From NCBI RefSeq assembly GCF_004343725.1, contig NZ_PTQW01000009.1, positions 1 through 64,000 of the forward strand: DNA of 64,000 nucleotides, in the 5' to 3' direction. The position numbers were made by a program, and so were the translations under genes. How positions within the stretch are numbered: position 1 is the first letter of the stretch; each line of letters opens with the position of its first letter. Of the stretch, positions 1 through 64,000 are shown in pieces. Under the pieces are notes generated by a model that saw nothing but the letters and a program-made list of their open reading frames with translations, ran no database searches and was not told where the DNA came from. The stretch is from Treponema sp. J25 (GTDB taxonomy: Bacteria; Spirochaetota; Spirochaetia; Treponematales; Breznakiellaceae).

Positions 1-132
1 TGCCGTACACCCTCGCTCCCGGCTCCTATTAATCAGCCCCAACGGGGTCATGGCAGCGGGTACTCTGCAAAAGCTAAAGTGTTGTATTCCTGAAAGAGGA
101 AGTAATTCTTCCGGAGAATATTCTTTTTTCAT
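1..132 (-). pseudogene. cas4: cas4 5' fragment, apparently interrupted after codon 23
   Basis: An ATG at 132 lies behind AGGAG (138-142), 39 bases after the cas7 stop. The first 23 codons contain LPLSGIQHFSFCR, the N-terminal signature of type I-C Cas4 (a 5'-3' exonuclease that helps Cas1-Cas2 choose spacers), and the gene order cas7-cas4 is standard. Known Cas4 proteins continue with RQWALIHIE-like residues. Here the frame continues VPAAMTPLGLINRS and onward, which has no Cas4 resemblance. The break falls near base 63. The frame stays open to the window edge, so the fragment could be fused to foreign sequence or stopped just outside. The identity of the N-terminus is fairly secure; the interruption is an inference from motif loss. 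Confidence 0.6.
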
Positions 133-144
133 GAATACTCCTAG

Positions 145-166
145 AGCCCCGCCTTTTGGCGGGGCT
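145..166 (-). other. Perfect 9-bp GC hairpin between cas7 and cas4
   Basis: AGCCCCGCC and GGCGGGGCT form a perfect stem around a 4-base loop, directly after the cas7 stop and just before the cas4 ribosome-binding site. No U-run follows on the minus strand, so it is not a classic intrinsic terminator. It could protect the 3' end of the effector mRNA or lower cas4 expression. Confidence 0.5.
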
Positions 167-171
167 ACTCC

Positions 172-1038
172 TTAAATCTTTTCAATGAGCTCTATGCCAT
201 TTGGTAAGCCGGAACGATTTACATTTATTTCATAGTCATTGAAATTTCTCGGGGGATTAATACCTTCCTTTTTCTTTACTGAGATAAGATCGAAAAGAAT
301 GTGGGCTGGTGCATTTCCTAATTCACTCTCATGTTTGAATACAAATAGTTTGCGGGTTGCCATTTTTCCCCGAGATGCAGACCTGTCATGTTCAAACATA
401 TTAATCAATGCTTCCCAGAAAAGTTCTAGGTCTTCTTCGGAAAAACCTGTCCCTTTGTTTGGGTCATTGGCAAGTCTTGCAGAGACATAACCTTCCACCC
501 GGTATAATCCATAGGGGACGATGTGTTTACGTCCGATGGTTCGCTCCTTTTCAGCTTCTTCTTCACGGGTAACCGTTAGTCTTGTAATAGTAACTTCTTG
601 TTGAACAATAGGATCAATGCTTCGTGAAAAATTTAATTGAACAGGGCCACGTACTTGTCCGCAGTTGTCTCCTACACTTAACACAGCACCAAAAGTACGA
701 ATATCATAAAAATTTCTGCACATCCATGTACGAGCTCGATTAATGCCATCGAGATCTGCTTTTTTACCAGGTTCAAGACCAACAGCTAGATATGCTTGTC
801 TATGGTTTGTATTTAACGGAATGCCCTCTTTAATATAAATACGGTATCCTGTTGCATCTCTTCTTACCATTTCTACATAATTGCGAATTTTACGTTTTAA
901 ACACACATCGGTGACGATACCGTACCCTGTCTCAGGATCAATGCGCGGCATGTTTCCTGCATCTGGATCTCCGTTTGGATTGCCATTTTCTACATCATAC
1001 AACAACACAAACTCATAGCGATTCCTCAAAATTCCCAT
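172..1038 (-). CDS. cas7: Type I-C Cascade backbone protein Cas7c (Csd2)
   Basis: 288 residues, the usual length for the Csd2/Cas7 family. The N-terminal block NGNPNGDPDAGNMPR, followed by a region rich in Lys and Arg, is diagnostic of this subfamily. Cas7 copies polymerise along the crRNA to form the Cascade backbone and position the target DNA. The start at 1038 is backed by AAGGAGTG a few bases upstream. It follows cas8c by 46 bases and is followed by the start of cas4, the canonical order. Its DNA looks more AT-rich than the cas5 and helicase-coding parts of the same operon. No missing motif is apparent, so it is probably functional. Confidence 0.93.
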   Translation of the reverse strand: MGILRNRYEFVLLYDVENGNPNGDPDAGNMPRIDPETGYGIVTDVCLKRKIRNYVEMVRRDATGYRIYIKEGIPLNTNHRQAYLAVGLEPGKKADLDGINRARTWMCRNFYDIRTFGAVLSVGDNCGQVRGPVQLNFSRSIDPIVQQEVTITRLTVTREEEAEKERTIGRKHIVPYGLYRVEGYVSARLANDPNKGTGFSEEDLELFWEALINMFEHDRSASRGKMATRKLFVFKHESELGNAPAHILFDLISVKKKEGINPPRNFNDYEINVNRSGLPNGIELIEKI

Positions 1039-1084
1039 AATACACTCCTTATATTCAATAAAATATGTGAATAAAACTATTCAC

Positions 1085-2971
1085 TTACTCATTAAGATTA
1101 CTGTTTGTTTTATAAAAGGCTGCCTTTTGGTGATAGTAACCCAGCACAAAAATGCCTTGTTCTTCTAGGTTAAGTCTGGCAGGGAAAGGTGCAGCATCCA
1201 ACATATTTAGAAGCGTTTGGATCTTTCTGTCAGAAGCTCCTCCATATTCTGCTTTTGATGTCCAATAGTTTGAAAGACGTAATAAGGTAGGAAACACGCT
1301 AGCGGGAGTGGCACAAGCAGCAGTAAAATAACGATCTTTAATAGTAGCATTAATAGTATCGCCTATTGCTTCTTTCTGTACCTTTTCCAGTACTGCGAAT
1401 AAGCGTCCTAATACATAGGGCGTATTCTTGTAAGATTCATTTAATGACATTTGTAACACCTCCTGGTATGGATTTTTGCCATAACGGCGATATTTACGGA
1501 TTAAGTGGGCTTTTATATAGGCTGTACGAATATAGTTAATTTTTACACTACGAACTCTGTTATTTGCTGTTGTTTCCTCCCCATCGTGGCGTATACGATT
1601 TAAGATCGCGTTATACAAATTTTCAGGGTAGGGTGTACCCATGAGAATGGAACGCATAAAAGCTCCGCCTAACAAAGACCAGGATTTTTTTACCTCTTCA
1701 TCACGCTGGGTTACTTTGGGCGAAACACATTCGGCAAGAATGCGGTAGGGTGAGATGTACGTCGGCTGGTTAGCGTATTCTTTTTCGATTTGAAGGTCCT
1801 CGTAATGTTGCATAATTCGTTCAGCAAATACCCCAAATGGCTCAGTAAGGAAGAATCGTACGGCGAGTCGTGAGGCATTTGGCGCTAGCCCAAGCACATA
1901 GAAACGTGTATTGTCATCCAAATCTTCGCGCAATTTAGCTAAGTCTATGGCTCTCCCCTGTTCTACCGATTTCGCCACTTCTCCTAGCATTTTTTCTGCA
2001 TTGTTGGCACGCTTACGCTTGTTTTTATCATGGGCTTCTTCTGTTTTGCCTTCTTCTTGTTCCTGCTGATATTCTGGATTCAGAAACGAATAAAATGCAC
2101 TGGCGTAACGTTTGTCAGGTGCGTCTGCCCAATAAACGACAGCGGTATCTCCGAGAAAAATGGGCTGGTTCGGATTTTGCCTTGAAAGCAAATAGTTTAG
2201 TGCAACGCCATAGCCAGAAGCTACACGCTGACTGATGGGTGAATTAGCCCCCTGTTCTTTCCCATAAGAAGTAAAGGCATCCAGGTTGAAGCTCACCAAT
2301 GATGCACCTTTTGTTTGTGCTCCTGGAACTCCTTTAATGTCAGGATGCAACCGTGCAACAAGTTCCTTTTGTCCCGTGACCAAGCACTGCATTTCAGTAG
2401 TCTGTTGTCCTGTTCTGGAGTTTTCCCAAGCACGCCGAATTTCAGTGTCATCCAGTGCGTTTTTACCCTCTACCTGAAAGATGAGATTACCACCTTCCAA
2501 TAATCCTTCCAGATGACGGGCAATCACAGAATGTTGAGAAGCCGTTTTGGGGTTATACTTTTGTAGAAATGCGATAACCGCGTGCGCCGCTGGAGAGTCG
2601 GCTTTCTGAAGAAGTTGGACGTTACGTTCTCGAAACGCCTCGAAACGCTTTTGGGCATAATCTGGGTCTTTGGCTTCTTTCCCCGTTAGCCCAAGTACGT
2701 AAGTTGCGTTGTCACACAAAAAATTGGCAGCGATGTTCACGCTGCGTTTGACCTGTTCAGGAACATTCATGCGCTTGGGGAGCTCCACGGTCTTCTTCCC
2801 TTGCTGAACAGGAACAAAGAGCGGGATAATGTCCAACAATTCGCCTTGTTCGGACAAATTGAGCGCATAACTGACCGGCGCATTGCTGTAGCCTGGTTCG
2901 GCAATCTCTACGCCCTCTGGCGGGTCGTTCAGCAAAATCTGGTAGTAGTTGTAAAGCGCCTGCAAAATCAT
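1085..2971 (-). CDS. cas8c: Type I-C Cascade large subunit Cas8c (Csd1)
   Basis: 628 residues, a typical length for Csd1/Cas8c, the large subunit that recognises the PAM and recruits Cas3. It starts MILQALYNYYQIL, as family members do, and has the expected conserved blocks (SFNLDAFTSYGKEQ-type segment near the middle, then FYVLGLAPNASRLAVRFF). The ATG at 2971 overlaps the cas5 stop (ATGA), implying translational coupling. In type I-C systems an internal start near the 3' end of cas8c can produce a separate Cas11 small subunit. Candidate in-frame ATG codons exist in the last third, for example the Met of MSLNESYKNTPYVLGRLF, which follows AGGAGGTGT within about ten bases. That makes an internal Cas11c start plausible here. 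Confidence 0.92.
   Translation of the reverse strand: MILQALYNYYQILLNDPPEGVEIAEPGYSNAPVSYALNLSEQGELLDIIPLFVPVQQGKKTVELPKRMNVPEQVKRSVNIAANFLCDNATYVLGLTGKEAKDPDYAQKRFEAFRERNVQLLQKADSPAAHAVIAFLQKYNPKTASQHSVIARHLEGLLEGGNLIFQVEGKNALDDTEIRRAWENSRTGQQTTEMQCLVTGQKELVARLHPDIKGVPGAQTKGASLVSFNLDAFTSYGKEQGANSPISQRVASGYGVALNYLLSRQNPNQPIFLGDTAVVYWADAPDKRYASAFYSFLNPEYQQEQEEGKTEEAHDKNKRKRANNAEKMLGEVAKSVEQGRAIDLAKLREDLDDNTRFYVLGLAPNASRLAVRFFLTEPFGVFAERIMQHYEDLQIEKEYANQPTYISPYRILAECVSPKVTQRDEEVKKSWSLLGGAFMRSILMGTPYPENLYNAILNRIRHDGEETTANNRVRSVKINYIRTAYIKAHLIRKYRRYGKNPYQEVLQMSLNESYKNTPYVLGRLFAVLEKVQKEAIGDTINATIKDRYFTAACATPASVFPTLLRLSNYWTSKAEYGGASDRKIQTLLNMLDAAPFPARLNLEEQGIFVLGYYHQKAAFYKTNSNLNE
1087..1451 (-). 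other. Possible internal start for Cas11c within cas8c
   Basis: In frame with cas8c, an ATG at about 1451 (MSLNESYKNTPYVLGRLF) is preceded by CAGGAGGTGTTACAA, a strong Shine-Dalgarno sequence with good spacing inside a coding region. Translation from it would give a helical protein of about 120 residues from the Cas8c C-terminus. This matches the known production of the type I-C small subunit Cas11c by internal initiation. The ribosome-binding site is seen directly; the function is inferred from the family. Confidence 0.6.
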
Positions 2972-3633
2972 CGCCGCACCTCCTCAGGTTTTGGCACGGT
3001 AATCTCGCCGTCTTCCATGACAGCGCGGAAGAACATCGGCTGAATGTCGCGCGGGTTGGAGAAATCCAGGTCGTAGAGCATGTAGCCCAAGTCACGTTTA
3101 CCTGTCAGCGGGCTTGTGGGAATGCCGCCTTTGTCTTCGATGAGCATCACTCTGGCAGGGAACTCGCGCGTCCCCAGGCAGGGGGCGTGGAAATGCTGCC
3201 CGTTCCGCAGGCGGCGCAAGACCATGTTGTAGTGCTTCTCTTTCGTGTCATCTGGTCCCGCCTTTTCGGTCAACTCGAAGTGCGCCTCGATGACGTAATC
3301 CACATCCTTCAAGACCATCGCGGCGCGCTGCTGGCGGGCTTCGGTGGCGGCGATGTAGAGCGGCTTGTTTGCGCCCTTCATCACCTGCAAGGCGTTATCC
3401 ACCGACGCCTTGTCGCTCACCTCGTTACGGCGGATGTTGGTGAACTGGATTTCCTTAAGGACGTGGATTTTCTCTATCACCCAGCGAATGGCGGGTTTCC
3501 AATAGACAGCCTCGATAATACCGCGCGCCGCCGACGGGGTGATAACATCATAGCTGACGCGCTCCACTTTCATTTCGGGACGGGTGAACAGGGCATAATC
3601 ACCCTGTACTCGGATGGTAATACCATATCCCAT
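2968..3633 (-). CDS. cas5: Type I-C CRISPR protein Cas5c (Csd5/Cas5d)
   Basis: 221 residues. In type I-C, Cas5 replaces Cas6: it cleaves pre-crRNA at the repeat hairpin and stays bound to the 5' handle. The N-terminus GYGITIRVQGDYALFTRPEMKVE and the segment RREFPARV/GTREFPARVMLI are typical; a His-containing C-terminal half (QHFHAPCLG) is also present. The frame extends upstream to 3783, but the ATG at 3633 is preceded at the right distance by AAAGGAGGCC (3641-3650), so the longer start is rejected. It lies 88 bases after the cas3 stop and overlaps cas8c by ATGA. Its composition is more GC-rich than that of cas7. Confidence 0.92.
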   Translation of the reverse strand: MGYGITIRVQGDYALFTRPEMKVERVSYDVITPSAARGIIEAVYWKPAIRWVIEKIHVLKEIQFTNIRRNEVSDKASVDNALQVMKGANKPLYIAATEARQQRAAMVLKDVDYVIEAHFELTEKAGPDDTKEKHYNMVLRRLRNGQHFHAPCLGTREFPARVMLIEDKGGIPTSPLTGKRDLGYMLYDLDFSNPRDIQPMFFRAVMEDGEITVPKPEEVRR

Positions 3634-3721
3634 TCTGTTGGGCCTCCTTTCAAAATGGGTAAAGCAAATCTCCGATTTGCTTGAATCCTGATCACATAAC
3701 ACAAACCTTAGGTTCGTGCTA

Positions 3722-6700
3722 TTAAAACAACAACCCCTCGCCACCACCATTGTCAGGAACGAGTAGGCCACGCTGGGGATCATAAAAATCGTTCATTGCC
3801 TCTGGGTTAAGAAAGTGATACGTGTCTTCGATAGTCTGAATCACCCCTTTCGCACTGAGCCTGTCAAACTCATTCTCAAAAATTGAAACTGTGTAGGGCT
3901 GAAGTTTTCGTAATGTAGATAATGGATAATCGGTATATTTTAACTCATCGATGAGTATTTCTGCCTCCTTGTTATATGGAATGATTACTGTTACGGTTGG
4001 GTCCTCGATGATGTGGAACGCCTGTGCCGCCGTCTCGAACTTGAACCTGCCGTCTGTGTCATCGAAGCATTCCATGATGTGCTTGAAGTCAAATGCCTGC
4101 GGCTCTTGAAGGTTGTACAACTGTCCGAAAAACGCCTGAATAGCAGGAATAGAAATTGGCGCTTCTGCGTGTTCGCGTAAAACCATCCGGGCAACTTCGG
4201 CGGTTTGTTTCAGGAAAAAGGGCATTTTCTTGATAAGCTCCGACTTCGGTTCGAAGACGAACATCTCGCTCACGCTGCGCTTCATTTCGCGGTTGATGCG
4301 TCCTGCTGCCTGATTGATGGAATCCAGTCCCGTCAGGGCGCGGTATCCAACAGGGAAGTCTAGATCAATGCCCGCTTCCATAACCGTTGTCGATATGACA
4401 CGACAGAGCTGCCCCTTTGCAAGTCGTTCTTTGATTTCTTCCAGTCTGATGCGACGATGGGCGGCACACATCAACGTTGAAAGATGATAGTTCCCCTCGC
4501 CCTGCAAACCGACGAACAGTCCGCTGGCGTGGCGGCGGGTGTTGACAATGCACAGAACTTGCTCGTGTTTGTTCAGACGAGTAAGCAGATCTCTATCGGT
4601 AAGCTCGCCGAGATGTTTTACTACCACGCGCTTGAAGAAATTGAACAACTGCTGCGGATTGGGTGCGAGTTCCTTAACTTCTGTCTTTTCGGGCAGGAAA
4701 CGTTCCAGCCCTGGCTGAGTAGCCGTACAAAAGAGTACGCTTGCGCCGTAGTTGACCACCAATTCCCAAATCGCCGCCATCGACGGGCGCATGTACTCGC
4801 GGGGCAGCATTTGGGCTTCGTCAAAGATAATCACGCTTCTGGCAATGTTATGCAGTTTGCGGCAATGTGATGATTTGTTGGAAAATAACGACTCGAAGAA
4901 TTGCACGTTGGTCGTAACCACGATAGGGATATCCCAGTTCTCCGTAGCCAGTTTTAGTTTGGTAAGTACGCTGTTTGTGCGGTCATCAGGATTGTCTTTC
5001 CTCTTACTTTCCCAGTCGAAGTGGGAGTGATGCTCCAGCACGTTCTCTTCCCCAAAGATATCTTTGAACACCCCGGCATTCTGTTCGATGATGGTCGTAA
5101 ACGGGATAACATAGATGACGCGCTTTAAGCCATGTTCAGCGGCGTGATGGAGCGCAAACGCCATCGAAGCCAGTGTCTTGCCGCCACCTGTGGGTACAGT
5201 CAGCGAGAAAAAGCCCGGCGATTCGGTCTTACCTTTTTCAATGCAGGCATGGAGTATCTCATTGCGCTTGCGGTTGATCTCGCTGTTCGGATTTTCGAAG
5301 CGTTTCAGGTATTTGTCCAGTTTATCGCGCAAAACTGGGATGTTGTCATGTCCGCCGCGCGGCTTTGCGCCTTTCATGTAGGTTTCAGTTTCTTGAAAGT
5401 CGGCGTCTACCAGTGCAGAGTAAATCATGCGTGTCAGGAAAGAAAGCGAAAATCCGAGATAGTCTTTGGACTGTTTTTCATAAAAAACGGGTAGGCGCAA
5501 GGGGCGAATAGGCAAACGTTGCGGAAATTCCAAAGAAGACAAGTCCAACTCGCTTTGGTATTCGTTGTAATCAGAAATGTGGTTTTTTAGCCGCCCACAG
5601 ACGGTACTGCTTTCCAAATCAGTTTCACTGCCATAATCGGGCAAGCCTGCATGATGTCCCAGAATGGGATATGCCAGTAGTTGAGCAAAGACTTGTTGGG
5701 GTGTGCCTTCGAGCAGCTTTTTGAGTTCCTTTGCCCCTGCTGTAGAATGGTCTACCCGTGGGCCTATACCTTCTAACCGCTTTTGAAACTCGGTGGAGTA
5801 TTTGCCCAAATCGTGAACCAATCCCGCAATGTATGCTAACTCTGCGACGTTGGCGTCCGCCCCGAACTTTCGGGCAAGTTCAGCTGTGTTTCGCAAGTGT
5901 TCAATGAGTGGCTGCCAGTATTCGTGGACTTCCCCTTCGCGACGGTGAGCGAAGAAACGGGTTTGCGGTTCGTTGAGAACTGCTATCCCATACAGTTTTA
6001 CTAGTCGCTTTGCCTCCTTCACCAGAACTTCACGCAGTTCTGGTGGTTCCAGTACTTCCACATCCGCTCCCCAGCCACGAATCCAGGGAAGCATTTCAGT
6101 AGTCTCAGCTATGTCTGCCTGCCATAAAAGATAACCATTTTCCTGTTCCTGAATTTTTTGGGATAGATGCCATCGGCTTTCTTTTACCCGTTGAGCGACT
6201 CTTGGATGAAATCGCAACACCACATGCTTTGGTTCTTCTTCGGTAGTCCAAATTGCCCAGGCATTTGCTAAATGTTCTCGTAGATTAAAATCTGTGGGAA
6301 TAGTATACTTTTCTGTCGTTTTTTCAGCCCGTTCAATCCGTTCAATCTTGTAGGTACGAAGTGCTCCTGGAGGTTCACTAAAACATATAAGTTGGGTGGT
6401 TTGTCCTGTCGCGTATGGTTCAATAAAATAAGGACTTACAACGTAAACAAATACTTTATCCAACTTTTCACTTCGATGCCAAATTCTGACCTTTTGAAGG
6501 TTAGCCCAACCTTCTGTTAGGAGTTCTAAAATACGTAAATAATTGGGATCGTCTATTTGGATATCACTATCCATTATATCGGCTGCCACAAGAATTTGCT
6601 GACTGAGGCGGTCTGCCCAAAGTTTCATGGCCATACCAAGTTTTCTCAAGGCCGATGCTGCATGAGGGTTTTTCTTATCTGATCGTGTTGCAAGAAGTCT

Positions 6701-6955
6701 CGACGACAAATGCAGGGCCATCGCTTCATGGAGGTTTAACTGAAGATTGATTAGATCTGCCTTCCGATCTATTTTCAGCGTTCTATCATCATCTTCATAA
6801 ATGTAAGAAGGAAGATCTGTGAGGTATCGATTGATAGTGGAGCGATCTACCTGTAATCGACGAGCTAGTTCTGCCTGGGAGAGTCCTTCGGGATGAGCTA
6901 GAAGGAGTGTTTCAATCTGTAATAAACGACTTGCCTTATTTTCCGCTCTGTTCAT
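3722..6955 (-). CDS. cas3: HTH-WYL transcription regulator fused to Cas3 helicase-nuclease
   Basis: 1077 residues with two parts. Residues 1-330 are a WYL regulator: a winged HTH (about 10-55, LSQAELARRLQVDRSTINRY), a WYL fold (about 150-215) whose signature is changed to TTQLICFSE, and a C-terminal WCX-like domain (245-320). Residues 331-1077 are a complete type I-C Cas3: HD nuclease (VHDLGK at 380-385, DHSTAGA near 402, HHAG near 434), Walker A TVPTGGGKT (586-594), DEAQ box (712-715), CTATQP (743-748) and QAAGRINRE (882-890). The joint has no stop and no ATG or GTG between residues 288 and 331, so a separate Cas3 start is unlikely. Ordinary Cas3 proteins start at FFAH-like residues near 334. 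Cas3 unwinds and degrades DNA recruited by Cascade. The fused regulator could sense a nucleic-acid ligand and control the operon or the nuclease. Confidence 0.9.
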   Translation of the reverse strand: MNRAENKASRLLQIETLLLAHPEGLSQAELARRLQVDRSTINRYLTDLPSYIYEDDDRTLKIDRKADLINLQLNLHEAMALHLSSRLLATRSDKKNPHAASALRKLGMAMKLWADRLSQQILVAADIMDSDIQIDDPNYLRILELLTEGWANLQKVRIWHRSEKLDKVFVYVVSPYFIEPYATGQTTQLICFSEPPGALRTYKIERIERAEKTTEKYTIPTDFNLREHLANAWAIWTTEEEPKHVVLRFHPRVAQRVKESRWHLSQKIQEQENGYLLWQADIAETTEMLPWIRGWGADVEVLEPPELREVLVKEAKRLVKLYGIAVLNEPQTRFFAHRREGEVHEYWQPLIEHLRNTAELARKFGADANVAELAYIAGLVHDLGKYSTEFQKRLEGIGPRVDHSTAGAKELKKLLEGTPQQVFAQLLAYPILGHHAGLPDYGSETDLESSTVCGRLKNHISDYNEYQSELDLSSLEFPQRLPIRPLRLPVFYEKQSKDYLGFSLSFLTRMIYSALVDADFQETETYMKGAKPRGGHDNIPVLRDKLDKYLKRFENPNSEINRKRNEILHACIEKGKTESPGFFSLTVPTGGGKTLASMAFALHHAAEHGLKRVIYVIPFTTIIEQNAGVFKDIFGEENVLEHHSHFDWESKRKDNPDDRTNSVLTKLKLATENWDIPIVVTTNVQFFESLFSNKSSHCRKLHNIARSVIIFDEAQMLPREYMRPSMAAIWELVVNYGASVLFCTATQPGLERFLPEKTEVKELAPNPQQLFNFFKRVVVKHLGELTDRDLLTRLNKHEQVLCIVNTRRHASGLFVGLQGEGNYHLSTLMCAAHRRIRLEEIKERLAKGQLCRVISTTVMEAGIDLDFPVGYRALTGLDSINQAAGRINREMKRSVSEMFVFEPKSELIKKMPFFLKQTAEVARMVLREHAEAPISIPAIQAFFGQLYNLQEPQAFDFKHIMECFDDTDGRFKFETAAQAFHIIEDPTVTVIIPYNKEAEILIDELKYTDYPLSTLRKLQPYTVSIFENEFDRLSAKGVIQTIEDTYHFLNPEAMNDFYDPQRGLLVPDNGGGEGLLF

Positions 6956-6978
6956 AGTACAATACCTTTGTTGAATGT

Positions 6979-6984
6979 AGTATA
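6979..6984 (-). promoter_or_regulatory. Probable -10 box of the cas operon
   Basis: TATACT on the minus strand, 23 bases before the cas3 start at 6955. No good -35 hexamer lies at 17 bases; the place is taken by the palindrome at 6988-7018. That is expected for a promoter run by a bound regulator. Only AAAGG precedes the start codon, a weak ribosome-binding site. Confidence 0.5.
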
Positions 6985-6987
6985 CAC

Positions 6988-7018
6988 TTACTTTGTTGCA
7001 GGTACTGCAACAAAGTAA
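6988..7018. promoter_or_regulatory. 31-bp palindrome, candidate operator for the WYL-Cas3 fusion
   Basis: TTACTTTGTTGCAG and its exact complement CTGCAACAAAGTAA flank a 3-base centre (GTA), a perfect inverted repeat with 14-base arms. A further half-site, CTTTGTTGAA, sits at 6967-6976 in direct orientation. The palindrome covers the -35 region of the putative cas promoter and ends 33 bases before the start of a gene whose product begins with an HTH-WYL regulator. Autoregulation is the natural reading; it is inferred, not shown. Confidence 0.65.
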
Positions 7019-7199
7019 AAAAAAATTAATTTTTATGTTAATTAACCGGGGGTCTATTTTATTTTGTTTCAGGTCGTCATAGAATATTATCTCCTGAAAG
7101 GATAGCGAGATGGTTTATTGTTTAGGAGAAACAGAATGAAGAAAGTATACCAGAATTGACACAGGAGATAAAAATAGAGGAGATACTGCAAGGCCCCCC

Positions 7200-8240
7200 T
7201 TACCACCTGTTATATACATGCTCGGTCATGCCGAGGGTGGGAGGGAGGTCTAGCCGTTCTCCTGAATCTAAAATGAGGGAACCAGAGAACTCGCCGAACA
7301 CCTGGTGCTGGCGGGATTGCAGAACCCCAAAGTTGAAATTCGATTGTCGGTCAATACGGGGGTGGAGTGTTAGTTCTACCCTGCCATCGGAACTGGAGAA
7401 GTGCCAGCCTTCCATATGATTCTGGGGGTTAAAATGAAAGGTAACTTCTTCAAGCTTATGGATCCGGCCATCATACAGGATGGTGTTTTCCGAAGCAGGA
7501 CTGCGGTCAGAAAAACCGTACCCTAAGTTAAAGCCTAAAGAGGTCCCCTTATATACGGTGGAAAGGGATGCCCAGTACCAGGTGTTTTTGTAGGTCCAGA
7601 CCCCGCGGCCCCAATCAAGGCTTCCCCTGTCGGTTTCTGGGTTCAATGTATATGTGTGGTTTCCGATGCGAAGATTCCCCCGGGCGGGCATGCAGTTTAC
7701 CTTTTGGTTATAGTAAAAGGCCCGCCGGTTTTCTTTCCAACTGGTGGCAATTACTGTACTTTCAAGGTTTTCAGGCTGTTCAAGTTCGATGGTCCCTTCA
7801 ATTCCTCTGTTCCCCTGGGAGTCCTGGACCAGGGGACTTGCAAAGGCAATGGTCCGTTTGCCTCGCTGGTAGGTATACTTCAGGGAAAGCTTTCGAGAGG
7901 AAACATTGATTTCCCCTTCCTGGGTAGAGGACTCTGGAAGACCGAGGCGCCCTAAAGGAAGGATGCTAAGATTTTCTACTTGATGATAATAACCCTGCGT
8001 AAAATCTAAGAAACAAAGGGCCGCAAGACCCAGGTACCCCAAATCGCTCAAGGTAAAACTGATTCCCCACTGACCGTGGTGGGAAAAAACCATGTAATAA
8101 TCCCATTCTTTGATGCGGAGGGAACTTGCCTTGATGTCATCCCGTCGATATTCCCAGTAGGGGAAGCGGGCCCAGCCTTCGCTGGTAAGGTGTCCCTCAG
8201 GGGTGAGGAGCCTCAGGGGCTCGGTTATTTCTCGTTGCAT
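7200..8240 (-). CDS. DUF2804 family protein
   Basis: 346 residues resembling the DUF2804 family throughout. Visible marks are the N-terminal REITEPLRLLTPEGHLTSEGWARFPYWEYRRDDIKA-type opening, WDYYMV, and the central GSLDWGRGVWTYKNTWYWAS region rich in Trp and Tyr. The biochemical role of the family is unknown; the predicted fold is beta-rich and no membrane segment or signal peptide is seen. It stands alone between the cas operon and the trp operon. The ATG at 8240 has no Shine-Dalgarno sequence but lies 7 bases after a strong -10 box, so the mRNA is probably leaderless. Confidence 0.85.
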   Translation of the reverse strand: MQREITEPLRLLTPEGHLTSEGWARFPYWEYRRDDIKASSLRIKEWDYYMVFSHHGQWGISFTLSDLGYLGLAALCFLDFTQGYYHQVENLSILPLGRLGLPESSTQEGEINVSSRKLSLKYTYQRGKRTIAFASPLVQDSQGNRGIEGTIELEQPENLESTVIATSWKENRRAFYYNQKVNCMPARGNLRIGNHTYTLNPETDRGSLDWGRGVWTYKNTWYWASLSTVYKGTSLGFNLGYGFSDRSPASENTILYDGRIHKLEEVTFHFNPQNHMEGWHFSSSDGRVELTLHPRIDRQSNFNFGVLQSRQHQVFGEFSGSLILDSGERLDLPPTLGMTEHVYNRW

Positions 8241-8247
8241 ACCCTAA

Positions 8248-8276
8248 AGTATAGGCGGGGGTAGATGATTCTTCAA
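8248..8276 (-). promoter_or_regulatory. Promoter of the DUF2804 gene, leaderless type
   Basis: TTGAAG (8271-8276), 17-base spacer, TATACT (8248-8253) on the minus strand. The start codon at 8240 begins 8 bases after the -10 box, where transcription itself should begin. Confidence 0.7.
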
Positions 8277-8296
8277 TAAAAGACATGCCAGGGGAT

Positions 8297-8341
8297 ATAA
8301 AAAGCGAGCCCCAGCCAGGAGGAGGAGACCGGCTGGGGCTC
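8297..8341 (-). terminator. Terminator of the trp operon
   Basis: A perfect 11-bp GC-rich stem (GAGCCCCAGCC paired with GGCTGGGGCTC) around a 14-base loop is followed on the minus strand by CGCTTTTTA. It lies about 170 bases after the trpA stop, and the interval holds no convincing gene. Confidence 0.85.
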
Positions 8342-8507
8342 AAGAAGGAAGCTTGTGAAAGCCGCACGCCCTCGTCACTAATAAAACAGAAACAACCATC
8401 AAAGGTTACATCGAAGAGGCATCGTATCGGCAATGGATGCGCCCCTCTCTTTGTGCTACGGACTTGGGGGCCGGGATGGGTGCCAGGGGCCTCCACCGAG
8501 GAGTCTC

Positions 8508-9311
8508 TTACTCACCCCTTGTGATTTCTTGCGCCTTTTGTCGAATGTTCTCCCGAATTGCCGTATCCCGAACCTCTATAGAACCCTTAAACGAAGCAGA
8601 ACGGGACACCCGGTGTGCCTCTACAGCTTCCTGGATGGTTTCTACAAAGACTGAACCGGCTACCACCGCATGCACCAGCGGAGCCACGGCTCGGGCCTGG
8701 GTATGGGAACGAATTCCGAATCCCCCGAGAACCTTAGAACCGCCAGCGGCACAGGCCTTTAAGAATTGAAGGGTCCCTTCGCCGATAGTGGTGGTAGTTC
8801 CGGTAATCCCGGTACGGAGCGCCGCGTACAAGTAGGCGCGGCCTAAGTGGGCCATCCGTTCAAGCCGTTCGGAACGCATGGACGGGGCCGCCACGGGAAT
8901 AGAAACAAGGCCCTGGTGTGCACAGGCCTCCGCAAGGCCTTCATCTCTGTCAAAGGGTAAATCCGGCACGATGAGCCCCATCACCCCTCGTTGAGCCATC
9001 ATATGCACAAACTGTTCTACCCCCGGGGTTACCACGAGGCTTGCGTAGGCCATCACAAAAAGGGGCACCTGGGGAAAGTCCCTGTGAAGGGACTCAAGAA
9101 AATCCAGAGCCTGGCTCACCGAATACCCGTTGGCCAGGGCTGCAGCGCAGGCACTTTGAATAACCGGACCATCAGCGCTGGGGTCACTAAAGGGGATTTG
9201 TATTTCCAGGTAGGATGCTCCCCCTTCGATAAGCCCTTCGGCGGCGGCCCGGCAACCAGAGGCGTCAGGGAAGCCCGCCACAAGGTGGGCCATAAGGCGA
9301 ATCTTATCCAT
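8508..9311 (-). CDS. trpA: Tryptophan synthase alpha chain
   Basis: 267 residues, the normal TrpA length. It cleaves indole-3-glycerol phosphate to indole and glyceraldehyde-3-phosphate, passing indole to TrpB. The catalytic Glu and Asp lie in YLEIQIPFSDPSADGP, the glycine loop in GLIVPDLPFD, and the phosphate site in GGFGIRS near the C-terminus. The family's usual TGVTG loop reads TGITG here. The open frame reaches 9386, but the ATG at 9311 is behind GGGAGG and starts where the family begins, so it is chosen. It overlaps the trpB end by 8 bases. Last gene of the operon. Confidence 0.93.
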   Translation of the reverse strand: MDKIRLMAHLVAGFPDASGCRAAAEGLIEGGASYLEIQIPFSDPSADGPVIQSACAAALANGYSVSQALDFLESLHRDFPQVPLFVMAYASLVVTPGVEQFVHMMAQRGVMGLIVPDLPFDRDEGLAEACAHQGLVSIPVAAPSMRSERLERMAHLGRAYLYAALRTGITGTTTTIGEGTLQFLKACAAGGSKVLGGFGIRSHTQARAVAPLVHAVVAGSVFVETIQEAVEAHRVSRSASFKGSIEVRDTAIRENIRQKAQEITRGE

Positions 9312-10653
9312 GATGAACCTCCCGGGATGTGGGGGATGAGATGAGCTTCGAGGTAGTAGAGTGGGCGACCCCTCTGGCATTTTCAAGACCTGTTCCCGAG
9401 GAGGGGGGTGGGGCGATTCCGGAAGGGTGCGCCCTGAGGGCCGCGAGTTCCCGTTCCAGGAAGGCGGCCCACGCGGCGGGTCTGAAATAGGGGGCGGTGA
9501 TAAAGAGGTCCTTGTCGCCCCGACCAGACATGTTTACCACCACCACCTTTCCTTTTGGAAGGGAACGGGCAAGATTGATAGCCACCGCTCCCGCATGGGC
9601 GCTTTCCAGGGCAAAGACTACCCCCTCGTGGCGGGCAAAGAATGTCAGGGCTTCCAGGGCCTCTTCGTCACTGGCCCGGCGAAATTCTAGGCGACCGCTG
9701 CGGCCCAGGGCCGCCAGCTGAGGTCCGATGCCAGGGTAATCCAACCCTGCCGAAATAGAATGGGTGGGGGCCACCTGGCCTTCTTCGGTTAAAAGGAAGC
9801 GGCTCTTGTACCCATGCACAATCCCGGTACGGGCCCCTTCTCCGGTCATGCGGGCCGCATGGTCCCCCAGGGAGGTTCCCCTTCCGCCGGCTTCTACTCC
9901 AATAAGGCGGGGCTTTTCTGCTTCAAGGTAGGGAGAAAAAAAGCCAATCGCATTTGAACCACCCCCTACACAGGCCACCAGGGCTTCTGGTTCAAGTCCC
10001 CGGGAAGCAAGCTGTTCTTTCACTTCCTTCCCAATCACGGATTGAAAGGTGCGAACCATATCGGGATAGGGGGCGGGTCCCAGGGCAGACCCGATAATGT
10101 AAAAGGTGTCCGCAAACGAAGCGGCCCAATCCCGGAATGCTTCGTTAATGGCATCTTTCAGGGTCTGGCTCCCCGCATAGACCGGCACCACCTGGGCGCC
10201 AAACAGTTCCATGGTGGCCACATTAGGCTGTTGCCGATCCACATCCACCGCCCCCATGTAGATGGTGCAGGAAAGCCCCAATTTGGCGCAGGCCGCGGCG
10301 GTGGCAAGACCATGCTGGCCCGCCCCCGTTTCGGCGATTACCCGGGTCTTCCCCATCCGCTTCGCCAGGAGGGCCTGACCCAGGGCGTTGTTTATCTTGT
10401 GGGCCCCCGTGTGGGCAAGACCTTCCATTTTTATGTAAATATCTGCGCCTCCCAGGAGGCGGCTGGAATTCTCTGCATATAACAGAGGCGTAGGTCGACC
10501 AATAAAGTCCCGCTGGAGCAGCGCCAATTCATCCTGAAATGCCCTATCGGTACAGGCTGCTTCAAAGGCTTCTTCTATTTCTTCAATGGCCCGCCCCAGA
10601 ACCTCTGGGACGTAGCGTCCTCCATAGGGACCAAAGTAGCCCTTTTCACCCAT
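9304..10653 (-). CDS. trpB: Tryptophan synthase beta chain
   Basis: 449 residues. A PLP enzyme that condenses indole with serine to form tryptophan. It begins GYFGPYGGRYVPEVL, carries the PLP lysine in HTGAHKINNALGQ, the indole-channel Glu in ETGAGQHG, and the glycine-rich phosphate clamp GGGSNAIG. About 40 residues extend beyond the usual C-terminus (Pro/Ser-rich, running into the trpA start). They appear to be a non-conserved tail created by the overlap. It overlaps trpCF by 8 bases. Confidence 0.94.
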   Translation of the reverse strand: MGEKGYFGPYGGRYVPEVLGRAIEEIEEAFEAACTDRAFQDELALLQRDFIGRPTPLLYAENSSRLLGGADIYIKMEGLAHTGAHKINNALGQALLAKRMGKTRVIAETGAGQHGLATAAACAKLGLSCTIYMGAVDVDRQQPNVATMELFGAQVVPVYAGSQTLKDAINEAFRDWAASFADTFYIIGSALGPAPYPDMVRTFQSVIGKEVKEQLASRGLEPEALVACVGGGSNAIGFFSPYLEAEKPRLIGVEAGGRGTSLGDHAARMTGEGARTGIVHGYKSRFLLTEEGQVAPTHSISAGLDYPGIGPQLAALGRSGRLEFRRASDEEALEALTFFARHEGVVFALESAHAGAVAINLARSLPKGKVVVVNMSGRGDKDLFITAPYFRPAAWAAFLERELAALRAHPSGIAPPPSSGTGLENARGVAHSTTSKLISSPTSREVHHG

Positions 10654-12394
10654 GCTGGTACTCCTTGTGTTGATTGCTGGCCCTCGCCGGTGCTTCTTCT
10701 TTTCCGCCCTCGGGGTGCGCTATGGCAGCAAAAAAGGCCCGCAGTTTTTGCGGATCCTTTTTTCCCGGCTCGGATTCCAGGCGGCTTGAAGCATCTACCA
10801 ATTCTACTGGATATCGAGATAGAAGAGAACCCACCGTCTCTGCCGAAAGGCCTCCGGCAATCCAAAGGGGAGAATAGAAAGAAGAGCCGGCAGGGCCCTG
10901 AGTAATGAGGGTATCCAGTACCTCATCTTGAATTGGTATTCCCGTTCCGCCGCTCTGGTTTCCCACCCGTCTGTCTAAAAGAATTCGCACCTCCCCGCGT
11001 TTTTGAAGAACCTGGTACGCCTCTCTGTCGGCGGGCTGACTTACCGGCAGTACCACATACCGCCCCACATCATCGGGTAGCTGAGCAAGGACCTCCTCAT
11101 CCAGGGGGCCATGGTATTGGATACCATCCAGGAGTCCTTCCCGTACCAGCCGAAGAGCCTCCTGGGCCGCAGGACTCTGCACATCACTGATAACCCCGAT
11201 GAAGAGGGGGTGGGGCACATCACGGGTATTGCCTTTCCCTTCGGGGAAATAGAACGAAGAAAGAAGGGCCCGGGCCTGGCGGACAAAGGCTACATCTGTT
11301 TTTCGGGGACTGGGGGCGAAGATAAAACCGAGGAGGTCCGCCCCTAATGTAAGGCAGTGCTGCACATCTTCGAGCCGGGTAAGTCCACAGATTTTAACAA
11401 GGGGCGGGGCGCCCAAGCGCCAATAGCGGTGAGACTCGATGGGCACCTGACTCTGACGATAGGCCCGCCGTTGGGCAAGGCGTCGCCACAGTTCTCCCGC
11501 CGCAGGAAGGGCGCTGTTTTCCTGTCTATTTCCTCGTCCCGTTCCGGGCCGGAGATCCCCCAATGAAGAACCAGAAATCCCTTCCTGTGGGCTTTCTCCG
11601 CTGAGTCCAGAAGACCCCTGAAGCTGATTTCTGGTTTGGGTAAAATGACGGATAAGCAGAGAAATCTGTTCCTTCTGGCGGACCGCCCCTTCTCCTACCA
11701 GGATGCCTGTGTATCCCAGGTGGGCCGCGTAGGAAGCCTGAAAGGGAGTCTGAACCCCCGATTCGTAGATGGCGGGGACGGGAAGTTCGGTGATTCTCAG
11801 GGCTGGGAGGAGGGGATCGATCGTAAAGGTTCGCAAATCCCGGCTATTGACCCCCGCAAGACAGGGAAGACGCTCCGCCACGAATCGTAGTTTGGGGAGG
11901 TCCTCCTCTTCCCGTACTTCGATAAGGGGCTTCATCCCAAAACGGACGGTCTGTTCGGCTAAGTGGAGAAGGGTGTCTGTATCAAAGAGGCGGGCGATTA
12001 ACAGCACCCCATCCGCACCGGCCCGGTATGATACGGCGATATCATCATCGGTAAGGATAAAGTCCTTCCTCAAGAGGGGGTGATGAGGAAAGGCTTTCCC
12101 TACTTCGAGTAGGTCCTGCAGGTTCCCCTTGAAATAGTGTTCTTCCGTAAGGATGGAAATAGCCTTCGCTCCCGCCTCGATATAGGTTCTGGCGGTTTGT
12201 ACCGCATCAAGGTCAAGCGCAATGGCCCCCCGGGAAGGGGAGGCCCGTTTTATTTCGAGGATTACCCCCCCCGCGGACAGGAAGGGGTTCACCGGTCGTT
12301 GCCGCTCCAGAGGAACGGGATAGCCCAGGGCTGGCCCCCTGCGGGCAAGGTCCTCCCGGCGTTGCTGGACAATCCGCTGAAGAATGTCATCCAT
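10646..12394 (-). CDS. trpCF: Fused indole-3-glycerol phosphate synthase / PRA isomerase
   Basis: 582 residues, two TIM-barrel enzymes for consecutive steps. Residues 1-252 are TrpC (ILEIKRASPSRG, LLRKDFI, GVNSRDL, ESGV). Residues 331-562 are TrpF (KICGLTR at 334-340, QYHG, ending in VDASSRLE). This is the same domain order as in enterobacterial TrpCF. They are joined by an unusually long linker (about 253-330) rich in Ser, Gly, Gln and Arg. The linker looks disordered and is not part of either enzyme. It overlaps trpGD by 8 bases upstream and trpB by 8 bases downstream. Confidence 0.93.
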   Translation of the reverse strand: MDDILQRIVQQRREDLARRGPALGYPVPLERQRPVNPFLSAGGVILEIKRASPSRGAIALDLDAVQTARTYIEAGAKAISILTEEHYFKGNLQDLLEVGKAFPHHPLLRKDFILTDDDIAVSYRAGADGVLLIARLFDTDTLLHLAEQTVRFGMKPLIEVREEEDLPKLRFVAERLPCLAGVNSRDLRTFTIDPLLPALRITELPVPAIYESGVQTPFQASYAAHLGYTGILVGEGAVRQKEQISLLIRHFTQTRNQLQGSSGLSGESPQEGISGSSLGDLRPGTGRGNRQENSALPAAGELWRRLAQRRAYRQSQVPIESHRYWRLGAPPLVKICGLTRLEDVQHCLTLGADLLGFIFAPSPRKTDVAFVRQARALLSSFYFPEGKGNTRDVPHPLFIGVISDVQSPAAQEALRLVREGLLDGIQYHGPLDEEVLAQLPDDVGRYVVLPVSQPADREAYQVLQKRGEVRILLDRRVGNQSGGTGIPIQDEVLDTLITQGPAGSSFYSPLWIAGGLSAETVGSLLSRYPVELVDASSRLESEPGKKDPQKLRAFFAAIAHPEGGKEEAPARASNQHKEYQHG

Positions 12395-14015
12395 GGGAAG
12401 CTCCCACCGCTTCGGTAATATCCTTGCCTACGGAGATGATTTCCTCCAGTTTTTTGCTGGCCTTTCCGCTGGCAAGACAATCCGCGGCGATACGGGCCCC
12501 CTCGCTTACCGAAGCCGCCCGGCCGGATACATACAGGGCGGCCCCCGCATTAAAGGCCACCGCCGCTTCAATGGCCGGTCGACCGGCCCCGGCCAGTAGG
12601 TCCCGGGCAAGGCGCACATTTTCCTGGGCCGTACCACCGGCGAGTTCTTCCCGGGAATAAAGGCCAAACCCTTCTTTTACGGGATCAAAGGTAAGATGGG
12701 TAAGGTTCCCCTTTTCATCGATTTCTACCATGTCAGTAGGAGCCGCGGGGGAAATTTCATCAAAGCCGTCGTGGCTATGAACCGTAAGCACCCGCTGTAC
12801 TCCCAGGAGATGGGCCGCCCGGGCCACCACTTCCAGAAGGTCCCTATCGTATACGCCGATGACCTGATAGGTCGCATTGGCGGGGTTTGAGAGGGGCCCC
12901 ACCAGGTTCATGATGGTCTTTATACCCAGGGCTTTTCGGGCCGGGGCCGCATGTTTCATTGCGCCGTGATAGAGGGGCGCAAAAAGAAAGACAAAGCCCG
13001 TGGTTTCAAGGAGCTTGGCCGCCTGCGAAGGATGAAGGTTGATGGGAATCCCCAGGGCTTCGTAGAAGTCGGCGCTCCCGGCCTTGCTGGAAACGGCCCG
13101 GTTCCCGTGTTTTGCGATGGGAAGCCCGCAGGCGCTTGCCACCAGGGCAGCCATGGAACTGATATTGAAGGAACCCTGCCCATCTCCACCGGTGCCGCAG
13201 GTGTCGGCCAGGGGTATGGGAGTTCCCAGAGGGAATGGCGTTTTTTTCCGTCGGAGAACCGCGGCGCACCCGGCGATTTCTTCGGGGGCGGGCTTTTTTA
13301 TGGCCAGGGCGGTGAGAAAGGCCGCTACCTGGGCCGTTTCCATGGTACCGTCGGTAAGTTCCTCCATAAACGCTTCGGCTTCTTCCTGTTTCAGGTGAAT
13401 TCCCTGGATAGCCTTTTCAAAGGTCTTTTTAAAGGGGAAAGGTTCCCGACGATACTGAAGAAAGGATCGAATAAGGGCTTCCCCTTCGGTACTGGCGATC
13501 GATTCAGGATGAAACTGAATCCCTTCTATTAGATAGTGTTTGTGGCGTACTCCCATGATGTCCCCATCGGAACTCCGGGCGGTAATCTCCAGTTCTGCTG
13601 GAAGGGTCTTTTCATTGATTACAAGGCTATGGTAACGGGTAAAGGTTCCTTTTGTTCCAATAGTCCTGAACATGCCCCGGCCGTCCAGGGTAATTTCCTG
13701 GGCCTCCCCATGACAAATCCGCTTTGCCTGGACAATGGCCGCCCCGAAGGCGTAGCCAATGGCCTGATGACCGAGACAAATCCCGAGGAGGGGGATTTGT
13801 CCTGCAAAGTGGCGAATTACCTCCACCGTAATCCCCGCATCCTCTGGACGGCCGGGGCCGGGAGAAAGGATAATCCGACTGGGGGCAAGCCGTTCTATAT
13901 CCTGTATCGAAATCGCATCGTTGCGGACGACCCGCACTTCTTCGGCCGAAAGCCGGCTTACCATCTGATACACGTTGTAGGTAAAGGAATCGTAATTATC
14001 AATAATAAGGATCAT
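12387..14015 (-). CDS. trpGD: Fused anthranilate synthase glutaminase / anthranilate phosphoribosyltransferase
   Basis: 542 residues. Residues 1-190 are the TrpG glutamine amidotransferase: LIIDNYDSFTYN start, nucleophile Cys80 in GICLGHQAIG, His169 and Glu171 in QFHPES. Residues 200-540 are TrpD (DTCGTGGDG at 271-279, KHGNRAVSS, NLVGPLSNPA). The glutaminase supplies ammonia to TrpE; TrpD then adds phosphoribosyl to anthranilate. The frame is open upstream to 14174, but the ATG at 14015 follows CAGGAGGTCGATC, starts exactly at the TrpG N-terminus and overlaps the trpE stop (ATGA), so it is chosen. Confidence 0.94.
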   Translation of the reverse strand: MILIIDNYDSFTYNVYQMVSRLSAEEVRVVRNDAISIQDIERLAPSRIILSPGPGRPEDAGITVEVIRHFAGQIPLLGICLGHQAIGYAFGAAIVQAKRICHGEAQEITLDGRGMFRTIGTKGTFTRYHSLVINEKTLPAELEITARSSDGDIMGVRHKHYLIEGIQFHPESIASTEGEALIRSFLQYRREPFPFKKTFEKAIQGIHLKQEEAEAFMEELTDGTMETAQVAAFLTALAIKKPAPEEIAGCAAVLRRKKTPFPLGTPIPLADTCGTGGDGQGSFNISSMAALVASACGLPIAKHGNRAVSSKAGSADFYEALGIPINLHPSQAAKLLETTGFVFLFAPLYHGAMKHAAPARKALGIKTIMNLVGPLSNPANATYQVIGVYDRDLLEVVARAAHLLGVQRVLTVHSHDGFDEISPAAPTDMVEIDEKGNLTHLTFDPVKEGFGLYSREELAGGTAQENVRLARDLLAGAGRPAIEAAVAFNAGAALYVSGRAASVSEGARIAADCLASGKASKKLEEIISVGKDITEAVGASHG

Positions 14016-15499
14016 GATCGACCTCCTGAAATAGTCTCTGCCACTCCTTTCACAGGGCTGGTAGCGGTCCCCTGCAGGGCCTGGCGGAGGGCCGCCAGTT
14101 TTTCGTTGGTTTCTTCCCACTCCCGTTCCGGCCGGGATGCGTAGACTATCCCGGCCCCCGATTGCAGGTACCAATAACCATCTTTTACCAGGGCGGATCG
14201 AATGGTAATGCAGGTGTCGAAACCGCCATGCACATCCAGATATCCTACCGCACCGGCGTAGAAACTCCGGCGATACCGTTCCTGTTGGGAGACGAGTTCA
14301 ATAGCCCGAAGTTTCGGCGCCCCCGAAACCGTGCCCGCAGGAAACGCCGCCCGAAGCACCTGGGTGTAGGGAATCGCCGGATTGGGCTTTCCTTCCACCT
14401 CTGAAACGATATGCATCACGTGGCTAAAGTGTTCTATTTCCATGTTGCGGGTTACCTGAACTGACCCGGCAAGGCACACCCGCCCCAGGTCGTTCCGGGC
14501 TAAATCTACCAGCATTAGGTGTTCCGCCCGTTCCTTGGGGTCCGCCAGCAGTTCCGCCTCTAAGGCCCGGTCTTCATCGGCGGTTCTTCCCCGTCGCCGG
14601 GTCCCCGCAATGGGACGAATAGAGGCTACCCCATCCCGTAGTCGGACAAGACTTTCCGGCGAAGCCCCTATCAGGGCGTAGGATCCAAAATTGATATAGA
14701 ACATGTAAGGGGAAGGACTGGTGGAACGGAGCCGTCGGTAGCCTTCCAGGGCATCCAATTCAGAACGGCAGACCAGACGACGGGAAAGGACTCCCTGAAT
14801 GATATCTCCTGCAACGATGTGCCGTTGTAATTTTTCTACCCCTTCACAGAAGATGAGTTTGTCCGCCCCTTCGTCACTCATGATTTCCAGGGGAACCGCC
14901 GCAGCCGGTGGTGCCAGGTAGGTAAAATCCAGGTCATCCAGCCGTTGTCGAACCTGATGAATAGCCTTTTCCAGATCGATCTGGTGTTGTTCGTAGTTAA
15001 GGCCCACCAGGTGCAACATATCCGTGTAGTGGTCCACGATAAGATACAGGTGCCCAACGATGAATTCCGCTTCGGGAATACCAAGGGGGTCCTCTCCGGG
15101 ACTCAGGGTTACCGTATCGCAGCGTCGCACAAATTCGTATCCTAAAAAGCCAATCCCCGCACCGGGGACCGGTAAATGGGGGACGGCGGCGCTATTTTGC
15201 CCTGCAATTGTAGCAAGGGCGTCCAGGATATCCCAGCCTTTTCCCGAAGGCGCTTCATGAGCAGGACCTGGCCATGACCAGCGGTGGCGTTTCCCATCTA
15301 TTTCCAGGATGACATCATTCTCTTCCTGGATGACGCGAAAGGCCTCGTCCAGAAGAAGGATAGAGTACCGTTCCCGTCCTTTTTTAAACGAGGCCGATTC
15401 CAGAATGGCCCGGGCCCCCAGTTTCTTAGCCAGCGTAAAGGGGGTAAATCGTTCTCCCGGAATGGAAAGGATAAGGCATCGGTCGCCGCTGGATTTCAT
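14012..15499 (-). CDS. trpE: Anthranilate synthase component I
   Basis: 495 residues. It converts chorismate to anthranilate with ammonia from TrpG. The chorismate-binding half has the family signature PIAGTRRRGRTADEDRALE, DLARNDLGRV, FPAGTVSGAPK and GAVGYLD. The start at 15499 follows ACAGGAGGGACC; the frame runs further up to 15568 but without support. First gene of the operon. A 31-codon frame in the leader (15591-15496) ends at a TGA overlapping this ATG, but it has no ribosome-binding site and only one Trp codon. In the leader, GTCGAGT (15598-15604) can pair with ACTCGAC (15551-15557), and a second stem (15518-15544) sits just before the ribosome-binding site. The ordinary feedback region near the N-terminus is expected but hard to see. 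Confidence 0.93.
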   Translation of the reverse strand: MKSSGDRCLILSIPGERFTPFTLAKKLGARAILESASFKKGRERYSILLLDEAFRVIQEENDVILEIDGKRHRWSWPGPAHEAPSGKGWDILDALATIAGQNSAAVPHLPVPGAGIGFLGYEFVRRCDTVTLSPGEDPLGIPEAEFIVGHLYLIVDHYTDMLHLVGLNYEQHQIDLEKAIHQVRQRLDDLDFTYLAPPAAAVPLEIMSDEGADKLIFCEGVEKLQRHIVAGDIIQGVLSRRLVCRSELDALEGYRRLRSTSPSPYMFYINFGSYALIGASPESLVRLRDGVASIRPIAGTRRRGRTADEDRALEAELLADPKERAEHLMLVDLARNDLGRVCLAGSVQVTRNMEIEHFSHVMHIVSEVEGKPNPAIPYTQVLRAAFPAGTVSGAPKLRAIELVSQQERYRRSFYAGAVGYLDVHGGFDTCITIRSALVKDGYWYLQSGAGIVYASRPEREWEETNEKLAALRQALQGTATSPVKGVAETISGGRS

Positions 15500-15611
15500 G
15501 GTCCCTCCTGTATGATTCCAGGGCCTTCGAAAACCTGTCCCTGGAGTATCGTCGAGTCCCGCCCCCATCGGCGAGCGGTGTATCTATACATAGAAACACT
15601 CGACAGGGCTT

Positions 15612-15640
15612 ACTATATCCGGCGTGTATGTTTCTGTCAA
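15612..15640 (-). promoter_or_regulatory. Promoter of the trp operon
   Basis: TTGACA (15635-15640), 17-base spacer, TATAGT (15612-15617) on the minus strand, close to the sigma-70 consensus. An A/T-rich stretch upstream could act as an UP element. Predicted transcription start is near 15605, giving a leader of about 105 bases. Confidence 0.85.
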
Positions 15641-15647
15641 TAGAAAC
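15630..15647. promoter_or_regulatory. Inverted repeat over the trp -35 box
   Basis: GTTTCT-N6-AGAAAC, a perfect 6-base inverted repeat, overlaps the -35 hexamer. A further AGAAAC half-site lies at 15592-15597, just after the predicted transcription start. Its placement suits a repressor such as a tryptophan-dependent one, but no regulator gene is nearby to name. Confidence 0.5.
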
Positions 15648-15767
15648 AACGGGGAATTTTTCAAAATTTTATCAAAAAAATAAAAAAATTCCTTTGCAGG
15701 TCTGGGGGCTAAAAATCTTTTTCTGTAGTGTTGAAAATCAGGAAAAATAGCCGGGGAAAAGAACTTT

Positions 15768-15850
15768 TGCCGGCGATCGGACTTGAACCGATACGACCTT
15801 GCGGTCAGTAGATTTTGAGTCTACCGTGTCTGCCATTTCACCACGCCGGC
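15768..15850 (-). tRNA. tRNA-Leu (anticodon CAA)
   Basis: Read on the minus strand, GCCGGCG pairs with CGCCGGC as the acceptor stem, with discriminator A at 15768. The anticodon stem GTAGA/TCTAC encloses CTCAAAA, giving anticodon CAA (codon UUG). A variable arm of class II size (TGACCGCAAGGTCG) and the T-arm TCGGTTCAAGTCCGA are clear. CCA is not encoded. 83 bases. Confidence 0.95.
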
Positions 15851-15957
15851 AATCAAACAATCACCATTGAAGAAGTTTTTTAATTTATCGTGGACCCAGA
15901 AAAAACCCCGGCGACCCTCTTTTGAACAGCCAGGACTTTGCTCCGGGGCCCACTATA

Positions 15958-17337
15958 TCAGAAAAGTCTGCGGCATTCAAGATAGAAACGCTTTTCTATC
16001 CCCTCTCCCATGGAAAAACTTTTGCGGGGAAGGGGCCCGGAACGGGCGACGGTGGCAAACAGATTCTCCTTCCCCAGGGGCGGTAAAATAATACCGATGG
16101 GCTGGGAAAGGGATTTCTGCTGGCTTCCAGAGGACGGGCCTTCCTGTCGAGAGGAATTCTGTACAATCCGCAGCACCTCATCACTGCCGTGGATGTAGTC
16201 GAGGGTGGCCCCCGTCTCTTTACAGAGGCGGTCCAGGGCCTCCTGGAGGGGAACCGTGGCAATCCCTTCAAAATCGATGGAAAGGATGAACTGTTCCCTC
16301 CCGTACACTATCCCATACCGGGTTTTCCCTGGCACGCCTTGCCCTATCCACTCTTCGAGGCTGGAACCGGGAGGAAGGCTCTGCAGGGTTGCTCCCGGCA
16401 GTTCCCGCAGGTACTGGAACAGGCTTTCCCGGGAACCTCCAAAAACCAGACGATGGATGGGTTCAAACTGGATTCCTTCATCGTAGAGGTTTTCAATTTC
16501 TACCAGGGCGTAGCGGGCAGGGTGCTGCATCAACCCCGGTTCTCCCTGATGCTGGGCCTTGTATTCTTCCCACACCGCCTTGGCGGTGGCAAGGGAGTGA
16601 TTCCCATCCCCTACCGCAAATAAGAAGGGCTCTTCCTGGGCGCTCAAGGGGCCATATTTAGTCCTGGCCTCGGTGTAGAGTTCCCCTAAGGTGGTAATGA
16701 CAAATTGCCAGTGCTCTTCCTGGTCCAGTTTCCAGCCCGTGACGGCCCCCGCCCCCAGCATGAGTTCTGTGTGATAGGTGGGATTCTGTCGCGGTATCAT
16801 ACCTTCCAGGCCTTCCACAAGTCGGCGTTTTTCATCATCAATCAAAATGATGATATGGGGAGCTTCGAGGGGGGCCCCCCGTCGGATGGCAATGCGGGGA
16901 GGGAGCCGCTCTGCCACGGTTCCCTCGGTGGCCCGAATAAGGGGGCGCGCCTGGGGATGCCAATCGTAGCGTTCTAGGTCAAGGGCAAGGATGAGCCCCC
17001 GGCGTCTGGGGTGGTAGGGGGTTTCCCGTTCGATGTACATCATACCCCGAAATTCGGTAAGAAGTCGTTGTGCCAGGGTTTCCTCCATGGCCCTGCGAAT
17101 AGCCTTGATGCGGGTCTCCTGAACGGTCCCTTCCAGGTACACCTCCGGGTAGATAAGGGAAAGCATGCTGGGACTTTCCCCCACGTACTGGGCAACCCTT
17201 TCCCAATAGGAGGGGTCCTGGGTAAATTGATCGCAGGCAATAACGGCCCAGCGAGAAAGGTCTATATCCGCCCGGGGAAGGGCAATGGTGGGAATGTGAA
17301 TCCCCAGGGTAGCGCATTGGGTTTCCAGATCCGTCAT
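15958..17337 (-). CDS. DUF1015 family protein
   Basis: 459 residues that match the DUF1015 (COG4198) family: an early Asp-rich start after TIALPRADIDLSRWAVIACDQ, the motif DGNHSLATAKAVW in the middle, and DYIHGSDEV near the C-terminus. The family is widespread and its reaction is unknown. The DGNHR-like block and distant likeness to HPr-kinase or SerK-type enzymes suggest a nucleotide-dependent enzyme. No signal peptide or membrane segment. The ATG at 17337 follows AAGGAGTCTCC. It stands alone between tRNA-Leu and the divergent rpoN. A GC inverted repeat downstream (CCCCGG near 15906, CCGGGG near 15942) may end transcription. Confidence 0.85.
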   Translation of the reverse strand: MTDLETQCATLGIHIPTIALPRADIDLSRWAVIACDQFTQDPSYWERVAQYVGESPSMLSLIYPEVYLEGTVQETRIKAIRRAMEETLAQRLLTEFRGMMYIERETPYHPRRRGLILALDLERYDWHPQARPLIRATEGTVAERLPPRIAIRRGAPLEAPHIIILIDDEKRRLVEGLEGMIPRQNPTYHTELMLGAGAVTGWKLDQEEHWQFVITTLGELYTEARTKYGPLSAQEEPFLFAVGDGNHSLATAKAVWEEYKAQHQGEPGLMQHPARYALVEIENLYDEGIQFEPIHRLVFGGSRESLFQYLRELPGATLQSLPPGSSLEEWIGQGVPGKTRYGIVYGREQFILSIDFEGIATVPLQEALDRLCKETGATLDYIHGSDEVLRIVQNSSRQEGPSSGSQQKSLSQPIGIILPPLGKENLFATVARSGPLPRKSFSMGEGIEKRFYLECRRLF

Positions 17338-17413
17338 GGAGACTCCTTATCGTCTTTTGGGGGAATATAGCCTGGAAAGAGGGTGTGCTGCAACACCAAA
17401 AGGATCCCTATTA

Positions 17414-17442
17414 TTGACAAATCGCCATGATACCGCAATAGT
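17414..17442 (+). promoter_or_regulatory. Promoter of rpoN
   Basis: TTGACA (17414-17419), 17-base spacer, AATAGT (17437-17442). It lies 20 bases before the GTG start of rpoN. The ribosome-binding site GAAGAGGAG lies in the short leader. Confidence 0.65.
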
Positions 17443-17461
17443 TAAAGAAGAGGAGTAGGCC

Positions 17462-18820
17462 GTGCAGGTTCAGCGACCGGGAATAATTCAAGAACAACGA
17501 TTAAAAATGAATCCCCAGCTCTTTCAGTCGATCAAGCTGATGGCCCTGCCGGTGGTGGAACTGCGGGAACGGATAGCAGAAGAGCTGGAACGGAATCCGG
17601 CCTTAGAGGTTATCGAAGATAAAAGTACCCTTTCGTTAGAAGCCGCTTCGGATTCTCCAAAAGAAGAGGACGAATATTTTGAGGCCACCTCTGATGCGGG
17701 TTTTACCCGTCGGGGGACCGACGAAGATTCGGATGAACAGCGAAAATTTATCGAAGGAGCCCTTTCCCGGCCCGAATCTCTGCAGGAACACCTGTTGTGG
17801 CAACTTCGCCTGCAACCCATCGATGAGGAAGTGCGGAGCATTGGGGAACTCATTATACAGAATCTTAATTCCGACGGGTTCCACATCGAACCGATAGAAA
17901 CCCTCTGTAAGGACCGGGATCCCCAGAAAGTAGAGGCCGCCCTCGCTGTCATTCGTCGCCTTGACCCTCCTGGGTGTGCCACCCGGGACTACCGGGAATC
18001 CCTGCGGGTCCAGGCGGAACTATTACCGGATGCCCCCGAGGGGATGCTGGACGTACTGGATCACCTGGATCTCGTAGAAAAAGGGAAGGTGGCTGAACTG
18101 GCCCGTAAGGTAAAACGGAGCGAAGCGGAAGTTAAAGAGATCATCGAACGTATCAAAGAACTTTCTCCCTTTCCGGGGCGGCAGTACGATGTGCAGGAGG
18201 TCCGGTATGTGGTCCCCGATGTGCAGGTGTTACGCCAGGAGGGGGACTTTGTTATTATATTGAACGATGAGGAAATCCCCGTATTGGGGATTAACCCCTT
18301 CTTTATGAAGCTTTCCCGGGAGAAGCAAGGAGAAAAGCCCCTGCGAGACTTTGTGCGGGAAAACATTAAAGAGGCCCGCTGGTTCATTCATTCGATAAAT
18401 CAGCGGAACCACACCCTTTTAAAGGTGATGCGGGCCATTGTGGAGTTACAGCGCTCATTCTTCGCTAACGGGCCCAAGTACCTTTCTCCCCTTACCTTAC
18501 GGGATGTGGCCCGGGAAGTGGGGGTCCATGAGACCACCGTTTCCCGGATTGCCAACGGGAAATATGTGCAAACCGAATGGGGAATCTTTGAGATTCGCCA
18601 TTTCTTTACCAATTCGATAAGCGGGGCGGGGTCTTCCGGTTCCCGTTTTTCCAAGGAGGGGGTAAAGGAAATTATCAAGGAAATCATTCAGAACGAAGAG
18701 GGACACCTTTCGGATCAGGCTATTGCAGATATCCTGGCCCGTCGTGGGATTCCGCTCGCCCGCCGGACGGTGGCCAAGTACCGGAAGGAACTGGATTTAG
18801 GGCCGTCCTATTCCCGGTAA
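17462..18820 (+). CDS. rpoN: RNA polymerase sigma-54 factor
   Basis: 452 residues from a GTG start behind AGAGGAG. Region I is Gln/Leu-rich and typical (MNPQLFQSIKLMALPVVELRERI is split between conserved blocks), followed by an acidic region II. The core-binding and DNA-binding domains contain SPFPGRQY, DVAREVGVHETTVSRIANGKY (the HTH) and, at the C-terminus, the RpoN box LARRTVAKYRKEL, which reads the -24 element. Sigma-54 directs transcription that needs AAA+ activators; none is encoded in the window. It probably shares an mRNA with hpf 71 bases downstream, an rpoN-hpf pairing known in many bacteria. Confidence 0.96.
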   Translation: MQVQRPGIIQEQRLKMNPQLFQSIKLMALPVVELRERIAEELERNPALEVIEDKSTLSLEAASDSPKEEDEYFEATSDAGFTRRGTDEDSDEQRKFIEGALSRPESLQEHLLWQLRLQPIDEEVRSIGELIIQNLNSDGFHIEPIETLCKDRDPQKVEAALAVIRRLDPPGCATRDYRESLRVQAELLPDAPEGMLDVLDHLDLVEKGKVAELARKVKRSEAEVKEIIERIKELSPFPGRQYDVQEVRYVVPDVQVLRQEGDFVIILNDEEIPVLGINPFFMKLSREKQGEKPLRDFVRENIKEARWFIHSINQRNHTLLKVMRAIVELQRSFFANGPKYLSPLTLRDVAREVGVHETTVSRIANGKYVQTEWGIFEIRHFFTNSISGAGSSGSRFSKEGVKEIIKEIIQNEEGHLSDQAIADILARRGIPLARRTVAKYRKELDLGPSYSR

Positions 18821-18891
18821 AGTCTTCCGGTTACCCCAGACGGTGGAGCGATCGCCATAGAGCGGTTTCAATATAGCCACAGGAGGCACCT

Positions 18892-19185
18892 ATGAACATC
18901 GAGGTTAAGGCGGTTCATTTTTCCCTTTGGGATGGTACGCGGGAGTATCTGGAAAAGAAAATTGCCCGGATCCCCAATGCGGAAAACATGATCGTGGATT
19001 TGCTGTTTACCCTGACTAAAGAAAAGGATTTTTCGGCCGAGGCAACGGTGAATTTCCGGTGGGGCCATTCCATTCATGTAAAAGAACATGATTTTGAGCT
19101 GAATGCGGCCATTGATAAAATGATGGATAAACTGGAAGCGCGGATCATTAAAGAAAAAGAAAAGATTCAGGAGAAACACGCCTAG
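18892..19185 (+). CDS. hpf: Ribosome hibernation promoting factor (short form)
   Basis: 97 residues, the short HPF/YfiA type with no C-terminal dimerisation domain. It begins MNIEVKAVHFSLWDGTREYL and has the basic helix region AAIDKMMDKLEARIIKEKEK. The protein binds in the 30S decoding centre and silences ribosomes in stationary phase. The start follows ACAGGAGGCACCT. It lies 71 bases after rpoN and is followed by an intrinsic terminator. Confidence 0.9.
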   Translation: MNIEVKAVHFSLWDGTREYLEKKIARIPNAENMIVDLLFTLTKEKDFSAEATVNFRWGHSIHVKEHDFELNAAIDKMMDKLEARIIKEKEKIQEKHA

Positions 19186-19236
19186 GTTCTGCTACCCTGG
19201 CGCAAGGGTGCCGGACTGACAACAGAAGAAAAAAGA

Positions 19237-19273
19237 AAAGGGGCTGCCTCAGAGGGAGGAGAGCCCCTTTTTA
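19237..19273 (+). terminator. Terminator after rpoN-hpf
   Basis: AAAAGGGGCT and AGCCCCTTTTT form the stem around an 15-base loop, and the T-run ends the right arm. It closes the rpoN-hpf unit and faces the convergent gene at 19333. Confidence 0.8.
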
Positions 19274-19332
19274 TTGGGGACCTTCAGAGGGATCCCTTTG
19301 CGGCAAGGGAACTCGGTAAGCCGCCCTGATTG

Positions 19333-20316
19333 TTAGCGTGAAGTATCAGAACAGGATTCTTCCACTTTGGTAAGCCAGTGTCGGTTCATCCCGTATCGGA
19401 ATACGACCTCCAATTTTTCGATGACCTCGGGGGTAGGGAAAATAATGGTAAATATCCCCTGTTCCCGAACCTGGGTAGAAGAAGGGGTGCCAATCACTTT
19501 TTTAAGGAACTGCACGGGGATGCCCTGGGTCTTACACAAGGCAAGGCTCTCTTCGCAGGTATCCTCTTTTTTGCGCTGGACCACAAAGGTCCGAAAACGA
19601 AAATCCACGTGGTTTTTTTGAGCCGTTTCGTTCCATATCCGCAGGTCCTCTGGATACCAGCGGCTTGCCAGGGGGAACATGTCGCTCCCCAGAATATGGG
19701 TAAGTTCCAGGGGATAGCCTGCAAACAGTCGGATCAGGGTGTCGATGATACCGATGGTGTCTTTCCCTTCGCCAATGTTCAGAGGAACGATAAAAGGGAA
19801 AAAGACCCGTTCAATCTGACGGCGGAGAATATCGAACCGGTAGGCATACTCTGAGCGGTTGGGTTTTAAGGTGCTTTCCCCGCCCTCGGGGATCACAAAC
19901 AGGATATCCGCCGGCGGTGTACCCCGGGCCATAAAAAGGAAGGCCGTCTCTAAATGGGTCATCTGGAAGGGATCGAAGGAGCCGATAAATACCCCCACGC
20001 GAATCATCTTACGGCGAAACACAAGACAATGGGTAGGAGTCTTTCGTGGTCGACCCCGGCCTGTAGGGGGCTGACTAAGTTCGTCTTGAATCAGGGTTAG
20101 TTCCTTTTTGGTCCAGGGCTCTATAAGCCCTTGTTGGATTCGCTCATCAATGCGCTTCAGGGCCGAAAGAAATAATCGTTTAAAGTAGCCAAATTCCTTT
20201 CGGTCCGCAGGTCGGAGAAACTTCATCTGGGCGAGGCCCGAATAAATAGTGGTAATTTCCTTTGCAATACGGAGGGTATCTTTACTCTCGTACTGCTGTT
20301 CTAGTTCTGTTCGCAT
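19333..20316 (-). CDS. Nucleotidyltransferase-like protein (NadD/CoaD fold)
   Basis: 327 residues. Residues 1-100 are a charged helical region with no recognised domain. From about residue 105 the protein has the cytidylyltransferase fold: VGVFIGSFDPFQMTHLETA corresponds to the GxFDPxHxGH motif, with the first His replaced by Gln and the second site shifted. A second motif, ISSTxVR in NadD, reads TPSSTQVREQG here. The fold transfers a nucleotide to a phosphorylated substrate in NadD, CoaD and relatives. Because the His pair is altered, activity is uncertain and the substrate is unknown. It starts 3 bases after the acyl-CoA ligase stop and is almost certainly co-transcribed with it. Confidence 0.65.
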   Translation of the reverse strand: MRTELEQQYESKDTLRIAKEITTIYSGLAQMKFLRPADRKEFGYFKRLFLSALKRIDERIQQGLIEPWTKKELTLIQDELSQPPTGRGRPRKTPTHCLVFRRKMIRVGVFIGSFDPFQMTHLETAFLFMARGTPPADILFVIPEGGESTLKPNRSEYAYRFDILRRQIERVFFPFIVPLNIGEGKDTIGIIDTLIRLFAGYPLELTHILGSDMFPLASRWYPEDLRIWNETAQKNHVDFRFRTFVVQRKKEDTCEESLALCKTQGIPVQFLKKVIGTPSSTQVREQGIFTIIFPTPEVIEKLEVVFRYGMNRHWLTKVEESCSDTSR

Positions 20317-20319
20317 AGG

Positions 20320-22185
20320 CTATTTCTTCTTAGGGTACAGAAACCGCTTAATCTTTTGGGTTGCGGTCTTTTCAAAGGGTTCTTCCTGAATTTCAACCCG
20401 GTGAATCCTGGAAAAGGCCGCAAGCTGTTTATTGGTAAAATTCTTGATTTCCTGGAGGAGGTATTCGGCCCCCTGCATAGCCGAATGGCCTGTCTCCTGG
20501 ATGATATCCCCCGCGGCGGCAAGCATGGTCCGGGCCTTTTCGTTAAGATAGACCAGGGCGATCAGGTTCCCCTTTTCGTCGGCATACACCAGGGCATCAT
20601 CCACATACCCCGACGCATTGATAAGGCTCTCTATTTCTTCGGGATAGATGTTTTCTCCCGCCGGCCCCAGAATAAGGGCCTTGAGGCGCCCCCGGATGTA
20701 CAGGTTCCCCCGGGCGTCCATACAGCCCAGGTCTCCCGTCTTAAACCAGCCGTCGCCGGTGAAGGCCTCTCGGGTCCGTTCTGGATCCCGATAGTAGCCC
20801 TTCATGACATTGGGCCCCCGGGCCTGAATTTCCCCTTCGGGAGATGATTCGCCCTTCCCTCTTTTTCTTCTTTTGGGCGAACCGGCAGGGGCCTGGGTTC
20901 CCCGTGATGAATCTCTGGGGGCCCCAACAGGGGTTTCCGGTGAGGAATCCCCGGGGACTCCGGCAAGGGTCTTGCTCCCTTGCGAAGGGGCTCCACCGGA
21001 GGATCCCGCACCGACCCCCGCCACCACCCTTCCGGTGTGGTCTACGATCCGCAGTTCTACCCCCTTGAGGGCGGGACCCGTCGAACGCAGGACCTGCCGA
21101 CGAGGATGGGCCCCCGCCAGGAGGGGGGCCGTTTCAGTAAGGCCGTAGCCTATTGCGTAGGGGAAACGGGCGCGGTACAGGAATTCTTCCACATCCGCTG
21201 CCAGGGGAGCGCCGCCAATCCCAAAGAACCGGATAGCTCCTCCAAAGGTTTTAAGGAGGCGGAGCCCCGCTATCCGAATTGCCAGGGGGCGGGTGAATCT
21301 GTTCTTGTACAGAGGATGGGTTTCCAGGGTGGGCTGGATGCGGGATCGGTAGGTTTTTTCGATGATGAGGGGCACGGTGAGCATGATGGTGGGACGAATC
21401 TTTTGCATGGCCGGCAGCAATACCGACGGAGTAGGGGGCCGCCCAAGGTAGGTAGTGCAGGCCCCATTCAGAACGGCGATGAGCATCCCGATGGTACACT
21501 CATAGGTGTGGGCCAGGGGAAGAATCGAAAGAAAGCGATCCCGGGAATAGATTTTGATGATGGAACGACAGGCGGTGGCTTCAAAAATGAGATTGCCGTG
21601 GGTGAGCATTACTCCCTTGCTATTCCCCGTTGTTCCGGAGGTGTAAATGATCGTCGCTACCTCATCGGCGGTAGGGGGGGGTACGGTATCTGTGGGGACC
21701 GGTAATTCTGACCAGGCATACCATCGGCGGTCTTTCCCCTGTTGAATCTGTACTCCCTCCGTGGTCATGGTGTCGATATATATCCAGGGAAAGGCCTCGC
21801 AATAGGGGGAGCCGGCCAGTTTAGGTGTCATCCGTTCGGTAACACAGAGGGCCCGTACCTGGGCATGTTCCGCAATGGTGGCGATCTGCTCGTTAATAAA
21901 GTCGGTAAGGACCGGGACGATGATGGCTCCGGCGACGGAAATACCGAAGTAGCTGATAGGCCACTCGGGCCGGTTTTCCGAAAGAAGGAGTACCCGATCC
22001 CCTGGCGCACAGCCCAGGGTTCCTAAAAGACGGGCAAGCCTGTGGCTCAATTCCCGGAATTCCTGGTAGGTAATAGGGTTCACGAGGTTCCCTTCTGAAA
22101 AAAGTTGAAACGCCCGGCGACGGGGAAACGCCGCTGCGGCTGTTTCAAGTACCGCCGGTAGGGTAAAATCCGTAAGATGTATCAT
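20320..22185 (-). CDS. Long-chain acyl-CoA synthetase (AMP-forming)
   Basis: 621 residues of the ANL superfamily. It activates fatty acids through acyl-AMP to acyl-CoA. Signatures: P-loop TIIYTSGTTGNSKGVMLTHG (about 179-197), GYGLTETAPLL (347-356), GWFKTGDLG (479-487) and the C-terminal Lys region KTATQKIKR. Between residues 389 and 449, where other members have a few residues, there is a 60-residue insertion rich in Gly, Ser, Pro and Arg with repeated GVPGDSS/GAPRDSS units. It sits on the surface just before GEIQARGPNVMKGYY, so activity may survive. It is followed 3 bases later by the nucleotidyltransferase-like gene. Confidence 0.88.
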   Translation of the reverse strand: MIHLTDFTLPAVLETAAAAFPRRRAFQLFSEGNLVNPITYQEFRELSHRLARLLGTLGCAPGDRVLLLSENRPEWPISYFGISVAGAIIVPVLTDFINEQIATIAEHAQVRALCVTERMTPKLAGSPYCEAFPWIYIDTMTTEGVQIQQGKDRRWYAWSELPVPTDTVPPPTADEVATIIYTSGTTGNSKGVMLTHGNLIFEATACRSIIKIYSRDRFLSILPLAHTYECTIGMLIAVLNGACTTYLGRPPTPSVLLPAMQKIRPTIMLTVPLIIEKTYRSRIQPTLETHPLYKNRFTRPLAIRIAGLRLLKTFGGAIRFFGIGGAPLAADVEEFLYRARFPYAIGYGLTETAPLLAGAHPRRQVLRSTGPALKGVELRIVDHTGRVVAGVGAGSSGGAPSQGSKTLAGVPGDSSPETPVGAPRDSSRGTQAPAGSPKRRKRGKGESSPEGEIQARGPNVMKGYYRDPERTREAFTGDGWFKTGDLGCMDARGNLYIRGRLKALILGPAGENIYPEEIESLINASGYVDDALVYADEKGNLIALVYLNEKARTMLAAAGDIIQETGHSAMQGAEYLLQEIKNFTNKQLAAFSRIHRVEIQEEPFEKTATQKIKRFLYPKKK

Positions 22186-22225
22186 GGGTTCCCTCTTGTG
22201 TTACAGGTAATACTCTCGGTACAGT

Positions 22226-22783
22226 ATGGATATGAAATGGAATTTTGGAAAGTCCCTCCACCTACTCCTTTGGGGGAGTTTTTTGTTCGGAAGTGTGGTA
22301 AACCTCTCTGCGCAGCAGGGGACAACCCAGGAAGGGAACTCCCCAAAAGGAAAGGACGCCCGGGGGACCGCTGTGGTCTCTAAGGAGGTTGGGGGCTTAG
22401 ACAGTCAAACGATGCCCCTTAATCTGGAAGACCTCGTGGGTATCGACTTAAAGGAAGCCTTTAATCGCTTCGGGGTGCCCCTTTCGGTGTATCCTGTCCG
22501 GGGCCCCGAAAGCTGGCAGGATGATGTGGTGTTTTCCTATGGGGGCTTTGACCTGTACTGGTATAAAGACCGGGTGTGGCAGGTAGGGACGAGCCGGGCC
22601 TATGGAATTCAAAAGGGAGATACGAAAGAACGGGTCCTGGCCCTGTTAGGCGAACCGATCATAATTATGGATAATGCCCTGGTGTATGCCCTTACTCCCA
22701 AGGCCTGGCCCCTCCGACTTCGCGTTGGGTTTTCTGCCCAGAACCAGGTGGAAAGTATCTATATCTACCGTCCCGATTTTTAG
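22226..22783 (+). CDS. Secreted or periplasmic protein of unknown function
   Basis: 185 residues. An N-terminal signal peptide (LLLWGSFLFGSVVNLSAQQ, cleavage probably after SAQ) precedes a hydrophilic Gly/Lys stretch. After it comes a compact domain containing NLEDLVGIDLKEAFNRFGVP and GDTKERVLALLGEP. The two halves, each a helix with L-G-x-P-like ends, resemble the SmpA/OmlA (BamE-like) type of repeat, but the likeness is weak. I do not recognise the family. It ends 8 bases before aroDE and probably shares its mRNA. A start at 22232 is also possible; neither ATG has a clear ribosome-binding site. Confidence 0.7.
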   Translation: MDMKWNFGKSLHLLLWGSFLFGSVVNLSAQQGTTQEGNSPKGKDARGTAVVSKEVGGLDSQTMPLNLEDLVGIDLKEAFNRFGVPLSVYPVRGPESWQDDVVFSYGGFDLYWYKDRVWQVGTSRAYGIQKGDTKERVLALLGEPIIIMDNALVYALTPKAWPLRLRVGFSAQNQVESIYIYRPDF

Positions 22784-22791
22784 GGGTGTCT

Positions 22792-24279
22792 ATGGCAAAG
22801 GTCTGTATCTGTCTTACGGGAAAAACGATCGCCCAGAACCTGGAAATCCTTGAAGCTTACCGGCCCTACATCGATGTGGCGGAACTCCGGGTGGATTGCC
22901 TCGAACCGGATGAACGTTTTTTTATCCGTCGCTTCCCTTCCCTCGCGGGGGTTCCCACCATTCTTACGGTTCGCCGAAAAATAGATGGGGGCTTTTTTAC
23001 CGAAGGGGAAGGGGCTCGGATCGTTTTGCTGGCGGCGGGGCTCGCCTTTGCCGATGCGGACCGGCGGAACAACTTTGCCTATGTGGATCTGGAAGAGGAC
23101 CTTAACGTTCCCAGTCTGGAAGAAGCGGCCCGGACCTTTGGTACCCGGATTATCCGGTCCTACCATAATTTCCAGGGGGTGGACGAAAATTTGCCGGAAA
23201 AAATCCGGGCATTACGGCGTCATGGGGATGAGATTGCAAAGGTGGCGGTGATGCCCCAAAACCTCCAGGATGTGGCCCGGATTTTTGTAGCTGCCGAAGA
23301 AACTCAGGATGTGGAAAAAATTCTCTTGGGAATGGGACCCCACGGGGTTTGTACCCGTATCCTGGCAGAAAAAATGGGCTCCTACCTTACCTTTGCTTCC
23401 CCCCGCCTTGATCCCACTCTGCCTATTGCGGGACCTGGTCAGTTAGACCCTAAACAGCTAGTGAACCTGTATCGATTCCGGGATATCACGAAGACCACGA
23501 AGGTATACGGAATCGTAGGATATCCGCTTACTGCCACTTCGAGTCCGGAAATTCATAATCGGGGATTTAAGAACATTAAGTTTGATGGGGTGTATATTCC
23601 CTTTCCGGCGGATACACTGGCCTCTTTTTTAGAACTGGCGGAGGTGCTGCAGATAGAGGGGGCCTCGGTAACGGTTCCGTATAAAGAGGCTATCCTTGCT
23701 CGACTTGTGGGAGCCTCGCCGGAGGTCCAAAAAATCGGTTCCTGTAACACCATCCTCAGAACACCCCGGGGCTGGTTTGGGTACAATACGGATGCCCGGG
23801 GCTTTTCGGATTCCCTTTTAACGTTTATCGGGAAAAAAGACCTTAAATGGAAGCGATGCACCATTGTCGGCGCCGGCGGTGTGGCCCGGGCGGTGGCCTA
23901 CGAGATTCATCGGTTAGGGGGACGGGCCTGCGTGGTCAATCGAACGGTGCCTAAGGCAAAAGAACTGGCCGAACCCTTCGGTTTTGCCTGGGGAGGGCTC
24001 GATAGCCGGGGTATGGAACTGGTTGAAAAATATCGGGATATCATCATTCAAACCACCAGCGTGGGCATGGAAGGTCCCGATGTAGACAAGGATCCCCTGG
24101 AACAGTACCGTTTTACGGGCAAAGAGATGGTGATGGATCTGATCTATAAACCAGAGATTACGCGGCTTTTGGAGCGGGCAAGTAGGGCCGGCTGTCGGGT
24201 TCTGAACGGATACGACATGCTGTACCGACAGGCCAAGCTTCAGTTTAAGCTCTTTACCGGCCAGGAATACCCAGAGTAA
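22792..24279 (+). CDS. aroDE: Bifunctional 3-dehydroquinate dehydratase / shikimate dehydrogenase
   Basis: 495 residues joining two consecutive shikimate-pathway enzymes. Residues 1-220 are type I dehydroquinase: ELRVD, the catalytic His in RSYHNF and the Schiff-base Lys in DEIAKVAVMP. Residues about 235-490 are shikimate dehydrogenase: YGIVGYPLTATSSPEIHN, the catalytic Lys in SVTVPYKE, GYNTDARGF, and the NADP-binding GAGGVARAV followed by NRT. The same order is seen in plants and chlamydiae. A GTG at 22786 is in frame, but the ATG at 22792 has AGGGGT at better spacing. With aroC and the trp operon in the same window it feeds chorismate and tryptophan synthesis. Confidence 0.93.
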   Translation: MAKVCICLTGKTIAQNLEILEAYRPYIDVAELRVDCLEPDERFFIRRFPSLAGVPTILTVRRKIDGGFFTEGEGARIVLLAAGLAFADADRRNNFAYVDLEEDLNVPSLEEAARTFGTRIIRSYHNFQGVDENLPEKIRALRRHGDEIAKVAVMPQNLQDVARIFVAAEETQDVEKILLGMGPHGVCTRILAEKMGSYLTFASPRLDPTLPIAGPGQLDPKQLVNLYRFRDITKTTKVYGIVGYPLTATSSPEIHNRGFKNIKFDGVYIPFPADTLASFLELAEVLQIEGASVTVPYKEAILARLVGASPEVQKIGSCNTILRTPRGWFGYNTDARGFSDSLLTFIGKKDLKWKRCTIVGAGGVARAVAYEIHRLGGRACVVNRTVPKAKELAEPFGFAWGGLDSRGMELVEKYRDIIIQTTSVGMEGPDVDKDPLEQYRFTGKEMVMDLIYKPEITRLLERASRAGCRVLNGYDMLYRQAKLQFKLFTGQEYPE

Positions 24280-24293
24280 AAGCTGTTTGTCCT

Positions 24294-25424
24294 CTATGCT
24301 TCAATGGCTTCTATCATAAGGGCGCTGATGTCGTCACTGAGTTGTCCGAAGGGATTGCGACTTTTAAGGGTCTCGTAGAGGCTTTCCAGATCCCGTCCAC
24401 CGTCGGCGAAAAATCCCGTCACCCCTTCGATGCCGAAGGGCATGCCATTACTGTCTTCCGCTTCGTAGATACCGTCGGAGGCAATGAAAAGAATATCCCC
24501 CGGGTCAAGGCCGAAGGGAATCTCCTGGTAGTGGGCCCCTTCGACCATCCCTATCATGAAAGACCGTTCCCGGATAGGTTCAGGGACCAGCACTTCATGG
24601 CGCTTGCGGAAGATGATGGCCATGGGGTGTCCTGCACTGGCAAAATACCCTGTTCCCGAATGGGGATCCATCACCAGAATAGAGGCGGTAAGGTAGTACC
24701 CTTCGATCGTGATGGTGCGGATAAAATCATTATTGATGGTGCTGAGCATCTTCGCCGGAGAGTAGGTGTCCTTCAGGGTACCATGGAAAAGGGTCTTATA
24801 AATCATGGCAAAGAGGGCCGCCGAAATACCGTGGCCCGTGGCATCCGCACTGGAGGCCACGAGTATTCCCGTATCGGTGACAAAGGCTTCCACATAATCG
24901 CCACCGGTCACTTCCAAAGGATGAAAGAGGGTGCTCACCCGCAGTTTCTCCGCCGTAAAAGGGACGGTGGTCACCATGTGTTTCTGGATTTCACTGGCCA
25001 GTTTAAGCTGGGCGTACTCTTCTTGCATGTCCCGAAACATGGCGATTCCCCCGACCACTTCTCCCCGATTGTTCCTGAGGGGGTTAATGGTAAGACTGAC
25101 GGGAATCTCCTGACCACTGGCGGACCGCATAAAGACATACTGGGCGTATTTCCCCCGATACCCCCCTGATATGGCCAGAGCGAGGGGACAGAGTCCCTCG
25201 CCACACAGGAAGGTGCCGGAAGAATCCCGTTTGCAGAGGGGGCCCAGGGTCATGCAGGACCAGCCACAGACTTCCCGGGCAGGGTACCCCAGGATTCGCT
25301 CCGCTGCGGGATTCCAGTAACGGATAATATACTCCCTATCTATGATAAAGATTCCCTCTTCTATCTGTTCCAGGACATCGTAATATGAGGTAGATTCCAG
25401 TAAAAAATCGTTGCAGCTCTCCAC
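24294..25424 (-). CDS. PAS domain / PP2C-type (SpoIIE-RsbU) serine phosphatase
   Basis: 376 residues. The N-terminal PAS domain (about 12-130) contains IDREYIIRYWNPAAERILGYPAREVCG and a Cys-rich stretch (CGWSCMTLGPLCKRDSSGTFLCGEGLC, shown here only as the region around residues 48-75). That stretch might bind a metal or heme. The C-terminal half is the PP2C domain with GGDYVEAF, SADATGHGISAALFAM and FIASDGIYEAED supplying the metal-binding Asp residues. Such proteins sense a signal and dephosphorylate an anti-anti-sigma factor. No partner genes lie nearby. The start is a GTG at 25424; TATACT lies 7 bases upstream with no Shine-Dalgarno sequence, suggesting a leaderless mRNA. Confidence 0.85.
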   Translation of the reverse strand: MESCNDFLLESTSYYDVLEQIEEGIFIIDREYIIRYWNPAAERILGYPAREVCGWSCMTLGPLCKRDSSGTFLCGEGLCPLALAISGGYRGKYAQYVFMRSASGQEIPVSLTINPLRNNRGEVVGGIAMFRDMQEEYAQLKLASEIQKHMVTTVPFTAEKLRVSTLFHPLEVTGGDYVEAFVTDTGILVASSADATGHGISAALFAMIYKTLFHGTLKDTYSPAKMLSTINNDFIRTITIEGYYLTASILVMDPHSGTGYFASAGHPMAIIFRKRHEVLVPEPIRERSFMIGMVEGAHYQEIPFGLDPGDILFIASDGIYEAEDSNGMPFGIEGVTGFFADGGRDLESLYETLKSRNPFGQLSDDISALMIEAIEA

Positions 25425-25431
25425 ATGATAG

Positions 25432-25462
25432 AGTATAGTCCATAGATAGGCGTTTTACACAA
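25432..25462 (-). promoter_or_regulatory. Promoter of the PAS/PP2C gene, leaderless type
   Basis: TATACT (25432-25437) on the minus strand, with TTGTGT (25457-25462) at a long 19-base spacing. The GTG start at 25424 begins 8 bases after the -10 box. The -35 is the weaker part of the call. Confidence 0.5.
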
Positions 25463-25518
25463 GAGCGGGGATAGAAAAAGGTCCCTTTTTATAAACCCTT
25501 GAGTAAGGCAGGAAACAC

Positions 25519-26220
25519 ATGGAGCAACAGAGGCTTAAAGAACTGGTAGGACAAACTGCGGTAGATCAATTGGTTCGCAGTGGAATGAAGGTAGGCCTGG
25601 GTACGGGGTCTACTGCCATGCCGGCGGTGCGCCGTATCGGTGAATTATTACAAAAAGGGGTTTTAAAGGATATTAAAGCGGTTTCTACGAGTTTTCAAAC
25701 CACCGTAGCCTGTGAAGAGTTAGGTATCCCCTTGTATACCCTGAACTCCCGGGAAATTGGGGGCGAGCTTGATCTTACCATCGATGGGGCCGACGAGGTA
25801 GATCCGGACAACAATCTTATAAAAGGCGGTGGCGGGGCCTTGCTGTTAGAAAAAATTGTGGCCTACGCTTCAAAAAACTATGCTATAGTGGTAGATGAAT
25901 CAAAGCTGGTAGAACACCTGGGGCTGGCCTTCCCGGTCCCGGTGGAGGTAATCCCTGAAGCCCGAGAAACGGTCCGTCGGGCCCTTGAAAAACTCGGCGC
26001 CCGGGTTACCCTTCGTCAGGCGGTGCGGAAGGCGGGGCCGGTGGTAACCGACAAGGGGAACCTCCTCTTAGATATTTTGTTTTCCCAGCCGGTAGATGCT
26101 CGTCTCCTGGAAGCCGAAATTAATCAGATCCCCGGGGTGGTGGAGAATGGTTTTTTTACCCGGAAACGTCCCCAGGTGTTTATTGCCCGTTCGACGGGGA
26201 TAGTGGAAGTTCGACCGTAA
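25519..26220 (+). CDS. rpiA: Ribose-5-phosphate isomerase A
   Basis: 233 residues. It interconverts ribose-5-phosphate and ribulose-5-phosphate in the pentose phosphate pathway. All family blocks are present: VGLGTGSTA, the catalytic Asp and Glu in DGADEVD, KGGGGALLLEKI and the Lys in VVDESKLV. The ATG follows CAGGAAACAC. It is the first gene of a plus-strand run with the Cys-rich protein, HTH-cupin and acyl-CoA synthetase genes, though 62 bases separate it from the next gene, so it may have its own mRNA. Confidence 0.95.
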   Translation: MEQQRLKELVGQTAVDQLVRSGMKVGLGTGSTAMPAVRRIGELLQKGVLKDIKAVSTSFQTTVACEELGIPLYTLNSREIGGELDLTIDGADEVDPDNNLIKGGGGALLLEKIVAYASKNYAIVVDESKLVEHLGLAFPVPVEVIPEARETVRRALEKLGARVTLRQAVRKAGPVVTDKGNLLLDILFSQPVDARLLEAEINQIPGVVENGFFTRKRPQVFIARSTGIVEVRP

Positions 26221-26282
26221 AGAAAGGGGGAAGAGAAAAGGGGCCCCTGTGTTTTGAAAAATCCCCTTTCAGGAAGTATTCA

Positions 26283-26942
26283 ATGGCGGTGGATAAACAT
26301 ATTAACTATTTTGAACTCGAAAAGGCCTGCCAAAAGCCGGGCTGTCCCCTGTGCCGGATTATCCGGGATCGGAGCTGGCGATATTTAGATAACATGCTTT
26401 TTGAGCATGTGTCAGACCGGGGCTTCCGGGCTCTCCATCGTCAGGCCGGGGGATTTTGCCCTGAACATTCGGCAAAACTGGTAAACTTTCGGGATGGCCT
26501 TGCGGTGGCTATCCTGGGGCGGGATATCCTGGAAGACAGGATACGGCATTTTAAAAGCCGAAAACCCTGGCGCCCCAGGGGAACCTGCCCCATTTGTCTG
26601 GAACGAAAACGGATAGAGCAGGAATACCTTTCGTTCCTGTTAGAAGTAGGGGAAGAACGGCCGGACGATCGGGCCCTTATCCAGTGGTTTACCGCCTCTG
26701 AAGGGCTCTGCGCACCCCACTATGGGATGCTCCTTGAACTAAAAAAGCGTCCCCCCCGTTGGCTTGTCCAGTTCCAGGAAGACAAATTCTCCCGCCTCAT
26801 GGAACGGGTTAATCGATTCATAGAACTTTCTGCCTATGGCAGGCAGCAGGAATTTGCGGCCCTCCCCGAAGCAGATAAGCTTGTATGGAAAGAATTGGCC
26901 CGGACGTTACGAGGTTCGGGAGATGCGGAAAAGGAGGAATAA
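26283..26942 (+). CDS. DUF6062-like protein with Cys-pair motifs
   Basis: 219 residues. Two CPxC pairs, GCPLCRII near residue 20 and TCPICLERKR near residue 101, and two Cys-His sites, GFCPEHSAKL and GLCAPHYGML, sit in a duplicated arrangement: CPxC, then about 40 residues later C-x-x-H. This layout resembles DUF6062-type proteins of treponemes and clostridia and suggests one or two metal sites. The biochemical role is unknown. It ends 5 bases before the HTH-cupin start (with its ribosome-binding site inside this gene), so the two are probably co-expressed. Confidence 0.65.
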   Translation: MAVDKHINYFELEKACQKPGCPLCRIIRDRSWRYLDNMLFEHVSDRGFRALHRQAGGFCPEHSAKLVNFRDGLAVAILGRDILEDRIRHFKSRKPWRPRGTCPICLERKRIEQEYLSFLLEVGEERPDDRALIQWFTASEGLCAPHYGMLLELKKRPPRWLVQFQEDKFSRLMERVNRFIELSAYGRQQEFAALPEADKLVWKELARTLRGSGDAEKEE

Positions 26943-26947
26943 GAACG

Positions 26948-27502
26948 ATGGCCCAGATACGGCGAGAAATTGGCCTACGGGTAAAGGAACTCCGGGAAAT
27001 TCAGGGGATCTCTGCGGAATCCCTGGCAAAGTATCTTATGGTGGATCGAGAGACCTATCTTGCCTGGGAAGAGGGACGGGATGACTTCCCGGTGGGGGTG
27101 CTCTACGAAATCGCCGGTCGCTTTCAGGTGGATTTAAGCGAGCTTATCACCGGCGAGGCGCCTAAACTGAGAACCTATTGTCTAACCCGTAAAGGGCGAG
27201 GTCCTGAGGTGTATCGGCGCAGTTCCTACCGTTACTGGAGCCTGGCTGCCAATTTTCAACATAGAAAGGCAGAACCCTTCCTGGTGGAAATCCCCGCCGA
27301 ATCGGAACAGCATCCCATCGCCCTTAATAGCCATCCCGGCCAGGAATTCGACTATGTGCTCGAAGGAACCATGCGGATTACCATTGGGAGCCACGAAATG
27401 GACCTCGAGGCGGGAGACGCGGTGTATTTTGATTCTTCTGAGCCCCATGGTATGAAGGCCCTGGGAGGAAAGGCAGTCCGTTTCCTCGCGGTGATTCTTT
27501 AG
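26948..27502 (+). CDS. XRE-type HTH and cupin domain regulator
   Basis: 184 residues. Residues 5-60 are an XRE/Cro HTH (LRVKELREIQGISAESLAKYL). Residues about 110-180 form a cupin barrel (HPGQEFDYVLEGTMRITIG, then SSEPHGMKAL). The cupin probably binds an effector. The open frame begins at 26885, but the ATG at 26948 follows AAAAGGAGGAATAAGAACG. It lies 16 bases before the acyl-CoA synthetase gene. An HTH-cupin regulator next to an AMP-forming acyl-CoA ligase is a recurring pair in anaerobes, so it probably controls that gene. Confidence 0.88.
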   Translation: MAQIRREIGLRVKELREIQGISAESLAKYLMVDRETYLAWEEGRDDFPVGVLYEIAGRFQVDLSELITGEAPKLRTYCLTRKGRGPEVYRRSSYRYWSLAANFQHRKAEPFLVEIPAESEQHPIALNSHPGQEFDYVLEGTMRITIGSHEMDLEAGDAVYFDSSEPHGMKALGGKAVRFLAVIL

Positions 27503-27518
27503 TCTAAAGGAGCTGGCC

Positions 27519-29228
27519 ATGTTGACGAAATATCTATCTACCCTCGAATTTTCCTCCTACGAAGATTTTGTTCAGAATTTTTCTGTCCGGGTTCCTGAAA
27601 ATTTTAACTTTGCCTATGATGTGATGGACGAACTTGCCCGAAAACGTCCCGATGAACGGGCCCTGGTATGGTGCGATGAAAAGGGGGCTTTTGCGGAGTT
27701 TACCTACGGAGAATTGCAACAACGAACAAACCAAACGGCCAATGCCCTTGCTTCCCTCGGAATTAGAAAAGGGACGCCCGTCATGCTTATTTTGAAGCGA
27801 CGTCACGAATATTGGCCAACCCTCTTGGCGTTGCATAAACTAGGAGCTATTGCTATTCCCGCCACCCATCTTCTTACCCCTAAGGATATCGTGTATCGCT
27901 GTAAAGCCGCTGACATCGAAGCCATTGTGGCAGTTGATGAGCCTGCCGTTATGGACCATGTGGACGAAGCGGAACATCAATCTCCTTCCCTGAAGCGTAA
28001 ACTTTTTGTGCGCTCAGTGCATACCCCCGCTACGGCGGACCCGGCGGCAGGAAGAAAGAACTGGCTTGATCTTAAAGAACTTGTGGCAGGACAGAGCCCG
28101 GAGTTCCTCCGTCCTACGGGTAAAGAGGCAACCCAGAACAGTGATATAATGCTCCTCTATTTTACTAGCGGAACCACGGGGATGCCTAAGATGGTGCAGC
28201 ACGATTTTACCTATCCCCTTGGGCATATCATTACCGCCCGGTACTGGCAAAATGTTCGTCCCGGGGGGCTCCATCTTACCGTGGCCGATACGGGATGGGC
28301 AAAGGCGGCCTGGGGTAAGATCTATGGCCAGTGGCTCAGCGAGTGTGCGGTTTTTGTCTATGATTACGAGCGCTTTGTGCCTTCCGCAATGCTCGAGGTA
28401 ATTAGTCGCTATGGGGTTACCTCCTTTTGTGCTCCTCCCACGGTATACCGCTTCTTTATAAAAGAGGACCTCCGGCGTTACGATTTTTCGCGGCTCGAAC
28501 ACTGTTCGGTCGCAGGCGAACCCCTCAATCCCGAAGTGTACGAACAGTTCCTGGCTGCCACGGGGATCAAATTGATGGAAGGCTATGGTCAGACCGAATT
28601 AACCCTTACGGTAGGAACCTTCCCCTGGATGGAACCAAAACCTGGTTCTATGGGACGGCCTGCCCCCGGCTATGATATCGATCTTGTTCGGGAAGATGGT
28701 TCTTCCTGTGAAGTAGGAGAAGAAGGGCAGATCGTGGTTCGGACGGATCGCCGCATCCCGGTGGGTATGTTCGGTGGGTACTATCGGGATCCCGAACTTA
28801 CCCAAAAGGTATGGCACGATGGGGTCTATTATACCGGTGATATGGCATGGAAAGATGAGGATGGCTACTTCTGGTTTGTAGGGCGTGCCGATGATGTCAT
28901 AAAGAGTTCGGGCTATCGGATCGGTCCTTTTGAAGTAGAAAGTGCCCTCCTCGAGCATCCGGCGGTACTGGAATGTGCGGTCACGGGGGTCCCCGATCCG
29001 GACCGGGGACAGGTGGTAAAGGCGACGGTAGTGCTTGCCAAAGGATGGACCGCGAGTGACGAACTTGCCCGGGAACTACAGGAGCATGTCAAGGAAACCA
29101 CCGCTCCCTACAAGTATCCCCGGATCATCGAGTTCGTGTCGGAACTTCCCAAAACGATTAGCGGAAAGATCCGACGCGTCCAGATTCGGGAACAGGACGG
29201 GCAGAGTTCCTCGAAAAACACCGAGTAG
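27519..29228 (+). CDS. AMP-forming acyl-CoA synthetase (acetyl/medium-chain type)
   Basis: 569 residues of the ANL superfamily. P-loop LLYFTSGTTGMPKMVQH, adenine motif EGYGQTELTLTVG, hinge motif YTGDMAWKDEDGYFWFVGRADDVIKSSGYRIGPFEVE (core GRADDVIKSSGYRIGP), and catalytic Lys in PKTISGKIRRVQIRE. The substrate is a short or medium carboxylic acid, to judge by resemblance to the AcsM/medium-chain ligases; the exact acid cannot be read from sequence. It differs from the other ligase at 20320 in having no inserted linker. AAAGGAG precedes the ATG. It is the likely target of the HTH-cupin regulator just upstream and converges on aroC. Confidence 0.88.
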   Translation: MLTKYLSTLEFSSYEDFVQNFSVRVPENFNFAYDVMDELARKRPDERALVWCDEKGAFAEFTYGELQQRTNQTANALASLGIRKGTPVMLILKRRHEYWPTLLALHKLGAIAIPATHLLTPKDIVYRCKAADIEAIVAVDEPAVMDHVDEAEHQSPSLKRKLFVRSVHTPATADPAAGRKNWLDLKELVAGQSPEFLRPTGKEATQNSDIMLLYFTSGTTGMPKMVQHDFTYPLGHIITARYWQNVRPGGLHLTVADTGWAKAAWGKIYGQWLSECAVFVYDYERFVPSAMLEVISRYGVTSFCAPPTVYRFFIKEDLRRYDFSRLEHCSVAGEPLNPEVYEQFLAATGIKLMEGYGQTELTLTVGTFPWMEPKPGSMGRPAPGYDIDLVREDGSSCEVGEEGQIVVRTDRRIPVGMFGGYYRDPELTQKVWHDGVYYTGDMAWKDEDGYFWFVGRADDVIKSSGYRIGPFEVESALLEHPAVLECAVTGVPDPDRGQVVKATVVLAKGWTASDELARELQEHVKETTAPYKYPRIIEFVSELPKTISGKIRRVQIREQDGQSSSKNTE

Positions 29229-29244
29229 GGGGACTTTTTTCCCC

Positions 29245-30300
29245 TTATATCCGAAGACTCTCCTGGAGTTTCCAGAGGTCCTCCAGAACGAGGGCCGTCA
29301 TGGCTTCTACCACCGGTACGAGCCGGGGGAGAATGCAGGTATCGTGGCGGCCTTCGGTGCGAATTTCCGTTTCCTTCCCATCGATGGTGATGGTCCGCTG
29401 GGGTTTTGCGATAGATGACACGGGCTTTACGGCAATGCGGAATACCAGTTCTGCCCCCGTGCTGATACCTCCGAGGACTCCCCCCGCATGATTGGAACGG
29501 AATCCCGCCGCATCCATCCAGTCGTTGTGTTCGCTTCCCCGTAAATCCACCCCGGCAAAGCCATCCCCAAACTCGATGCCCTTGACGGCCCCCAGGGACA
29601 GCATGGCATGGGCCAGCAGGGCATCCAGTTTGTCAAAAACCGGTTCTCCGAGCCCCACCGGAAGCCCCCGGACCCGGCATTCGATGATGCCGCCGGCGCT
29701 GTCCTGTTCTTCCTGAAGCTGCTGGAGCCGTTGCACCATGGCAGCGGCGGCCTCCAGGTCGCAGGCCCGCAGAGGGTTCTGTTCTATCACCGATTCATCC
29801 CGTTTTTGACATTGGATGCCCGCCGCCCGTAGGGTGTAAGCCACAATGTGGACCCCCCGCTGAGAAAGGAGCTTTTTAGCCACCGCGCCGGCGGCGACGC
29901 GAGCGGCGGTCTCCCGCCCCGACGCCCGCCCCGAGCCCCGGTAGTCCCGGATGCCGAATTTCTTAAAAAAGGTATAATCCGCATGGCCGGGGCGAAATTT
30001 GTCTTTTATGTCGTTATATGCCTCGGGGCGGGCGTCGGTGTTGTACAGCAACAAAAGAAGGGGAGTCCCCGTGGTTTTCCCTTCGAAAATTCCTGAAAGA
30101 ATGTGAACCCGGTCGCTTTCTTGCCGTGGGGTGGTGATAAAATTCTGTCCTGGCTTTCGTCGGTCCAGTTCTTTCTGGATATCCTGCTCATCGAGTTCCA
30201 GGTTCGGTGGAACCCCGTCGATGACAACTCCCACAGCGCCGCCATGGGACTCTCCAAAGGTGGTTATTTTAAACAGGGTTCCAAAACTATTGCCCGCCAT
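29245..30300 (-). CDS. aroC: Chorismate synthase
   Basis: 351 residues. It removes phosphate from EPSP to make chorismate, using reduced FMN. The three family signatures are visible: GESHGGAVGVVIDGVPP, GRASGRETAARVAAGAVAKK, and RSNHAGGVLGGISTG. The start at 30300 follows GGGGAGAGGT. It stands alone between the convergent acyl-CoA synthetase and the divergent CcdA-like gene, with TATATA upstream as a possible -10 box. It completes the shikimate pathway genes of the window together with aroDE. Confidence 0.96.
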   Translation of the reverse strand: MAGNSFGTLFKITTFGESHGGAVGVVIDGVPPNLELDEQDIQKELDRRKPGQNFITTPRQESDRVHILSGIFEGKTTGTPLLLLLYNTDARPEAYNDIKDKFRPGHADYTFFKKFGIRDYRGSGRASGRETAARVAAGAVAKKLLSQRGVHIVAYTLRAAGIQCQKRDESVIEQNPLRACDLEAAAAMVQRLQQLQEEQDSAGGIIECRVRGLPVGLGEPVFDKLDALLAHAMLSLGAVKGIEFGDGFAGVDLRGSEHNDWMDAAGFRSNHAGGVLGGISTGAELVFRIAVKPVSSIAKPQRTITIDGKETEIRTEGRHDTCILPRLVPVVEAMTALVLEDLWKLQESLRI

Positions 30301-30504
30301 ACCTCTCCCCTTATATAGGTCATCCTATTTGACGCCGACCTCTGGTCGCTCACGATAGGGCGCTAATTACCCGCAGACCGGCTCTTTTTGTACCTTAGCG
30401 ATTTTACTATTTCTATGCAATAAGAAAATCTCCTTTCGGGAAGGTAATATTTTGTTGATTCTTACCTTTTCTTACTTTTGTAGAGCCCCCATATTTGATA
30501 ATCT

Positions 30505-31680
30505 ATGGATATGCAGCGACTCGTACTGGTGTTTCTCTGGTTTTTTGTTAGTATGCCGCCGGATTATCTTCTGGGAGCTCAAAAACTGTCTAATGAATCA
30601 ATGAGCGTCAGGGGCATCTATTTTACCGAAACGGGCTGTTCCCATTGTGATGCTTTTTTGCTTTTTGAAAAACCCCGGCTTGAAAAAGCTACGGGGCTCA
30701 GCCTGGAACTCGAACTTCATGATATTTTAAGCCCTAAGGGCTATGAACTCTGTGTCGCCATGCTTGCCGAGCGGGGCCTTGTGTTTACCGCCTTCCCGGT
30801 TTTGTTTTTAGGGAACAATGTGTACCAGGGGAGCACGGCTGTAGAAGCGGGGGGCCGGGCTGAACTAGAATATTGGCTAAAATATGGGCAGTGGCGGCCC
30901 GCGGAGGGGCCTGAGGGACCCCAAAAGCCTCCACAAGGGGCTTCAAAAACAGTTCTGGAGGATATATCCTCTTTAAAGGGCCAAACCCTTTCTGTCCTTT
31001 CGATTTTTTTAGCGGGCCTCCTGGATGGTATCAATCCCTGTGCCTTTTCTACCCTTTTGTTTTTTCTTTCCTTCCTCGGTTTACGCAGACAGGACCACAA
31101 AAAGCGCTTCTGGACCGGCATAAGTTTTATTGGGGGCATCTTTGTGGCCTATGTTGCCCTGGGGCTTGGGATTTTTTCGGGCCTCCGCTACTTTTTTTCT
31201 CGCCTTGGGGTCTCCTGGTTTGTGAAGGGCGCGGTGAGCCTTCTGGGGGGCATCCTTGCGGTGGCGAGCTGCTACGATGCCTTTCTTGCCCTTCGGGGGA
31301 GGGCCGGCGAATCGATACTGCAACTGCCCCTTTTTTTAAAACAGGCAAGCCATCGGCTTATCAGAAAGGGAACCAACGTCTCCTTGTATATGCTCGCTGC
31401 CTTTGGTTCGGGGCTTTTGGTGTCCTGCATTGAACTGGCCTGTACAGGCCAGGTGTATTTTCCTACCCTGGCATACCTGGCCCAGCGCTCTGAAAGGGTA
31501 TTTCCCCTTCTCTTACTGTACAATCTGGCCTTTATCACCCCCCTCTTGGTTGTGTTTGTGGTGGTACATCGGGGTGCCGCTCAGGAAGGCCTTCGACGGT
31601 GGTACGAAGGGCACCTGGTTCTTGTACGGTTCCTCACGGCCTTGTTTTTTGGGAGCCTCGCGGTGCTTGTGTGGCAGTGA
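30505..31680 (+). CDS. Thioredoxin-like domain fused to CcdA/DsbD-type membrane protein
   Basis: 391 residues. A signal peptide or anchor (1-24) is followed by a thioredoxin/glutaredoxin-like domain with the redox pair CSHC (residues 45-48) and a cis-Pro context AFPVLF. After a Pro/Gly linker there are about six membrane segments of the CcdA/DsbD beta type, carrying the paired membrane cysteines in GINPCAFST and CIELACTGQVY. Proteins of this design carry electrons from cytoplasmic thioredoxin across the membrane to periplasmic thiols. Having the outer thioredoxin at the N-terminus of the same chain resembles DsbD turned around. A second in-frame ATG at 30511 lies 8 bases after a -10-like GATAAT (30497-30502) and may be the true start. 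Standalone gene. Confidence 0.85.
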   Translation: MDMQRLVLVFLWFFVSMPPDYLLGAQKLSNESMSVRGIYFTETGCSHCDAFLLFEKPRLEKATGLSLELELHDILSPKGYELCVAMLAERGLVFTAFPVLFLGNNVYQGSTAVEAGGRAELEYWLKYGQWRPAEGPEGPQKPPQGASKTVLEDISSLKGQTLSVLSIFLAGLLDGINPCAFSTLLFFLSFLGLRRQDHKKRFWTGISFIGGIFVAYVALGLGIFSGLRYFFSRLGVSWFVKGAVSLLGGILAVASCYDAFLALRGRAGESILQLPLFLKQASHRLIRKGTNVSLYMLAAFGSGLLVSCIELACTGQVYFPTLAYLAQRSERVFPLLLLYNLAFITPLLVVFVVVHRGAAQEGLRRWYEGHLVLVRFLTALFFGSLAVLVWQ

Positions 31681-31788
31681 GAGGGGAAGGCCTTCTTCAC
31701 AGTAGGGGCGCTCCGGGCTGGTACGGTGAGGGGCGCTATCTCATCCTATGGCGATTGGCACTCATCAACTTCTAACATTTTCTAAGTA

Positions 31789-31817
31789 TTGCAATAAAAT
31801 CGAGAGCTCGATACTAT
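31789..31817 (+). promoter_or_regulatory. Promoter with internal palindrome upstream of the activase gene
   Basis: TTGCAA (31789-31794), 17-base spacer, TACTAT (31812-31817). The spacer holds ATCGAGAGCTCGAT (31799-31812), a 6-base inverted repeat with a 2-base centre, placed between the two boxes as an operator. The predicted start near 31824 leaves a leader of about 293 bases. Confidence 0.6.
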
Positions 31818-31823
31818 GGGTAC

Positions 31824-32116
31824 GGTGATGAGGATGGGGACCCTTCTTTTTGTGGCCCGTACCTTTGCAAAAAGAAGGAACAGCCTTGTTCTTCCCCTGG
31901 TTCGTCATCCTCAGAAGAGTTGGACGCCAGGCAAAGCCTGAGGCATCCCCGGAGGCCTTCCAAAGGGGGCAACAAGTTTTGTCAGGAAATAAGAAAAAGG
32001 ACGGCCCGCCGAATTGTCCCGTACGGGAAAGGAAGCCGAAACCCAGAAAAATGGGGGGAACTTCGGCCCTGCAAAGTACGGACCGCCATAGTTTTTAAGA
32101 AAGGTAGAGGTAGCAT
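31824..32116 (+). ncRNA. Long structured 5' leader, possible cis-regulatory RNA
   Basis: No convincing gene lies in 31681-32116. The transcribed part can form several strong stems. TGAGGATG (31828-31835) can pair with CATCCTCA near 31914, enclosing an 11-bp stem (31842-31852 with 31868-31878). The loop of that stem holds CCGTACC (31857-31863), which complements GGTACGG (31819-31825). This is a possible pseudoknot. Further on are GCCAGGC/GCCT-GGC, the self-complementary CCCGTACGGG (32018-32027) and GCCGAA/TTCGGC (32035-32040 with 32062-32067). I recognise no known riboswitch class. GGTACGGTGA also occurs at 31720-31729, before the promoter. Confidence 0.4.
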
Positions 32117-35100
32117 ATGCGTTCATTAGGAATCAACATTGGGTCCACCAGTCTAAAAATGGTGCTCTCGGAACATCAGCAGGTTCTCTGGCAAGAATCG
32201 ATCCCCCATGAGGGTGATTTTTATGCGGTGGTTCGCCGGCTCTGCGCCGATGGCCATATTGAGCCGGGGATACCGGCCCTGGTCACGGGGAATGAGGGGC
32301 GCTTTATGTTCAATGTGGCGGGAACCCTGGAGCCCCTCTGTGTGGAAGCGGCCTTGAAGGCCCTGAACCTTAAACCCCGGGCCGTGGTTAGCATGGGGGG
32401 CGAAGACCTGGTGGTGTATTCCTTAGACGAAAACGGGAAGATCATCAATAATTTTTCAGGTAGTAAATGTGCCTCCGGCACGGGGGAATTCTTAAAACAA
32501 CAGCTTGCCCGGATGAACATGACCCTGCAGGACGTGAACGCCGTTCCCGATACGGCCCAGGTGCTCACCCTTTCTTCTCGGTGTTCCGTATTCATGAAGA
32601 GTGACTGTACCCATCGCTTGAATAAGCGGGAAGCTACAAAGGAAGATATCGTCCTTTCACTTTCCAATGTGATGGCCATGAAGGTTCTGGACTTTCTTAA
32701 GCGGGCAAAACTTTCCAGTGGCCAGGTGGTCCTTGCGGGGGGCGTTACTTTAAACCGTCATATCATTCGATTCTTAAAAGAGGGGGCCCCAAATATCGAA
32801 TTTGTTATCCCCGACATCGCCCCCGTGTTCGAAGCTTTTGGAGCTTCTATCCTGGCAAAGGACATGGGCAGTCCCCTGCCGGCGGTGGATAAGCTTCTTA
32901 AACCCAACACGGTTCGCTTTGGGACCCTGGGAAACCTGAATCACTGGCGAAATAAGGTTCGTTTCTTTGAGAAATCCCTGGGAAAGGTTCAAAAGGGGCG
33001 TTCCTATATCCTCGGTGTCGATGGAGGCTCTACCACCACCAAGGCCTGCCTGGTGGACATGGAAACCGACGAGATTGTGGCAAGCCACTATGGCCGGACC
33101 CATGGGGACCCGGTGCGGGCGGTAAAGGAATGCCTTAAGGTTATCCAGGATAAGGTTGTGGCCGATACGGGGAGCAAAGAAGTAGACATTCGCCTTGTGG
33201 CCACCACCGGTTCATCCCGGGAAATCCTGGGGGTGTTCCTCGAGACCCCCGGGGTATACAATGAAATCATAGCCCACTCGGTGGGTACCACCTATTTTGA
33301 TAAAGAAGTGGAAACCATCTTTGAAATTGGCGGTCAGGATGCAAAATACGTGCTACTTAAAAACGGGGTTCCCATCGATTACGCCATGAATGAGGCCTGC
33401 TCTGCGGGGACCGGTTCTTTCCTGGAAGAGTCCGCCGCGGGGGACCTTTCCATCCATCGGGCAGAGGATATAGCTCCCATTGCCCTTAAGGCCGATGCTC
33501 CCTTAAAATTTGGAGAACACTGTTCTGCCTTCATCAATTCAGATATCCGCAAGGCGGTACAGCAGGGGGCAAGCCGGGAGAATATTACCGCCGGTATCGT
33601 CTGTTCCATCGTAGCCAACTACCTGAACCGGGTGGTGGGGAATCGCACCATTGGGGGTAAAATCTTTTTACAGGGTGGGGTCGCCAAAAACGAAGCAGTC
33701 CCCCTGGCCTTTGCGATGCTCCTGGATAAGGAGATCCTCGTACCTCCGTCACCAGAACTTATGGGGTGTTTTGGGGTAGCCCTTCTGGCAAAACGAAAGC
33801 AGGCAGAAGGCCTCCTGGGGGAGGTTCGCATCGATATTGATGAGGTGCTCCAGCGGGAAATTGGGTACGAACGGGTGTTTAAGTGCCAGACCTGTGACAA
33901 TTACTGTCCTATCCAGGTGCTGAAAGTTAACGGCCACACCTACATGTTTGGGGGACGCTGTAACAAGTACACCAACATGCGCAAGGCCGTAAAGGATGTG
34001 CCCGTCCTTGACTATGTGAGCCGCCGCAACAAGCTCCTGTTCGAAGAGTTTGTCCCCTCAAAGGAAAGCTTTGTGGCAAAACGGAACTACACGGTGGGAA
34101 TTCCCCGGGCCTTTTCGGTCCACACCCTGTACCCGCTGTATACCTGGTTCTTCCATGAATTGGGAATCCGTACCATCCTCTCCGATACGGTGGACCACGA
34201 AGGGGTGGCCCGGGCGGAAAGCGCCTACTGCTTCCCTGCGGAAATTGCCCACGGGGCGGTGGCGGACTGCCTTAAGAAGGGGGCCGACTACGTGTTGCTC
34301 CCCCATTTCCGGGATATGCCCAGCTACGAGACCTCGGTCCATGCTAATTTCTGTCCCATTACCCAGAGTTTCCCCTATTACATCACGAAGGCCTTTTCCG
34401 ATGTGGACCCCCAGCGCTTTTTGCCCCTGGTGGTAAGCTTTAAGTTCGGGGAGAAAAAGGCCCTGGAACTTTTTACGGTGATGACCAGTCGCCTTGGTAT
34501 TAGCGAAGAAGAAACCCGCCGGGCCTTTGAAAAGGCTCTGGCCAAGCAAAAAGAATATTTTGAAGCGGCCCGAAAATTGGGACTTGAAGCCCTGGAGGAG
34601 GCCCGGCGTTCCAACCGGCCCGTCATCGCCATTCTGGGGCGGCCCTACAACGCCTTTACCGCAGAGGCAAACATGGGAATCCCCCGAAAGTTTACCAGCC
34701 GGGGCTATTCGGTGATTCCCTTCGATATCCTTCCCCTCGAAGAACAGCCTAACCAGTTCCCCAACATGTACTGGTACTATGGCCAGCAGGATATGCGGGC
34801 CGCCCAGCTTCTGAAAAACGAAGAAAACGTCTACGTGACCTGGATCACCAACTTTTCCTGTGCCCCCGATTCATTCATGCTCCACTATTTAAAATGGATC
34901 ATGGGACAAAAGCCTTTCTTGGTGCTCGAACTCGATTCCCATTCGGCCGATGCGGGAATCGATACCCGGGTGGAGGCCTTCCTTGATATCATCGATGGCT
35001 ATCGGTCCAAGAAGCTAGAGGTAGAACAGGAACGGTACGATAATGGCTGGAAGTTTGAATACGGTGGTGGCGAGGACCTCCGGGTGGTCAATCATAAGAC

Positions 35101-36676
35101 GGGCCAGAAGGTGCCGGTTCGGAATAATCCCAGGGTAAAGATACTCCTTTCTAACATGGGGAATGTGTCCACCGAATTTATGGCGGCCATGCTCCGGGGC
35201 GTGGGCCTGAATGCGGAGGCCCTGCCGGTGGCGGACTTTAAGACCATCCAGATTGCCCGGGCCCACGCGTCGGGGAAAGAATGTGTGCCGAGTCACCTGG
35301 TGCTGGGAAGTGCCCTGAAGTACTTTGCCAGCGATAAGTACCGGAAGGATGAACTGTACCTGCTTTTTGTGCCCATTACCACCGGTCCCTGCCGGACGGG
35401 CCAGTATTTTGTGTACTACGAGAATCTCTTCAGGGACCTCCGGCTCGAAAATGTGGTGGTCTTTACCCTTTCGGCGGATAATTCCTACACCGAACTGGGA
35501 CCTGATTTTGCAAAGGACATGTGGAAGGGCCTGGTGGTGACGGATTACCTTAAGGACATTCAGACCGCTTTGAAAGCCACTGCCCGGGATCCCGAAAGGG
35601 CGGTGGCCGATTTTGAAGCTTCCTGGAAAAAAATGATGGGGGTCATCGAAAAAGATCCCCGGCTCCTGTGGAAGGAACTGCGACGTATCGCCGAGGACGT
35701 GAAGCGCATACCTTTAAAAAGAGCGCTTACCGAATGTCCCCGGGTGCTTATCGTCGGGGAAATTTACGTGCGGCGGGATGACTTCGCGGTGGGCGAACTG
35801 ATTGACCTGATGAGTGAACGGGGTATTGTGGTAAAAGTCTCAGGCATCGCCGAATGGATCCATTACCTGGATTTTGTGCGTGAATACGCCCTTAAGAAGC
35901 TTATTCGGCTTCAGGCTCCCTGGAAGCGACCCTTCTGTAAACCCCAGCGGGATCTTATCAAACTGTATGTTGAAGAGTGGTGGAAACACCATATCGAAAA
36001 AAAGGTCCTTTCGATTCTGGAACCTACCGGTCTTATCCCGGAGACCCCCCACGACATGCACCTTATCATGAAGAACACCCAGGAACACTTTGTGAACCTG
36101 GAGCTAAACTCGGAAATCGCGGTTTCCAGTGGGGTGGCCGCTACTGCCATGGAACATGGCTATTCGGGGGTGGTAAATATTTCGCCCTTTGCCTGTCTTA
36201 TTGGGCGGGTTATTGAAGGGCTCTTTACCCCCTGGGCCCGAGAACGGAACTATCCCACGATTTCGGTGGAAGTGGATGGAAACCTCCTGCCCCCCAGCAT
36301 CATCAATAAGCTTAATATCTTCATGGTAAATGTGCTTCGATTTAAAGGCAATGATGATGTATCGAGCCTGGTCGATCGGGCTGGTGCGACGGGAGTGGCG
36401 GTGACAGGACACCTGGCGGGAACGAGCACCGAGATGTCCGGGGGTGCACCCCCCCTCGGTGGCGGAACAGAGGAGAACCGGCGGGTTATTACGGCGGTAC
36501 CCCTGGTAAGCCCTTCCCCCAACCCTGAGGATGTGGCTGGGGGAGTGCTCCGGGAAGAGGGCCTCGCGCCGCTTGGAAGTTCCATGCCGAACCAAAGTCG
36601 GAGCATCCACGACAGGGGGGAAGCCGACCCAAATCGAGAAGAACCCTGTACAGGATGTGGTGGTTGTAGTAAATAA
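32117..36676 (+). CDS. Giant 2-hydroxyacyl-CoA dehydratase activase / DUF2229 protein
   Basis: 1519 residues. Two ASKHA-type activase domains of the BadF/BadG/HgdC family follow each other: residues 1-250, with cluster cysteines in SGSKCASGTGEF and SSRCSVF; and residues 296-560, with DGGSTTTKACLVD, NEACSAGTGSF and GEHCSAF. A cysteine cluster (CQTCDNYC at 590-597) leads into DUF2229 and a dehydratase-like region (about 655-1420), with CFPAEIAHG and ILGRPYNAFTAEANMG. The first activase lacks the full second phosphate motif and may be degenerate. The tail is low-complexity and ends CTGCGGCSK, a possible extra metal site. Single activases use ATP to drive an electron into a dehydratase; here both parts are in one chain. 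The substrate is unknown. The start follows AAAGGTAGAGG, after a long leader. Confidence 0.88.
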   Translation: MRSLGINIGSTSLKMVLSEHQQVLWQESIPHEGDFYAVVRRLCADGHIEPGIPALVTGNEGRFMFNVAGTLEPLCVEAALKALNLKPRAVVSMGGEDLVVYSLDENGKIINNFSGSKCASGTGEFLKQQLARMNMTLQDVNAVPDTAQVLTLSSRCSVFMKSDCTHRLNKREATKEDIVLSLSNVMAMKVLDFLKRAKLSSGQVVLAGGVTLNRHIIRFLKEGAPNIEFVIPDIAPVFEAFGASILAKDMGSPLPAVDKLLKPNTVRFGTLGNLNHWRNKVRFFEKSLGKVQKGRSYILGVDGGSTTTKACLVDMETDEIVASHYGRTHGDPVRAVKECLKVIQDKVVADTGSKEVDIRLVATTGSSREILGVFLETPGVYNEIIAHSVGTTYFDKEVETIFEIGGQDAKYVLLKNGVPIDYAMNEACSAGTGSFLEESAAGDLSIHRAEDIAPIALKADAPLKFGEHCSAFINSDIRKAVQQGASRENITAGIVCSIVANYLNRVVGNRTIGGKIFLQGGVAKNEAVPLAFAMLLDKEILVPPSPELMGCFGVALLAKRKQAEGLLGEVRIDIDEVLQREIGYERVFKCQTCDNYCPIQVLKVNGHTYMFGGRCNKYTNMRKAVKDVPVLDYVSRRNKLLFEEFVPSKESFVAKRNYTVGIPRAFSVHTLYPLYTWFFHELGIRTILSDTVDHEGVARAESAYCFPAEIAHGAVADCLKKGADYVLLPHFRDMPSYETSVHANFCPITQSFPYYITKAFSDVDPQRFLPLVVSFKFGEKKALELFTVMTSRLGISEEETRRAFEKALAKQKEYFEAARKLGLEALEEARRSNRPVIAILGRPYNAFTAEANMGIPRKFTSRGYSVIPFDILPLEEQPNQFPNMYWYYGQQDMRAAQLLKNEENVYVTWITNFSCAPDSFMLHYLKWIMGQKPFLVLELDSHSADAGIDTRVEAFLDIIDGYRSKKLEVEQERYDNGWKFEYGGGEDLRVVNHKTGQKVPVRNNPRVKILLSNMGNVSTEFMAAMLRGVGLNAEALPVADFKTIQIARAHASGKECVPSHLVLGSALKYFASDKYRKDELYLLFVPITTGPCRTGQYFVYYENLFRDLRLENVVVFTLSADNSYTELGPDFAKDMWKGLVVTDYLKDIQTALKATARDPERAVADFEASWKKMMGVIEKDPRLLWKELRRIAEDVKRIPLKRALTECPRVLIVGEIYVRRDDFAVGELIDLMSERGIVVKVSGIAEWIHYLDFVREYALKKLIRLQAPWKRPFCKPQRDLIKLYVEEWWKHHIEKKVLSILEPTGLIPETPHDMHLIMKNTQEHFVNLELNSEIAVSSGVAATAMEHGYSGVVNISPFACLIGRVIEGLFTPWARERNYPTISVEVDGNLLPPSIINKLNIFMVNVLRFKGNDDVSSLVDRAGATGVAVTGHLAGTSTEMSGGAPPLGGGTEENRRVITAVPLVSPSPNPEDVAGGVLREEGLAPLGSSMPNQSRSIHDRGEADPNREEPCTGCGGCSK

Positions 36677-36681
36677 AAATT

Positions 36682-37599
36682 ATGGCATATGATCGGAAGC
36701 TTCCCTGGGCCCTGGTGCTCTCGGGGGGAGGAGCGAAAGGGCTTGCCCATGTGGGGGTCTTAAAGGTTCTTGAAGCTATGGATGTGCCGTCCCCCTCGCT
36801 TATTGTGGGAACCTCCATGGGGGCTATTGTAGGGGGGCTCTATGCCTGTGGGTATCGGGCTACAGAACTAGAAGAAATCGCCTTTCGCTTTGATATTCGG
36901 GACTATCTTGATAGCAAGGTGTTCCGTATGGAAGGGCCCCTGGGGAAGCTTATGCAAACGGGCCAGATTATTGGCCGGCTTGCCACAAAACCCGGGATCG
37001 ATTCGGGGAAGGCGATTTTTTCTTATCTTGAAAAACTTACCGAGGGGCGTGGGGTGGAAGAGACCCGTATCCCCTTTCGCTGTAACGCGGTGGATCTGGT
37101 ATCGGGTCGGGAAATCGTTTTTTCCCGGGGACCCCTTGCTCTGGCGCTGCGGGCATCTATGGCCTTTCCGACCTTCTTTGATCCGGTCTACATGGACGAC
37201 ATGGTGCTGGTAGATGGGGGGCTTGTGAATAACCTGGCTATCTCCGTGGCTCGAAGGCGGGGCTTTACCCATATTCTTGCGGTGGATGTGGGTATGTTTA
37301 CCCTTTCCCAGGCTACCAAGCTCCAGACCGGTCCCCAGATCCTCTATCGGTGCCTCGAAGTAGTAGGGCATCATATCTATCGGGGAGACATGGATCGGGC
37401 AAGCCTTACCCTTCAGCCCCGGGATGATACGAGCCCCTTTGCCTTTGCGCGGGCTGCCCATCTTATTCGGTTAGGAGAGCAAACTACCCTGGCCCAGCGG
37501 GAACTTCTCGAGCGCTTCTTTACGCCAGGGTGGCTCAAGCGGCTTACCCTTCAACGTCAGGTGCAACGGGTGGGGAAAATGGTCCCCGCCGGGGAGTGA
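36682..37599 (+). CDS. Patatin-like phospholipase
   Basis: 305 residues of the bacterial patatin/RssA family. The oxyanion hole is LSGGGAKGLAHVGVL (14-28), the nucleophile Ser is in GTSMGAI (about 43), and the catalytic Asp is in VDGGLVNN (about 178). The dyad hydrolyses acyl esters of lipids. No signal peptide, so it probably acts in the cytoplasm or on the inner membrane. It begins 5 bases after the stop of the giant activase gene with no ribosome-binding site, which suggests coupled translation. It is followed 3 bases later by cysE. Confidence 0.9.
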   Translation: MAYDRKLPWALVLSGGGAKGLAHVGVLKVLEAMDVPSPSLIVGTSMGAIVGGLYACGYRATELEEIAFRFDIRDYLDSKVFRMEGPLGKLMQTGQIIGRLATKPGIDSGKAIFSYLEKLTEGRGVEETRIPFRCNAVDLVSGREIVFSRGPLALALRASMAFPTFFDPVYMDDMVLVDGGLVNNLAISVARRRGFTHILAVDVGMFTLSQATKLQTGPQILYRCLEVVGHHIYRGDMDRASLTLQPRDDTSPFAFARAAHLIRLGEQTTLAQRELLERFFTPGWLKRLTLQRQVQRVGKMVPAGE

Positions 37600-37602
37600 T
37601 GT

Positions 37603-38496
37603 ATGATTGAACGCCTTGCTTCGCCCATAGCCAGCATTGTCTCAAGCTATGATACCTACGGTCTTATTAACCATACCTCTGGAAATAACCTGCCTTCCCG
37701 GGAAAGCATCCAGCAGATCCTCCGGGATATCCAGGGCCTTCTGTTTCCCGGCTTTGGAGAGAGTGAACTGATCGATCCGGAGAATCTCCATTTAAAGACG
37801 GCCGAACGGGTGTACCGGCTTGCCCAGGCCCTGGTAGCAGAAATAGAAAAGAGCCTTTCTTTTACCTGCAGAACGGGTACTTTCTCCTGCGATGGCAGTG
37901 CCTGCCGAGAAATGGCGGAAACTATCACCGTGGAGTTTTTTTCCGCCCTTCCTGAGATTCGGCGACTCCTTTCCCTGGACGTGGAAGCGGCCTTTCAGGG
38001 GGATCCGGCTGCGAAGAGCATCGAAGAAGTGATTGTGGCCTATCCGGGGTTACGGGCCATTGCGACCCATCGGGTGGCCCATTTCTTCTGGAATCGCCAG
38101 GTTCCCCTGATCCCCCGTATCATGAGCGAGATAATCCATGGCGAAACGGGGATTGATATTCATCCCGGAGCTACCATAGGTGAATCCTTTTTTATTGATC
38201 ACGGAACGGGGGTGGTAATCGGTGAAACCACGGTTATCGGGAGGAATGTCAAAATATACCAGGGGGTAACCCTGGGGGCCCTTTCGGTGGACAAGTCCCA
38301 GGGAAACACCAAGCGCCATCCTACCATAGAGGACGATGTGACTATCTATGCGGGGGCCACCATTCTTGGGGGAGAAACCACTATCGGCGAAGGGTGTATC
38401 ATCGGTGGTAATGTGTGGCTCACCGAATCGGTCCCTCCCCATCGGGTGGTATACGTAAAAACGGGGGAACACATTATCAAACCCAGAAAAAAGTAA
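37603..38496 (+). CDS. cysE: Serine O-acetyltransferase (EpsC-like)
   Basis: 297 residues. An all-helical N-terminal half (about 1-160) precedes a left-handed beta helix: HGETGIDIHPGATIGESFFIDHGTG carries the catalytic His residues, then VVIGETTVIGRNVKIYQGVTLGA. It acetylates serine with acetyl-CoA, the first step of cysteine synthesis. The N-terminal half is longer than in Escherichia CysE and resembles the EpsC type of anaerobes. The ATG is 3 bases after the patatin stop, behind GGGAGTGATGT. The stop codon lies inside a hairpin shared with the convergent gene. Confidence 0.92.
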   Translation: MIERLASPIASIVSSYDTYGLINHTSGNNLPSRESIQQILRDIQGLLFPGFGESELIDPENLHLKTAERVYRLAQALVAEIEKSLSFTCRTGTFSCDGSACREMAETITVEFFSALPEIRRLLSLDVEAAFQGDPAAKSIEEVIVAYPGLRAIATHRVAHFFWNRQVPLIPRIMSEIIHGETGIDIHPGATIGESFFIDHGTGVVIGETTVIGRNVKIYQGVTLGALSVDKSQGNTKRHPTIEDDVTIYAGATILGGETTIGEGCIIGGNVWLTESVPPHRVVYVKTGEHIIKPRKK

Positions 38497-38511
38497 GGCT
38501 TCTTACTTTTT
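38487..38511. terminator. Two-way terminator holding both stop codons
   Basis: AAAAAGTAAG and CTTACTTTTT are exact complements around a 4-base loop (GCTT). T-runs appear on both strands, so it can end cysE on the plus strand and the CmpB-like gene on the minus strand. The stop codon of each gene (TAA at 38494-38496 and the complement at 38503-38505) lies in one arm. The stem is AT-rich, so efficiency is uncertain. Confidence 0.7.
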
Positions 38512-39258
38512 CCCGAGTCGTTTCTTAAGTTGTTCCTGGATCCACTCAGGGAAGGCCTGGAGATTAGGAAGCACGAGCCGTTTAAGGCTCGGGAAAGCGT
38601 TGAGGGGTTTAAGAATCCGCCGAATTTCCAGAGGAAGCCGCCGGCGGGCCTCTTCAGAATGGGAAATAAGGTTCCCCAAAGAGAAAAAGCTGCCCCCCCT
38701 GGAAACCGCTTCCTGAAGGTCTGCCACAAAACTTTTTACGTAGAATACCAGCTTGCTCGAGTGGACGATATCGATAATGAGTACTCCGCTCAGGAATCCC
38801 GAAAGGTAAATGGCCAGGTTGGGATGCAGGGCCTGAATCTGAGAAAGGAGCAGGGGTTCAAGGATCAATTTGAAGCCCACCGCCAGAATAGCCCAATAAA
38901 GGGAAAAGCGGAGGCAGATTCTCCCCTGGAGGTTGAATTTTTGGTCCCGGTAGTCCCAGAGGGTAAGCCCAAAAAAGCGCTCTAAAAGCCAGGCTCCCAC
39001 ATACTCGACAATGGTAGGAGCAAGCATGATGGTCCCCCACAGGAGAGCCGGGTGGGCGTTCCGCAACCCATAACTTAAAGCCGCAATAGAAAGGGCCCCA
39101 AACCCATAAATAGGAACAAAGGGTCCGGTGAGAAATCCCGCATTAACAAACCGTTTTTCCTGAAAGGAACGGAAGATGGATTCCACAATCCAGCCGAGGA
39201 ATGCGGCATAGCAGAAATAGAGAAAATACTGGACCAGGCTTAGCCATAGGTCGTTCAT
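38503..39258 (-). CDS. Putative ABC-transporter-type permease (PF06541, CmpB-like)
   Basis: 251 residues. About six membrane segments in the first 165 residues, starting YFLYFCYAAFLGWIVESI, with the family motif FLTGPFVPIYGFGAL near residue 45 and EYVGAWLLERFFGLTLWDYRD. The family is called ABC-transporter type IV, but transport has not been shown and no ATPase is nearby. The C-terminal 80 residues are basic and cytoplasmic. AGGGGGAAA precedes the ATG. Convergent with cysE and divergent from era. Confidence 0.8.
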   Translation of the reverse strand: MNDLWLSLVQYFLYFCYAAFLGWIVESIFRSFQEKRFVNAGFLTGPFVPIYGFGALSIAALSYGLRNAHPALLWGTIMLAPTIVEYVGAWLLERFFGLTLWDYRDQKFNLQGRICLRFSLYWAILAVGFKLILEPLLLSQIQALHPNLAIYLSGFLSGVLIIDIVHSSKLVFYVKSFVADLQEAVSRGGSFFSLGNLISHSEEARRRLPLEIRRILKPLNAFPSLKRLVLPNLQAFPEWIQEQLKKRLGKK

Positions 39259-39292
39259 AGATTTCCCCCTATCGTAATTTCTTTTTCTTTAT

Positions 39293-39298
39293 TATATT
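39293..39298 (+). promoter_or_regulatory. -10 box of era, leaderless type
   Basis: TATATT ends 6 bases before the ATG at 39305. No Shine-Dalgarno sequence is present and no good -35 is visible; the position alone supports a near-leaderless start. Confidence 0.4.
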
Positions 39299-39304
39299 AC
39301 GGAT

Positions 39305-40243
39305 ATGACATCAATTACGCAGCATAGCACGAACGAAATCAAGAAAAAAGTGGCCTTTTTGGCCCTGGTTGGCCGGCCTTCTGCCGGTAAAAGCACCCTA
39401 CTCAACACTCTCTGTGGGTATAAGGTAGCTATCGTGAGCCCCATTCCTCAAACTACTCGCCATGCGGTCCGGGGCATCCTGACCCGACAGGAAGGACAGT
39501 TGATTTTCGTAGATACCCCGGGGCTCCATCTTTCAGAGAAGAAAATGAATGTCAAATTAATTGAAGTGGCCGAGCGCACCCTGGAAGAGTCAGACCTGGT
39601 GTTGTATGTGATTGATGCAAGCCGTGAACCGGGACCGGAAGAATCCTTTGTGGTGCAAAAAATACAGGAAAAGATCCCATTCTGCGAGCAAAAAATGGTG
39701 GTGGCCATCAATAAGGTTGATGCGGAGGGGGCAAAGCCCGAACGGTGCCGCTCCTTTATTCAAACGAAATTTCCCGCCCTTCCGGAGGACCGGTTTTGTT
39801 CCATTTCTGCTTTGAGGGGGGATGGCGTTGCGGAACTTACGGACCGTCTTTTTGCCCTTGCCCCCGAGGGAGAACTCCTGTATCCCGAGGACACCTACAC
39901 TGACCAGGATGTGCCCTTTCGTATCGCCGAGATTATCCGGGAACAGGCCATACTGCGGCTCAGGCAGGAAATTCCCCATTGTATTTTTGTAGAGGTGGCC
40001 GATGTGGAATTGCGGGAAGAGGGTACCCAGTTGTGGATTCGGGCCTTTATTCTGGTAGAGCGGGAATCGCAGAAGGGTATTGTGGTAGGTAAGGGCGGAA
40101 GACTTATAAAGGAAATACGCCAGGCAAGTCAACGGGAACTCCAGAAAATCTTTGATTGGAAGATTTACCTGGATCTCCGGGTAAAAACAGCCCCCGATTG
40201 GCGTCGAGACGATAAGGTCTTGAAAAAATTACTGGATCGGTAA
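39305..40243 (+). CDS. era: GTPase Era
   Basis: 312 residues. An N-terminal GTPase domain with G1 LVGRPSAGKSTLLN, G2/TTR in PQTTRHAV, G3 DTPGLH and G4 NKVD is followed by a KH domain with GIVVGKGGRLIKEIR. Era binds the 3' end of 16S rRNA and helps mature the 30S subunit. The start at 39305 has no Shine-Dalgarno sequence but lies 6 bases after TATATT. It is followed 22 bases later by the YwaF-like gene, which seems to have its own promoter inside this gene's 3' end. Confidence 0.96.
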   Translation: MTSITQHSTNEIKKKVAFLALVGRPSAGKSTLLNTLCGYKVAIVSPIPQTTRHAVRGILTRQEGQLIFVDTPGLHLSEKKMNVKLIEVAERTLEESDLVLYVIDASREPGPEESFVVQKIQEKIPFCEQKMVVAINKVDAEGAKPERCRSFIQTKFPALPEDRFCSISALRGDGVAELTDRLFALAPEGELLYPEDTYTDQDVPFRIAEIIREQAILRLRQEIPHCIFVEVADVELREEGTQLWIRAFILVERESQKGIVVGKGGRLIKEIRQASQRELQKIFDWKIYLDLRVKTAPDWRRDDKVLKKLLDR

Positions 40244-40252
40244 AAAGTGTGC

Positions 40253-40258
40253 TATTAT
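40253..40258 (+). promoter_or_regulatory. Extended -10 box of the YwaF-like gene, leaderless type
   Basis: TGC-TATTAT, an extended -10, with TTACTG 18 bases further up. The ATG at 40266 begins 7 bases after it and has no Shine-Dalgarno sequence. Confidence 0.5.
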
Positions 40259-40265
40259 TTTCACC

Positions 40266-41465
40266 ATGCACGGAAATAAAAAAGGCGGTGGATGGAAAGG
40301 GGTTTTTGGGATTCTCATGGCCCTTATTGTAGGGCTGGACTTTTTTGCGGTGCAAAAAGATTTGCTTTCACCGGCAAAACTGAAAGTGGTGGTGCCGCAG
40401 GAAGGGGACCGCTATACAAAGACGGTTCCCCTCTATGGTCAGGGATGGAACCGTGATGGGATTCGTCGCTTCTTTCTTGAAATATATTCTCTCCAACAAA
40501 AGGATGCGGTTCTTTGGAAAAGAGTAACCCTCCTTCCAGAAAAAACCAAAAAACCCGATGGCTCCATTCTTGAATTGAGCACCTTCCGGGATTCGATCGA
40601 GGTACCCCAGGAGGGGGCTTATCGATTTTCTTTTATCCTAGAGGATGATAAAAATCGAGTATTGGATCGAACGGATCGGATTATCCAGGTGACTGATTCT
40701 TATCGGCCCCATCCCTTTGTTCTGTTTGGTCCAATTCATCTCGCGAGCCTTTTCATAGTCCTCCTAGGTGCAGGGGGAATTCCCTGGTTGGTGCATACTA
40801 TTTCGTGGGTACGCCCCCATCAAAAAACGATTGCCCGGATACTCGCCTTCCTGATGCTCCTTAATGAAGTGATCTATCATGTGTATTGGCAACAATTGGG
40901 AGCCTGGTCTGTTTCCACCGCCTTGATGTTTCACATGTGTGGAATTTCCATAATGCTCTTGCCCTGGCTCTTTGAGCTTCCCCGGGGACGGGTGCAACAG
41001 TATCTCTTTGAACTGGTATATTTTTGGGGGATTGGTGGGGCCCTGCAGGCATTGTTGACGCCAGATATTGGGTATCTGGGGTTCCCGTCCTATAAGTTTT
41101 TTTCTTTTTTTATTTCCCATGGGCTTATTGTTACCCTTTCTCTATATGCGGCGGTCTTTTTACCCTACTGTATTCGACTTTCCTCTGTGGGAAGGGTTTT
41201 ATTAATCAGCAATGTCATAGTCCTCGGGATTTACGGCCTTAATTACCTCTTGCAATCTTTGCCTCCCTACGAATTGGGGAACTATTTTGTCTTGAGTTAT
41301 CCCCCGCCTACCGGTTCTGTGATCGATCTTTTTGAGCGCTGGTTTGGTCCCTCTCCTCGCTATATTCTTGGCCTTGAACTCATGGGGCTTGTCGTGTTTC
41401 TTCTTATGGTCCTTCCCTGGCGTTGGGTAAAAAAAGAGTCGCCGATACATCAAATTCATAAATAG
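40266..41465 (+). CDS. YwaF/TMEM164-like membrane protein with an outer domain
   Basis: 399 residues. A membrane anchor (about 11-30) leads to a soluble domain of about 110 residues with beta-strand character and no recognised family. From about residue 150 come seven membrane segments: FGPIHLASLFIVLL opens the region and LMLLNEVIYHVYWQ and LPWLFELPRG follow. This resembles TIGR02206/YwaF-type integral membrane proteins, which usually lack the N-terminal domain. The function of the family is unknown in bacteria; related animal proteins act on lipids. Convergent with groL, sharing its terminator. Confidence 0.7.
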   Translation: MHGNKKGGGWKGVFGILMALIVGLDFFAVQKDLLSPAKLKVVVPQEGDRYTKTVPLYGQGWNRDGIRRFFLEIYSLQQKDAVLWKRVTLLPEKTKKPDGSILELSTFRDSIEVPQEGAYRFSFILEDDKNRVLDRTDRIIQVTDSYRPHPFVLFGPIHLASLFIVLLGAGGIPWLVHTISWVRPHQKTIARILAFLMLLNEVIYHVYWQQLGAWSVSTALMFHMCGISIMLLPWLFELPRGRVQQYLFELVYFWGIGGALQALLTPDIGYLGFPSYKFFSFFISHGLIVTLSLYAAVFLPYCIRLSSVGRVLLISNVIVLGIYGLNYLLQSLPPYELGNYFVLSYPPPTGSVIDLFERWFGPSPRYILGLELMGLVVFLLMVLPWRWVKKESPIHQIHK

Positions 41466-41506
41466 GTTCTTGAACACTTCTCTATTGAGAAGCAGGGAGA
41501 AAATAA

Positions 41507-41536
41507 AAAGGCTGGCGCCTTCCGACGCCAGCCTTT
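41507..41536. terminator. Terminator between the YwaF-like gene and groL
   Basis: AAAGGCTGGCG and CGCCAGCCTTT form a perfect 11-bp stem around an 8-base loop. It sits between two convergent genes with A-runs and T-runs on both sides and should work in both directions. Confidence 0.85.
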
Positions 41537-41559
41537 CGTTGTGCAAAAGAACGGAGTGA

Positions 41560-43212
<1,653 letters not shown>

Positions 43213-43415
43213 TTACCGATTTCCACGCACAGGACACAGAAGGCTTTTCCTTGTCTGCGGGAAAACGGCATAGGTTGGTATTGGGAATTAGGCCTTCCAT
43301 GAACAAAGGCTCGACCATAAGATACTAAAAAAGGAGGGCAAAAGGCAAGAAAAAAGTGATAGATAGACCTGTTTTTATGCATTTCCCTTCGTTTTCTGGC
43401 TTTTTACAGTCCGGT

Positions 43416-44567
43416 TCACCCACGTTCCAGGGCCTTCACGTGACGATACCAGAAAAGGAGGTCTAGGAAACTACGCTCGGTAAGGGGATTGGTAGGAAAG
43501 TAATAAAGATGGCTGTCGCAACTACAGTCTGAACAGCCAAAGCGAGGAATAGGCCTTCCACCGATACGCTCCAGGTCAGCCGCCAGGGCGCATTCTAGAT
43601 TGCGGTAGGATGCGATGGGCAGGCCCATGATGCGGGCCGCCACCGACGTAAGATAATCGATGTGCCAGTGAGGGTTTTTGTGCACCTTCCGCAGGTGGTG
43701 GGCGATGCGCTGGGAAAGATTTTTTTGGGCCGAACCGGTGTATACATACCAACCGGCGTCCAGTGCAAGGGTGCCCAGGGCGCCTACGGTAAGTACCTTC
43801 GGTTGATTCAATTCCATAAGGATGAGGTAACTTCCTCGGTTTTCTTCGGCCAGAGTCCCATGGTCAAACACAAGGGGAAGATTAAAATTGATGATCCTCC
43901 CAGAACCATCTTCCTGGGCTTCGAGAACCGCCGCATGGAACTGGATCACCTCGTTGTATCGGGATACCGCTGCTGCAAAAGAAGGGTCAGTATGAAGGTT
44001 GGGGACAAAGTACTGAGGTTTTCCGTGGACCACTAGAAATAACACATGGCACTGAAACCCTGATTGAGATAAGGCCGCCAGTTCTTCCAGGTGTTTGGTG
44101 GCCCGTTCACTGGGGGCATCGGGAAACATGGCCACATCGTGTTCGACAAGGGAACAGGCCTTTACTTCTATCAAATGACGAGATCCTGTGGCGTCCTCTA
44201 CCAGAAAATCAAAACGGGAGTTCCCCTGGCTGTATTCGGCCTGGATGTGCCGGGCCTCCGGGAAAAGGACCGGCAGCACCGCCTGCTGGACCACCGAGTT
44301 TGCCCGGGCGGAGAAAAGAGGAACTATGCGCTCCCCGTAACGCACCGCCACCGCGGTCCATGCTGTTTTTGCAGCCGCAAGGCGTCGCTCAAGAATCAAC
44401 TCGGTGCCGGGGATCACAAACTCAAGGAGCCGCCCTGGGTTAGGACAGTGGCAGGGTATTTCTTCCCCTCTTTCAGGGTCCTCTGCGATGATAAGGAAAC
44501 GATTGGGCCTTTTTAGAAACCGGGCTTCCCGGTCCGGGGAAAAGAGCCTGCAACGATATTCTTCCAT
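43416..44567 (-). CDS. SfsA domain fused to a DUF123 (GIY-YIG-like) domain
   Basis: 383 residues. Residues 1-235 form SfsA: an OB-like start with FLIIAEDPERGEEIPCHCPNP-GRL, then a nuclease-like core with SRFDFLVED and HLIEVKAC, the D...ExK arrangement of PD-(D/E)XK enzymes. Residues about 250-365 are a DUF123 domain: GWYVYTGSAQKNLSQRI and HWHIDYLTS, a GIY-YIG-like fold known from endonuclease-III-linked proteins. The C-terminus holds FGCSDCSCDSHLYYF, a possible metal site. A DNA-repair or DNA-binding role fits both halves but is inferred. The ATG at 44567 matches the family start. A TTG at 44636 with AAAGGGGG upstream is an alternative start adding 23 residues. Confidence 0.85.
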   Translation of the reverse strand: MEEYRCRLFSPDREARFLKRPNRFLIIAEDPERGEEIPCHCPNPGRLLEFVIPGTELILERRLAAAKTAWTAVAVRYGERIVPLFSARANSVVQQAVLPVLFPEARHIQAEYSQGNSRFDFLVEDATGSRHLIEVKACSLVEHDVAMFPDAPSERATKHLEELAALSQSGFQCHVLFLVVHGKPQYFVPNLHTDPSFAAAVSRYNEVIQFHAAVLEAQEDGSGRIINFNLPLVFDHGTLAEENRGSYLILMELNQPKVLTVGALGTLALDAGWYVYTGSAQKNLSQRIAHHLRKVHKNPHWHIDYLTSVAARIMGLPIASYRNLECALAADLERIGGRPIPRFGCSDCSCDSHLYYFPTNPLTERSFLDLLFWYRHVKALERG

Positions 44568-44783
44568 ATCGATAAGGTAGTGTTTCCGTGATTCTTGCGC
44601 CAAGAAAAAACGAGAAAAAACGATGGTATTCGGCAAAAAAGCGGGCCCCCTTTCTTTTTATAGGACCGTGAAAAGCCATCCCCCTCTTTCCTGAAGGGGA
44701 GCCCTCAACCGCACCGTTATATGGATAGGATCTGCTGGGTTTTTATGGCTCTGTGGCTCTGCCTTAATCTGGGGAATGTGGGA

Positions 44784-44820
44784 CCTCGAAGGGAAAAACT
44801 TCCTTCCGAGGCCCTCTTTT
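44784..44820 (+). terminator. Terminator-like hairpin in the 44.6-45.3 kb intergenic region
   Basis: CCTCGAAGG and CCTTCCGAGG form a stem with one bulged base, followed by CCTCTTTTAA on the plus strand. No clear plus-strand gene lies upstream; a 33-codon frame at 44721-44822 overlaps it but has no ribosome-binding site. On the minus strand it follows the small gene at 44887 but lacks a T-run. Confidence 0.4.
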
Positions 44821-44886
44821 AATCGGGTACCTTATTATTCGTGCCGTTTTGGCAAGGCCTCGATACAACAAGGCCCATTGTGAAAA

Positions 44887-45018
44887 TTAGGGGAGCCGCA
44901 ACATTCTTCGAAATGCCCGCATAAGGTTTCGGAAGAATGAATTAATCGTGAGGCGGAAAGAAAATTTTACCCGGTTTGTGGCTTCTTGAACAGGATCGGG
45001 GGATCTCGATAATGACAT
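44887..45018 (-). CDS. Small basic protein of 43 residues, unrecognised
   Basis: The frame begins MSLSRSPDPVQEATNRVKFS and ends RRMLRLP. The second half is an amphipathic, Arg-rich helix (FFRNLMRAFRRMLRLP), which suggests membrane or nucleic-acid contact. It has an excellent ribosome-binding site, AAAAGGAGG six bases before the ATG, and a promoter TTGTGT-N17-TATAAA at 45073-45101. It is divergent from the lipoprotein gene at 45338, and both leaders share the same CAAAAGGAGGTTTT stretch. I recognise no family. The signals for translation are strong; whether the product matters is open. Confidence 0.55.
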   Translation of the reverse strand: MSLSRSPDPVQEATNRVKFSFRLTINSFFRNLMRAFRRMLRLP

Positions 45019-45072
45019 GAAAACCTCCTTTTGTGTTTGTTTGCAGCGCCTGGCGCACTATGATATATCATT

Positions 45073-45101
45073 TTTATAAAAGAGATTTGTTGCTTACACA
45101 A
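45073..45101 (-). promoter_or_regulatory. Promoter of the 43-residue gene
   Basis: TTGTGT (45096-45101), 17-base spacer, TATAAA (45073-45078) on the minus strand. The leader of about 50 bases contains the small inverted repeat GCGCC-A-GGCGC. Confidence 0.5.
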
Positions 45102-45229
45102 GGGACTCTTAAGTTTTTGTAAAATGATTGTTGGGGTTTGTTTTTAGGGGTTTGGCTGATTTCTTATATGTTTCCTTGCCCCATATTGACCCAAGCTAAA
45201 TGTAATGTGTACAAAAATTATTTTCTCTT

Positions 45230-45258
45230 TTGAAAAGAAAAACATCCTATGCTATATT
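45230..45258 (+). promoter_or_regulatory. Promoter of the lipoprotein gene at 45338
   Basis: TTGAAA (45230-45235), 17-base spacer, TATATT (45253-45258). The leader is about 70 bases and ends in AAAAGGAGG before the start codon. Confidence 0.7.
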
Positions 45259-45337
45259 TAAACCAAGTTTTTCCCTGCAGGTGAAGCACCTTATCATTCT
45301 GTTTTAAAATAAGCTCTCAAACAAAAGGAGGTTTTTC

Positions 45338-46285
45338 ATGATGAATAACCGGGGCTTGCGGAGAAGGACCCTCTCGGTGACTGTCTTTTTTTCAGCGGTC
45401 ATGCTGGCATTTATGAGTTGTAGCCCAGGGGAGCCTGCCGATTTTTCAGGGCTCTGGGGATGGGAAGAAGGTTCCGATTATTTCTTTATCGACCTTCGAC
45501 AAGAAGAACAATCGGTGATAGGATTTCATTCCGCTGTGGGTGGGGGTGGATCGGTTTTCGATGAGATGCTTGCGGAAACTCCTTCCCTCGAGGGTACTGT
45601 AAAGGGAAAGACCCTCAGCGGAACTATTACGGACGCCACCAACGGTGTAGAACTCCCCTTTAAGCTTTCGTATCTTGATGCGGATAGGCTCCAGTGGGAA
45701 ATAACCAAAAAAACGGATAACGCTCCTTTCCCTCAAAAGGTGGTTCTACAAAAAGTTACGGATATGTTGACCTTTTACTCCAAATTTCAGCGGCCCGACG
45801 GTTCTATTGATTATAAGAAATACCGGAACTATGTAAAAATTATGGTGGATGACATAGAAGAAACAACGGCGGACCTCATGGAAGCAGGGTATTACCCAGA
45901 AACAACGGCCCCCTGGAAACACATGGATGAATTTTCAGCGGAAGAATGGGACAGACTTTCAACGGCAGTGTATGTTAAAAAGAGCGATGGAGTGCTTTAC
46001 AAGGTGAACCGATTCCTTAATGAGGGGGGTGCCCTCTGGGAGGAATACTATTTTGATTACCAGCATGACGGAAAGCTCTTCTATGTAAAGCGTTATTTTG
46101 ATAGCGAACCTGAAGATATCACAGAACTCTATTTCTATAACGGAAAATTCCTTTTTATGGTGGAAAGTGACGACCCTGAAGAGGAACTTGAAGAAGATGC
46201 TTCGATGTATATCAGCCGGCTTGTGGATGAGGTAAGCTCTTTTGTCGCCGAAGTTCTGCGTCGAAACAAAAATAAAGAGATATAA
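45338..46285 (+). CDS. Lipoprotein of unknown function
   Basis: 315 residues. A basic N-terminus and hydrophobic stretch end in a spirochaete-style lipobox (AFMSCSP, lipidated Cys near residue 28). The mature part starts with a beta-rich domain (about 35-140: FSGLWGWEEGSDYFFIDLRQ, then LEGTVKGKTLSGTITD). It continues with a mixed, strongly acidic domain of about 150 residues ending in a charged helix. The protein is probably exposed on the inner or outer membrane. No family recognised. Own promoter and strong ribosome-binding site; a tandem ATG-ATG begins the gene. Confidence 0.85.
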   Translation: MMNNRGLRRRTLSVTVFFSAVMLAFMSCSPGEPADFSGLWGWEEGSDYFFIDLRQEEQSVIGFHSAVGGGGSVFDEMLAETPSLEGTVKGKTLSGTITDATNGVELPFKLSYLDADRLQWEITKKTDNAPFPQKVVLQKVTDMLTFYSKFQRPDGSIDYKKYRNYVKIMVDDIEETTADLMEAGYYPETTAPWKHMDEFSAEEWDRLSTAVYVKKSDGVLYKVNRFLNEGGALWEEYYFDYQHDGKLFYVKRYFDSEPEDITELYFYNGKFLFMVESDDPEEELEEDASMYISRLVDEVSSFVAEVLRRNKNKEI

Positions 46286-46317
46286 GCCCCCGGAGATCCG
46301 AAAGGGATGCCGCGTTT

Positions 46318-47232
46318 TTAAGCCGTGGGACCAGGGGATGGTGAACCCTTTTCCCGTATCAGGTCCCACTGGCTTGCAAGCATCCCCGCAAACATCAGGG
46401 CTGAGCCGGAAAAATTCCGGATTCCAAAGGGTTCCCCTAAAAGGAGGATGCCCCCCAGGGTTGCAAAGGCCCCTTCAAGGCAGAGGATGATTGCCGCGTG
46501 GGCGGGGGGAGCGTCTTTCTGGGCTACCACTTGTAGGGTGTAGGCGATCCCTACCGACCCTATACCCCCATATAAAAGGGGAAGCCAGCCTGCAGAAAGG
46601 GCAGACCACCGGGGCGTTTCCCACAGAAAAGCGGCCCCCAGAGAAAAGAGGGCGCACCACAGGAACTGCCCCGCCGCCAAGAGGAGGGGAGCGCAGCGCT
46701 TCGAAAACCGATCAATATAGAGCACGTGGGTCGTCCAGAAAAGGGCGCTGGCTATTACCAAAAGATCCCCGGGATTCATCCGGCCAAGCTCGTCGGGGGC
46801 GCTCAAGATGTACATACCTACCGTCGCAAGGCCTGCCCCCACCCAGGTAGCAGGTCCCGTATGGTGCCTTAAAAAAATCCCCCCTATGGGTACGAGGACC
46901 ACATACAAGCCGGTAAGGAAGCCCGCTTTACCCGCCGTGGTATACACGATCCCAATCTGCTGAAGATTCGCGCCAAAGAAAAGCACTACCCCTGCCCCCA
47001 GGCTTGTGAAAACCAGGAAGAGCCAGTCTTTTTTCTGCATTGCCCTGAGATAGGATCGGGTAGACACTCCAAGAAGAGGGAAGAGGGAAAGGGCGCCCAG
47101 GGCAAAACGAACGCCGTTAAACGTAAAGGGGCCCATGTAGGACATTCCATTTCGCTGGGCCACGAAGGCAAAGCCCCAGATGGCGGCGGTAAGGAGGAGC
47201 AGCCCATCCGCCCGAAGTGCTTTTTTATTCAT
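46318..47232 (-). CDS. DMT-superfamily (EamA) transporter
   Basis: 304 residues with ten predicted membrane segments in two EamA repeats. The first begins LLLTAAIWGFAFVAQRNGM and the second spans about 145-285 (DLLVIASALFWTTHVLYIDRF). The family exports or imports metabolites such as amino acids or nucleotides; the substrate cannot be told. The C-terminal repeat ends LGGILLLGEPFGIRNFSGSALMFAGML. It lies 9 bases after the YjfB-like gene and probably shares its mRNA. No clear ribosome-binding site. Confidence 0.9.
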   Translation of the reverse strand: MNKKALRADGLLLLTAAIWGFAFVAQRNGMSYMGPFTFNGVRFALGALSLFPLLGVSTRSYLRAMQKKDWLFLVFTSLGAGVVLFFGANLQQIGIVYTTAGKAGFLTGLYVVLVPIGGIFLRHHTGPATWVGAGLATVGMYILSAPDELGRMNPGDLLVIASALFWTTHVLYIDRFSKRCAPLLLAAGQFLWCALFSLGAAFLWETPRWSALSAGWLPLLYGGIGSVGIAYTLQVVAQKDAPPAHAAIILCLEGAFATLGGILLLGEPFGIRNFSGSALMFAGMLASQWDLIREKGSPSPGPTA

Positions 47233-47241
47233 TTCTATCTA

Positions 47242-47433
47242 TTATGCAAGAATGTCGATAGTGGTTCCCAACTGTGGGTCTTGAATCACCGCTGGAGAGG
47301 CGCTTTCAAGCAGGGTCCCCAGGGCCTGGGCCTGTTCGTTTCCCTTGCCCAGGGCCATACGGAGGACCGCCATTCCTACCTGTTCGGATAATTGCCCCTG
47401 GGCCATATCCATGGAAAGTTTTTGAATGTCCAT
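47242..47433 (-). CDS. YjfB-like putative motility protein
   Basis: 63 residues matching the YjfB family (PF14070): MDIQKLSMDMAQGQLSEQVG at the start, then GMAVLRMALGKGNEQAQAL. In Bacillus the gene is tied to flagellar sigma-D expression; the role is unknown. AAGGTG precedes the ATG. No other flagellar gene is nearby. Confidence 0.8.
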   Translation of the reverse strand: MDIQKLSMDMAQGQLSEQVGMAVLRMALGKGNEQAQALGTLLESASPAVIQDPQLGTTIDILA

Positions 47434-47492
47434 GCTGTCACCTTATCCTGATTTCCTATGGCGGTCAAGGGGCTTTCTCCGGGGTATCGCCG

Positions 47493-48962
47493 TTAGAACG
47501 TATACTTCATGCCGAGGGTAAGATAATCGTTTTTATCATACTGGCCCACGAGGCCCGCCGAATCGCCTCCAAAGATACCTCCCTGGGCAAAAATTTCTCC
47601 ATCACCGATGGCCCAGGAGATCTTGGGAATGATAAGGTAGTCCTTATCCTGGATGCCCCAGAGGATAGTGCATTCCCATTTCAGGGTGTCCTGGAAAAGG
47701 TTCTGGCTGATGCGGGTCGTAAGCCGATCCGTGAACGCCTTGGTTCCCGCTTCTATGTCGAAAGGCGTGGTCCCTACCTTATCGTCCATGAGGCGGTAGG
47801 TCCCATTGTATTGGACGTTCAGGTTGATTCCCGCCACCACATCCCGATCGAAGCCAAGAGAGAAGGCCAGGTGAGGATTATACACCGCCGGGTCGTCCCC
47901 CGAGGTATCTTCGGTGATGTTGGCGGCCCCTTCAAAGCGGAGATTAAAGCCCCCGAGCACTGTGGCGGCGTCGAGGCCTGCCTGATGGTAGCGATTATAC
48001 GCAAGGCTCTGGAGCACGGGGTATAAAGTGGGGAAGGTTCCTGCCAGGACGATCTTTGCTGCCGGATTCGGGAGATAGCCGTAGAAATACTGGATACCCC
48101 AATCGACGGAGCCTGTGGTGGTGGTAAAGCGCAGTCCCCCCTGGCTGTGGTCGAGGCCTCGGTCGGCCTGAAGGGCGGCACTGAGGATATTGAGAATTTG
48201 TTCCGCCGTTTGAGAACTCTGGGTAGAAATGGCAACCAGGCTTCCCAGTTGGTCCGGTTGCCATCGTCCAGAAAGATCGTACTGGTTTCCCTGGAAGCCG
48301 ATGACACCGATACCTTCCAGTTTGGTAAAGTCCCCTATGTTCCAGGATAGCCGGATCATCGGTTGGGCGATTTTCCGTTCCTTGCTATCGGTGACGGTAA
48401 AATCCGTGTAGTCCAGGGGATTAAGCACATCCAGAGATCCCTGGCTATCGGCCTTGCCCCAGGTAACCTTCATGAATCCCCCATCCAGAGTAAGGGGTCC
48501 TGCAAAAAGCCGTACCCAGGCTTCGTCCAGAATCCGGGATGAGGCTGTTTCAAGATAGGAAGGACGAAGGTTGAATGCCAGGTAGGTTTCAACCTTGCTT
48601 CCCCGGGCCTCGAGGGTTAATTTGGGATACACCAGGTCGCCCAGGCTTTGGTCCCACAGCGCTTCCGGTTCCCCCACAAAGAGGTTCCCCTGGATGGTGG
48701 CGGTACCGGAAATGGTAAGGGCCGGGCCGGTTCCTGCGGCGCCGACGGCACTTCCACTTGCGGCCTGGCTGGCCTCTGTAGCATCGGCCGGACCAAAGCC
48801 AAAGTCCTGGGCAGAAAGCCTGGCCGGCCCGAGACCCAGGGTGCTAAGCCCCAGGGCTAAGAGGGCAAGTAATGCCTTCCAAAGAGTTCTTGGCGCGATA
48901 AAAGCTGTGCCCAGGCTGCCGAATCTAGAAATTCCCGTATGGTTAGTTCGTGGGTGTTTCAT
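47493..48962 (-). CDS. Probable outer-membrane beta-barrel protein
   Basis: 489 residues. A long basic N-region and signal peptide (ending near LSAQDF) lead to a Ser/Ala-rich linker. The rest alternates polar and apolar residues with many aromatic ends, as in a beta-barrel (for example LVYPKLTLEARGSKVETYLAFNLRP), and ends in KYTF, with a terminal Phe as outer-membrane barrels have. It resembles barrel proteins found next to MMPL exporters, but I cannot name the family firmly. The frame continues upstream to 49043; the ATG at 48962 has AAAGGGGGT before it. It is last of the TetR-MMPL-LolA-like-barrel cluster, 81 bases after the previous gene. Confidence 0.7.
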   Translation of the reverse strand: MKHPRTNHTGISRFGSLGTAFIAPRTLWKALLALLALGLSTLGLGPARLSAQDFGFGPADATEASQAASGSAVGAAGTGPALTISGTATIQGNLFVGEPEALWDQSLGDLVYPKLTLEARGSKVETYLAFNLRPSYLETASSRILDEAWVRLFAGPLTLDGGFMKVTWGKADSQGSLDVLNPLDYTDFTVTDSKERKIAQPMIRLSWNIGDFTKLEGIGVIGFQGNQYDLSGRWQPDQLGSLVAISTQSSQTAEQILNILSAALQADRGLDHSQGGLRFTTTTGSVDWGIQYFYGYLPNPAAKIVLAGTFPTLYPVLQSLAYNRYHQAGLDAATVLGGFNLRFEGAANITEDTSGDDPAVYNPHLAFSLGFDRDVVAGINLNVQYNGTYRLMDDKVGTTPFDIEAGTKAFTDRLTTRISQNLFQDTLKWECTILWGIQDKDYLIIPKISWAIGDGEIFAQGGIFGGDSAGLVGQYDKNDYLTLGMKYTF

Positions 48963-49043
48963 CGCTGTACCCCCTTTCGTGACTGTATGCGGGCTTCCGG
49001 CCTCTGAAAGAGGCCGGCCCCTCCCTTGGATAAACTGCTTCAT

Positions 49044-49844
49044 TTAGGGCCTCCCCGTTTCCAGGAAGCGGGTCGTAAAGACCCCCTCAGGGATGGGATC
49101 ATCATACTTGATGATGTCCACGTAAATGGTGGTGCTGGTTCCTTTCTGCAAGGATGTCATCCGGCTTTCCACAGGGGTAAGCCGGCCCTGCTTATCCTCT
49201 ACCTTGAGGACTTCGAACAGTTTGATCGGCTTATCCGACTTCTTGTCGTACAGTTCCATCTTGTGGGCGATGAAAGTTTCTGTATCGATCCAGGAGATGA
49301 TTTTGGCGTACTGGTAGGAAGGATCGATGGGGCGGGACTCTATCACGTAGCAGGGCCGCCCGTTATAGGTCTCTTGCCGCAGGAGTTGGTGGGTATCCTT
49401 ATCGGCTTTTCGGTCCGCCGAGGAAATATCATCGTAGGAAAAATCGGTGCCTACAAAGCTGCCTGAACCTTCACTCCCGGCGATACGGCGGACCTTTCCT
49501 AAGGAAGGAAGGAAAATCCAGCGATCCTCTTCTTTTCCGGGATTTTCGATGGTAAGAAAGCGGGTTCCCGCTACGCTGGCCGGTTTCTGAAAGATAACCA
49601 CCGTTCTGCTGCGACCGCCGGTATAACTGGAGTACTGATCCACGAGGCGTTCGGTGGTACTGCCGTCTTTGGCGGTAATCACCATCCGGGCCCGGGTGGA
49701 AACGGTTTCTCGCTGGATCCGATTCCGGGATTTTTCGATGATCTGCGTTGCCGTAAGATTACTTGTCTGCGCACTTATAAAAGCTGCCCAGAACAAGCCA
49801 AGACTGCCCAAAAGGCTCAGCCTTTTCAACATACCTGTATTCAT
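49044..49844 (-). CDS. LolA-like outer-membrane lipoprotein-sorting protein
   Basis: 266 residues with a signal peptide (LLGSLGLFWAAFISAQ) and the LolA-like fold of PF17131: ATQIIEKSRNR, then AKDGSTTERLVDQYSSY, ENPGKEEDRWIFLPSLGKVRRI and FVGTDFSYDDIS. Such proteins are usually encoded beside MMPL/RND exporters and are thought to carry lipid or lipoprotein cargo through the periplasm. The ATG at 49844 follows GTGGAGGTACCT; the frame extends to 49856 without support. It lies 11 bases after the MMPL gene. Confidence 0.85.
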   Translation of the reverse strand: MNTGMLKRLSLLGSLGLFWAAFISAQTSNLTATQIIEKSRNRIQRETVSTRARMVITAKDGSTTERLVDQYSSYTGGRSRTVVIFQKPASVAGTRFLTIENPGKEEDRWIFLPSLGKVRRIAGSEGSGSFVGTDFSYDDISSADRKADKDTHQLLRQETYNGRPCYVIESRPIDPSYQYAKIISWIDTETFIAHKMELYDKKSDKPIKLFEVLKVEDKQGRLTPVESRMTSLQKGTSTTIYVDIIKYDDPIPEGVFTTRFLETGRP

Positions 49845-49855
49845 AGGTACCTCCA

Positions 49856-52711
49856 CTATTCTTCATCCCACCGCAGTGGGCGGGTTATAAAGGCGGGTTT
49901 AAAGATTTGCAAGAGTACTGGCAGCACCGTAAGGGCCGCAAAGGCACTGGTGGCCATGGTAAGGGCATACAGGAGTCCCAGGTCTGCCAGAATATTAAAT
50001 TGAGAGAGTATGAGGACCGCAAAACCGGCCCCTACCGATGCGGCGTTAAAAATGATGGCCTTGCCGGAAGAAAGGAAGGTCCGGCGGAGAAAGTCTGGAT
50101 CCCCTCCGTGGCGGAGCCATTCGTGGTGATACGCCGCGAGGTAGTGAATCGTGTAATCGATACCGATTCCCACGCTGACGCTGGCCACCAGGGCGGTGGC
50201 TATGTTGAGTTTAATACCAAAAAAACTCATGAAAGCAAAGTTGATGAGGCTCGAGATGCTTAAGGGCACAAGGCCAATAAGTCCCGCAATGGCCGATCGA
50301 TAGTAAAACGTAAGAATTCCAAATACCAGAAGTAATGACACGGCGATGGAAACTAACTGGGACTGAACCACTAGGTTATTCAGGGATCCTTCGATAAGGG
50401 CGGTACCCCCTACTTCGATGGTTACATCCGTGGGGAACCGGTCGTGGCAATATTCTTTGATGGCCCTGATGGCCCGATTCGTATCGATTTGTCCCACCGT
50501 TCGTAAGAGGATATTCAGTCGAACGGCGGTAGGCTCCAGGGGGTCGTTGGCATAGGAACTGATGTCCCCAGAAAGGAGTACCAGGTAGTTGGCAACAAGT
50601 CCCTGGAGTTCGTCCTGGCTGGTTTTCCCATACCGCGCCGGATCCTGGGGAATTTCGTAGTACCCATACCCCTGATAGTTAAGCTCCCGATATACCGCTT
50701 TAATAAGGTCATCCGCTGTCTTAAGAGAGCCCCGGCTCCCTGCCCGGGCCCGGCTCAGGAGGGCGGCAACATCCTGCGGTATAGAAGAACCGTTGGCGGT
50801 GTTGCGACCGTCGGCAGAACTGGTTTTTTCAGGAGCGGCAGTTCCCTGCGTGGCTGAAAGGGGGGCTCTGGACTTTGCATTTGTTTCGCCTGTTCCTGAA
50901 GAGGGAGAGCTTTTTTCTGGCGTTGTTTCAAAGCCAAACCCAAAAGCCGGTTCCTCAGAAACAGCAAAACCGAAGGCCGGTTCGCCGGCATTCTCCGGCA
51001 TAGCTCCAGCACTTTGAGTCAAGGTCGCCACTCCACCGGAGGAGACAGCCCACGGAGACATCTCTTCTAGGGTTGTTTCCGCATGGAATACCTGGTTAAT
51101 CCGCTTTACCAGGTCCGGAAAGCCCATCACTTTACCTACTTCTGGAACTGACTCAGATACATAGCGGGAAAGCCCATCCAGGGGAACCAGTACATCCGGG
51201 TGGAGTACCCGCCCCGGGGTGGGAGAAGAAACCACCACACTGACCACCTTGGATCCGCCAAAGTGCTCCCGGATAAATACGTCAGAACGGACCACATCAG
51301 TGGTAGCTCGGAAATATTCCACCAGAACATTATCCACAATAAGGGAACGAAGGCTTATAAGGGAAAATACCACAATAAGGGTGGCCAGACCTAAGACGGT
51401 TTTCTTTTTTCTGGTGATGGCAAGGAACAGGTTTGCTACGATAGTGCTAAAGCGATCCTCTGATTGGTTGTTCCGCTCTTTGGACGAAGCCCCCGAGGCC
51501 TTTTGAGTTTCACTGAGACTCGAAGAAGTCTCGCTTGAGAGCTCTTCTTTAGAGGTGGAACGGGGCGCTTCGGCCTGATATCCCCCCTCGGGCCCGCGGA
51601 TTAAATAGAGGGCCGGAATGAGGGTAACCGAAACGCCGAGGGCAACCAGAACCCCAAAGCTTGAAAAAATCCCAAATTCAAAGATGGGAACCACGGGGGT
51701 AAAACAGAAGGAGACAAAACCCGCAAAGGTCGTAAGGGCCGCCAGGAGCACCGGTCTTCCCACCCGCCGCAGGAGATTATAGATGGCTTCCCGATAGGTT
51801 TCTCTGGTAAAGGGGCCTTTTTTATCAATCTCGTCGTAGTAGTGATTCACAATGTGGATCCCGTAGGCACTCCCTACGGCCACGAGGATAACGGGCAGGA
51901 CCGTCGAAAGAATAGAAAGCTTGATGTGTAAAAGGGGCATGGCCCCCATGGCCCATATGGTGGAGATAAGAACGGTGAGTAAGGGAAGCAGCACCCCGCC
52001 CAATCGACGGAAGGAAAGGAACAGGACCGTGATTACAACGATAACTACCAGGGGTATCAGGGTGATAAGGTCCTTGTGGACCGCATTGTTTATTTCCACA
52101 CTCAGGACGGGAATGCCCGCAAAATAGATATTCGTGTCTTTGAATCCTGCCTCGTGGGCAAGCTTTTTAATTCGGTTGTAGGTGTCGATAATCTCCTGAG
52201 AGCCCGCATCTTCGGCGGTTACCTTAAGGGTGATGAGCACCTCCGTGGACCGAAAATCCTCTGAAACGAGGGAGCGAGAATAAAGATCCCAGCTTAAGAG
52301 CCGTTCCTTAAGGGCCTGAACTTCTGCGGGCGTTCCCGTAAAATCTTTGGGTACTAAGGGTTCTACCTTAATGGTATCGGCGGTCCCGGTGATATAATCG
52401 GTGGACATCAGGGACTGGACCGAATCAACCTTGGGAAGCTGTTCTACCTGATCAATGTAGGTCCTCAGGGTGGCAAGGAATTCCTTTTCCAGCACCGAGT
52501 CATATTTTCGTTCTAACCCAACAAGGATAAAAACCTGACTTCCGAAGGTATCATCAATCTTTTTAGAAAGGAGCCGCTCCGGGTCTTTTTCCGGTACAAA
52601 GCGGAAGTTGTTATTATCCAGCTGAGCCCGGGGAAGCTGGAGGGCAAAGAACACCGTGATACACCCTATCACGGTCACGATAAGCCAGGGATGTTTAAAC
52701 AATCGTTTCAT
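49856..52711 (-). CDS. MMPL/RND-family exporter
   Basis: 951 residues with about 12 membrane segments in two halves, each with a large outer loop. Typical stretches are VVITVLFLSFRRLGGVLLPLLTVL in the first half and VASVSVGIGIDYTIHYLAAYHHEW in the second. The loop in the second half contains a low-complexity insertion (about residues 560-655) with two EPAFGF copies. A Ser-rich cytoplasmic stretch (about 377-417) joins the halves. The protein probably exports lipids or hydrophobic compounds. AGAGGAGTGTCTT precedes the ATG. TetR regulator upstream, LolA-like and barrel proteins downstream: an envelope-lipid transport unit. Confidence 0.9.
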   Translation of the reverse strand: MKRLFKHPWLIVTVIGCITVFFALQLPRAQLDNNNFRFVPEKDPERLLSKKIDDTFGSQVFILVGLERKYDSVLEKEFLATLRTYIDQVEQLPKVDSVQSLMSTDYITGTADTIKVEPLVPKDFTGTPAEVQALKERLLSWDLYSRSLVSEDFRSTEVLITLKVTAEDAGSQEIIDTYNRIKKLAHEAGFKDTNIYFAGIPVLSVEINNAVHKDLITLIPLVVIVVITVLFLSFRRLGGVLLPLLTVLISTIWAMGAMPLLHIKLSILSTVLPVILVAVGSAYGIHIVNHYYDEIDKKGPFTRETYREAIYNLLRRVGRPVLLAALTTFAGFVSFCFTPVVPIFEFGIFSSFGVLVALGVSVTLIPALYLIRGPEGGYQAEAPRSTSKEELSSETSSSLSETQKASGASSKERNNQSEDRFSTIVANLFLAITRKKKTVLGLATLIVVFSLISLRSLIVDNVLVEYFRATTDVVRSDVFIREHFGGSKVVSVVVSSPTPGRVLHPDVLVPLDGLSRYVSESVPEVGKVMGFPDLVKRINQVFHAETTLEEMSPWAVSSGGVATLTQSAGAMPENAGEPAFGFAVSEEPAFGFGFETTPEKSSPSSGTGETNAKSRAPLSATQGTAAPEKTSSADGRNTANGSSIPQDVAALLSRARAGSRGSLKTADDLIKAVYRELNYQGYGYYEIPQDPARYGKTSQDELQGLVANYLVLLSGDISSYANDPLEPTAVRLNILLRTVGQIDTNRAIRAIKEYCHDRFPTDVTIEVGGTALIEGSLNNLVVQSQLVSIAVSLLLVFGILTFYYRSAIAGLIGLVPLSISSLINFAFMSFFGIKLNIATALVASVSVGIGIDYTIHYLAAYHHEWLRHGGDPDFLRRTFLSSGKAIIFNAASVGAGFAVLILSQFNILADLGLLYALTMATSAFAALTVLPVLLQIFKPAFITRPLRWDEE

Positions 52712-52726
52712 AAGACACTCCTCTTG

Positions 52727-53419
52727 TTACGCAAGCTGTTCCACCACGGATGTTTCTAATGAAAGGACCTGCGGATCCGTATTGGGTGCCGCAAGGCCCC
52801 GGAGAATAAGCTCAAAAATGGTTTTCATTTCTTGAATGATCAGTTTATTGTCCCGTTTTATGCGGGGAAGCCGGGCTACGTATTCAATCAGGGATGAACC
52901 AATAAGAAAGACGCTCTTCGCAATCCGCTCGGGTTCCACGGTTTTCTGGAGGGTCCCATCCTGGTACCCCCGTTCCAGGATGGCCGTCAGCAGGGCACAC
53001 AACCGGTAATGGGGAAACTCATTCGTATCTGTTTCCTGGTCGTGAAAGAAGAAAGGGAAGACCGGATCGATAAGACTTTTAATGCCCGTAAAGATGAACA
53101 CTTCCTGGAATTTCCCAAAAATTTCTATATAAGACCTCCAGAGGGTGTGGAGGGCTTCGATTCCCGTCATGGTAGGGGTAATGCGGCTGCGTACATAGTC
53201 TTCGAAACGGTTTACCGCATCTTCCAGGATTTCTTTTAGGATCGCCTCTTTGTTTTGAAAGTACAGGTACAGAGTAGCCTTTGAAAGCTCTGTGGCATCC
53301 GCCACATCCTGCATACTAAAACCACTGAGACCCCGTTCGAGGATAAGTTCCTTGGTTTTTTCAAAGATGAGCCGTCGTCGTTCATCCTTTTCTCGTTGCT
53401 TTCGTTCTACGATTCCCAC
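52727..53419 (-). CDS. TetR/AcrR-family regulator
   Basis: 230 residues from a GTG behind CAGGGGGAAACA. The N-terminal HTH (about 25-50: FSMQDVADATELSKATLYLYFQNKEAIL) is typical. The C-terminal region is the ligand-binding part, with LIDPVFPFFFHDQ. It lies 15 bases before the MMPL gene and probably represses the whole envelope cluster and itself. A palindrome (53557-53568) lies upstream. Confidence 0.92.
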   Translation of the reverse strand: MGIVERKQREKDERRRLIFEKTKELILERGLSGFSMQDVADATELSKATLYLYFQNKEAILKEILEDAVNRFEDYVRSRITPTMTGIEALHTLWRSYIEIFGKFQEVFIFTGIKSLIDPVFPFFFHDQETDTNEFPHYRLCALLTAILERGYQDGTLQKTVEPERIAKSVFLIGSSLIEYVARLPRIKRDNKLIIQEMKTIFELILRGLAAPNTDPQVLSLETSVVEQLA

Positions 53420-53556
53420 TGTTTCCCCCTGACGGTTAGGTTTGTTCCCCGTTATCTCATGGGGAACGGAACTTTTTTAATTTTTATTCTTTTTCATAAT
53501 CTTTATTTTATGTTGGTTAGATTGCTGTTTATCATATAACCTTTGGTATAAAAAAC

Positions 53557-53568
53557 TAACTATAGTTA
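53557..53568. promoter_or_regulatory. 12-bp palindrome, candidate TetR operator
   Basis: TAACTATAGTTA is a perfect 12-base palindrome about 140 bases before the TetR start and 90 before the divergent oxidoreductase gene. A second imperfect repeat, ATAACC-TTT-GGTAT, lies 8 bases to its left. Confidence 0.4.
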
Positions 53569-53656
53569 TAAAATAACCATCGGTCAGCACAAAGTCAATA
53601 TCGTACAAAGAAGGCCATGATAGGCTATACTAGAAGATACTACACAGGAGGTGTGT

Positions 53657-54646
53657 ATGACGCGATTACGGATGGGTGTACTTGGTTGTTCGGCCCACTA
53701 CGCAAAACGGGTAGCTGTGCCTTTGCGGGAGTCCCTGCTCATTGAACCCTACGGGGTTGCCTCCCGGGACCTCTCAAAGGCGCAGGAATATGCCAAGCGC
53801 TGGGGCTTTGCAAAGGCCTATGGGTCCTATGAGGCGCTTCTCGCGGACAAGGACATCGATTTTGTGTATATTCCCCTGCCTAATCATATGCATCTGGAAT
53901 ATATCAAGAAGGCCGCCGATGCGGGTAAACCTGTTCTGTGCGAAAAACCCCTTACCTTGAATGCCCTGGAGGCCCGGGAAGTGGTGGACTATTGTACCAA
54001 GAAAGGGATTCCCCTTATGGAGGCCTTCATGTATCGCTTCCATCCCCAGTGGCAGCGGGCCCGGGAATTGGTTCAGGCGGGAGAGGTGGGGCAGGTGCAA
54101 ACGATGCATACCATGTTCTGCTATAACAATCGGGACCCTCGCAATATTCGGAATATTGCCGAATATGGGGGCGGGGCCCTGTTGGATATAGGGTGTTATG
54201 CCGTTTCCTCTGCCCGTTTCCTCATGGGAGCCCAGCCCATACGGGTGGTAGCCCAACTCCTTGAAGATCCGGATTTTAAGACCGATATCCTTGTCTCAGG
54301 AATCCTTGATTTTGGAGAAGGCCGCCGATCGACGTTCACGGTAGGAACCCAGCTCTTCTCGATGCAGAAGGTTGATATTTACGGGACGGGGGGCAGCATG
54401 AGTATCGAGGTGCCCTTTAATATGTATGGGGATGTGCCCGGCCGCATTTTTGTGGCCACCGATGTGGGCCGACGGGTGATAGAAACAGAAGTGGCCGATC
54501 AATATCTCCTGGAATTTGACGCCTTCGCCCGGGCACTCATAGAAAAAATCGAGGTTCCCACCCCCCCAATCGATGCGATTGAGAACATGGCGGTGCTGGA
54601 TGCCCTGGCCCGTTCGGCCCGGAGCGGTACCTGGGAAGCGGTGTAA
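53657..54646 (+). CDS. Gfo/Idh/MocA-family oxidoreductase
   Basis: 329 residues. An N-terminal Rossmann domain with GVLGCSAHYAKRVAVPL in place of the usual GxGxxG and the family signature CEKPLTLNALEA (about residue 95). The C-terminal domain has GGGALLDIGCYAVSSARFLMG. Family members oxidise or reduce sugars and related compounds with NAD(P); the substrate is unknown. AGGAGG sits 5 bases before the ATG at 53657; the GTG at 53651 is rejected. A TATACT (53626-53631) is a likely -10 box. Followed by a terminator. Confidence 0.9.
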   Translation: MTRLRMGVLGCSAHYAKRVAVPLRESLLIEPYGVASRDLSKAQEYAKRWGFAKAYGSYEALLADKDIDFVYIPLPNHMHLEYIKKAADAGKPVLCEKPLTLNALEAREVVDYCTKKGIPLMEAFMYRFHPQWQRARELVQAGEVGQVQTMHTMFCYNNRDPRNIRNIAEYGGGALLDIGCYAVSSARFLMGAQPIRVVAQLLEDPDFKTDILVSGILDFGEGRRSTFTVGTQLFSMQKVDIYGTGGSMSIEVPFNMYGDVPGRIFVATDVGRRVIETEVADQYLLEFDAFARALIEKIEVPTPPIDAIENMAVLDALARSARSGTWEAV

Positions 54647-54669
54647 ACCAGCGGGGCTTGCTCTTTTTT

Positions 54670-54700
54670 CCCCTGAAATAGGGGAACAGGGGCTTTTTTA
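54670..54700 (+). terminator. Terminator of the oxidoreductase gene
   Basis: CCCCTG and CAGGGG pair around an 11-base loop, followed by CTTTTTTA. It overlaps the last bases of the convergent gene at 54698. Confidence 0.75.
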
Positions 54701-55837
54701 TTTTGGCGGAAGGGTAGGGGCTTCTTCGGAAGGGCGGACTGCAATTTCCCATCCATCCCGCTCTTTGTGGGGCCCATCACCGGGGAGGGGGAGGGCGAAG
54801 ACATTCGACCGAATCGAAAGGGGTGTTTCTTCTCCCTCTGGATGCAGATACGAAAGAAAAGCCCCTGGATGGACTTCCTGGAGCACGTCGGCCAGGGCGT
54901 TAATAGCGATAAGTTCCTGTTCCAGGGGAGAAAAGGCCCGGCAGGTGGGACAGGCACACCACTGGTGACCCTCTCCCTGGTCGGGCCAGAGATGGAATAC
55001 CCGGGTTTCTGGTCTGAGTTGAAAAAAGCGCCGTCCTTCCCGGGCAAGGATCGCCAGGGTCTCCGGGTTGGTAGGACAGAAATTGCGCTCCCGTACCCGT
55101 TTGCCGCTTTCCATGCGGAATAGTTCCTTGTTGGTCCGAAAGAGCCGACGGGGAACCAGGCGGGAAAGGCAGTATCCCCCTTCTTCTATGGTAATCCCAT
55201 AAAAACTGGCCGCTTCGAGCAGTTTTTTCCGCCGGCCCGAAAACTGTTCCCCCACCGTTTCAAGGGAAAATAGTTCCTCTTCGGGGTAGATGATGAGGCT
55301 TTCAAAACCTTCCCATGCGGCCCAGGCAATCCATTCAAGGCCTTCCCGGTCGTACTCCACATTCCCCAGAAAGAGTCGTTTTTTCTGCCGGGGGTCAGTG
55401 GTGCCCCCTTCATGATACGAAGAAAGCCCTGAACCACTACTTTTTCGATACAGTCTGAGGTTCCCACCCGATCCGGGGCGATCAAGATGATACCCCTGAC
55501 TCCTGAGAAAGTGGTAAATCCCCCGACTCAGTCCGACCGGCGAGGTCCCGTGAATTTCTATTCGCTCTTTTCCTATTCGCCAGGAAAATCCATGCCGTTC
55601 ATCCTCTGAGTCGTTGTTCCAATCAAGAAGGATAAGGCCGCCTGCGGGGGGTATGTCCGCAGGCCCATAGACAAGGGGATGTGTCTGATGGCGGTACTTT
55701 TTTGCGTCTGAGACAGGAAAGCCCGCGGAAGGAGATGTCAGGGCCTGGGAGAGAATTTCCAAGGCCCGCTGGAGGCTCCCTTCCGGTACCGGGGGAGTCA
55801 CAATATGCCAGGGAAGGGAAGGATTAAAGGATGCCAT
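54698..55837 (-). CDS. DUF4838-like protein, possibly a short glycosidase relative
   Basis: 379 residues. The middle resembles the domain pair found in DUF4838 proteins of the glycosidase-like fold: SPVGLSRGIYHFLRSQGY (a GH20b-type element), then NFCPTNPETLAI, and HLWPDQGEGHQWCACPTCRAF, whose CxCxxC-like cluster (CACPTC) is the family mark. DUF4838 proteins are usually about twice as long, so this one ends early, after LSYLHPEG. It may be cut short or a natural short form. The ATG at 55837 lies 6 bases after TACAAT with no ribosome-binding site. A TTG start at 55873 is less likely. Confidence 0.65.
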   Translation of the reverse strand: MASFNPSLPWHIVTPPVPEGSLQRALEILSQALTSPSAGFPVSDAKKYRHQTHPLVYGPADIPPAGGLILLDWNNDSEDERHGFSWRIGKERIEIHGTSPVGLSRGIYHFLRSQGYHLDRPGSGGNLRLYRKSSGSGLSSYHEGGTTDPRQKKRLFLGNVEYDREGLEWIAWAAWEGFESLIIYPEEELFSLETVGEQFSGRRKKLLEAASFYGITIEEGGYCLSRLVPRRLFRTNKELFRMESGKRVRERNFCPTNPETLAILAREGRRFFQLRPETRVFHLWPDQGEGHQWCACPTCRAFSPLEQELIAINALADVLQEVHPGAFLSYLHPEGEETPLSIRSNVFALPLPGDGPHKERDGWEIAVRPSEEAPTLPPK

Positions 55838-55843
55838 GGGCCC

Positions 55844-55873
55844 ATTGTACCATACAGAGGGTGGGTGTGACAA
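55844..55873 (-). promoter_or_regulatory. Promoter of the DUF4838-like gene, leaderless type
   Basis: TTGTCA (55868-55873), 18-base spacer, extended -10 TGG-TACAAT (-10 at 55844-55849) on the minus strand. The ATG at 55837 begins 7 bases after the -10 box. Confidence 0.6.
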
Positions 55874-55997
55874 AGCCTGGAGAATAGGGAGCTTGTTCTG
55901 TAAACCGATATGCCCCCCCTGAGCCTCCCCCCGGGAAAAAGCCAGTAGCTCAGAAGCCGCTCGGCCGTTTAAATTTTACAAGGTTCTGGTGTTTTCG

Positions 55998-56006
55998 TGG
56001 TATACT
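55998..56006 (+). promoter_or_regulatory. Extended -10 promoter of the GlpA-like operon
   Basis: TGG-TATACT, an extended -10 box (hexamer at 56001-56006). No good -35 is needed for this class and none is clear. The leader is about 90 bases. Confidence 0.55.
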
Positions 56007-56103
56007 AAAAGGGTTCATAGGCAAAGGTCTTTTAGGGAAAATATTGGGAAATCCCTTGGGGCCCAATACTTCTTTTTATGTAGAGAATAATGGGGTGGAC
56101 CGT

Positions 56104-57582
56104 ATGGTAAAAACGCCTTCTCCTTGCCTGAATCCCTCCGCACAGGGGACGCCTTCCTATGATGTGGTAATCATCGGATGCGGGGTTTCGGGGGCTAACA
56201 TTGCTCGTCGTTTATCGGCCTATCGTCTGCGGGTGGCGGTGGTGGAAAAGGCTGCAGATGTGTCCTTCGGGACTAGTAAAGCCAATTCGGGTATTATCCA
56301 TGGGGGCTTCCATCACCCTAAGAAATACCTGAAAAGTCGTCTCGAAATTCAAGGCAACTGGATGTTTGATCGGCTTCATCAAGAACTGGGCTTCCCTTTT
56401 AAGCGGTGTGGAATTATCGTGGCGGCTCTCCATGAAGACGAGATGAAGGCGGTGGAACACCTCTACTGGCAGGGGAGAGAAAACGGGGCCCTGGGGCTTG
56501 AGCTTTGCTCCCGGGAACGGCTTCTTTCCCTGGAACCTCAGCTTTCGCCGGAAGTGGTGGGTGGGCTCTACGCCCCTGCGGGGGGCATTATCGAGCCCTA
56601 TCGCTTCGTGTTTGCCCTGGTGGAATCGGCCCTTACCAATGGGGTCCATCTGTATACAAACTGGAAGGTTGTTGATGCTCACTGGAATACGGAGAAAAAG
56701 GAGTGGCGCCTTGTTAATCAAGAAGGAGGGTCCCTGTCGGCCCGTTTTGTGGTGAATGCCGCAGGACTCTACGCTGACGAGGTTTCTCGCCTTTTTGGGG
56801 CCGAAGAATACATTATCACCCCCCGAAAGGGGGAATATTTCCTTTTGGATCGACTCACGCCGGTGCGGCCAGAACGGGTGGTATTCCCTGTGCCGAGTGC
56901 TCTTTCCAAGGGAATGCTCGTTATTCCCACGGTGGAGGGAACGGTCCTCGTGGGGCCTACCGCCGATCCGGCATTGTCAAAAGAAGACGTGGCCACTACC
57001 GCCGAGCACCTGGATATTATTCTTGAAGCTGGAAAACGCCTTGTGCCAGGACTTAACCGGAACGATGTGATTACCACCTTTGCGGGGCTCCGGCCTGTGC
57101 TGGGAGAAGATTTTTACATCGAGCCCTCCACTAAGGTTCCCTCCCTTATTCATGTGGCGGGGATTCAATCGCCGGGACTTACCGCTTCTCCTGCCATTGG
57201 GGAGTATGTGAAGGATCTCCTGAAAGCGGCGGGTCTTGAATTGACGGAGAAACCTGATTGGAATCCCTGTTTGCCCCCTCGTCCTCAGGCCCGGAACCTT
57301 TCTCCCTATGAATGGGACGATTTGGTACAGAATGATCCCGCCTGGGGACACCTGGTGTGTCGATGCGAAACGGTAACAGAAGCGGAAATTGTGGAGGCTA
57401 TCCGCCAGGGGCATACCACCCTGGATGGCATAAAGTACTTTACCCGAGCCCAGATGGGGCGCTGTCAGGGAGCCTTTTGTACGTATAAGATCATCAAGAT
57501 CCTTATGCGAGAGACCGGCATGAGCTACGAAGAAATTACGAAGCATGGGGAAACAAGCCAGATACTCCGGGGGGCCCTATGA
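56104..57582 (+). CDS. Glycerol-3-phosphate dehydrogenase-like FAD protein (GlpA type)
   Basis: 492 residues. An N-terminal FAD-binding site VVIIGCGVSGANIARRLS and a DAO-type fold lead to KANSGIIHGGFHH and GLRPVLGEDFYIE. The C-terminal 90 residues are a BFD-like [2Fe-2S] domain: LVCRCETVTEAEIVEAI, and MGRCQGAFC with the second cysteine pair. It probably oxidises glycerol-3-phosphate or a similar hydroxy acid and passes electrons to the next two proteins. The open frame starts at 56044, but GGGGTGGA before the ATG at 56104 supports that start. It overlaps the next gene (ATGA). Confidence 0.9.
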   Translation: MVKTPSPCLNPSAQGTPSYDVVIIGCGVSGANIARRLSAYRLRVAVVEKAADVSFGTSKANSGIIHGGFHHPKKYLKSRLEIQGNWMFDRLHQELGFPFKRCGIIVAALHEDEMKAVEHLYWQGRENGALGLELCSRERLLSLEPQLSPEVVGGLYAPAGGIIEPYRFVFALVESALTNGVHLYTNWKVVDAHWNTEKKEWRLVNQEGGSLSARFVVNAAGLYADEVSRLFGAEEYIITPRKGEYFLLDRLTPVRPERVVFPVPSALSKGMLVIPTVEGTVLVGPTADPALSKEDVATTAEHLDIILEAGKRLVPGLNRNDVITTFAGLRPVLGEDFYIEPSTKVPSLIHVAGIQSPGLTASPAIGEYVKDLLKAAGLELTEKPDWNPCLPPRPQARNLSPYEWDDLVQNDPAWGHLVCRCETVTEAEIVEAIRQGHTTLDGIKYFTRAQMGRCQGAFCTYKIIKILMRETGMSYEEITKHGETSQILRGAL

Positions 57583-58901
57583 AAGACCTGTATTATGATG
57601 CGGTAGTTATCGGAGGTGGTGCCGCCGGTATGGCCGCTGCCCTGGAGATAGAACGGGGTGGCCATGGGGTGGCTATCGTAGAACGGGAAGATTTTCTCGG
57701 TGGTATTCTAATGCAATGCATCCATGCTGGTTTTGGGCTTAAGGTGTTTAAAGAGGAACTTACGGGCCCCGAATTTGCCGAGCGTTTTATAGAAGCGGTC
57801 CTGCAGTCCTCGATTGCAGTGTACCTTGGAACCACCGTCACCAAACTGGTACCCTGGACCGCAACCAACGGAGGAGGGGATCTGGGACGGGAACAGGAAA
57901 AGGGTGTTTCCACATCTCCATTTCCTCGCTGGGAACTCTTCTGTGTGTCCCCCGAGGTCGGGGTGTTTCGGATTCTTACCCGGGCGGTGGTTCTTGCCAT
58001 GGGATGCCGGGAACGGAACCGGGGCAATATTCGGATTCCGGGCTCTCGCCCCGCGGGGATTTACACCGCCGGCCTGGCCCAGCGGCTTGTAAACATCGAA
58101 GGCTACATTCCGGGCCGAAACATCGTTATCATCGGTTCTGGGGATATCGGGCTTATCATGGCCCGTCGCATGAGCTGGATCGGCTGTACTGTCCAGGCGG
58201 TGGTTGAAATCATGCCCTATCCCTCGGGCCTTACCCGGAATATCGTCCAGTGCCTTGATGACTTTGGCATTCCTCTCTACCTTTCTTCTCAGGTAACTAA
58301 CATTTTTGGGAACCATAGGGTGGAAGGAGTGGAAGTTACCCCCATGGAACGGGGGGTTCTGATACGGGAAAAGGCCTTTCGTCTTTCCTGCGATACGGTA
58401 CTGCTCTCGGTGGGCCTTGTGCCAGAAAATGAGCTTTCTCGCACGGCGGGAGTAGAACTCCATCCTTCCACGGGAGGTCCTGTGGTGGATTCCCGCTTGA
58501 TGACCAATTTGCCCGGCATCTTTGCCTGTGGTAATGTACTCCACGTACATGACCTTGTGGACTGGGTCACCGAAGAAGCATCTTTCTGTGGAAAGCAGGT
58601 AACCCAGTGGCTAGCAGGAAAGATGGTGCTGCGGCAAGTTCCCTGCCGGGCCGGGGCGAATGTTCGTTCGGTAACGCCGAATAAATTGAATGTGGAAGAG
58701 GACAATCCCCTCTATCTTCGTTCGATGATAGTGGCCAACGAAACGGATCTGGAGGTTCGCCTGGATAATCGGGTCATCAAGCGGATTCAGAAGAGTCATG
58801 TGCAACCTTCGGAGATGATTACCCTTTCGCTGGGGAAAAAAGAGTTGGAGGGGGTCCGGGAGGATTCGGTGGTGGAACTTGCCCTCCTTCCACATCAATA
58901 A
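57579..58901 (+). CDS. NAD(P)/FAD-dependent oxidoreductase
   Basis: 440 residues. FAD site VVIGGGAAGMAAALEIERGG, a glycine motif GGILMQCIHAGFG with a cysteine, and a second Rossmann site IVIIGSGDIGLIMARRM for NAD. The C-terminal part contains TNLPGIFACGNVLHVHDLVDWV. This is the standard partner of GlpA-type and DUF1667 proteins in anaerobes. The three genes probably form an electron-transfer complex that couples substrate oxidation to NAD or ferredoxin. It starts inside the previous gene's end (ATGA). Confidence 0.92.
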   Translation: MKDLYYDAVVIGGGAAGMAAALEIERGGHGVAIVEREDFLGGILMQCIHAGFGLKVFKEELTGPEFAERFIEAVLQSSIAVYLGTTVTKLVPWTATNGGGDLGREQEKGVSTSPFPRWELFCVSPEVGVFRILTRAVVLAMGCRERNRGNIRIPGSRPAGIYTAGLAQRLVNIEGYIPGRNIVIIGSGDIGLIMARRMSWIGCTVQAVVEIMPYPSGLTRNIVQCLDDFGIPLYLSSQVTNIFGNHRVEGVEVTPMERGVLIREKAFRLSCDTVLLSVGLVPENELSRTAGVELHPSTGGPVVDSRLMTNLPGIFACGNVLHVHDLVDWVTEEASFCGKQVTQWLAGKMVLRQVPCRAGANVRSVTPNKLNVEEDNPLYLRSMIVANETDLEVRLDNRVIKRIQKSHVQPSEMITLSLGKKELEGVREDSVVELALLPHQ

Positions 58902-59030
58902 ATGGGGAGGTGGCAAACCGGTTCTCGCGGTAGTAAGCCGCTTCCTTTTGTGGGGTACCATGAAAACCGTCAATAAAATAGGAAACAACGCGAGATATGA
59001 AGTTACTGTTCCCCAAGGGAGGAGATATCT

Positions 59031-59483
59031 ATGAAAGAGTTTACCTGCATTGTCTGTCCCCAGGGATGTCACCTGGTGATTCAAGAGGATGCGGAGGGGC
59101 GCCTTCTTGTATCAGGGAATCGCTGTCCCCGGGGGGCTCTCTATGCTCAGGAAGAACTTACAATGCCTAAACGTCTAGTAACCGCCACGTGCCGTCTAGA
59201 ACGAAGGTCCCAGGATGTTTCAGGGGAAAAGCCCGCGGTACGGAAAGAGAACTTGCCCCCTCTGTCTCGTTTGCTCCTGGAAAAGGGGATGCGGCCGGGG
59301 CTTTGCATGCCCCAGCGGCTTCCTGTACGGACGACAGCGCCCTGTCCGCGGGAACATATCCCCGAACTCCTTAAGGATATCTACGCCCTTTCGGTGACCC
59401 CGCCGGTATGCCGGGGCCAGGTGCTCCTGCGCAATTGGCGAAACCTGGGGATAGACGTAATCGCAAGCCGTACCGTACAATAA
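59031..59483 (+). CDS. DUF1667 protein
   Basis: 150 residues. Four cysteines at the N-terminus, in FTCIVCPQGCHLVI and GNRCPRGALY, and the conserved PKRLVTATCRLE are the DUF1667 marks. The Cys set probably binds a metal or iron-sulfur cluster. The gene is a recurring neighbour of GlpA and FAD oxidoreductases, as here. GGGAGGAGAT precedes the ATG. A 129-base gap to the previous gene holds no other gene. A small protein gene follows 4 bases later. Confidence 0.88.
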   Translation: MKEFTCIVCPQGCHLVIQEDAEGRLLVSGNRCPRGALYAQEELTMPKRLVTATCRLERRSQDVSGEKPAVRKENLPPLSRLLLEKGMRPGLCMPQRLPVRTTAPCPREHIPELLKDIYALSVTPPVCRGQVLLRNWRNLGIDVIASRTVQ

Positions 59484-59487
59484 TCCT

Positions 59488-59940
59488 ATGAACCAGGCAG
59501 AAATAGACGCATTTTGGCAAAACTATGCTCGGTCGTTAGGAGAACCAATTTTGGCCCATAGCCTGGGCTGTTATGTACAGGGATGGTTCGAAGGGCAAGT
59601 CCCCCTTCGGGGTCCCCTGTGGGGGCTCCTCATGGTAACAAAAGGAAAACTCCACTTCCATCATTTTCCCCAGGAAAGCTGGCTGGATTTCCTTAACCGA
59701 GCCTCAGGCACAAAAAACCCCTCGAGCCAGGAAATTGTGTTTACCCTGGAGCGAAAGAATATCCTCTCAGTGGAGTATTATCGCCCCCAATCCTGGTGGG
59801 CCCGTCTTTTTTCGAGTGCTCCCCCCTATCTTCGCATTGTGTACGGCGACGAAACGGGAAAGGAACAAACCCTTGTTATCGAGGTAGATAAAGGGGCAGA
59901 GCCCCTGGTAACGCTCCTTCGTCCTTCCGCATCGTCGTAA
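59488..59940 (+). CDS. Small protein of unknown function
   Basis: 150 residues, no signal peptide or membrane segment. The pattern of strands (GPLWGLLMVTKGKLHFHHFP, then EIVFTLERKNILSVEYY and PPYLRIVYGD) with a helical N-terminus suggests a PH-like beta domain, as in GRAM or PH-domain proteins, but the likeness is weak. I do not recognise the family. It starts 4 bases after the DUF1667 stop and is probably the last gene of that operon. Confidence 0.65.
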   Translation: MNQAEIDAFWQNYARSLGEPILAHSLGCYVQGWFEGQVPLRGPLWGLLMVTKGKLHFHHFPQESWLDFLNRASGTKNPSSQEIVFTLERKNILSVEYYRPQSWWARLFSSAPPYLRIVYGDETGKEQTLVIEVDKGAEPLVTLLRPSASS

Positions 59941-60004
59941 ACCTCAAAGGCATGGAACGCCTTGCCGCAGATACCGATACCTTACCGGCCATCCTGGATT
60001 ATCC

Positions 60005-61129
60005 TTATAGGTAGATGATGCGGGCGGTAGTGAGTACTTCGGGACCCTGTTCGGTAAGGAGAATATCGTTTTCAAGACGGCAGCCCCCCTGTTTAGGGTC
60101 GTACAGTCCCGGCTCAATGGTGAAGATCATGCCGGGGTGAAGGACCCACTCGTTATCGGCCCGGCTGCGAAGCGCGGGGCCCTCATGGGCTTCCAGGCCG
60201 ATACCATGGCCCAACGCATGGGGCATGAGCTTTTTGTTCTTTTCGAAGAAGTTGTCCACCGCCAGGGCCACAAGGCGGCTTTCTACCCCCGGCTTTATGA
60301 GGGAAAGGGCGAGATTATAGGCCTTTTCTACGAGGGAGAGCATTCGTTTTTGAGAGGGAGAAAGGGGCTCCCGGGCGATGGTTAGGGTTACGTCGGTGGT
60401 GTAGCCTTGGTAGGATAGGCCAAAGTCCAGAATGGAAAGTCCCGGTTCGGCAAAAGCCTCGGCAGTAAAGGTAGGAAAGGCGTGAATTCCCCAACTTCGT
60501 CGGGGCCCTGCGGCCAGGGTTTCAAAGCCGGTGCCTTCACAACCGGCCCGGCGGGCTTCCGCTTCTATAAAAAGGGCCACCTCGATTTCGGTCCTCAGGG
60601 AGCCTTCTTTCAATTTGGTTTCCAGTAGATCGATGAGGTGGTTTGTAATCCGGGCCGCTTCTCGATACAGGGCAATTTCCTCTTCATCCTTTATGGCCCG
60701 CAGGTGTTGCACCTCCTCAGCGGCTCCTCCCTCCCGGCAAACCACGTCATAATCCTGAAGAGCCTCGATAAACCGCAAGAATTGCGGATAGGCTGTTACC
60801 GGCGGGATCTCGATGCGGGATCCGTAGGGAATCTGGAGCCCGCTGGTTATGGCTTTAATAGCCCGGAGGGGGTGGCGTTCAAATTCGGTATACGGAATGA
60901 TTTTATCGGCCTGGGCATACGAAGAAGCCATGTTGATATCCCAGGGTACCAGCACAGCCTCCCGATCTACCGATAAGAAAAGCAGCGCATCCCCTGGCTG
61001 ACCGGTAAGATATCGAATTGAAGGATCTCGCCGCCCTTCGGTATCTTCAAACATCACGAGGGCAATCCCTTCCCGGGCCATCCAGTCATACACATAATTT
61101 CGCCGTTTTTCGTAGGCCTGCGTATTCAT
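60005..61129 (-). CDS. M24-family metallopeptidase (Xaa-Pro aminopeptidase-like)
   Basis: 374 residues. An N-terminal creatinase-like domain (about 1-140) precedes the pita-bread catalytic domain with its metal ligands: Asp residues in LDFGLSYQGYTTDVTLT, His in HALGHGIGLEAHEG, Glu in FTIEPGLY and Glu in RLENDILLTE. Such peptidases cut N-terminal residues next to proline. It overlaps the glycosyltransferase gene by 4 bases (ATGA), and AAAGGAAAA lies inside that gene as the ribosome-binding site. Confidence 0.92.
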   Translation of the reverse strand: MNTQAYEKRRNYVYDWMAREGIALVMFEDTEGRRDPSIRYLTGQPGDALLFLSVDREAVLVPWDINMASSYAQADKIIPYTEFERHPLRAIKAITSGLQIPYGSRIEIPPVTAYPQFLRFIEALQDYDVVCREGGAAEEVQHLRAIKDEEEIALYREAARITNHLIDLLETKLKEGSLRTEIEVALFIEAEARRAGCEGTGFETLAAGPRRSWGIHAFPTFTAEAFAEPGLSILDFGLSYQGYTTDVTLTIAREPLSPSQKRMLSLVEKAYNLALSLIKPGVESRLVALAVDNFFEKNKKLMPHALGHGIGLEAHEGPALRSRADNEWVLHPGMIFTIEPGLYDPKQGGCRLENDILLTEQGPEVLTTARIIYL

Positions 61130-62292
61130 AGAGATTTTCCTTTTCGCTGTAATGTTTCGTAGTAGAGTTCTTCAAACTGGCCGGCTATGGTGTTCCAATC
61201 ATAATGAGAAAACACATAGGCCTGCCCCTGTTCTGCCCGGTACCGTAATTCCCGGGGATTGCGAAGAGCCTGGGCTAATTGATCTGCCAACGCCGGGGGA
61301 TCCCGTGGGGGTACCAGGTAGCCACCCTGACTCTTTCGGACCACTTCGTTTACCCCGGGAATATCGGAAACGATGACGGGGGTCCCCATCGCAAGGGCTT
61401 CCAATTGCACGATCCCAAAGGCCTCGAGTCGCACAAAGGAGGGAAGTACCAGCACTGCCGCTCGTTTATAATAGTGTAACAGCTCGTTATCTTCGACCTT
61501 ACCGGCAAAATAAACCTGCTTTTCAAGATCGTAGGTGTGGACCAGCAATTTTAAACTGAGAAGATCCTCCCCGGTGCCTACAATCGTGAGCGTAAAGGAT
61601 TCGCCCGCATCCCGCAGTAGTTTTGCCGCCTCAATAAGGAACACCAGGCCCTTAGATGCCACAAGACGCCCCACATATAGGATTTCCCGTTCATTCCTCT
61701 GAATTTTCTGGATCTCCGGCTGTTCCAGGGCCTTGCGAAATCGTTCCCCATGGATACCCAGGGGGATTACCCGATACGGATAGTTCCGCAGGAGGGGAGA
61801 GGTTTCTGCGTATGAGTGGGTCGTCGCCACGATTTGGTCTACCTTTTTCAGGTGAATTTCGGTGGTTTTCCGAAAATAGGTGTCTAATAGATATTTTGAT
61901 TTGCCGGGGAGTTTAAAAACCCCAAGTTGTTCAGGAATCTCGATATCACAATGATAGGTGAGAACGTGGGGAATTTTTTTGATTCGGGAGACCTGATTGG
62001 TAAAATAAAAGGGCGGAGCATGGGAATGCATGATATCCTGTCGACGGAGTTGGGATTCAGGAAGCCATGCGAGGTAGGGGCTATAGAAGGGTCCCCAGAG
62101 GGAGGGAACCCGTACTACCCGTACCGGTTCAGTTTCATATTTCCCAGCAGGGCCTGGGTAATGGGAAAATATGGTGACCTCGTGGCCCCGTTTTGCAAGG
62201 GCGTGGGAGAGATCATGCACATACCGTTCGGTTCCCCCCTTATGAGGAAAGTAGTACGAAGAAAGCATCGCAATCTTTAAAGGGTTCATCAT
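61126..62292 (-). CDS. GT4-family glycosyltransferase
   Basis: 388 residues with the GT-B fold. The N-terminal donor-binding opening is YYFPHKGGTERYVHDLSHAL, and the C-terminal domain holds GRLVASKGLVFLIEA and the E-x7-E motif EAFGIVQLE with ALAMGTPVIVSDIPG. It transfers an activated sugar to an acceptor, probably a lipid or surface glycan. Two ATG codons in tandem (62292, 62289) follow TGAGGTG; the GTG at 62298 is less likely. Upstream lies the flippase-like membrane protein, in the same direction. Confidence 0.92.
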   Translation of the reverse strand: MMNPLKIAMLSSYYFPHKGGTERYVHDLSHALAKRGHEVTIFSHYPGPAGKYETEPVRVVRVPSLWGPFYSPYLAWLPESQLRRQDIMHSHAPPFYFTNQVSRIKKIPHVLTYHCDIEIPEQLGVFKLPGKSKYLLDTYFRKTTEIHLKKVDQIVATTHSYAETSPLLRNYPYRVIPLGIHGERFRKALEQPEIQKIQRNEREILYVGRLVASKGLVFLIEAAKLLRDAGESFTLTIVGTGEDLLSLKLLVHTYDLEKQVYFAGKVEDNELLHYYKRAAVLVLPSFVRLEAFGIVQLEALAMGTPVIVSDIPGVNEVVRKSQGGYLVPPRDPPALADQLAQALRNPRELRYRAEQGQAYVFSHYDWNTIAGQFEELYYETLQRKGKSL

Positions 62293-62310
62293 AGGCACCT
62301 CATTATGTTT

Positions 62311-63375
62311 TCAAAAAAGGGGAAGTGCTTTTTCTTTGTTGATGCGTCCCCCAGATCTTTTTCGATACAATAGGAAAAAAAGAAGCCCGAAGAATACGTG
62401 GAGATAGTATGTGGCAAAACGCCATATCAGGATAGCCACGGTGGTTGCCGCAGGGTTATTATTCATCCCTGAAAAAACCCACACATAAGAGCCTTCGATA
62501 CTTCCACTGGCTCCTGGGGTGGGAACATAGTATACCACGAGATTAATGATTACGAAGGTAATCATAATATGCACATAGGATGTGTGAATAGGGGTAATCC
62601 GATGAAGCACATAGGCAAGAGAAAAGGCCTGGAGGGCTAGGTTCAGAAAGCCAAGAAAAATATCTAAGAGCATTACCAACAGTTTTTCTGACCAGAGAAA
62701 GGCCACTTCGGTTCTGAGGGTCTTGGTCCATTGGGAAAGAAGTTCTCCCCAGTTATCTTTCCGGCTCAGTTTCCCAATCAACCGTCCAAAACGGGTGTGT
62801 TCCAGACGGATAATGACCTGGCTCAACATGTCCGGTCGAATCAAAGAGAAGAGAATAAAGAAACTGGAAAAGATGGTTACTCCAAAACCTATAAAGAGGG
62901 GTTCCCGGCCAATGTGCATGGAATTAATGAGTCCGAGGGCAGTAGGTATACTCAAAAGAAATATTCCGAAGCAGGTAAAAAGAAACTCCACGTAGCGGGA
63001 CAATACTACATTGGTGGCCCGACTACTATCGATACCAATACTGGTAAGGTGCATGATCTGGAAGGGCTGTCCCCCAGAAGCAAAGGGGGTGATGTTGGAA
63101 AAGAGAATACTAATCACACTGTTGTAAAAACATTCCCCGAAGGTAAGGCGATCGCCAAATTGGCGGAGCACCACATACAGCCGCAATGAATCGATAAAAT
63201 AGATAAGGAAATAGGAAACAAAGGGCACTAAAATCACCACAATGTTTATTTTTCTAAGGGTTTCATAAATCGTATCGGCATCCATGAAGAAGGCAATGCC
63301 CAGGTTAACACAGAGCCCAATGACAATGGCGAGTCCAATGGGTTTTGCAAATGAAAAGGTACTTTTATCGGACAT
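62311..63375 (-). CDS. Flippase-like membrane protein (UPF0104/LPG synthase-type)
   Basis: 354 residues with about eight membrane segments. Family marks are SLRLYVVLRQFGDRLTFGECFYNSVIS, FASGGQPFQIMHL and YVPTPGASGSIEGSYVW. These match the lysylphosphatidylglycerol-synthase transmembrane (UPF0104) family; the catalytic soluble domain is absent. Members are thought to move lipids across the membrane. The frame runs up to 63627, but the ATG at 63375 lies 8 bases after a strong -10 box with no ribosome-binding site. It probably feeds the glycosyltransferase gene 18 bases downstream. Confidence 0.85.
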   Translation of the reverse strand: MSDKSTFSFAKPIGLAIVIGLCVNLGIAFFMDADTIYETLRKINIVVILVPFVSYFLIYFIDSLRLYVVLRQFGDRLTFGECFYNSVISILFSNITPFASGGQPFQIMHLTSIGIDSSRATNVVLSRYVEFLFTCFGIFLLSIPTALGLINSMHIGREPLFIGFGVTIFSSFFILFSLIRPDMLSQVIIRLEHTRFGRLIGKLSRKDNWGELLSQWTKTLRTEVAFLWSEKLLVMLLDIFLGFLNLALQAFSLAYVLHRITPIHTSYVHIMITFVIINLVVYYVPTPGASGSIEGSYVWVFSGMNNNPAATTVAILIWRFATYYLHVFFGLLFFLLYRKRSGGRINKEKALPLF

Positions 63376-63383
63376 GATGCTGT

Positions 63384-63412
63384 AGTATAGTAATCCCGCT
63401 GGATAATTGCAA
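63384..63412 (-). promoter_or_regulatory. Promoter of the flippase-like gene, leaderless type
   Basis: TTGCAA (63407-63412), 17-base spacer, TATACT (63384-63389) on the minus strand. The start codon at 63375 begins 9 bases after the -10 box, at or just past the likely transcription start. Confidence 0.75.
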
Positions 63413-63526
63413 GAAAGCCCTATATATCGGGAGGGGCCCTGCCGCCTCCTAAGAGGGATTGCCCAGGCAATTCCAGCGACTAAAACCCAAAAACAAAGGG
63501 TATACCCTACAGGGGAGGTATGAATC

Positions 63527-63871
63527 ATGATACGGCGTCGAGACGAGATGCGCTTAGAACTCAAAGAGCGGATGCGGGATGGAGAGGGAACGGTAAGCCT
63601 GTTGCACTTAGTCGAAGGAAGTACCATGAAGAATGCCCGGCTCCTCTCGGAAGTAACTATCCCTCCAGGAGCCTCTATCGGGGAACATCGACACGATGCG
63701 GAAACAGAGTACTATATCATCCTGGAAGGGGAGGGGACCGTTATCGATAATGGTGTCCCCCAGACGGTCCATGCGGGTGACGTGGTGATTACCGGCGACG
63801 GGGCAAGTCACAGCATAAAAAACACCGGGGCTGTCCCCCTCAAGCTGCTCGCGGTGATAATTACCTACTGA
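63527..63871 (+). CDS. Small cupin-domain protein
   Basis: 114 residues, a single cupin barrel. The metal-binding motif is EHRHDAETEYYIILEGEG (His, His, Glu), and the second motif is GDVVITGDGASHSI with a His. Such small cupins bind a metal and act on small molecules or sense them; the ligand is unknown. GGGGAGGTATG precedes the ATG. It is divergent from the flippase-like gene. Confidence 0.88.
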   Translation: MIRRRDEMRLELKERMRDGEGTVSLLHLVEGSTMKNARLLSEVTIPPGASIGEHRHDAETEYYIILEGEGTVIDNGVPQTVHAGDVVITGDGASHSIKNTGAVPLKLLAVIITY

Positions 63872-63883
63872 GCAACGCCTGGA

Positions 63884-64000
63884 TCATATCCATTCGGTAG
63901 CAAGAAACCGTTCTATTTCTTTCAAAAGGTCCGAATGGCTATCCACGCAGGGAAGGTCTTCGCAACTGGTGCGGATAGCCTCGGGGGCCCGGAAGAGGCA
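63884..64000 (-). CDS. C-terminal end of an unrecognised gene
   Basis: An open frame enters from the window's right edge on the minus strand and stops at TGA 63884-63886. Its 38 visible residues end in ERFLATEWI and contain two Cys residues (CEDLPC). Too short to name. It ends 12 bases from the cupin gene on the opposite strand. Confidence 0.5.
   Translation of the reverse strand, partial: CLFRAPEAIRTSCEDLPCVDSHSDLLKEIERFLATEWI

Follow-up and report, generated by a model that had tools for sequence, protein, structure and literature searches.

Fusions of WYL proteins to Cas3 in type I CRISPR systems were reported by Makarova et al. in 2014 (PMC4012209). BrxR and CapW, the better-studied WYL proteins linked to defence, repress their own defence operons. 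DriD is an activator triggered by ssDNA; its half-sites lie 7 bp apart, overlap the −35 region and keep a constant distance to the −10 element of promoters with poor −35s (PMC12340889). PafBC is an activator, like DriD. Little is understood of how type I CRISPR operons are controlled or of what the WYL proteins linked to cas genes sense.

The window analysed here is a stretch of 64,000 nucleotides of Treponema sp. J25 (GCF_004343725.1, genome G000), beginning at base 1 of contig NZ_PTQW01000009.1 (C9). It encodes a WYL regulator fused to Cas3, and the initial annotation, made from the letters alone, implied that this fusion was new. The 2014 report precedes it, and the architecture is covered by the PADLOC model PDLC01766. 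The operator site and the moves of the regulator between CRISPR subtypes appear to be undescribed; a literature search, mostly outside subscription journals, found no account of this operator or of a tested function of the fusion.

The fused gene and its operon

The gene lies on the minus strand (3722–6955), with its ATG at 6955 and its stop at 3722, and is one uninterrupted frame of 1077 codons, for a protein of 1077 aa. The initial annotation had described this frame without its strand, with a winged HTH and WYL/WCX domains in residues 1–330 and the Cas3 motifs HD, Walker A, DEAQ, CTATQP and QAAGRINRE after them. All of these features were found again, the regulator domains by Pfam, AlphaFold and Foldseek. 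Pfam placed HTH_11 at residues 10–48, WYL at 142–211 (20.3 bits, slightly under the cut-off of 21.8), WCX at 243–318 (69.9 bits), HD at 351–438, DEAD at 585–748 and Cas3-like_C_2 at 798–890. The NCBIfam models cas3_HD (TIGR01596, 350–523) and cas3_core (TIGR01587, 585–904) both scored above their cut-offs, and the PADLOC Cas3c model PDLC01766 matched over its full length (1–1009) to residues 2–1077 with 1597 bits. The helicase part carries GGGKT, DEAQ, CTATQP and QAAGR; a frameshifted Cas3 was rejected, as every motif is present.

Along the minus strand, the chain begins with a winged helix-turn-helix (residues 1–66, positions 6758–6955; Pfam, AlphaFold and family alignment), in whose recognition helix Arg38, Ser39, Thr40 and Arg43 are almost invariant across the regulator family. 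A DriD-like three-helix bundle follows (residues 67–133, 6557–6757; AlphaFold helices 75–91, 97–110 and 115–129), then a WYL Sm-like barrel (134–220, 6296–6556) and a WCX domain with a C-terminal helix (221–322, 5990–6295), both seen by Pfam and AlphaFold. A flexible linker at about residues 323–336 (5948–5989), with pLDDT below 50 at 325–330, leads to the Cas3 HD nuclease domain (337–530, 5366–5947; TIGR01596) and the superfamily-2 helicase with the C-terminal region (531–1077, 3725–5365; TIGR01587). Fold prediction of the whole chain, proposed as a check in the initial annotation, modelled both halves confidently with the loose linker between them (mean pLDDT 87.9, pTM 0.69; regulator half alone, pLDDT 90.8).

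Foldseek found the type I-C Cas3 structures 8zns and 8g9u nearest to the nuclease part. For the regulator part DriD came first and PafBC second, with BrxR and CapW further down, and a sequence profile search gave DriD at 5e-24 over the whole length and PafC/PafBC at 5e-11. Sensing of a nucleic acid, as suggested earlier, is plausible in view of the ssDNA-sensing DriD and PafBC, to which the regulator is closest among solved structures in both sequence and fold; from this kinship we infer that single-stranded nucleic acid is a likely ligand of the WYL pocket. The classic WYL residues are indeed replaced, as had been noticed, but mostly by a change common to the family, whose motif is T-T-H/Y-V-I-G. 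Gln188, in the place of His/Tyr, is alone peculiar to the window and to G194, a completed genome from the same family. In a residue mapping made for this analysis, the DriD aromatics Tyr168 and Tyr192 align with His160 and Gln188 of the window, and Arg200, Lys203 and Arg206 of the barrel are retained. It is possible from these residues that the ligand specificity has changed.

The fused gene heads a type I-C gene set that forms one operon by PADLOC, all on the minus strand: cas3, cas5c (2968–3633, 243 bits; likely start MGYGITIRVQG, the longest ORF starting at 3783), cas8c (1085–2971, 545 bits) and cas7c (172–1038, 361 bits). The contig ends shortly past cas7c. The end of another contig of the same genome, C10, carries cas1, cas4-like and cas2-like ORFs assigned by position and by the gene order of G194, and a CRISPR array in which a 33-nt repeat is matched 41 times. 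The order in G194 is WYL-cas3, cas5, cas8, cas7, a cas4-like ORF and a cas1-like ORF. Judged from both contig ends and this order, C10 probably continues the operon of C9. Two other loci were observed: a second cas locus in the same genome (L129, G000:C13:208732-209562) has cas1 and ORFs resembling cas2 and cas4, together with the tail end of a helicase-like ORF, and the window contains a trp operon (8508–15568) with trpC-trpF (10646–12394) and trpG-trpD (12387–14174) fusions that look ordinary as read from the sequence.

The G194 genome is one contig of 3,239,340 bp and contains this fusion too, 75% identical and with the start (MNRAENKA) and junction unchanged. Between the two copies dN/dS was about 0.07 in the wHTH, WYL and HD domains and 0.11 in the helicase; synonymous sites are close to saturation, and the three-helix bundle, WCX domain and linker were not computable. 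Where dN/dS could be computed, these values point to purifying selection on both halves of the chain. An error of sequencing or assembly that joined two frames is practically excluded because the fusion recurs in the single-contig genome and because dN/dS is low.

The promoter palindrome and its likely use

A candidate operator, the palindrome TGTTGCAGTACCTGCAACA (TGTTGC-N7-GCAACA; 6994–7012, minus strand), overlaps the −35 region of the fused gene. It can be extended to CTTTGTTGCAG-TAC-CTGCAACAAAG (6991–7015, minus strand), upstream of the ATG, and its counterpart in G194 is TTTGTTGCA-TTACC-TGCAACAAA. The probable −10 hexamer, TATACT (6979–6984, minus strand), begins exactly 28 nt past the first base of TGTTGC. 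The promoter lacks a −35 hexamer; the palindrome takes the place of the −35 region. The possibility that the palindrome instead terminates the upstream gene was rejected: on that strand the T-run precedes it, and no terminator was found.

The only exact match to TGTTGC-N7-GCAACA in the 3.18-Mb Treponema genome is the one at the fused operon. The perfect core palindrome likewise occurs once per genome, always at the regulator's cas operon, in this genome, G194 and two Chloroflexota genomes. For wider counts, a class-A pattern (TGTTGCR-N5-YGCAACA, up to 2 mismatches) was built with no other sequences than those of the window and G194. This pattern was found in 34 of 82 upstream regions (32 of 80 without the two spirochaetes), at fused and unfused regulators alike, and in 1.9% of 3200 control windows drawn from the same loci. 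A class-B operator, TGTTGCRNRATTYS, added 25 upstream regions against 0.6% of control windows; its definition (TGTTGCGGAATTYG) was made post hoc from data already seen.

Counted from the first base of TGTTGC, the −10 lies 28 nt away in 31 of 34 class-A sites and in 19 of 25 class-B sites. The combination of TGTTGC and a −10 exactly 28 nt away stands upstream in 47 of 80 loci, is absent in this strict form from the other 33, and occurs in 1.7% of control windows; the upstream regions of six cas3 genes that lack this regulator are all without it. The centre of the palindrome is near −31, so that the −35 position falls within the part between the half-sites that is not conserved. The distribution of operator classes agrees with the regulator tree, with 11 changes against a mean of 19.4 after shuffling (none of 500 shuffles as low), and L113, whose regulator half differs, carries the other class. 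This is the pattern that a regulator–operator cassette would show. That the nuclease and operon control are coupled, as the initial annotation proposed, is thus well grounded, since the regulator heads the operon and a unique, conserved palindrome lies in its promoter. Taken together, these sequence patterns suggest that the regulator very probably governs its operon from one DNA site close by.

Further sites of this kind were seen. The class-B promoters of L050, L053, L054, L055 and L062 have a second, inverted half-site, GCAAC, past the −10 and about 35–40 nt from TGTTGC, which suggests long-spaced or looped binding. On the 3.1-kb contig C61 of the Treponema genome (L137), an operator with one mismatch, TGTTGCGGTACCTGCAACG, lies at 189–207 with TATCCT exactly 28 nt further. 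It sits inside a relaxase-like ORF on a contig that also has a replication/primase-like ORF, and may be due to chance or be a decoy or plasmid target.

The reading that we consider on balance probable is a fused, DriD-like autoregulator that binds the promoter palindrome, activates the operon and senses ssDNA or another single-stranded nucleic acid. The regulator half would very likely form a dimer on the single TGTTGC-N7-GCAACA palindrome of its own promoter, and the bound dimer would flank the position of sigma region 4, 28 nt from the −10. From there it would most likely activate the operon, as DriD does at DriD promoters, and the WYL pocket would most likely sense single-stranded nucleic acid. 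Cas3 makes ssDNA at invader DNA, and sensor, source of the signal and operon control would then be one molecule in a feed-forward loop. The nuclease half, catalytically complete by its motifs, would carry out ordinary Cascade-dependent degradation.

Assuming that the operator is in use, activation appears fairly likely and is favoured over repression because the spacing is rigid, the −35 is missing and the regulator is related to DriD. An autorepressor, in which the chain on the palindrome would block RNA polymerase and be released by a ligand or when target DNA titrates Cas3 away, seems rather unlikely. BrxR (11-bp repeats with a 5-bp spacer) and CapW share the domain order and palindromic sites and repress their own operons, Sll7009, a regulator of a CRISPR I-D system, also represses, and the candidate operator overlaps core promoter DNA. 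With their extended −10, class-B promoters could function on it alone and may need no activator. However, in fold and sequence DriD and PafBC, both activators, are closer than BrxR and CapW, the sites of CapW cover the −10 and not the −35, and a rigid 28-nt spacing with no −35 is expected of an activator and unnecessary for a repressor.

Distribution, junction and history of the regulator

Relatives of the regulator half numbered 254 in public genome contigs. The best 80 of these are nearly all from Chloroflexota, with 48–63% identity. In 7 of these best 80 the regulator is joined to an I-C Cas3 and in 11 to an I-E-type Cas3, and a separate regulator gene stands directly upstream of an I-C Cas3 in 10. 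Most other separate regulators precede another Cas3 (8 scored as I-E-like, 28 as other Cas3). The regulator lies upstream of a helicase-HD Cas3 in L053 (next gene cas8a), L058 and L125, and heads cas8b in L079 (I-B) and cas10d in L116 (I-D). In Chloroflexota the regulator heads I-C, I-E, I-B, I-D and Cas8a operons, in some cases as a separate gene and in others fused, to I-C or I-E Cas3. Seven family members (L074, L075, L094, L111, L118, L124 and L126) have no recognised Cas3 adjoining, some of them with TldD/PmbA or Nramp genes as neighbours, and may be orphan regulators. G253 and G006 were taken as fusions from their read-through frame lengths and rejected, as both have adjacent separate genes.

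In a tree of 86 regulators, the labels I-C-fused and I-E-fused each change at least 6 times when only well-supported branches are used, a change being either a gain or a loss. L052, an I-E Cas3 fusion, is nested in one group with two I-C fusions, L049 and L070 (support 100/97). Fusion and partner subtype are therefore evolutionarily labile. The combination of one regulator with Cas3 of both I-C and I-E shows regulators and effectors to be modules that can evolve apart. We regard as tentative, and on balance doubtful, the larger reading in which ssDNA made by Cas3 switches on its own operon and a regulator–operator cassette moves among type I subtypes and its regulator fuses repeatedly to any Cas3 gene that happens to come next. 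If it is true that Cas3 products induce the cas operon, interference and expression would be directly linked. With its defined site, strict promoter geometry and naturally occurring fused and unfused pairs, the family allows direct tests of binding, ligand and direction of control.

The initial annotation stated that neither a stop nor an ATG or GTG separates the halves at residues 288–331. The stop is absent as stated, but in-frame start codons exist, an ATG at codon 288 and GTGs at 299 and 312. The fused gene could accordingly give two products, by an internal start near codon 299–312 or by proteolysis of the linker, and the halves would act separately; the linker is disordered in the AlphaFold model, and close relatives encode regulator and Cas3 as separate overlapping genes. 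This is improbable. None of the three codons has a convincing ribosome site, and from WCX to linker no start is common to the window and G194, where none is shared downstream of the EMLPW methionine (288 in the window, 290 in G194); Cas3 is unlikely, from these sequences, to be made from a separate internal start. The fusion itself is tolerated or favoured as such because it was gained or lost repeatedly. Still less probable is a WYL half that serves as an ssDNA clamp for the helicase with its regulatory role lost or minor. In Thermotoga elfii Pif1 the WYL domain binds ssDNA and is required for helicase activity (PMC9964779), but the recognition helix and operator are kept in fused members too and the unfused sister regulators have no need of Cas3. 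A clamp role in addition to regulation is possible by this analogy.

Of 59 near relatives, only 2 have the regulator. Cas5, Cas8 and Cas7 of the window are 68–85% identical to those of the Chloroflexota loci L067 and L070 and 32–59% identical to those of spirochaete-side loci of the same class, which have separate WYL genes at 32–41% identity to the window regulator. The simplest reading is that the window and G194 locus was probably acquired from Chloroflexota, with the caveat that many Chloroflexota records are metagenome bins. The Cas3 half of the window groups with L113 (86% identity, support 100/98; the AU test rejects a clade of window and G194 at p 0.007), whereas the WYL half groups with G194 (support 100/99; the AU test rejects a clade of window and L113 at p 0.0001). 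Identity between the window and L113 steps sharply from 48–72% to about 90% just before and around the linker. These results indicate that the two halves differ in history and that one half was exchanged.

Comparison with known systems

The fused regulator and DriD of Caulobacter both have the order wHTH-3HB-WYL-WCX, and both have N7-spaced sites over the −35 region at a fixed distance to the −10, with a poor or absent −35. They share about 20% identity, and DriD is free-standing. Its operator, ATACGAC-N7-GTCGTAT, differs from TGTTGC-N7-GCAACA, and it acts at several promoters other than that of its own gene, whereas the candidate site of the fused regulator lies at its own operon. BrxR and CapW are, like the fused regulator, WYL regulators of defence operons with palindromic sites in their own promoter regions; they are repressors, match the fold more weakly and have their sites elsewhere, that of CapW over the −10. 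At the promoter of the fused gene the palindrome lies not over or just downstream of the −10, as with such repressors, but upstream of it.

Sll7009 is likewise a WYL regulator that accompanies a type I CRISPR system, the I-D system of Synechocystis, but it is a separate protein and a reported negative regulator, while the window regulator is fused to Cas3. In T. elfii Pif1 a WYL domain is joined to a helicase, as in the window, and ssDNA binding is a feature of Pif1. Unlike the window fusion, its WYL domain is C-terminal and without a wHTH, its helicase belongs to superfamily 1 and it has no operator. The WYL-Cas3 fusions already described (PMC4012209, PDLC01766) have the same architecture, WYL joined to the Cas3 HD and SF2 helicase. 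In PMC4012209 the fusion is treated in one sentence, without operator, subtype or lineage.

Follow-up and report, generated by a model that had tools for sequence, protein, structure and literature searches.

WYL-domain transcription factors are known from several settings, and the closest relative of the regulator studied here with a solved structure is DriD, an ssDNA-triggered activator that recognizes a pseudo-palindrome whose centre falls on the -35 element and whose spacing to the -10 element does not vary, and that, with ssDNA held in its WYL domain, anchors the polymerase on poor promoters (PMC12340889). PafBC is likewise a WYL activator with an ssDNA ligand, and acts by sigma adaptation, which lets the housekeeping RNA polymerase use its promoters (PMC11804915). 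Among defence systems, the site of the repressor CapW overlaps the -10 element (PMC9122588) and that of BrxR lies just downstream of the promoter (PMC9122601). The fusion of a WYL domain to the HD-helicase Cas3 in some type I CRISPR systems is already known (Makarova et al. 2014, PMC4012209), and how infection is sensed and CRISPR operons are switched on remains poorly known in most bacteria. Open-access titles and the beginnings of abstracts, which leave most subscription journals uncovered, yielded no operator of the kind described below and no shared WYL-controlled cas promoter. We analysed a palindrome lying in front of one such fusion gene and, on balance, favour its interpretation as an operator-promoter module whereby a DriD-like HTH-WYL sensor activates CRISPR operons, with binding, direction and ligand all being inferred.

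Results

An HTH-WYL-Cas3 gene and its operon

The window, that is, the whole 64-kb stretch of DNA analysed, carries genes in the type I-C order Cas3, Cas5c, Cas8c/Csd1 and Cas7/Csd2 (Table 1), with matches to TIGR01876, TIGR01863, TIGR02589 and the Cas3 core and HD models all exceeding the cut-offs. Window position 1 is the start of the contig and the later cas genes and array beyond Cas7/Csd2 are thus out of view. In the fusion protein, the Pfam models HTH_11 and WCX exceeded the cut-off and WYL fell slightly below it (20.3 vs 21.8 bits), the protein having no W-Y-L triplet itself. Pfam matches and fold together place its N-terminus among the WYL-domain transcription factors of the wHTH-WYL-WCX type.

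Table 1 Features of the fusion gene, its operon and the upstream palindrome (window coordinates).
Feature	Position	Strand	Remark
HTH-WYL-Cas3 fusion gene	3722..6955	-	1077 aa
wHTH DNA-binding domain	6746..6955	-	~aa 1-70; recognition helix around VDRSTINRY
Three-helix segment	6569..6733	-	~aa 75-129; counterpart of DriD three-helix bundle
WYL domain	6308..6547	-	~aa 137-216; basic residues R200, K203, R206
WCX domain	5990..6229	-	~aa 243-322
Cas3 HD nuclease domain	5387..5908	-	aa 350-523; TIGR01596
Cas3 helicase core	4244..5203	-	aa 585-904; TIGR01587
Cas5c	2968..3633	-	start inferred: internal ATG, aa 51 of mechanical ORF 2968-3783
Cas8c/Csd1	1085..2971	-	
Cas7/Csd2	172..1038	-	
31-bp palindrome	6988..7018	.	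14-nt exact arms, spacer GTA (+ strand)
Conserved 19-bp operator core	6994..7012	-	TGTTGCAGTACCTGCAACA (gene strand); ~ -40 to -22 of promoter
Predicted -10 element	6979..6984	-	TATACT (reads 6984-6979), exactly 9 nt past core
Direct half-site	6966..6973	.	CTTTGTTG

A palindrome upstream of the fusion gene

A first-pass annotation, made from sequence alone, had described 14-base exact arms around GTA at 6988-7018, and this held: the two 14-nt arms (6988-7001 and 7005-7018) are complementary at 14/14 positions around the 3-nt spacer GTA (+ strand). No longer palindrome exists in the 64-kb window, the runner-up having arms of 11 nt, and the longest arm in 40 first-order-Markov copies of the whole window was 13 nt; for the 244-bp intergenic stretch, none of 2000 Markov copies attained 14-nt arms. 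Across the 3.18-Mb genome, no second copy of the 31-mer was found with ≤3 mismatches allowed over the 28 arm bases, and the ATG at 6955 lies 33 bp downstream of its end. The annotation had also proposed that the palindrome covers the -35 position of the likely cas promoter, which was confirmed relative to the predicted TATACT -10 element. The direct half-site that it placed at 6967 exists, but at 6966-6973.

The word CAACAAA of this half-site is missing at the same place in the closest relative (L003), by which comparison the half-site is not conserved, and it was rejected as a further operator. A partial arm at 7057-7072 was also considered for that role. Separately, an extra TGTTGC half-site was observed near the fusion-gene start in L032, L033 and L034, at -16, -29 and -23 from the matched start, respectively.

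Conservation in front of fused genes and promoter geometry

Seventeen fused loci, full-length or near full-length, were assembled by protein similarity, comprising the window, L003 and L032-L046, the records of the last group being mostly from Anaerolineae and other Chloroflexota, with one from Ignavibacteriales. The core TGTTGCA-N5-TGCAACA was present at ≤2/14 mismatches within 1 kb upstream in 14/17 of them, so the check that the first-pass annotation had set itself, recovery of the same palindrome before related WYL-Cas3 genes, was passed. Only the inner part of the palindrome is conserved across loci. At each of the 14 loci with a site at ≤2 mismatches, TAnnnT follows the core after exactly 9 nt. 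A scan of the 1 kb upstream recovered a 3-mismatch site only in L044 and no site in L039 and L046. The site in L032-L035 precedes a small HTH gene that is itself upstream of the fusion gene.

The presence of the operator in L032-L035, revealed by the 1-kb scan, refuted the idea of its loss from fused loci whose recognition helices are altered. Small HTH genes (~68 aa) often lie between the operator and the WYL-Cas3 gene (L032-L035; L206-L227), and in L035, L039 and L046 the helix of the small HTH protein (RRT-L/V-NNYL) is identical to that of the downstream WYL-Cas3 protein.

The geometry of the promoter was examined over 32 tabulated sites, from which L175, L177, L182, L185 and L186 (all ≤3 mismatches) had been dropped before the -10 count, because they lay >150 bp away or resembled half-sites upstream of homologs with no identified cas genes, and to which L159 (with TTTC-type arms, see below) had been added by hand. 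TAnnnT starts 9 nt after the 19-mer in 23/32 sites, any other offset being represented by at most two, and the hexamer has A in second place in 29 and T in sixth place in 28 of the 32. These sites are not independent and form 20 clusters at 60% identity; with the clusters weighted equally, the offset-9 figure is ~13.8/20. If the hexamer is taken as -12 to -7, the core occupies -40 to -22 with its centre at -31, the usual place of the -35 box, and at 17-bp spacing 26/32 sites have ≤1/6 matches to TTGACA. The sites therefore share the arrangement of DriD, in which a palindrome sits around -35 and keeps a fixed spacing to -10, with a -10 element that is predicted and not mapped. They do not share that of BrxR and CapW, whose operators lie over or downstream of -10, as the core runs from about -40 to -22 when numbered from the predicted -10.

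The site accompanies the HTH-WYL regulator

Homologs of aa 1-325 were detected in 184/394 genomes of the window's class (E ≤ 1e-12). At many loci of this class, HTH-WYL has a gene of its own, with the palindrome placed between that gene and cas3-cas5-cas8c-cas7 (L094, L156, L160, L165, L169). Among 40 homologous loci of the class, fetched by protein similarity, 20 had a site with ≤3 mismatches no more than 200 bp from the gene, 8 of them with ≤1 mismatch; for 300 arm-shuffled control palindromes searched over the same 40 loci, the mean was 0.42 and the highest count 3. None of 20 distinct cas3 loci lacking this HTH-WYL, drawn from the window's family and order, had a ≤3-mismatch site in the 450 bp upstream. 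The same module was also found before type I-E genes (L155, L158) and type I-F genes (L163, L166, L167), near I-B (L249) or I-A-like (L248) genes, and directly before cas1 in L234. Proteins joining the same kind of HTH to a HisKA_2 histidine kinase (L102:6388-7710 and L113:7176-8501) have the palindrome just upstream. By linkage, the site goes with the HTH-WYL module rather than with Cas3.

Some loci deserve separate mention. Close to the control cas3 loci L004 and L019, which come from the same genomes as L104 and L124, there is a distant match to the WYL domain, and the control locus L011 matches the TTTC form of the site at 3 mismatches. L091:7054-9715 encodes a standalone HTH-WYL protein, 51% identical to that of the window, and the identical core palindrome comes after it; no recognized cas gene was found there and the next ORF had no Pfam match. 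Another family member occurs at L168:2886-6383, where the HTH-WYL gene directly precedes a Cas9-like ORF (HNH_4, RuvC_III) and no clear operator is present.

A blind search with the composite motif

Core-only searches, which recovered 39/394 genomes of the window's class, were noisy, with many matches inside ORFs, and a composite with the -10 element, TGTTGC-N7-GCAACA-N9-TANNNT, was therefore chosen for the blind search, with the reversed motif as control. The composite was found in 12/17 genomes bearing fused loci, as a single copy in all but one of these (control 0/17), and in 58/396 genomes of another class, that of Bellilinea (G513), with a control of 0/396. Three of the 396 genomes (G500, G513, G514) hold already known fused loci, and two of those match. 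From ~60 motif places, 28 new loci were inspected at 1.5 kb and 20 at larger range. An HTH-WYL homolog lay within 1.5 kb, closely downstream of the motif, at 21/28 new loci and a small HTH gene alone at one more, while 6/28 had neither within that distance. The wider fetch identified HTH-WYL in 14/20 loci, in eight of which it was part of an ORF of 1155-1277 aa (L239-L241, L243, L244, L246, L250, L251). All four of the long ORFs that were scanned matched Cas3 models, the best match of L239, L240 and L246 being the PRK09694 Cas3 model; fusions of HTH-WYL to Cas3 are thus probably not limited to type I-C. At L233 and L235-L238 the composite motif was present with no HTH-WYL or cas match in the fetched region. 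In the three genomes of L236-L238, similar composite motifs stand beside non-cas genes, and in two of these a ~615-aa helix-turn-helix-like protein adjoins the motif.

Recognition helices and operator letters

Regulators with a site and with recognition helices reading HR, HK, DR or NR are associated with TTGC/GCAA arms, and L158 and L167, with an SK helix, with TTTC/GAAA arms. In L159, also SK, AGTTTC-N7-GAAACT lies 24 bp past the regulator match, and TAAACT comes 9 nt further on. L159 and L167 are 65% identical and fall inside a TTGC-type group, and L158 belongs to a different group, indicating that at least two lineages changed. Covariation of the SK helix with the TTTC operator is thus shown for three loci in two lineages, without binding data. 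The correspondence between helix and operator is not a simple code. TTGC arms are retained in L033, L034 and L035 despite other helices (TRRET, LERRT), L163 combines an SR helix with mixed arms, and the SF helix of L178 goes with a TTGC-type arm, so that S alone is not decisive. In addition, many homologs lacking an identified I-C cas gene have no palindrome even though their helix reads HRST.

Full-length homology to DriD

The family profile matched DriD (hmmsearch, 8tp8) end to end, over profile positions 2-316, with an E value of 2.1e-26, and PafBC more weakly (2e-14). The structure predicted for aa 1-325 (mean pLDDT 87.8) had DriD as its top Foldseek match; the fold groups with DriD, PafBC, BrxR and CapW, the structural matches to BrxR and CapW being weaker than that to DriD. 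A second structural comparison also ranked DriD first (Z 16.8), with an rmsd of 8.8 over 292 residues, a high value from which we conclude that the domains are arranged differently. Homology over the full length to homodimeric WYL activators of the DriD type, including the HTH and the three-helix segment, is established by these comparisons. A structure prediction of the full-length fusion (11 sequences) was poor, with a mean pLDDT of 49.4, and was not used; the fused structure alignment excludes L038, L041, L042 and L043, whose matched stretch was not in whole codons, and the partial L036 and L044.

K203 and R206, which align with the R-x-x-R of DriD, do not vary across 11 fused proteins. K or R at position 203 together with R at 206 was present in 17/17 fused and 17/19 unfused cas-linked proteins, according to our own grouping, and in 0/19 homologs without an identified I-C cas gene, only I-C cas genes having been sought. 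This conservation is compatible with ssDNA-triggered activation, where both activation and the ssDNA ligand are inferred by analogy.

Discussion

Conservation of the site, its geometry, its linkage to HTH-WYL, some covariation of helix and operator, and homology to DriD are shown here. The mechanism that we propose on this basis would rest on a module composed of an operator half, TGTTGCA-N5-TGCAACA, nine bases and a TAnnnT -10 box. The palindrome would most likely be occupied by an HTH-WYL dimer formed by the gene's own product and, once the WYL domain is loaded with its ligand, the bound dimer would recruit RNA polymerase in the manner of DriD. Two features make such recruitment probable: the dyad has its centre at the -35 position, with its spacing to -10 fixed, and a good -35 box is lacking. 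The ligand, by analogy with DriD, PafBC and also SiwR (PMC10693628), may be single-stranded DNA arising from infection or damage. At the many unfused loci of the window's class, a separate regulator gene just upstream of the module would control the cas operon behind it; in the fused case, the Cas3 nuclease-helicase would itself bear the sensor and transcription factor of its own operon, resulting in ligand-switched autoregulation. Binding, activation and the identity of the ligand remain inferences, as there are no binding or expression data. Further points that weigh against the proposal are the fused loci with a poor site or none (L044, L039, L046), the lack of a simple helix code, the loss of the W-Y-L triplet from the window's protein and the six blind-search loci with neither kind of HTH gene. 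The first-pass annotation had suggested that the fused protein, or its HTH part, represses or activates its own operon through this site, which conservation, linkage and covariation support with binding still inferred; it left the direction open, and activation now appears more likely than repression given the DriD-like geometry, which is unlike that of the CapW and BrxR sites.

Repression is the most serious of the alternatives, although we regard it as unlikely. An HTH-WYL(-Cas3) dimer seated on the -35 region would block the polymerase until a phage-derived ligand freed the site, and in its favour are the overlap of operator and promoter, the fact that the characterized defence WYL regulators CapW and BrxR repress and bind palindromes or inverted repeats, and the citation of Sll7009 as a repressor of a type I-D locus. 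However, CapW sits on the -10 element and BrxR downstream of the promoter, whereas the site described here is centred on -35; the fixed 9-bp offset across divergent loci and the poor -35 boxes better suit dependence on an activator, and the nearest homolog is DriD. Much less plausible is that the site belongs to another binder, either the small HTH protein of related loci or an unlinked host regulator. A ~68-aa HTH ORF follows the operator in 15/28 out-of-class loci, where its product could bind, and a small HTH ORF lies upstream of the fusion in L032-L035. Against this, the window and many further loci have the operator without a small HTH gene, the operator tracks HTH-WYL genes, including fusions of HTH proteins to histidine kinases, and in three loci its letters differ along with the HTH-WYL helix.

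An RNA hairpin or a terminator might be suggested, since perfect inverted repeats are able to fold into hairpins; the remaining possibility is a palindrome that arose by chance in AT-rich DNA. Both can be practically ruled out. A terminator or hairpin was rejected because, in the direction of the gene, the T-run comes before the arms and not after them, and conservation of the inner part alone, the -10 offset and genome-wide rarity indicate a DNA operator.

Beyond activation by a DriD-like sensor, a bolder reading is possible, in which a mobile module and a DriD-like sensor would operate together across type I subtypes and the fused Cas3 would be an ssDNA-triggered self-activator. Single-stranded DNA from the invasion, or from the degradation products of Cas3 itself, would then load the WYL domain and raise cas expression, closing a positive loop; in addition, the dimer bound to DNA could keep Cas3 at the cas promoter and off Cascade. 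If true, a nuclease doubling as the transcription factor of its own operon would be an unusual and very short feedback circuit. A single 34-base signature points to regulator, target promoter and transcription start over several type I subtypes, which makes the proposal directly testable.

Comparison with known systems

The relevant passages of Makarova et al. 2014 (PMC4012209) mention no operator, target promoter or DriD-like function for the WYL-Cas3 fusions. BrxR of BREX and CapW of CBASS are similar to the present regulators in being WYL proteins that control defence operons through palindromes or inverted repeats in the promoter region. PafBC differs in being a heterodimer with its motif at -26, and in its weaker profile match. 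The closest counterpart is the Caulobacter WYL activator DriD (PDB 8tp8, 9pfq, 9pfv), which shares the order wHTH, three helices, WYL and WCX, and also a palindromic site that has its centre at -35, keeps a constant spacing to -10 and comes with a poor -35 box. DriD is, however, a free 327-aa protein that recognizes ATACGAC-N7-GTCGTAT and controls DNA-damage genes rather than its own gene, whereas the present system has TGTTGCA-N5-TGCAACA in front of cas operons and, in the window, a regulator fused to Cas3.
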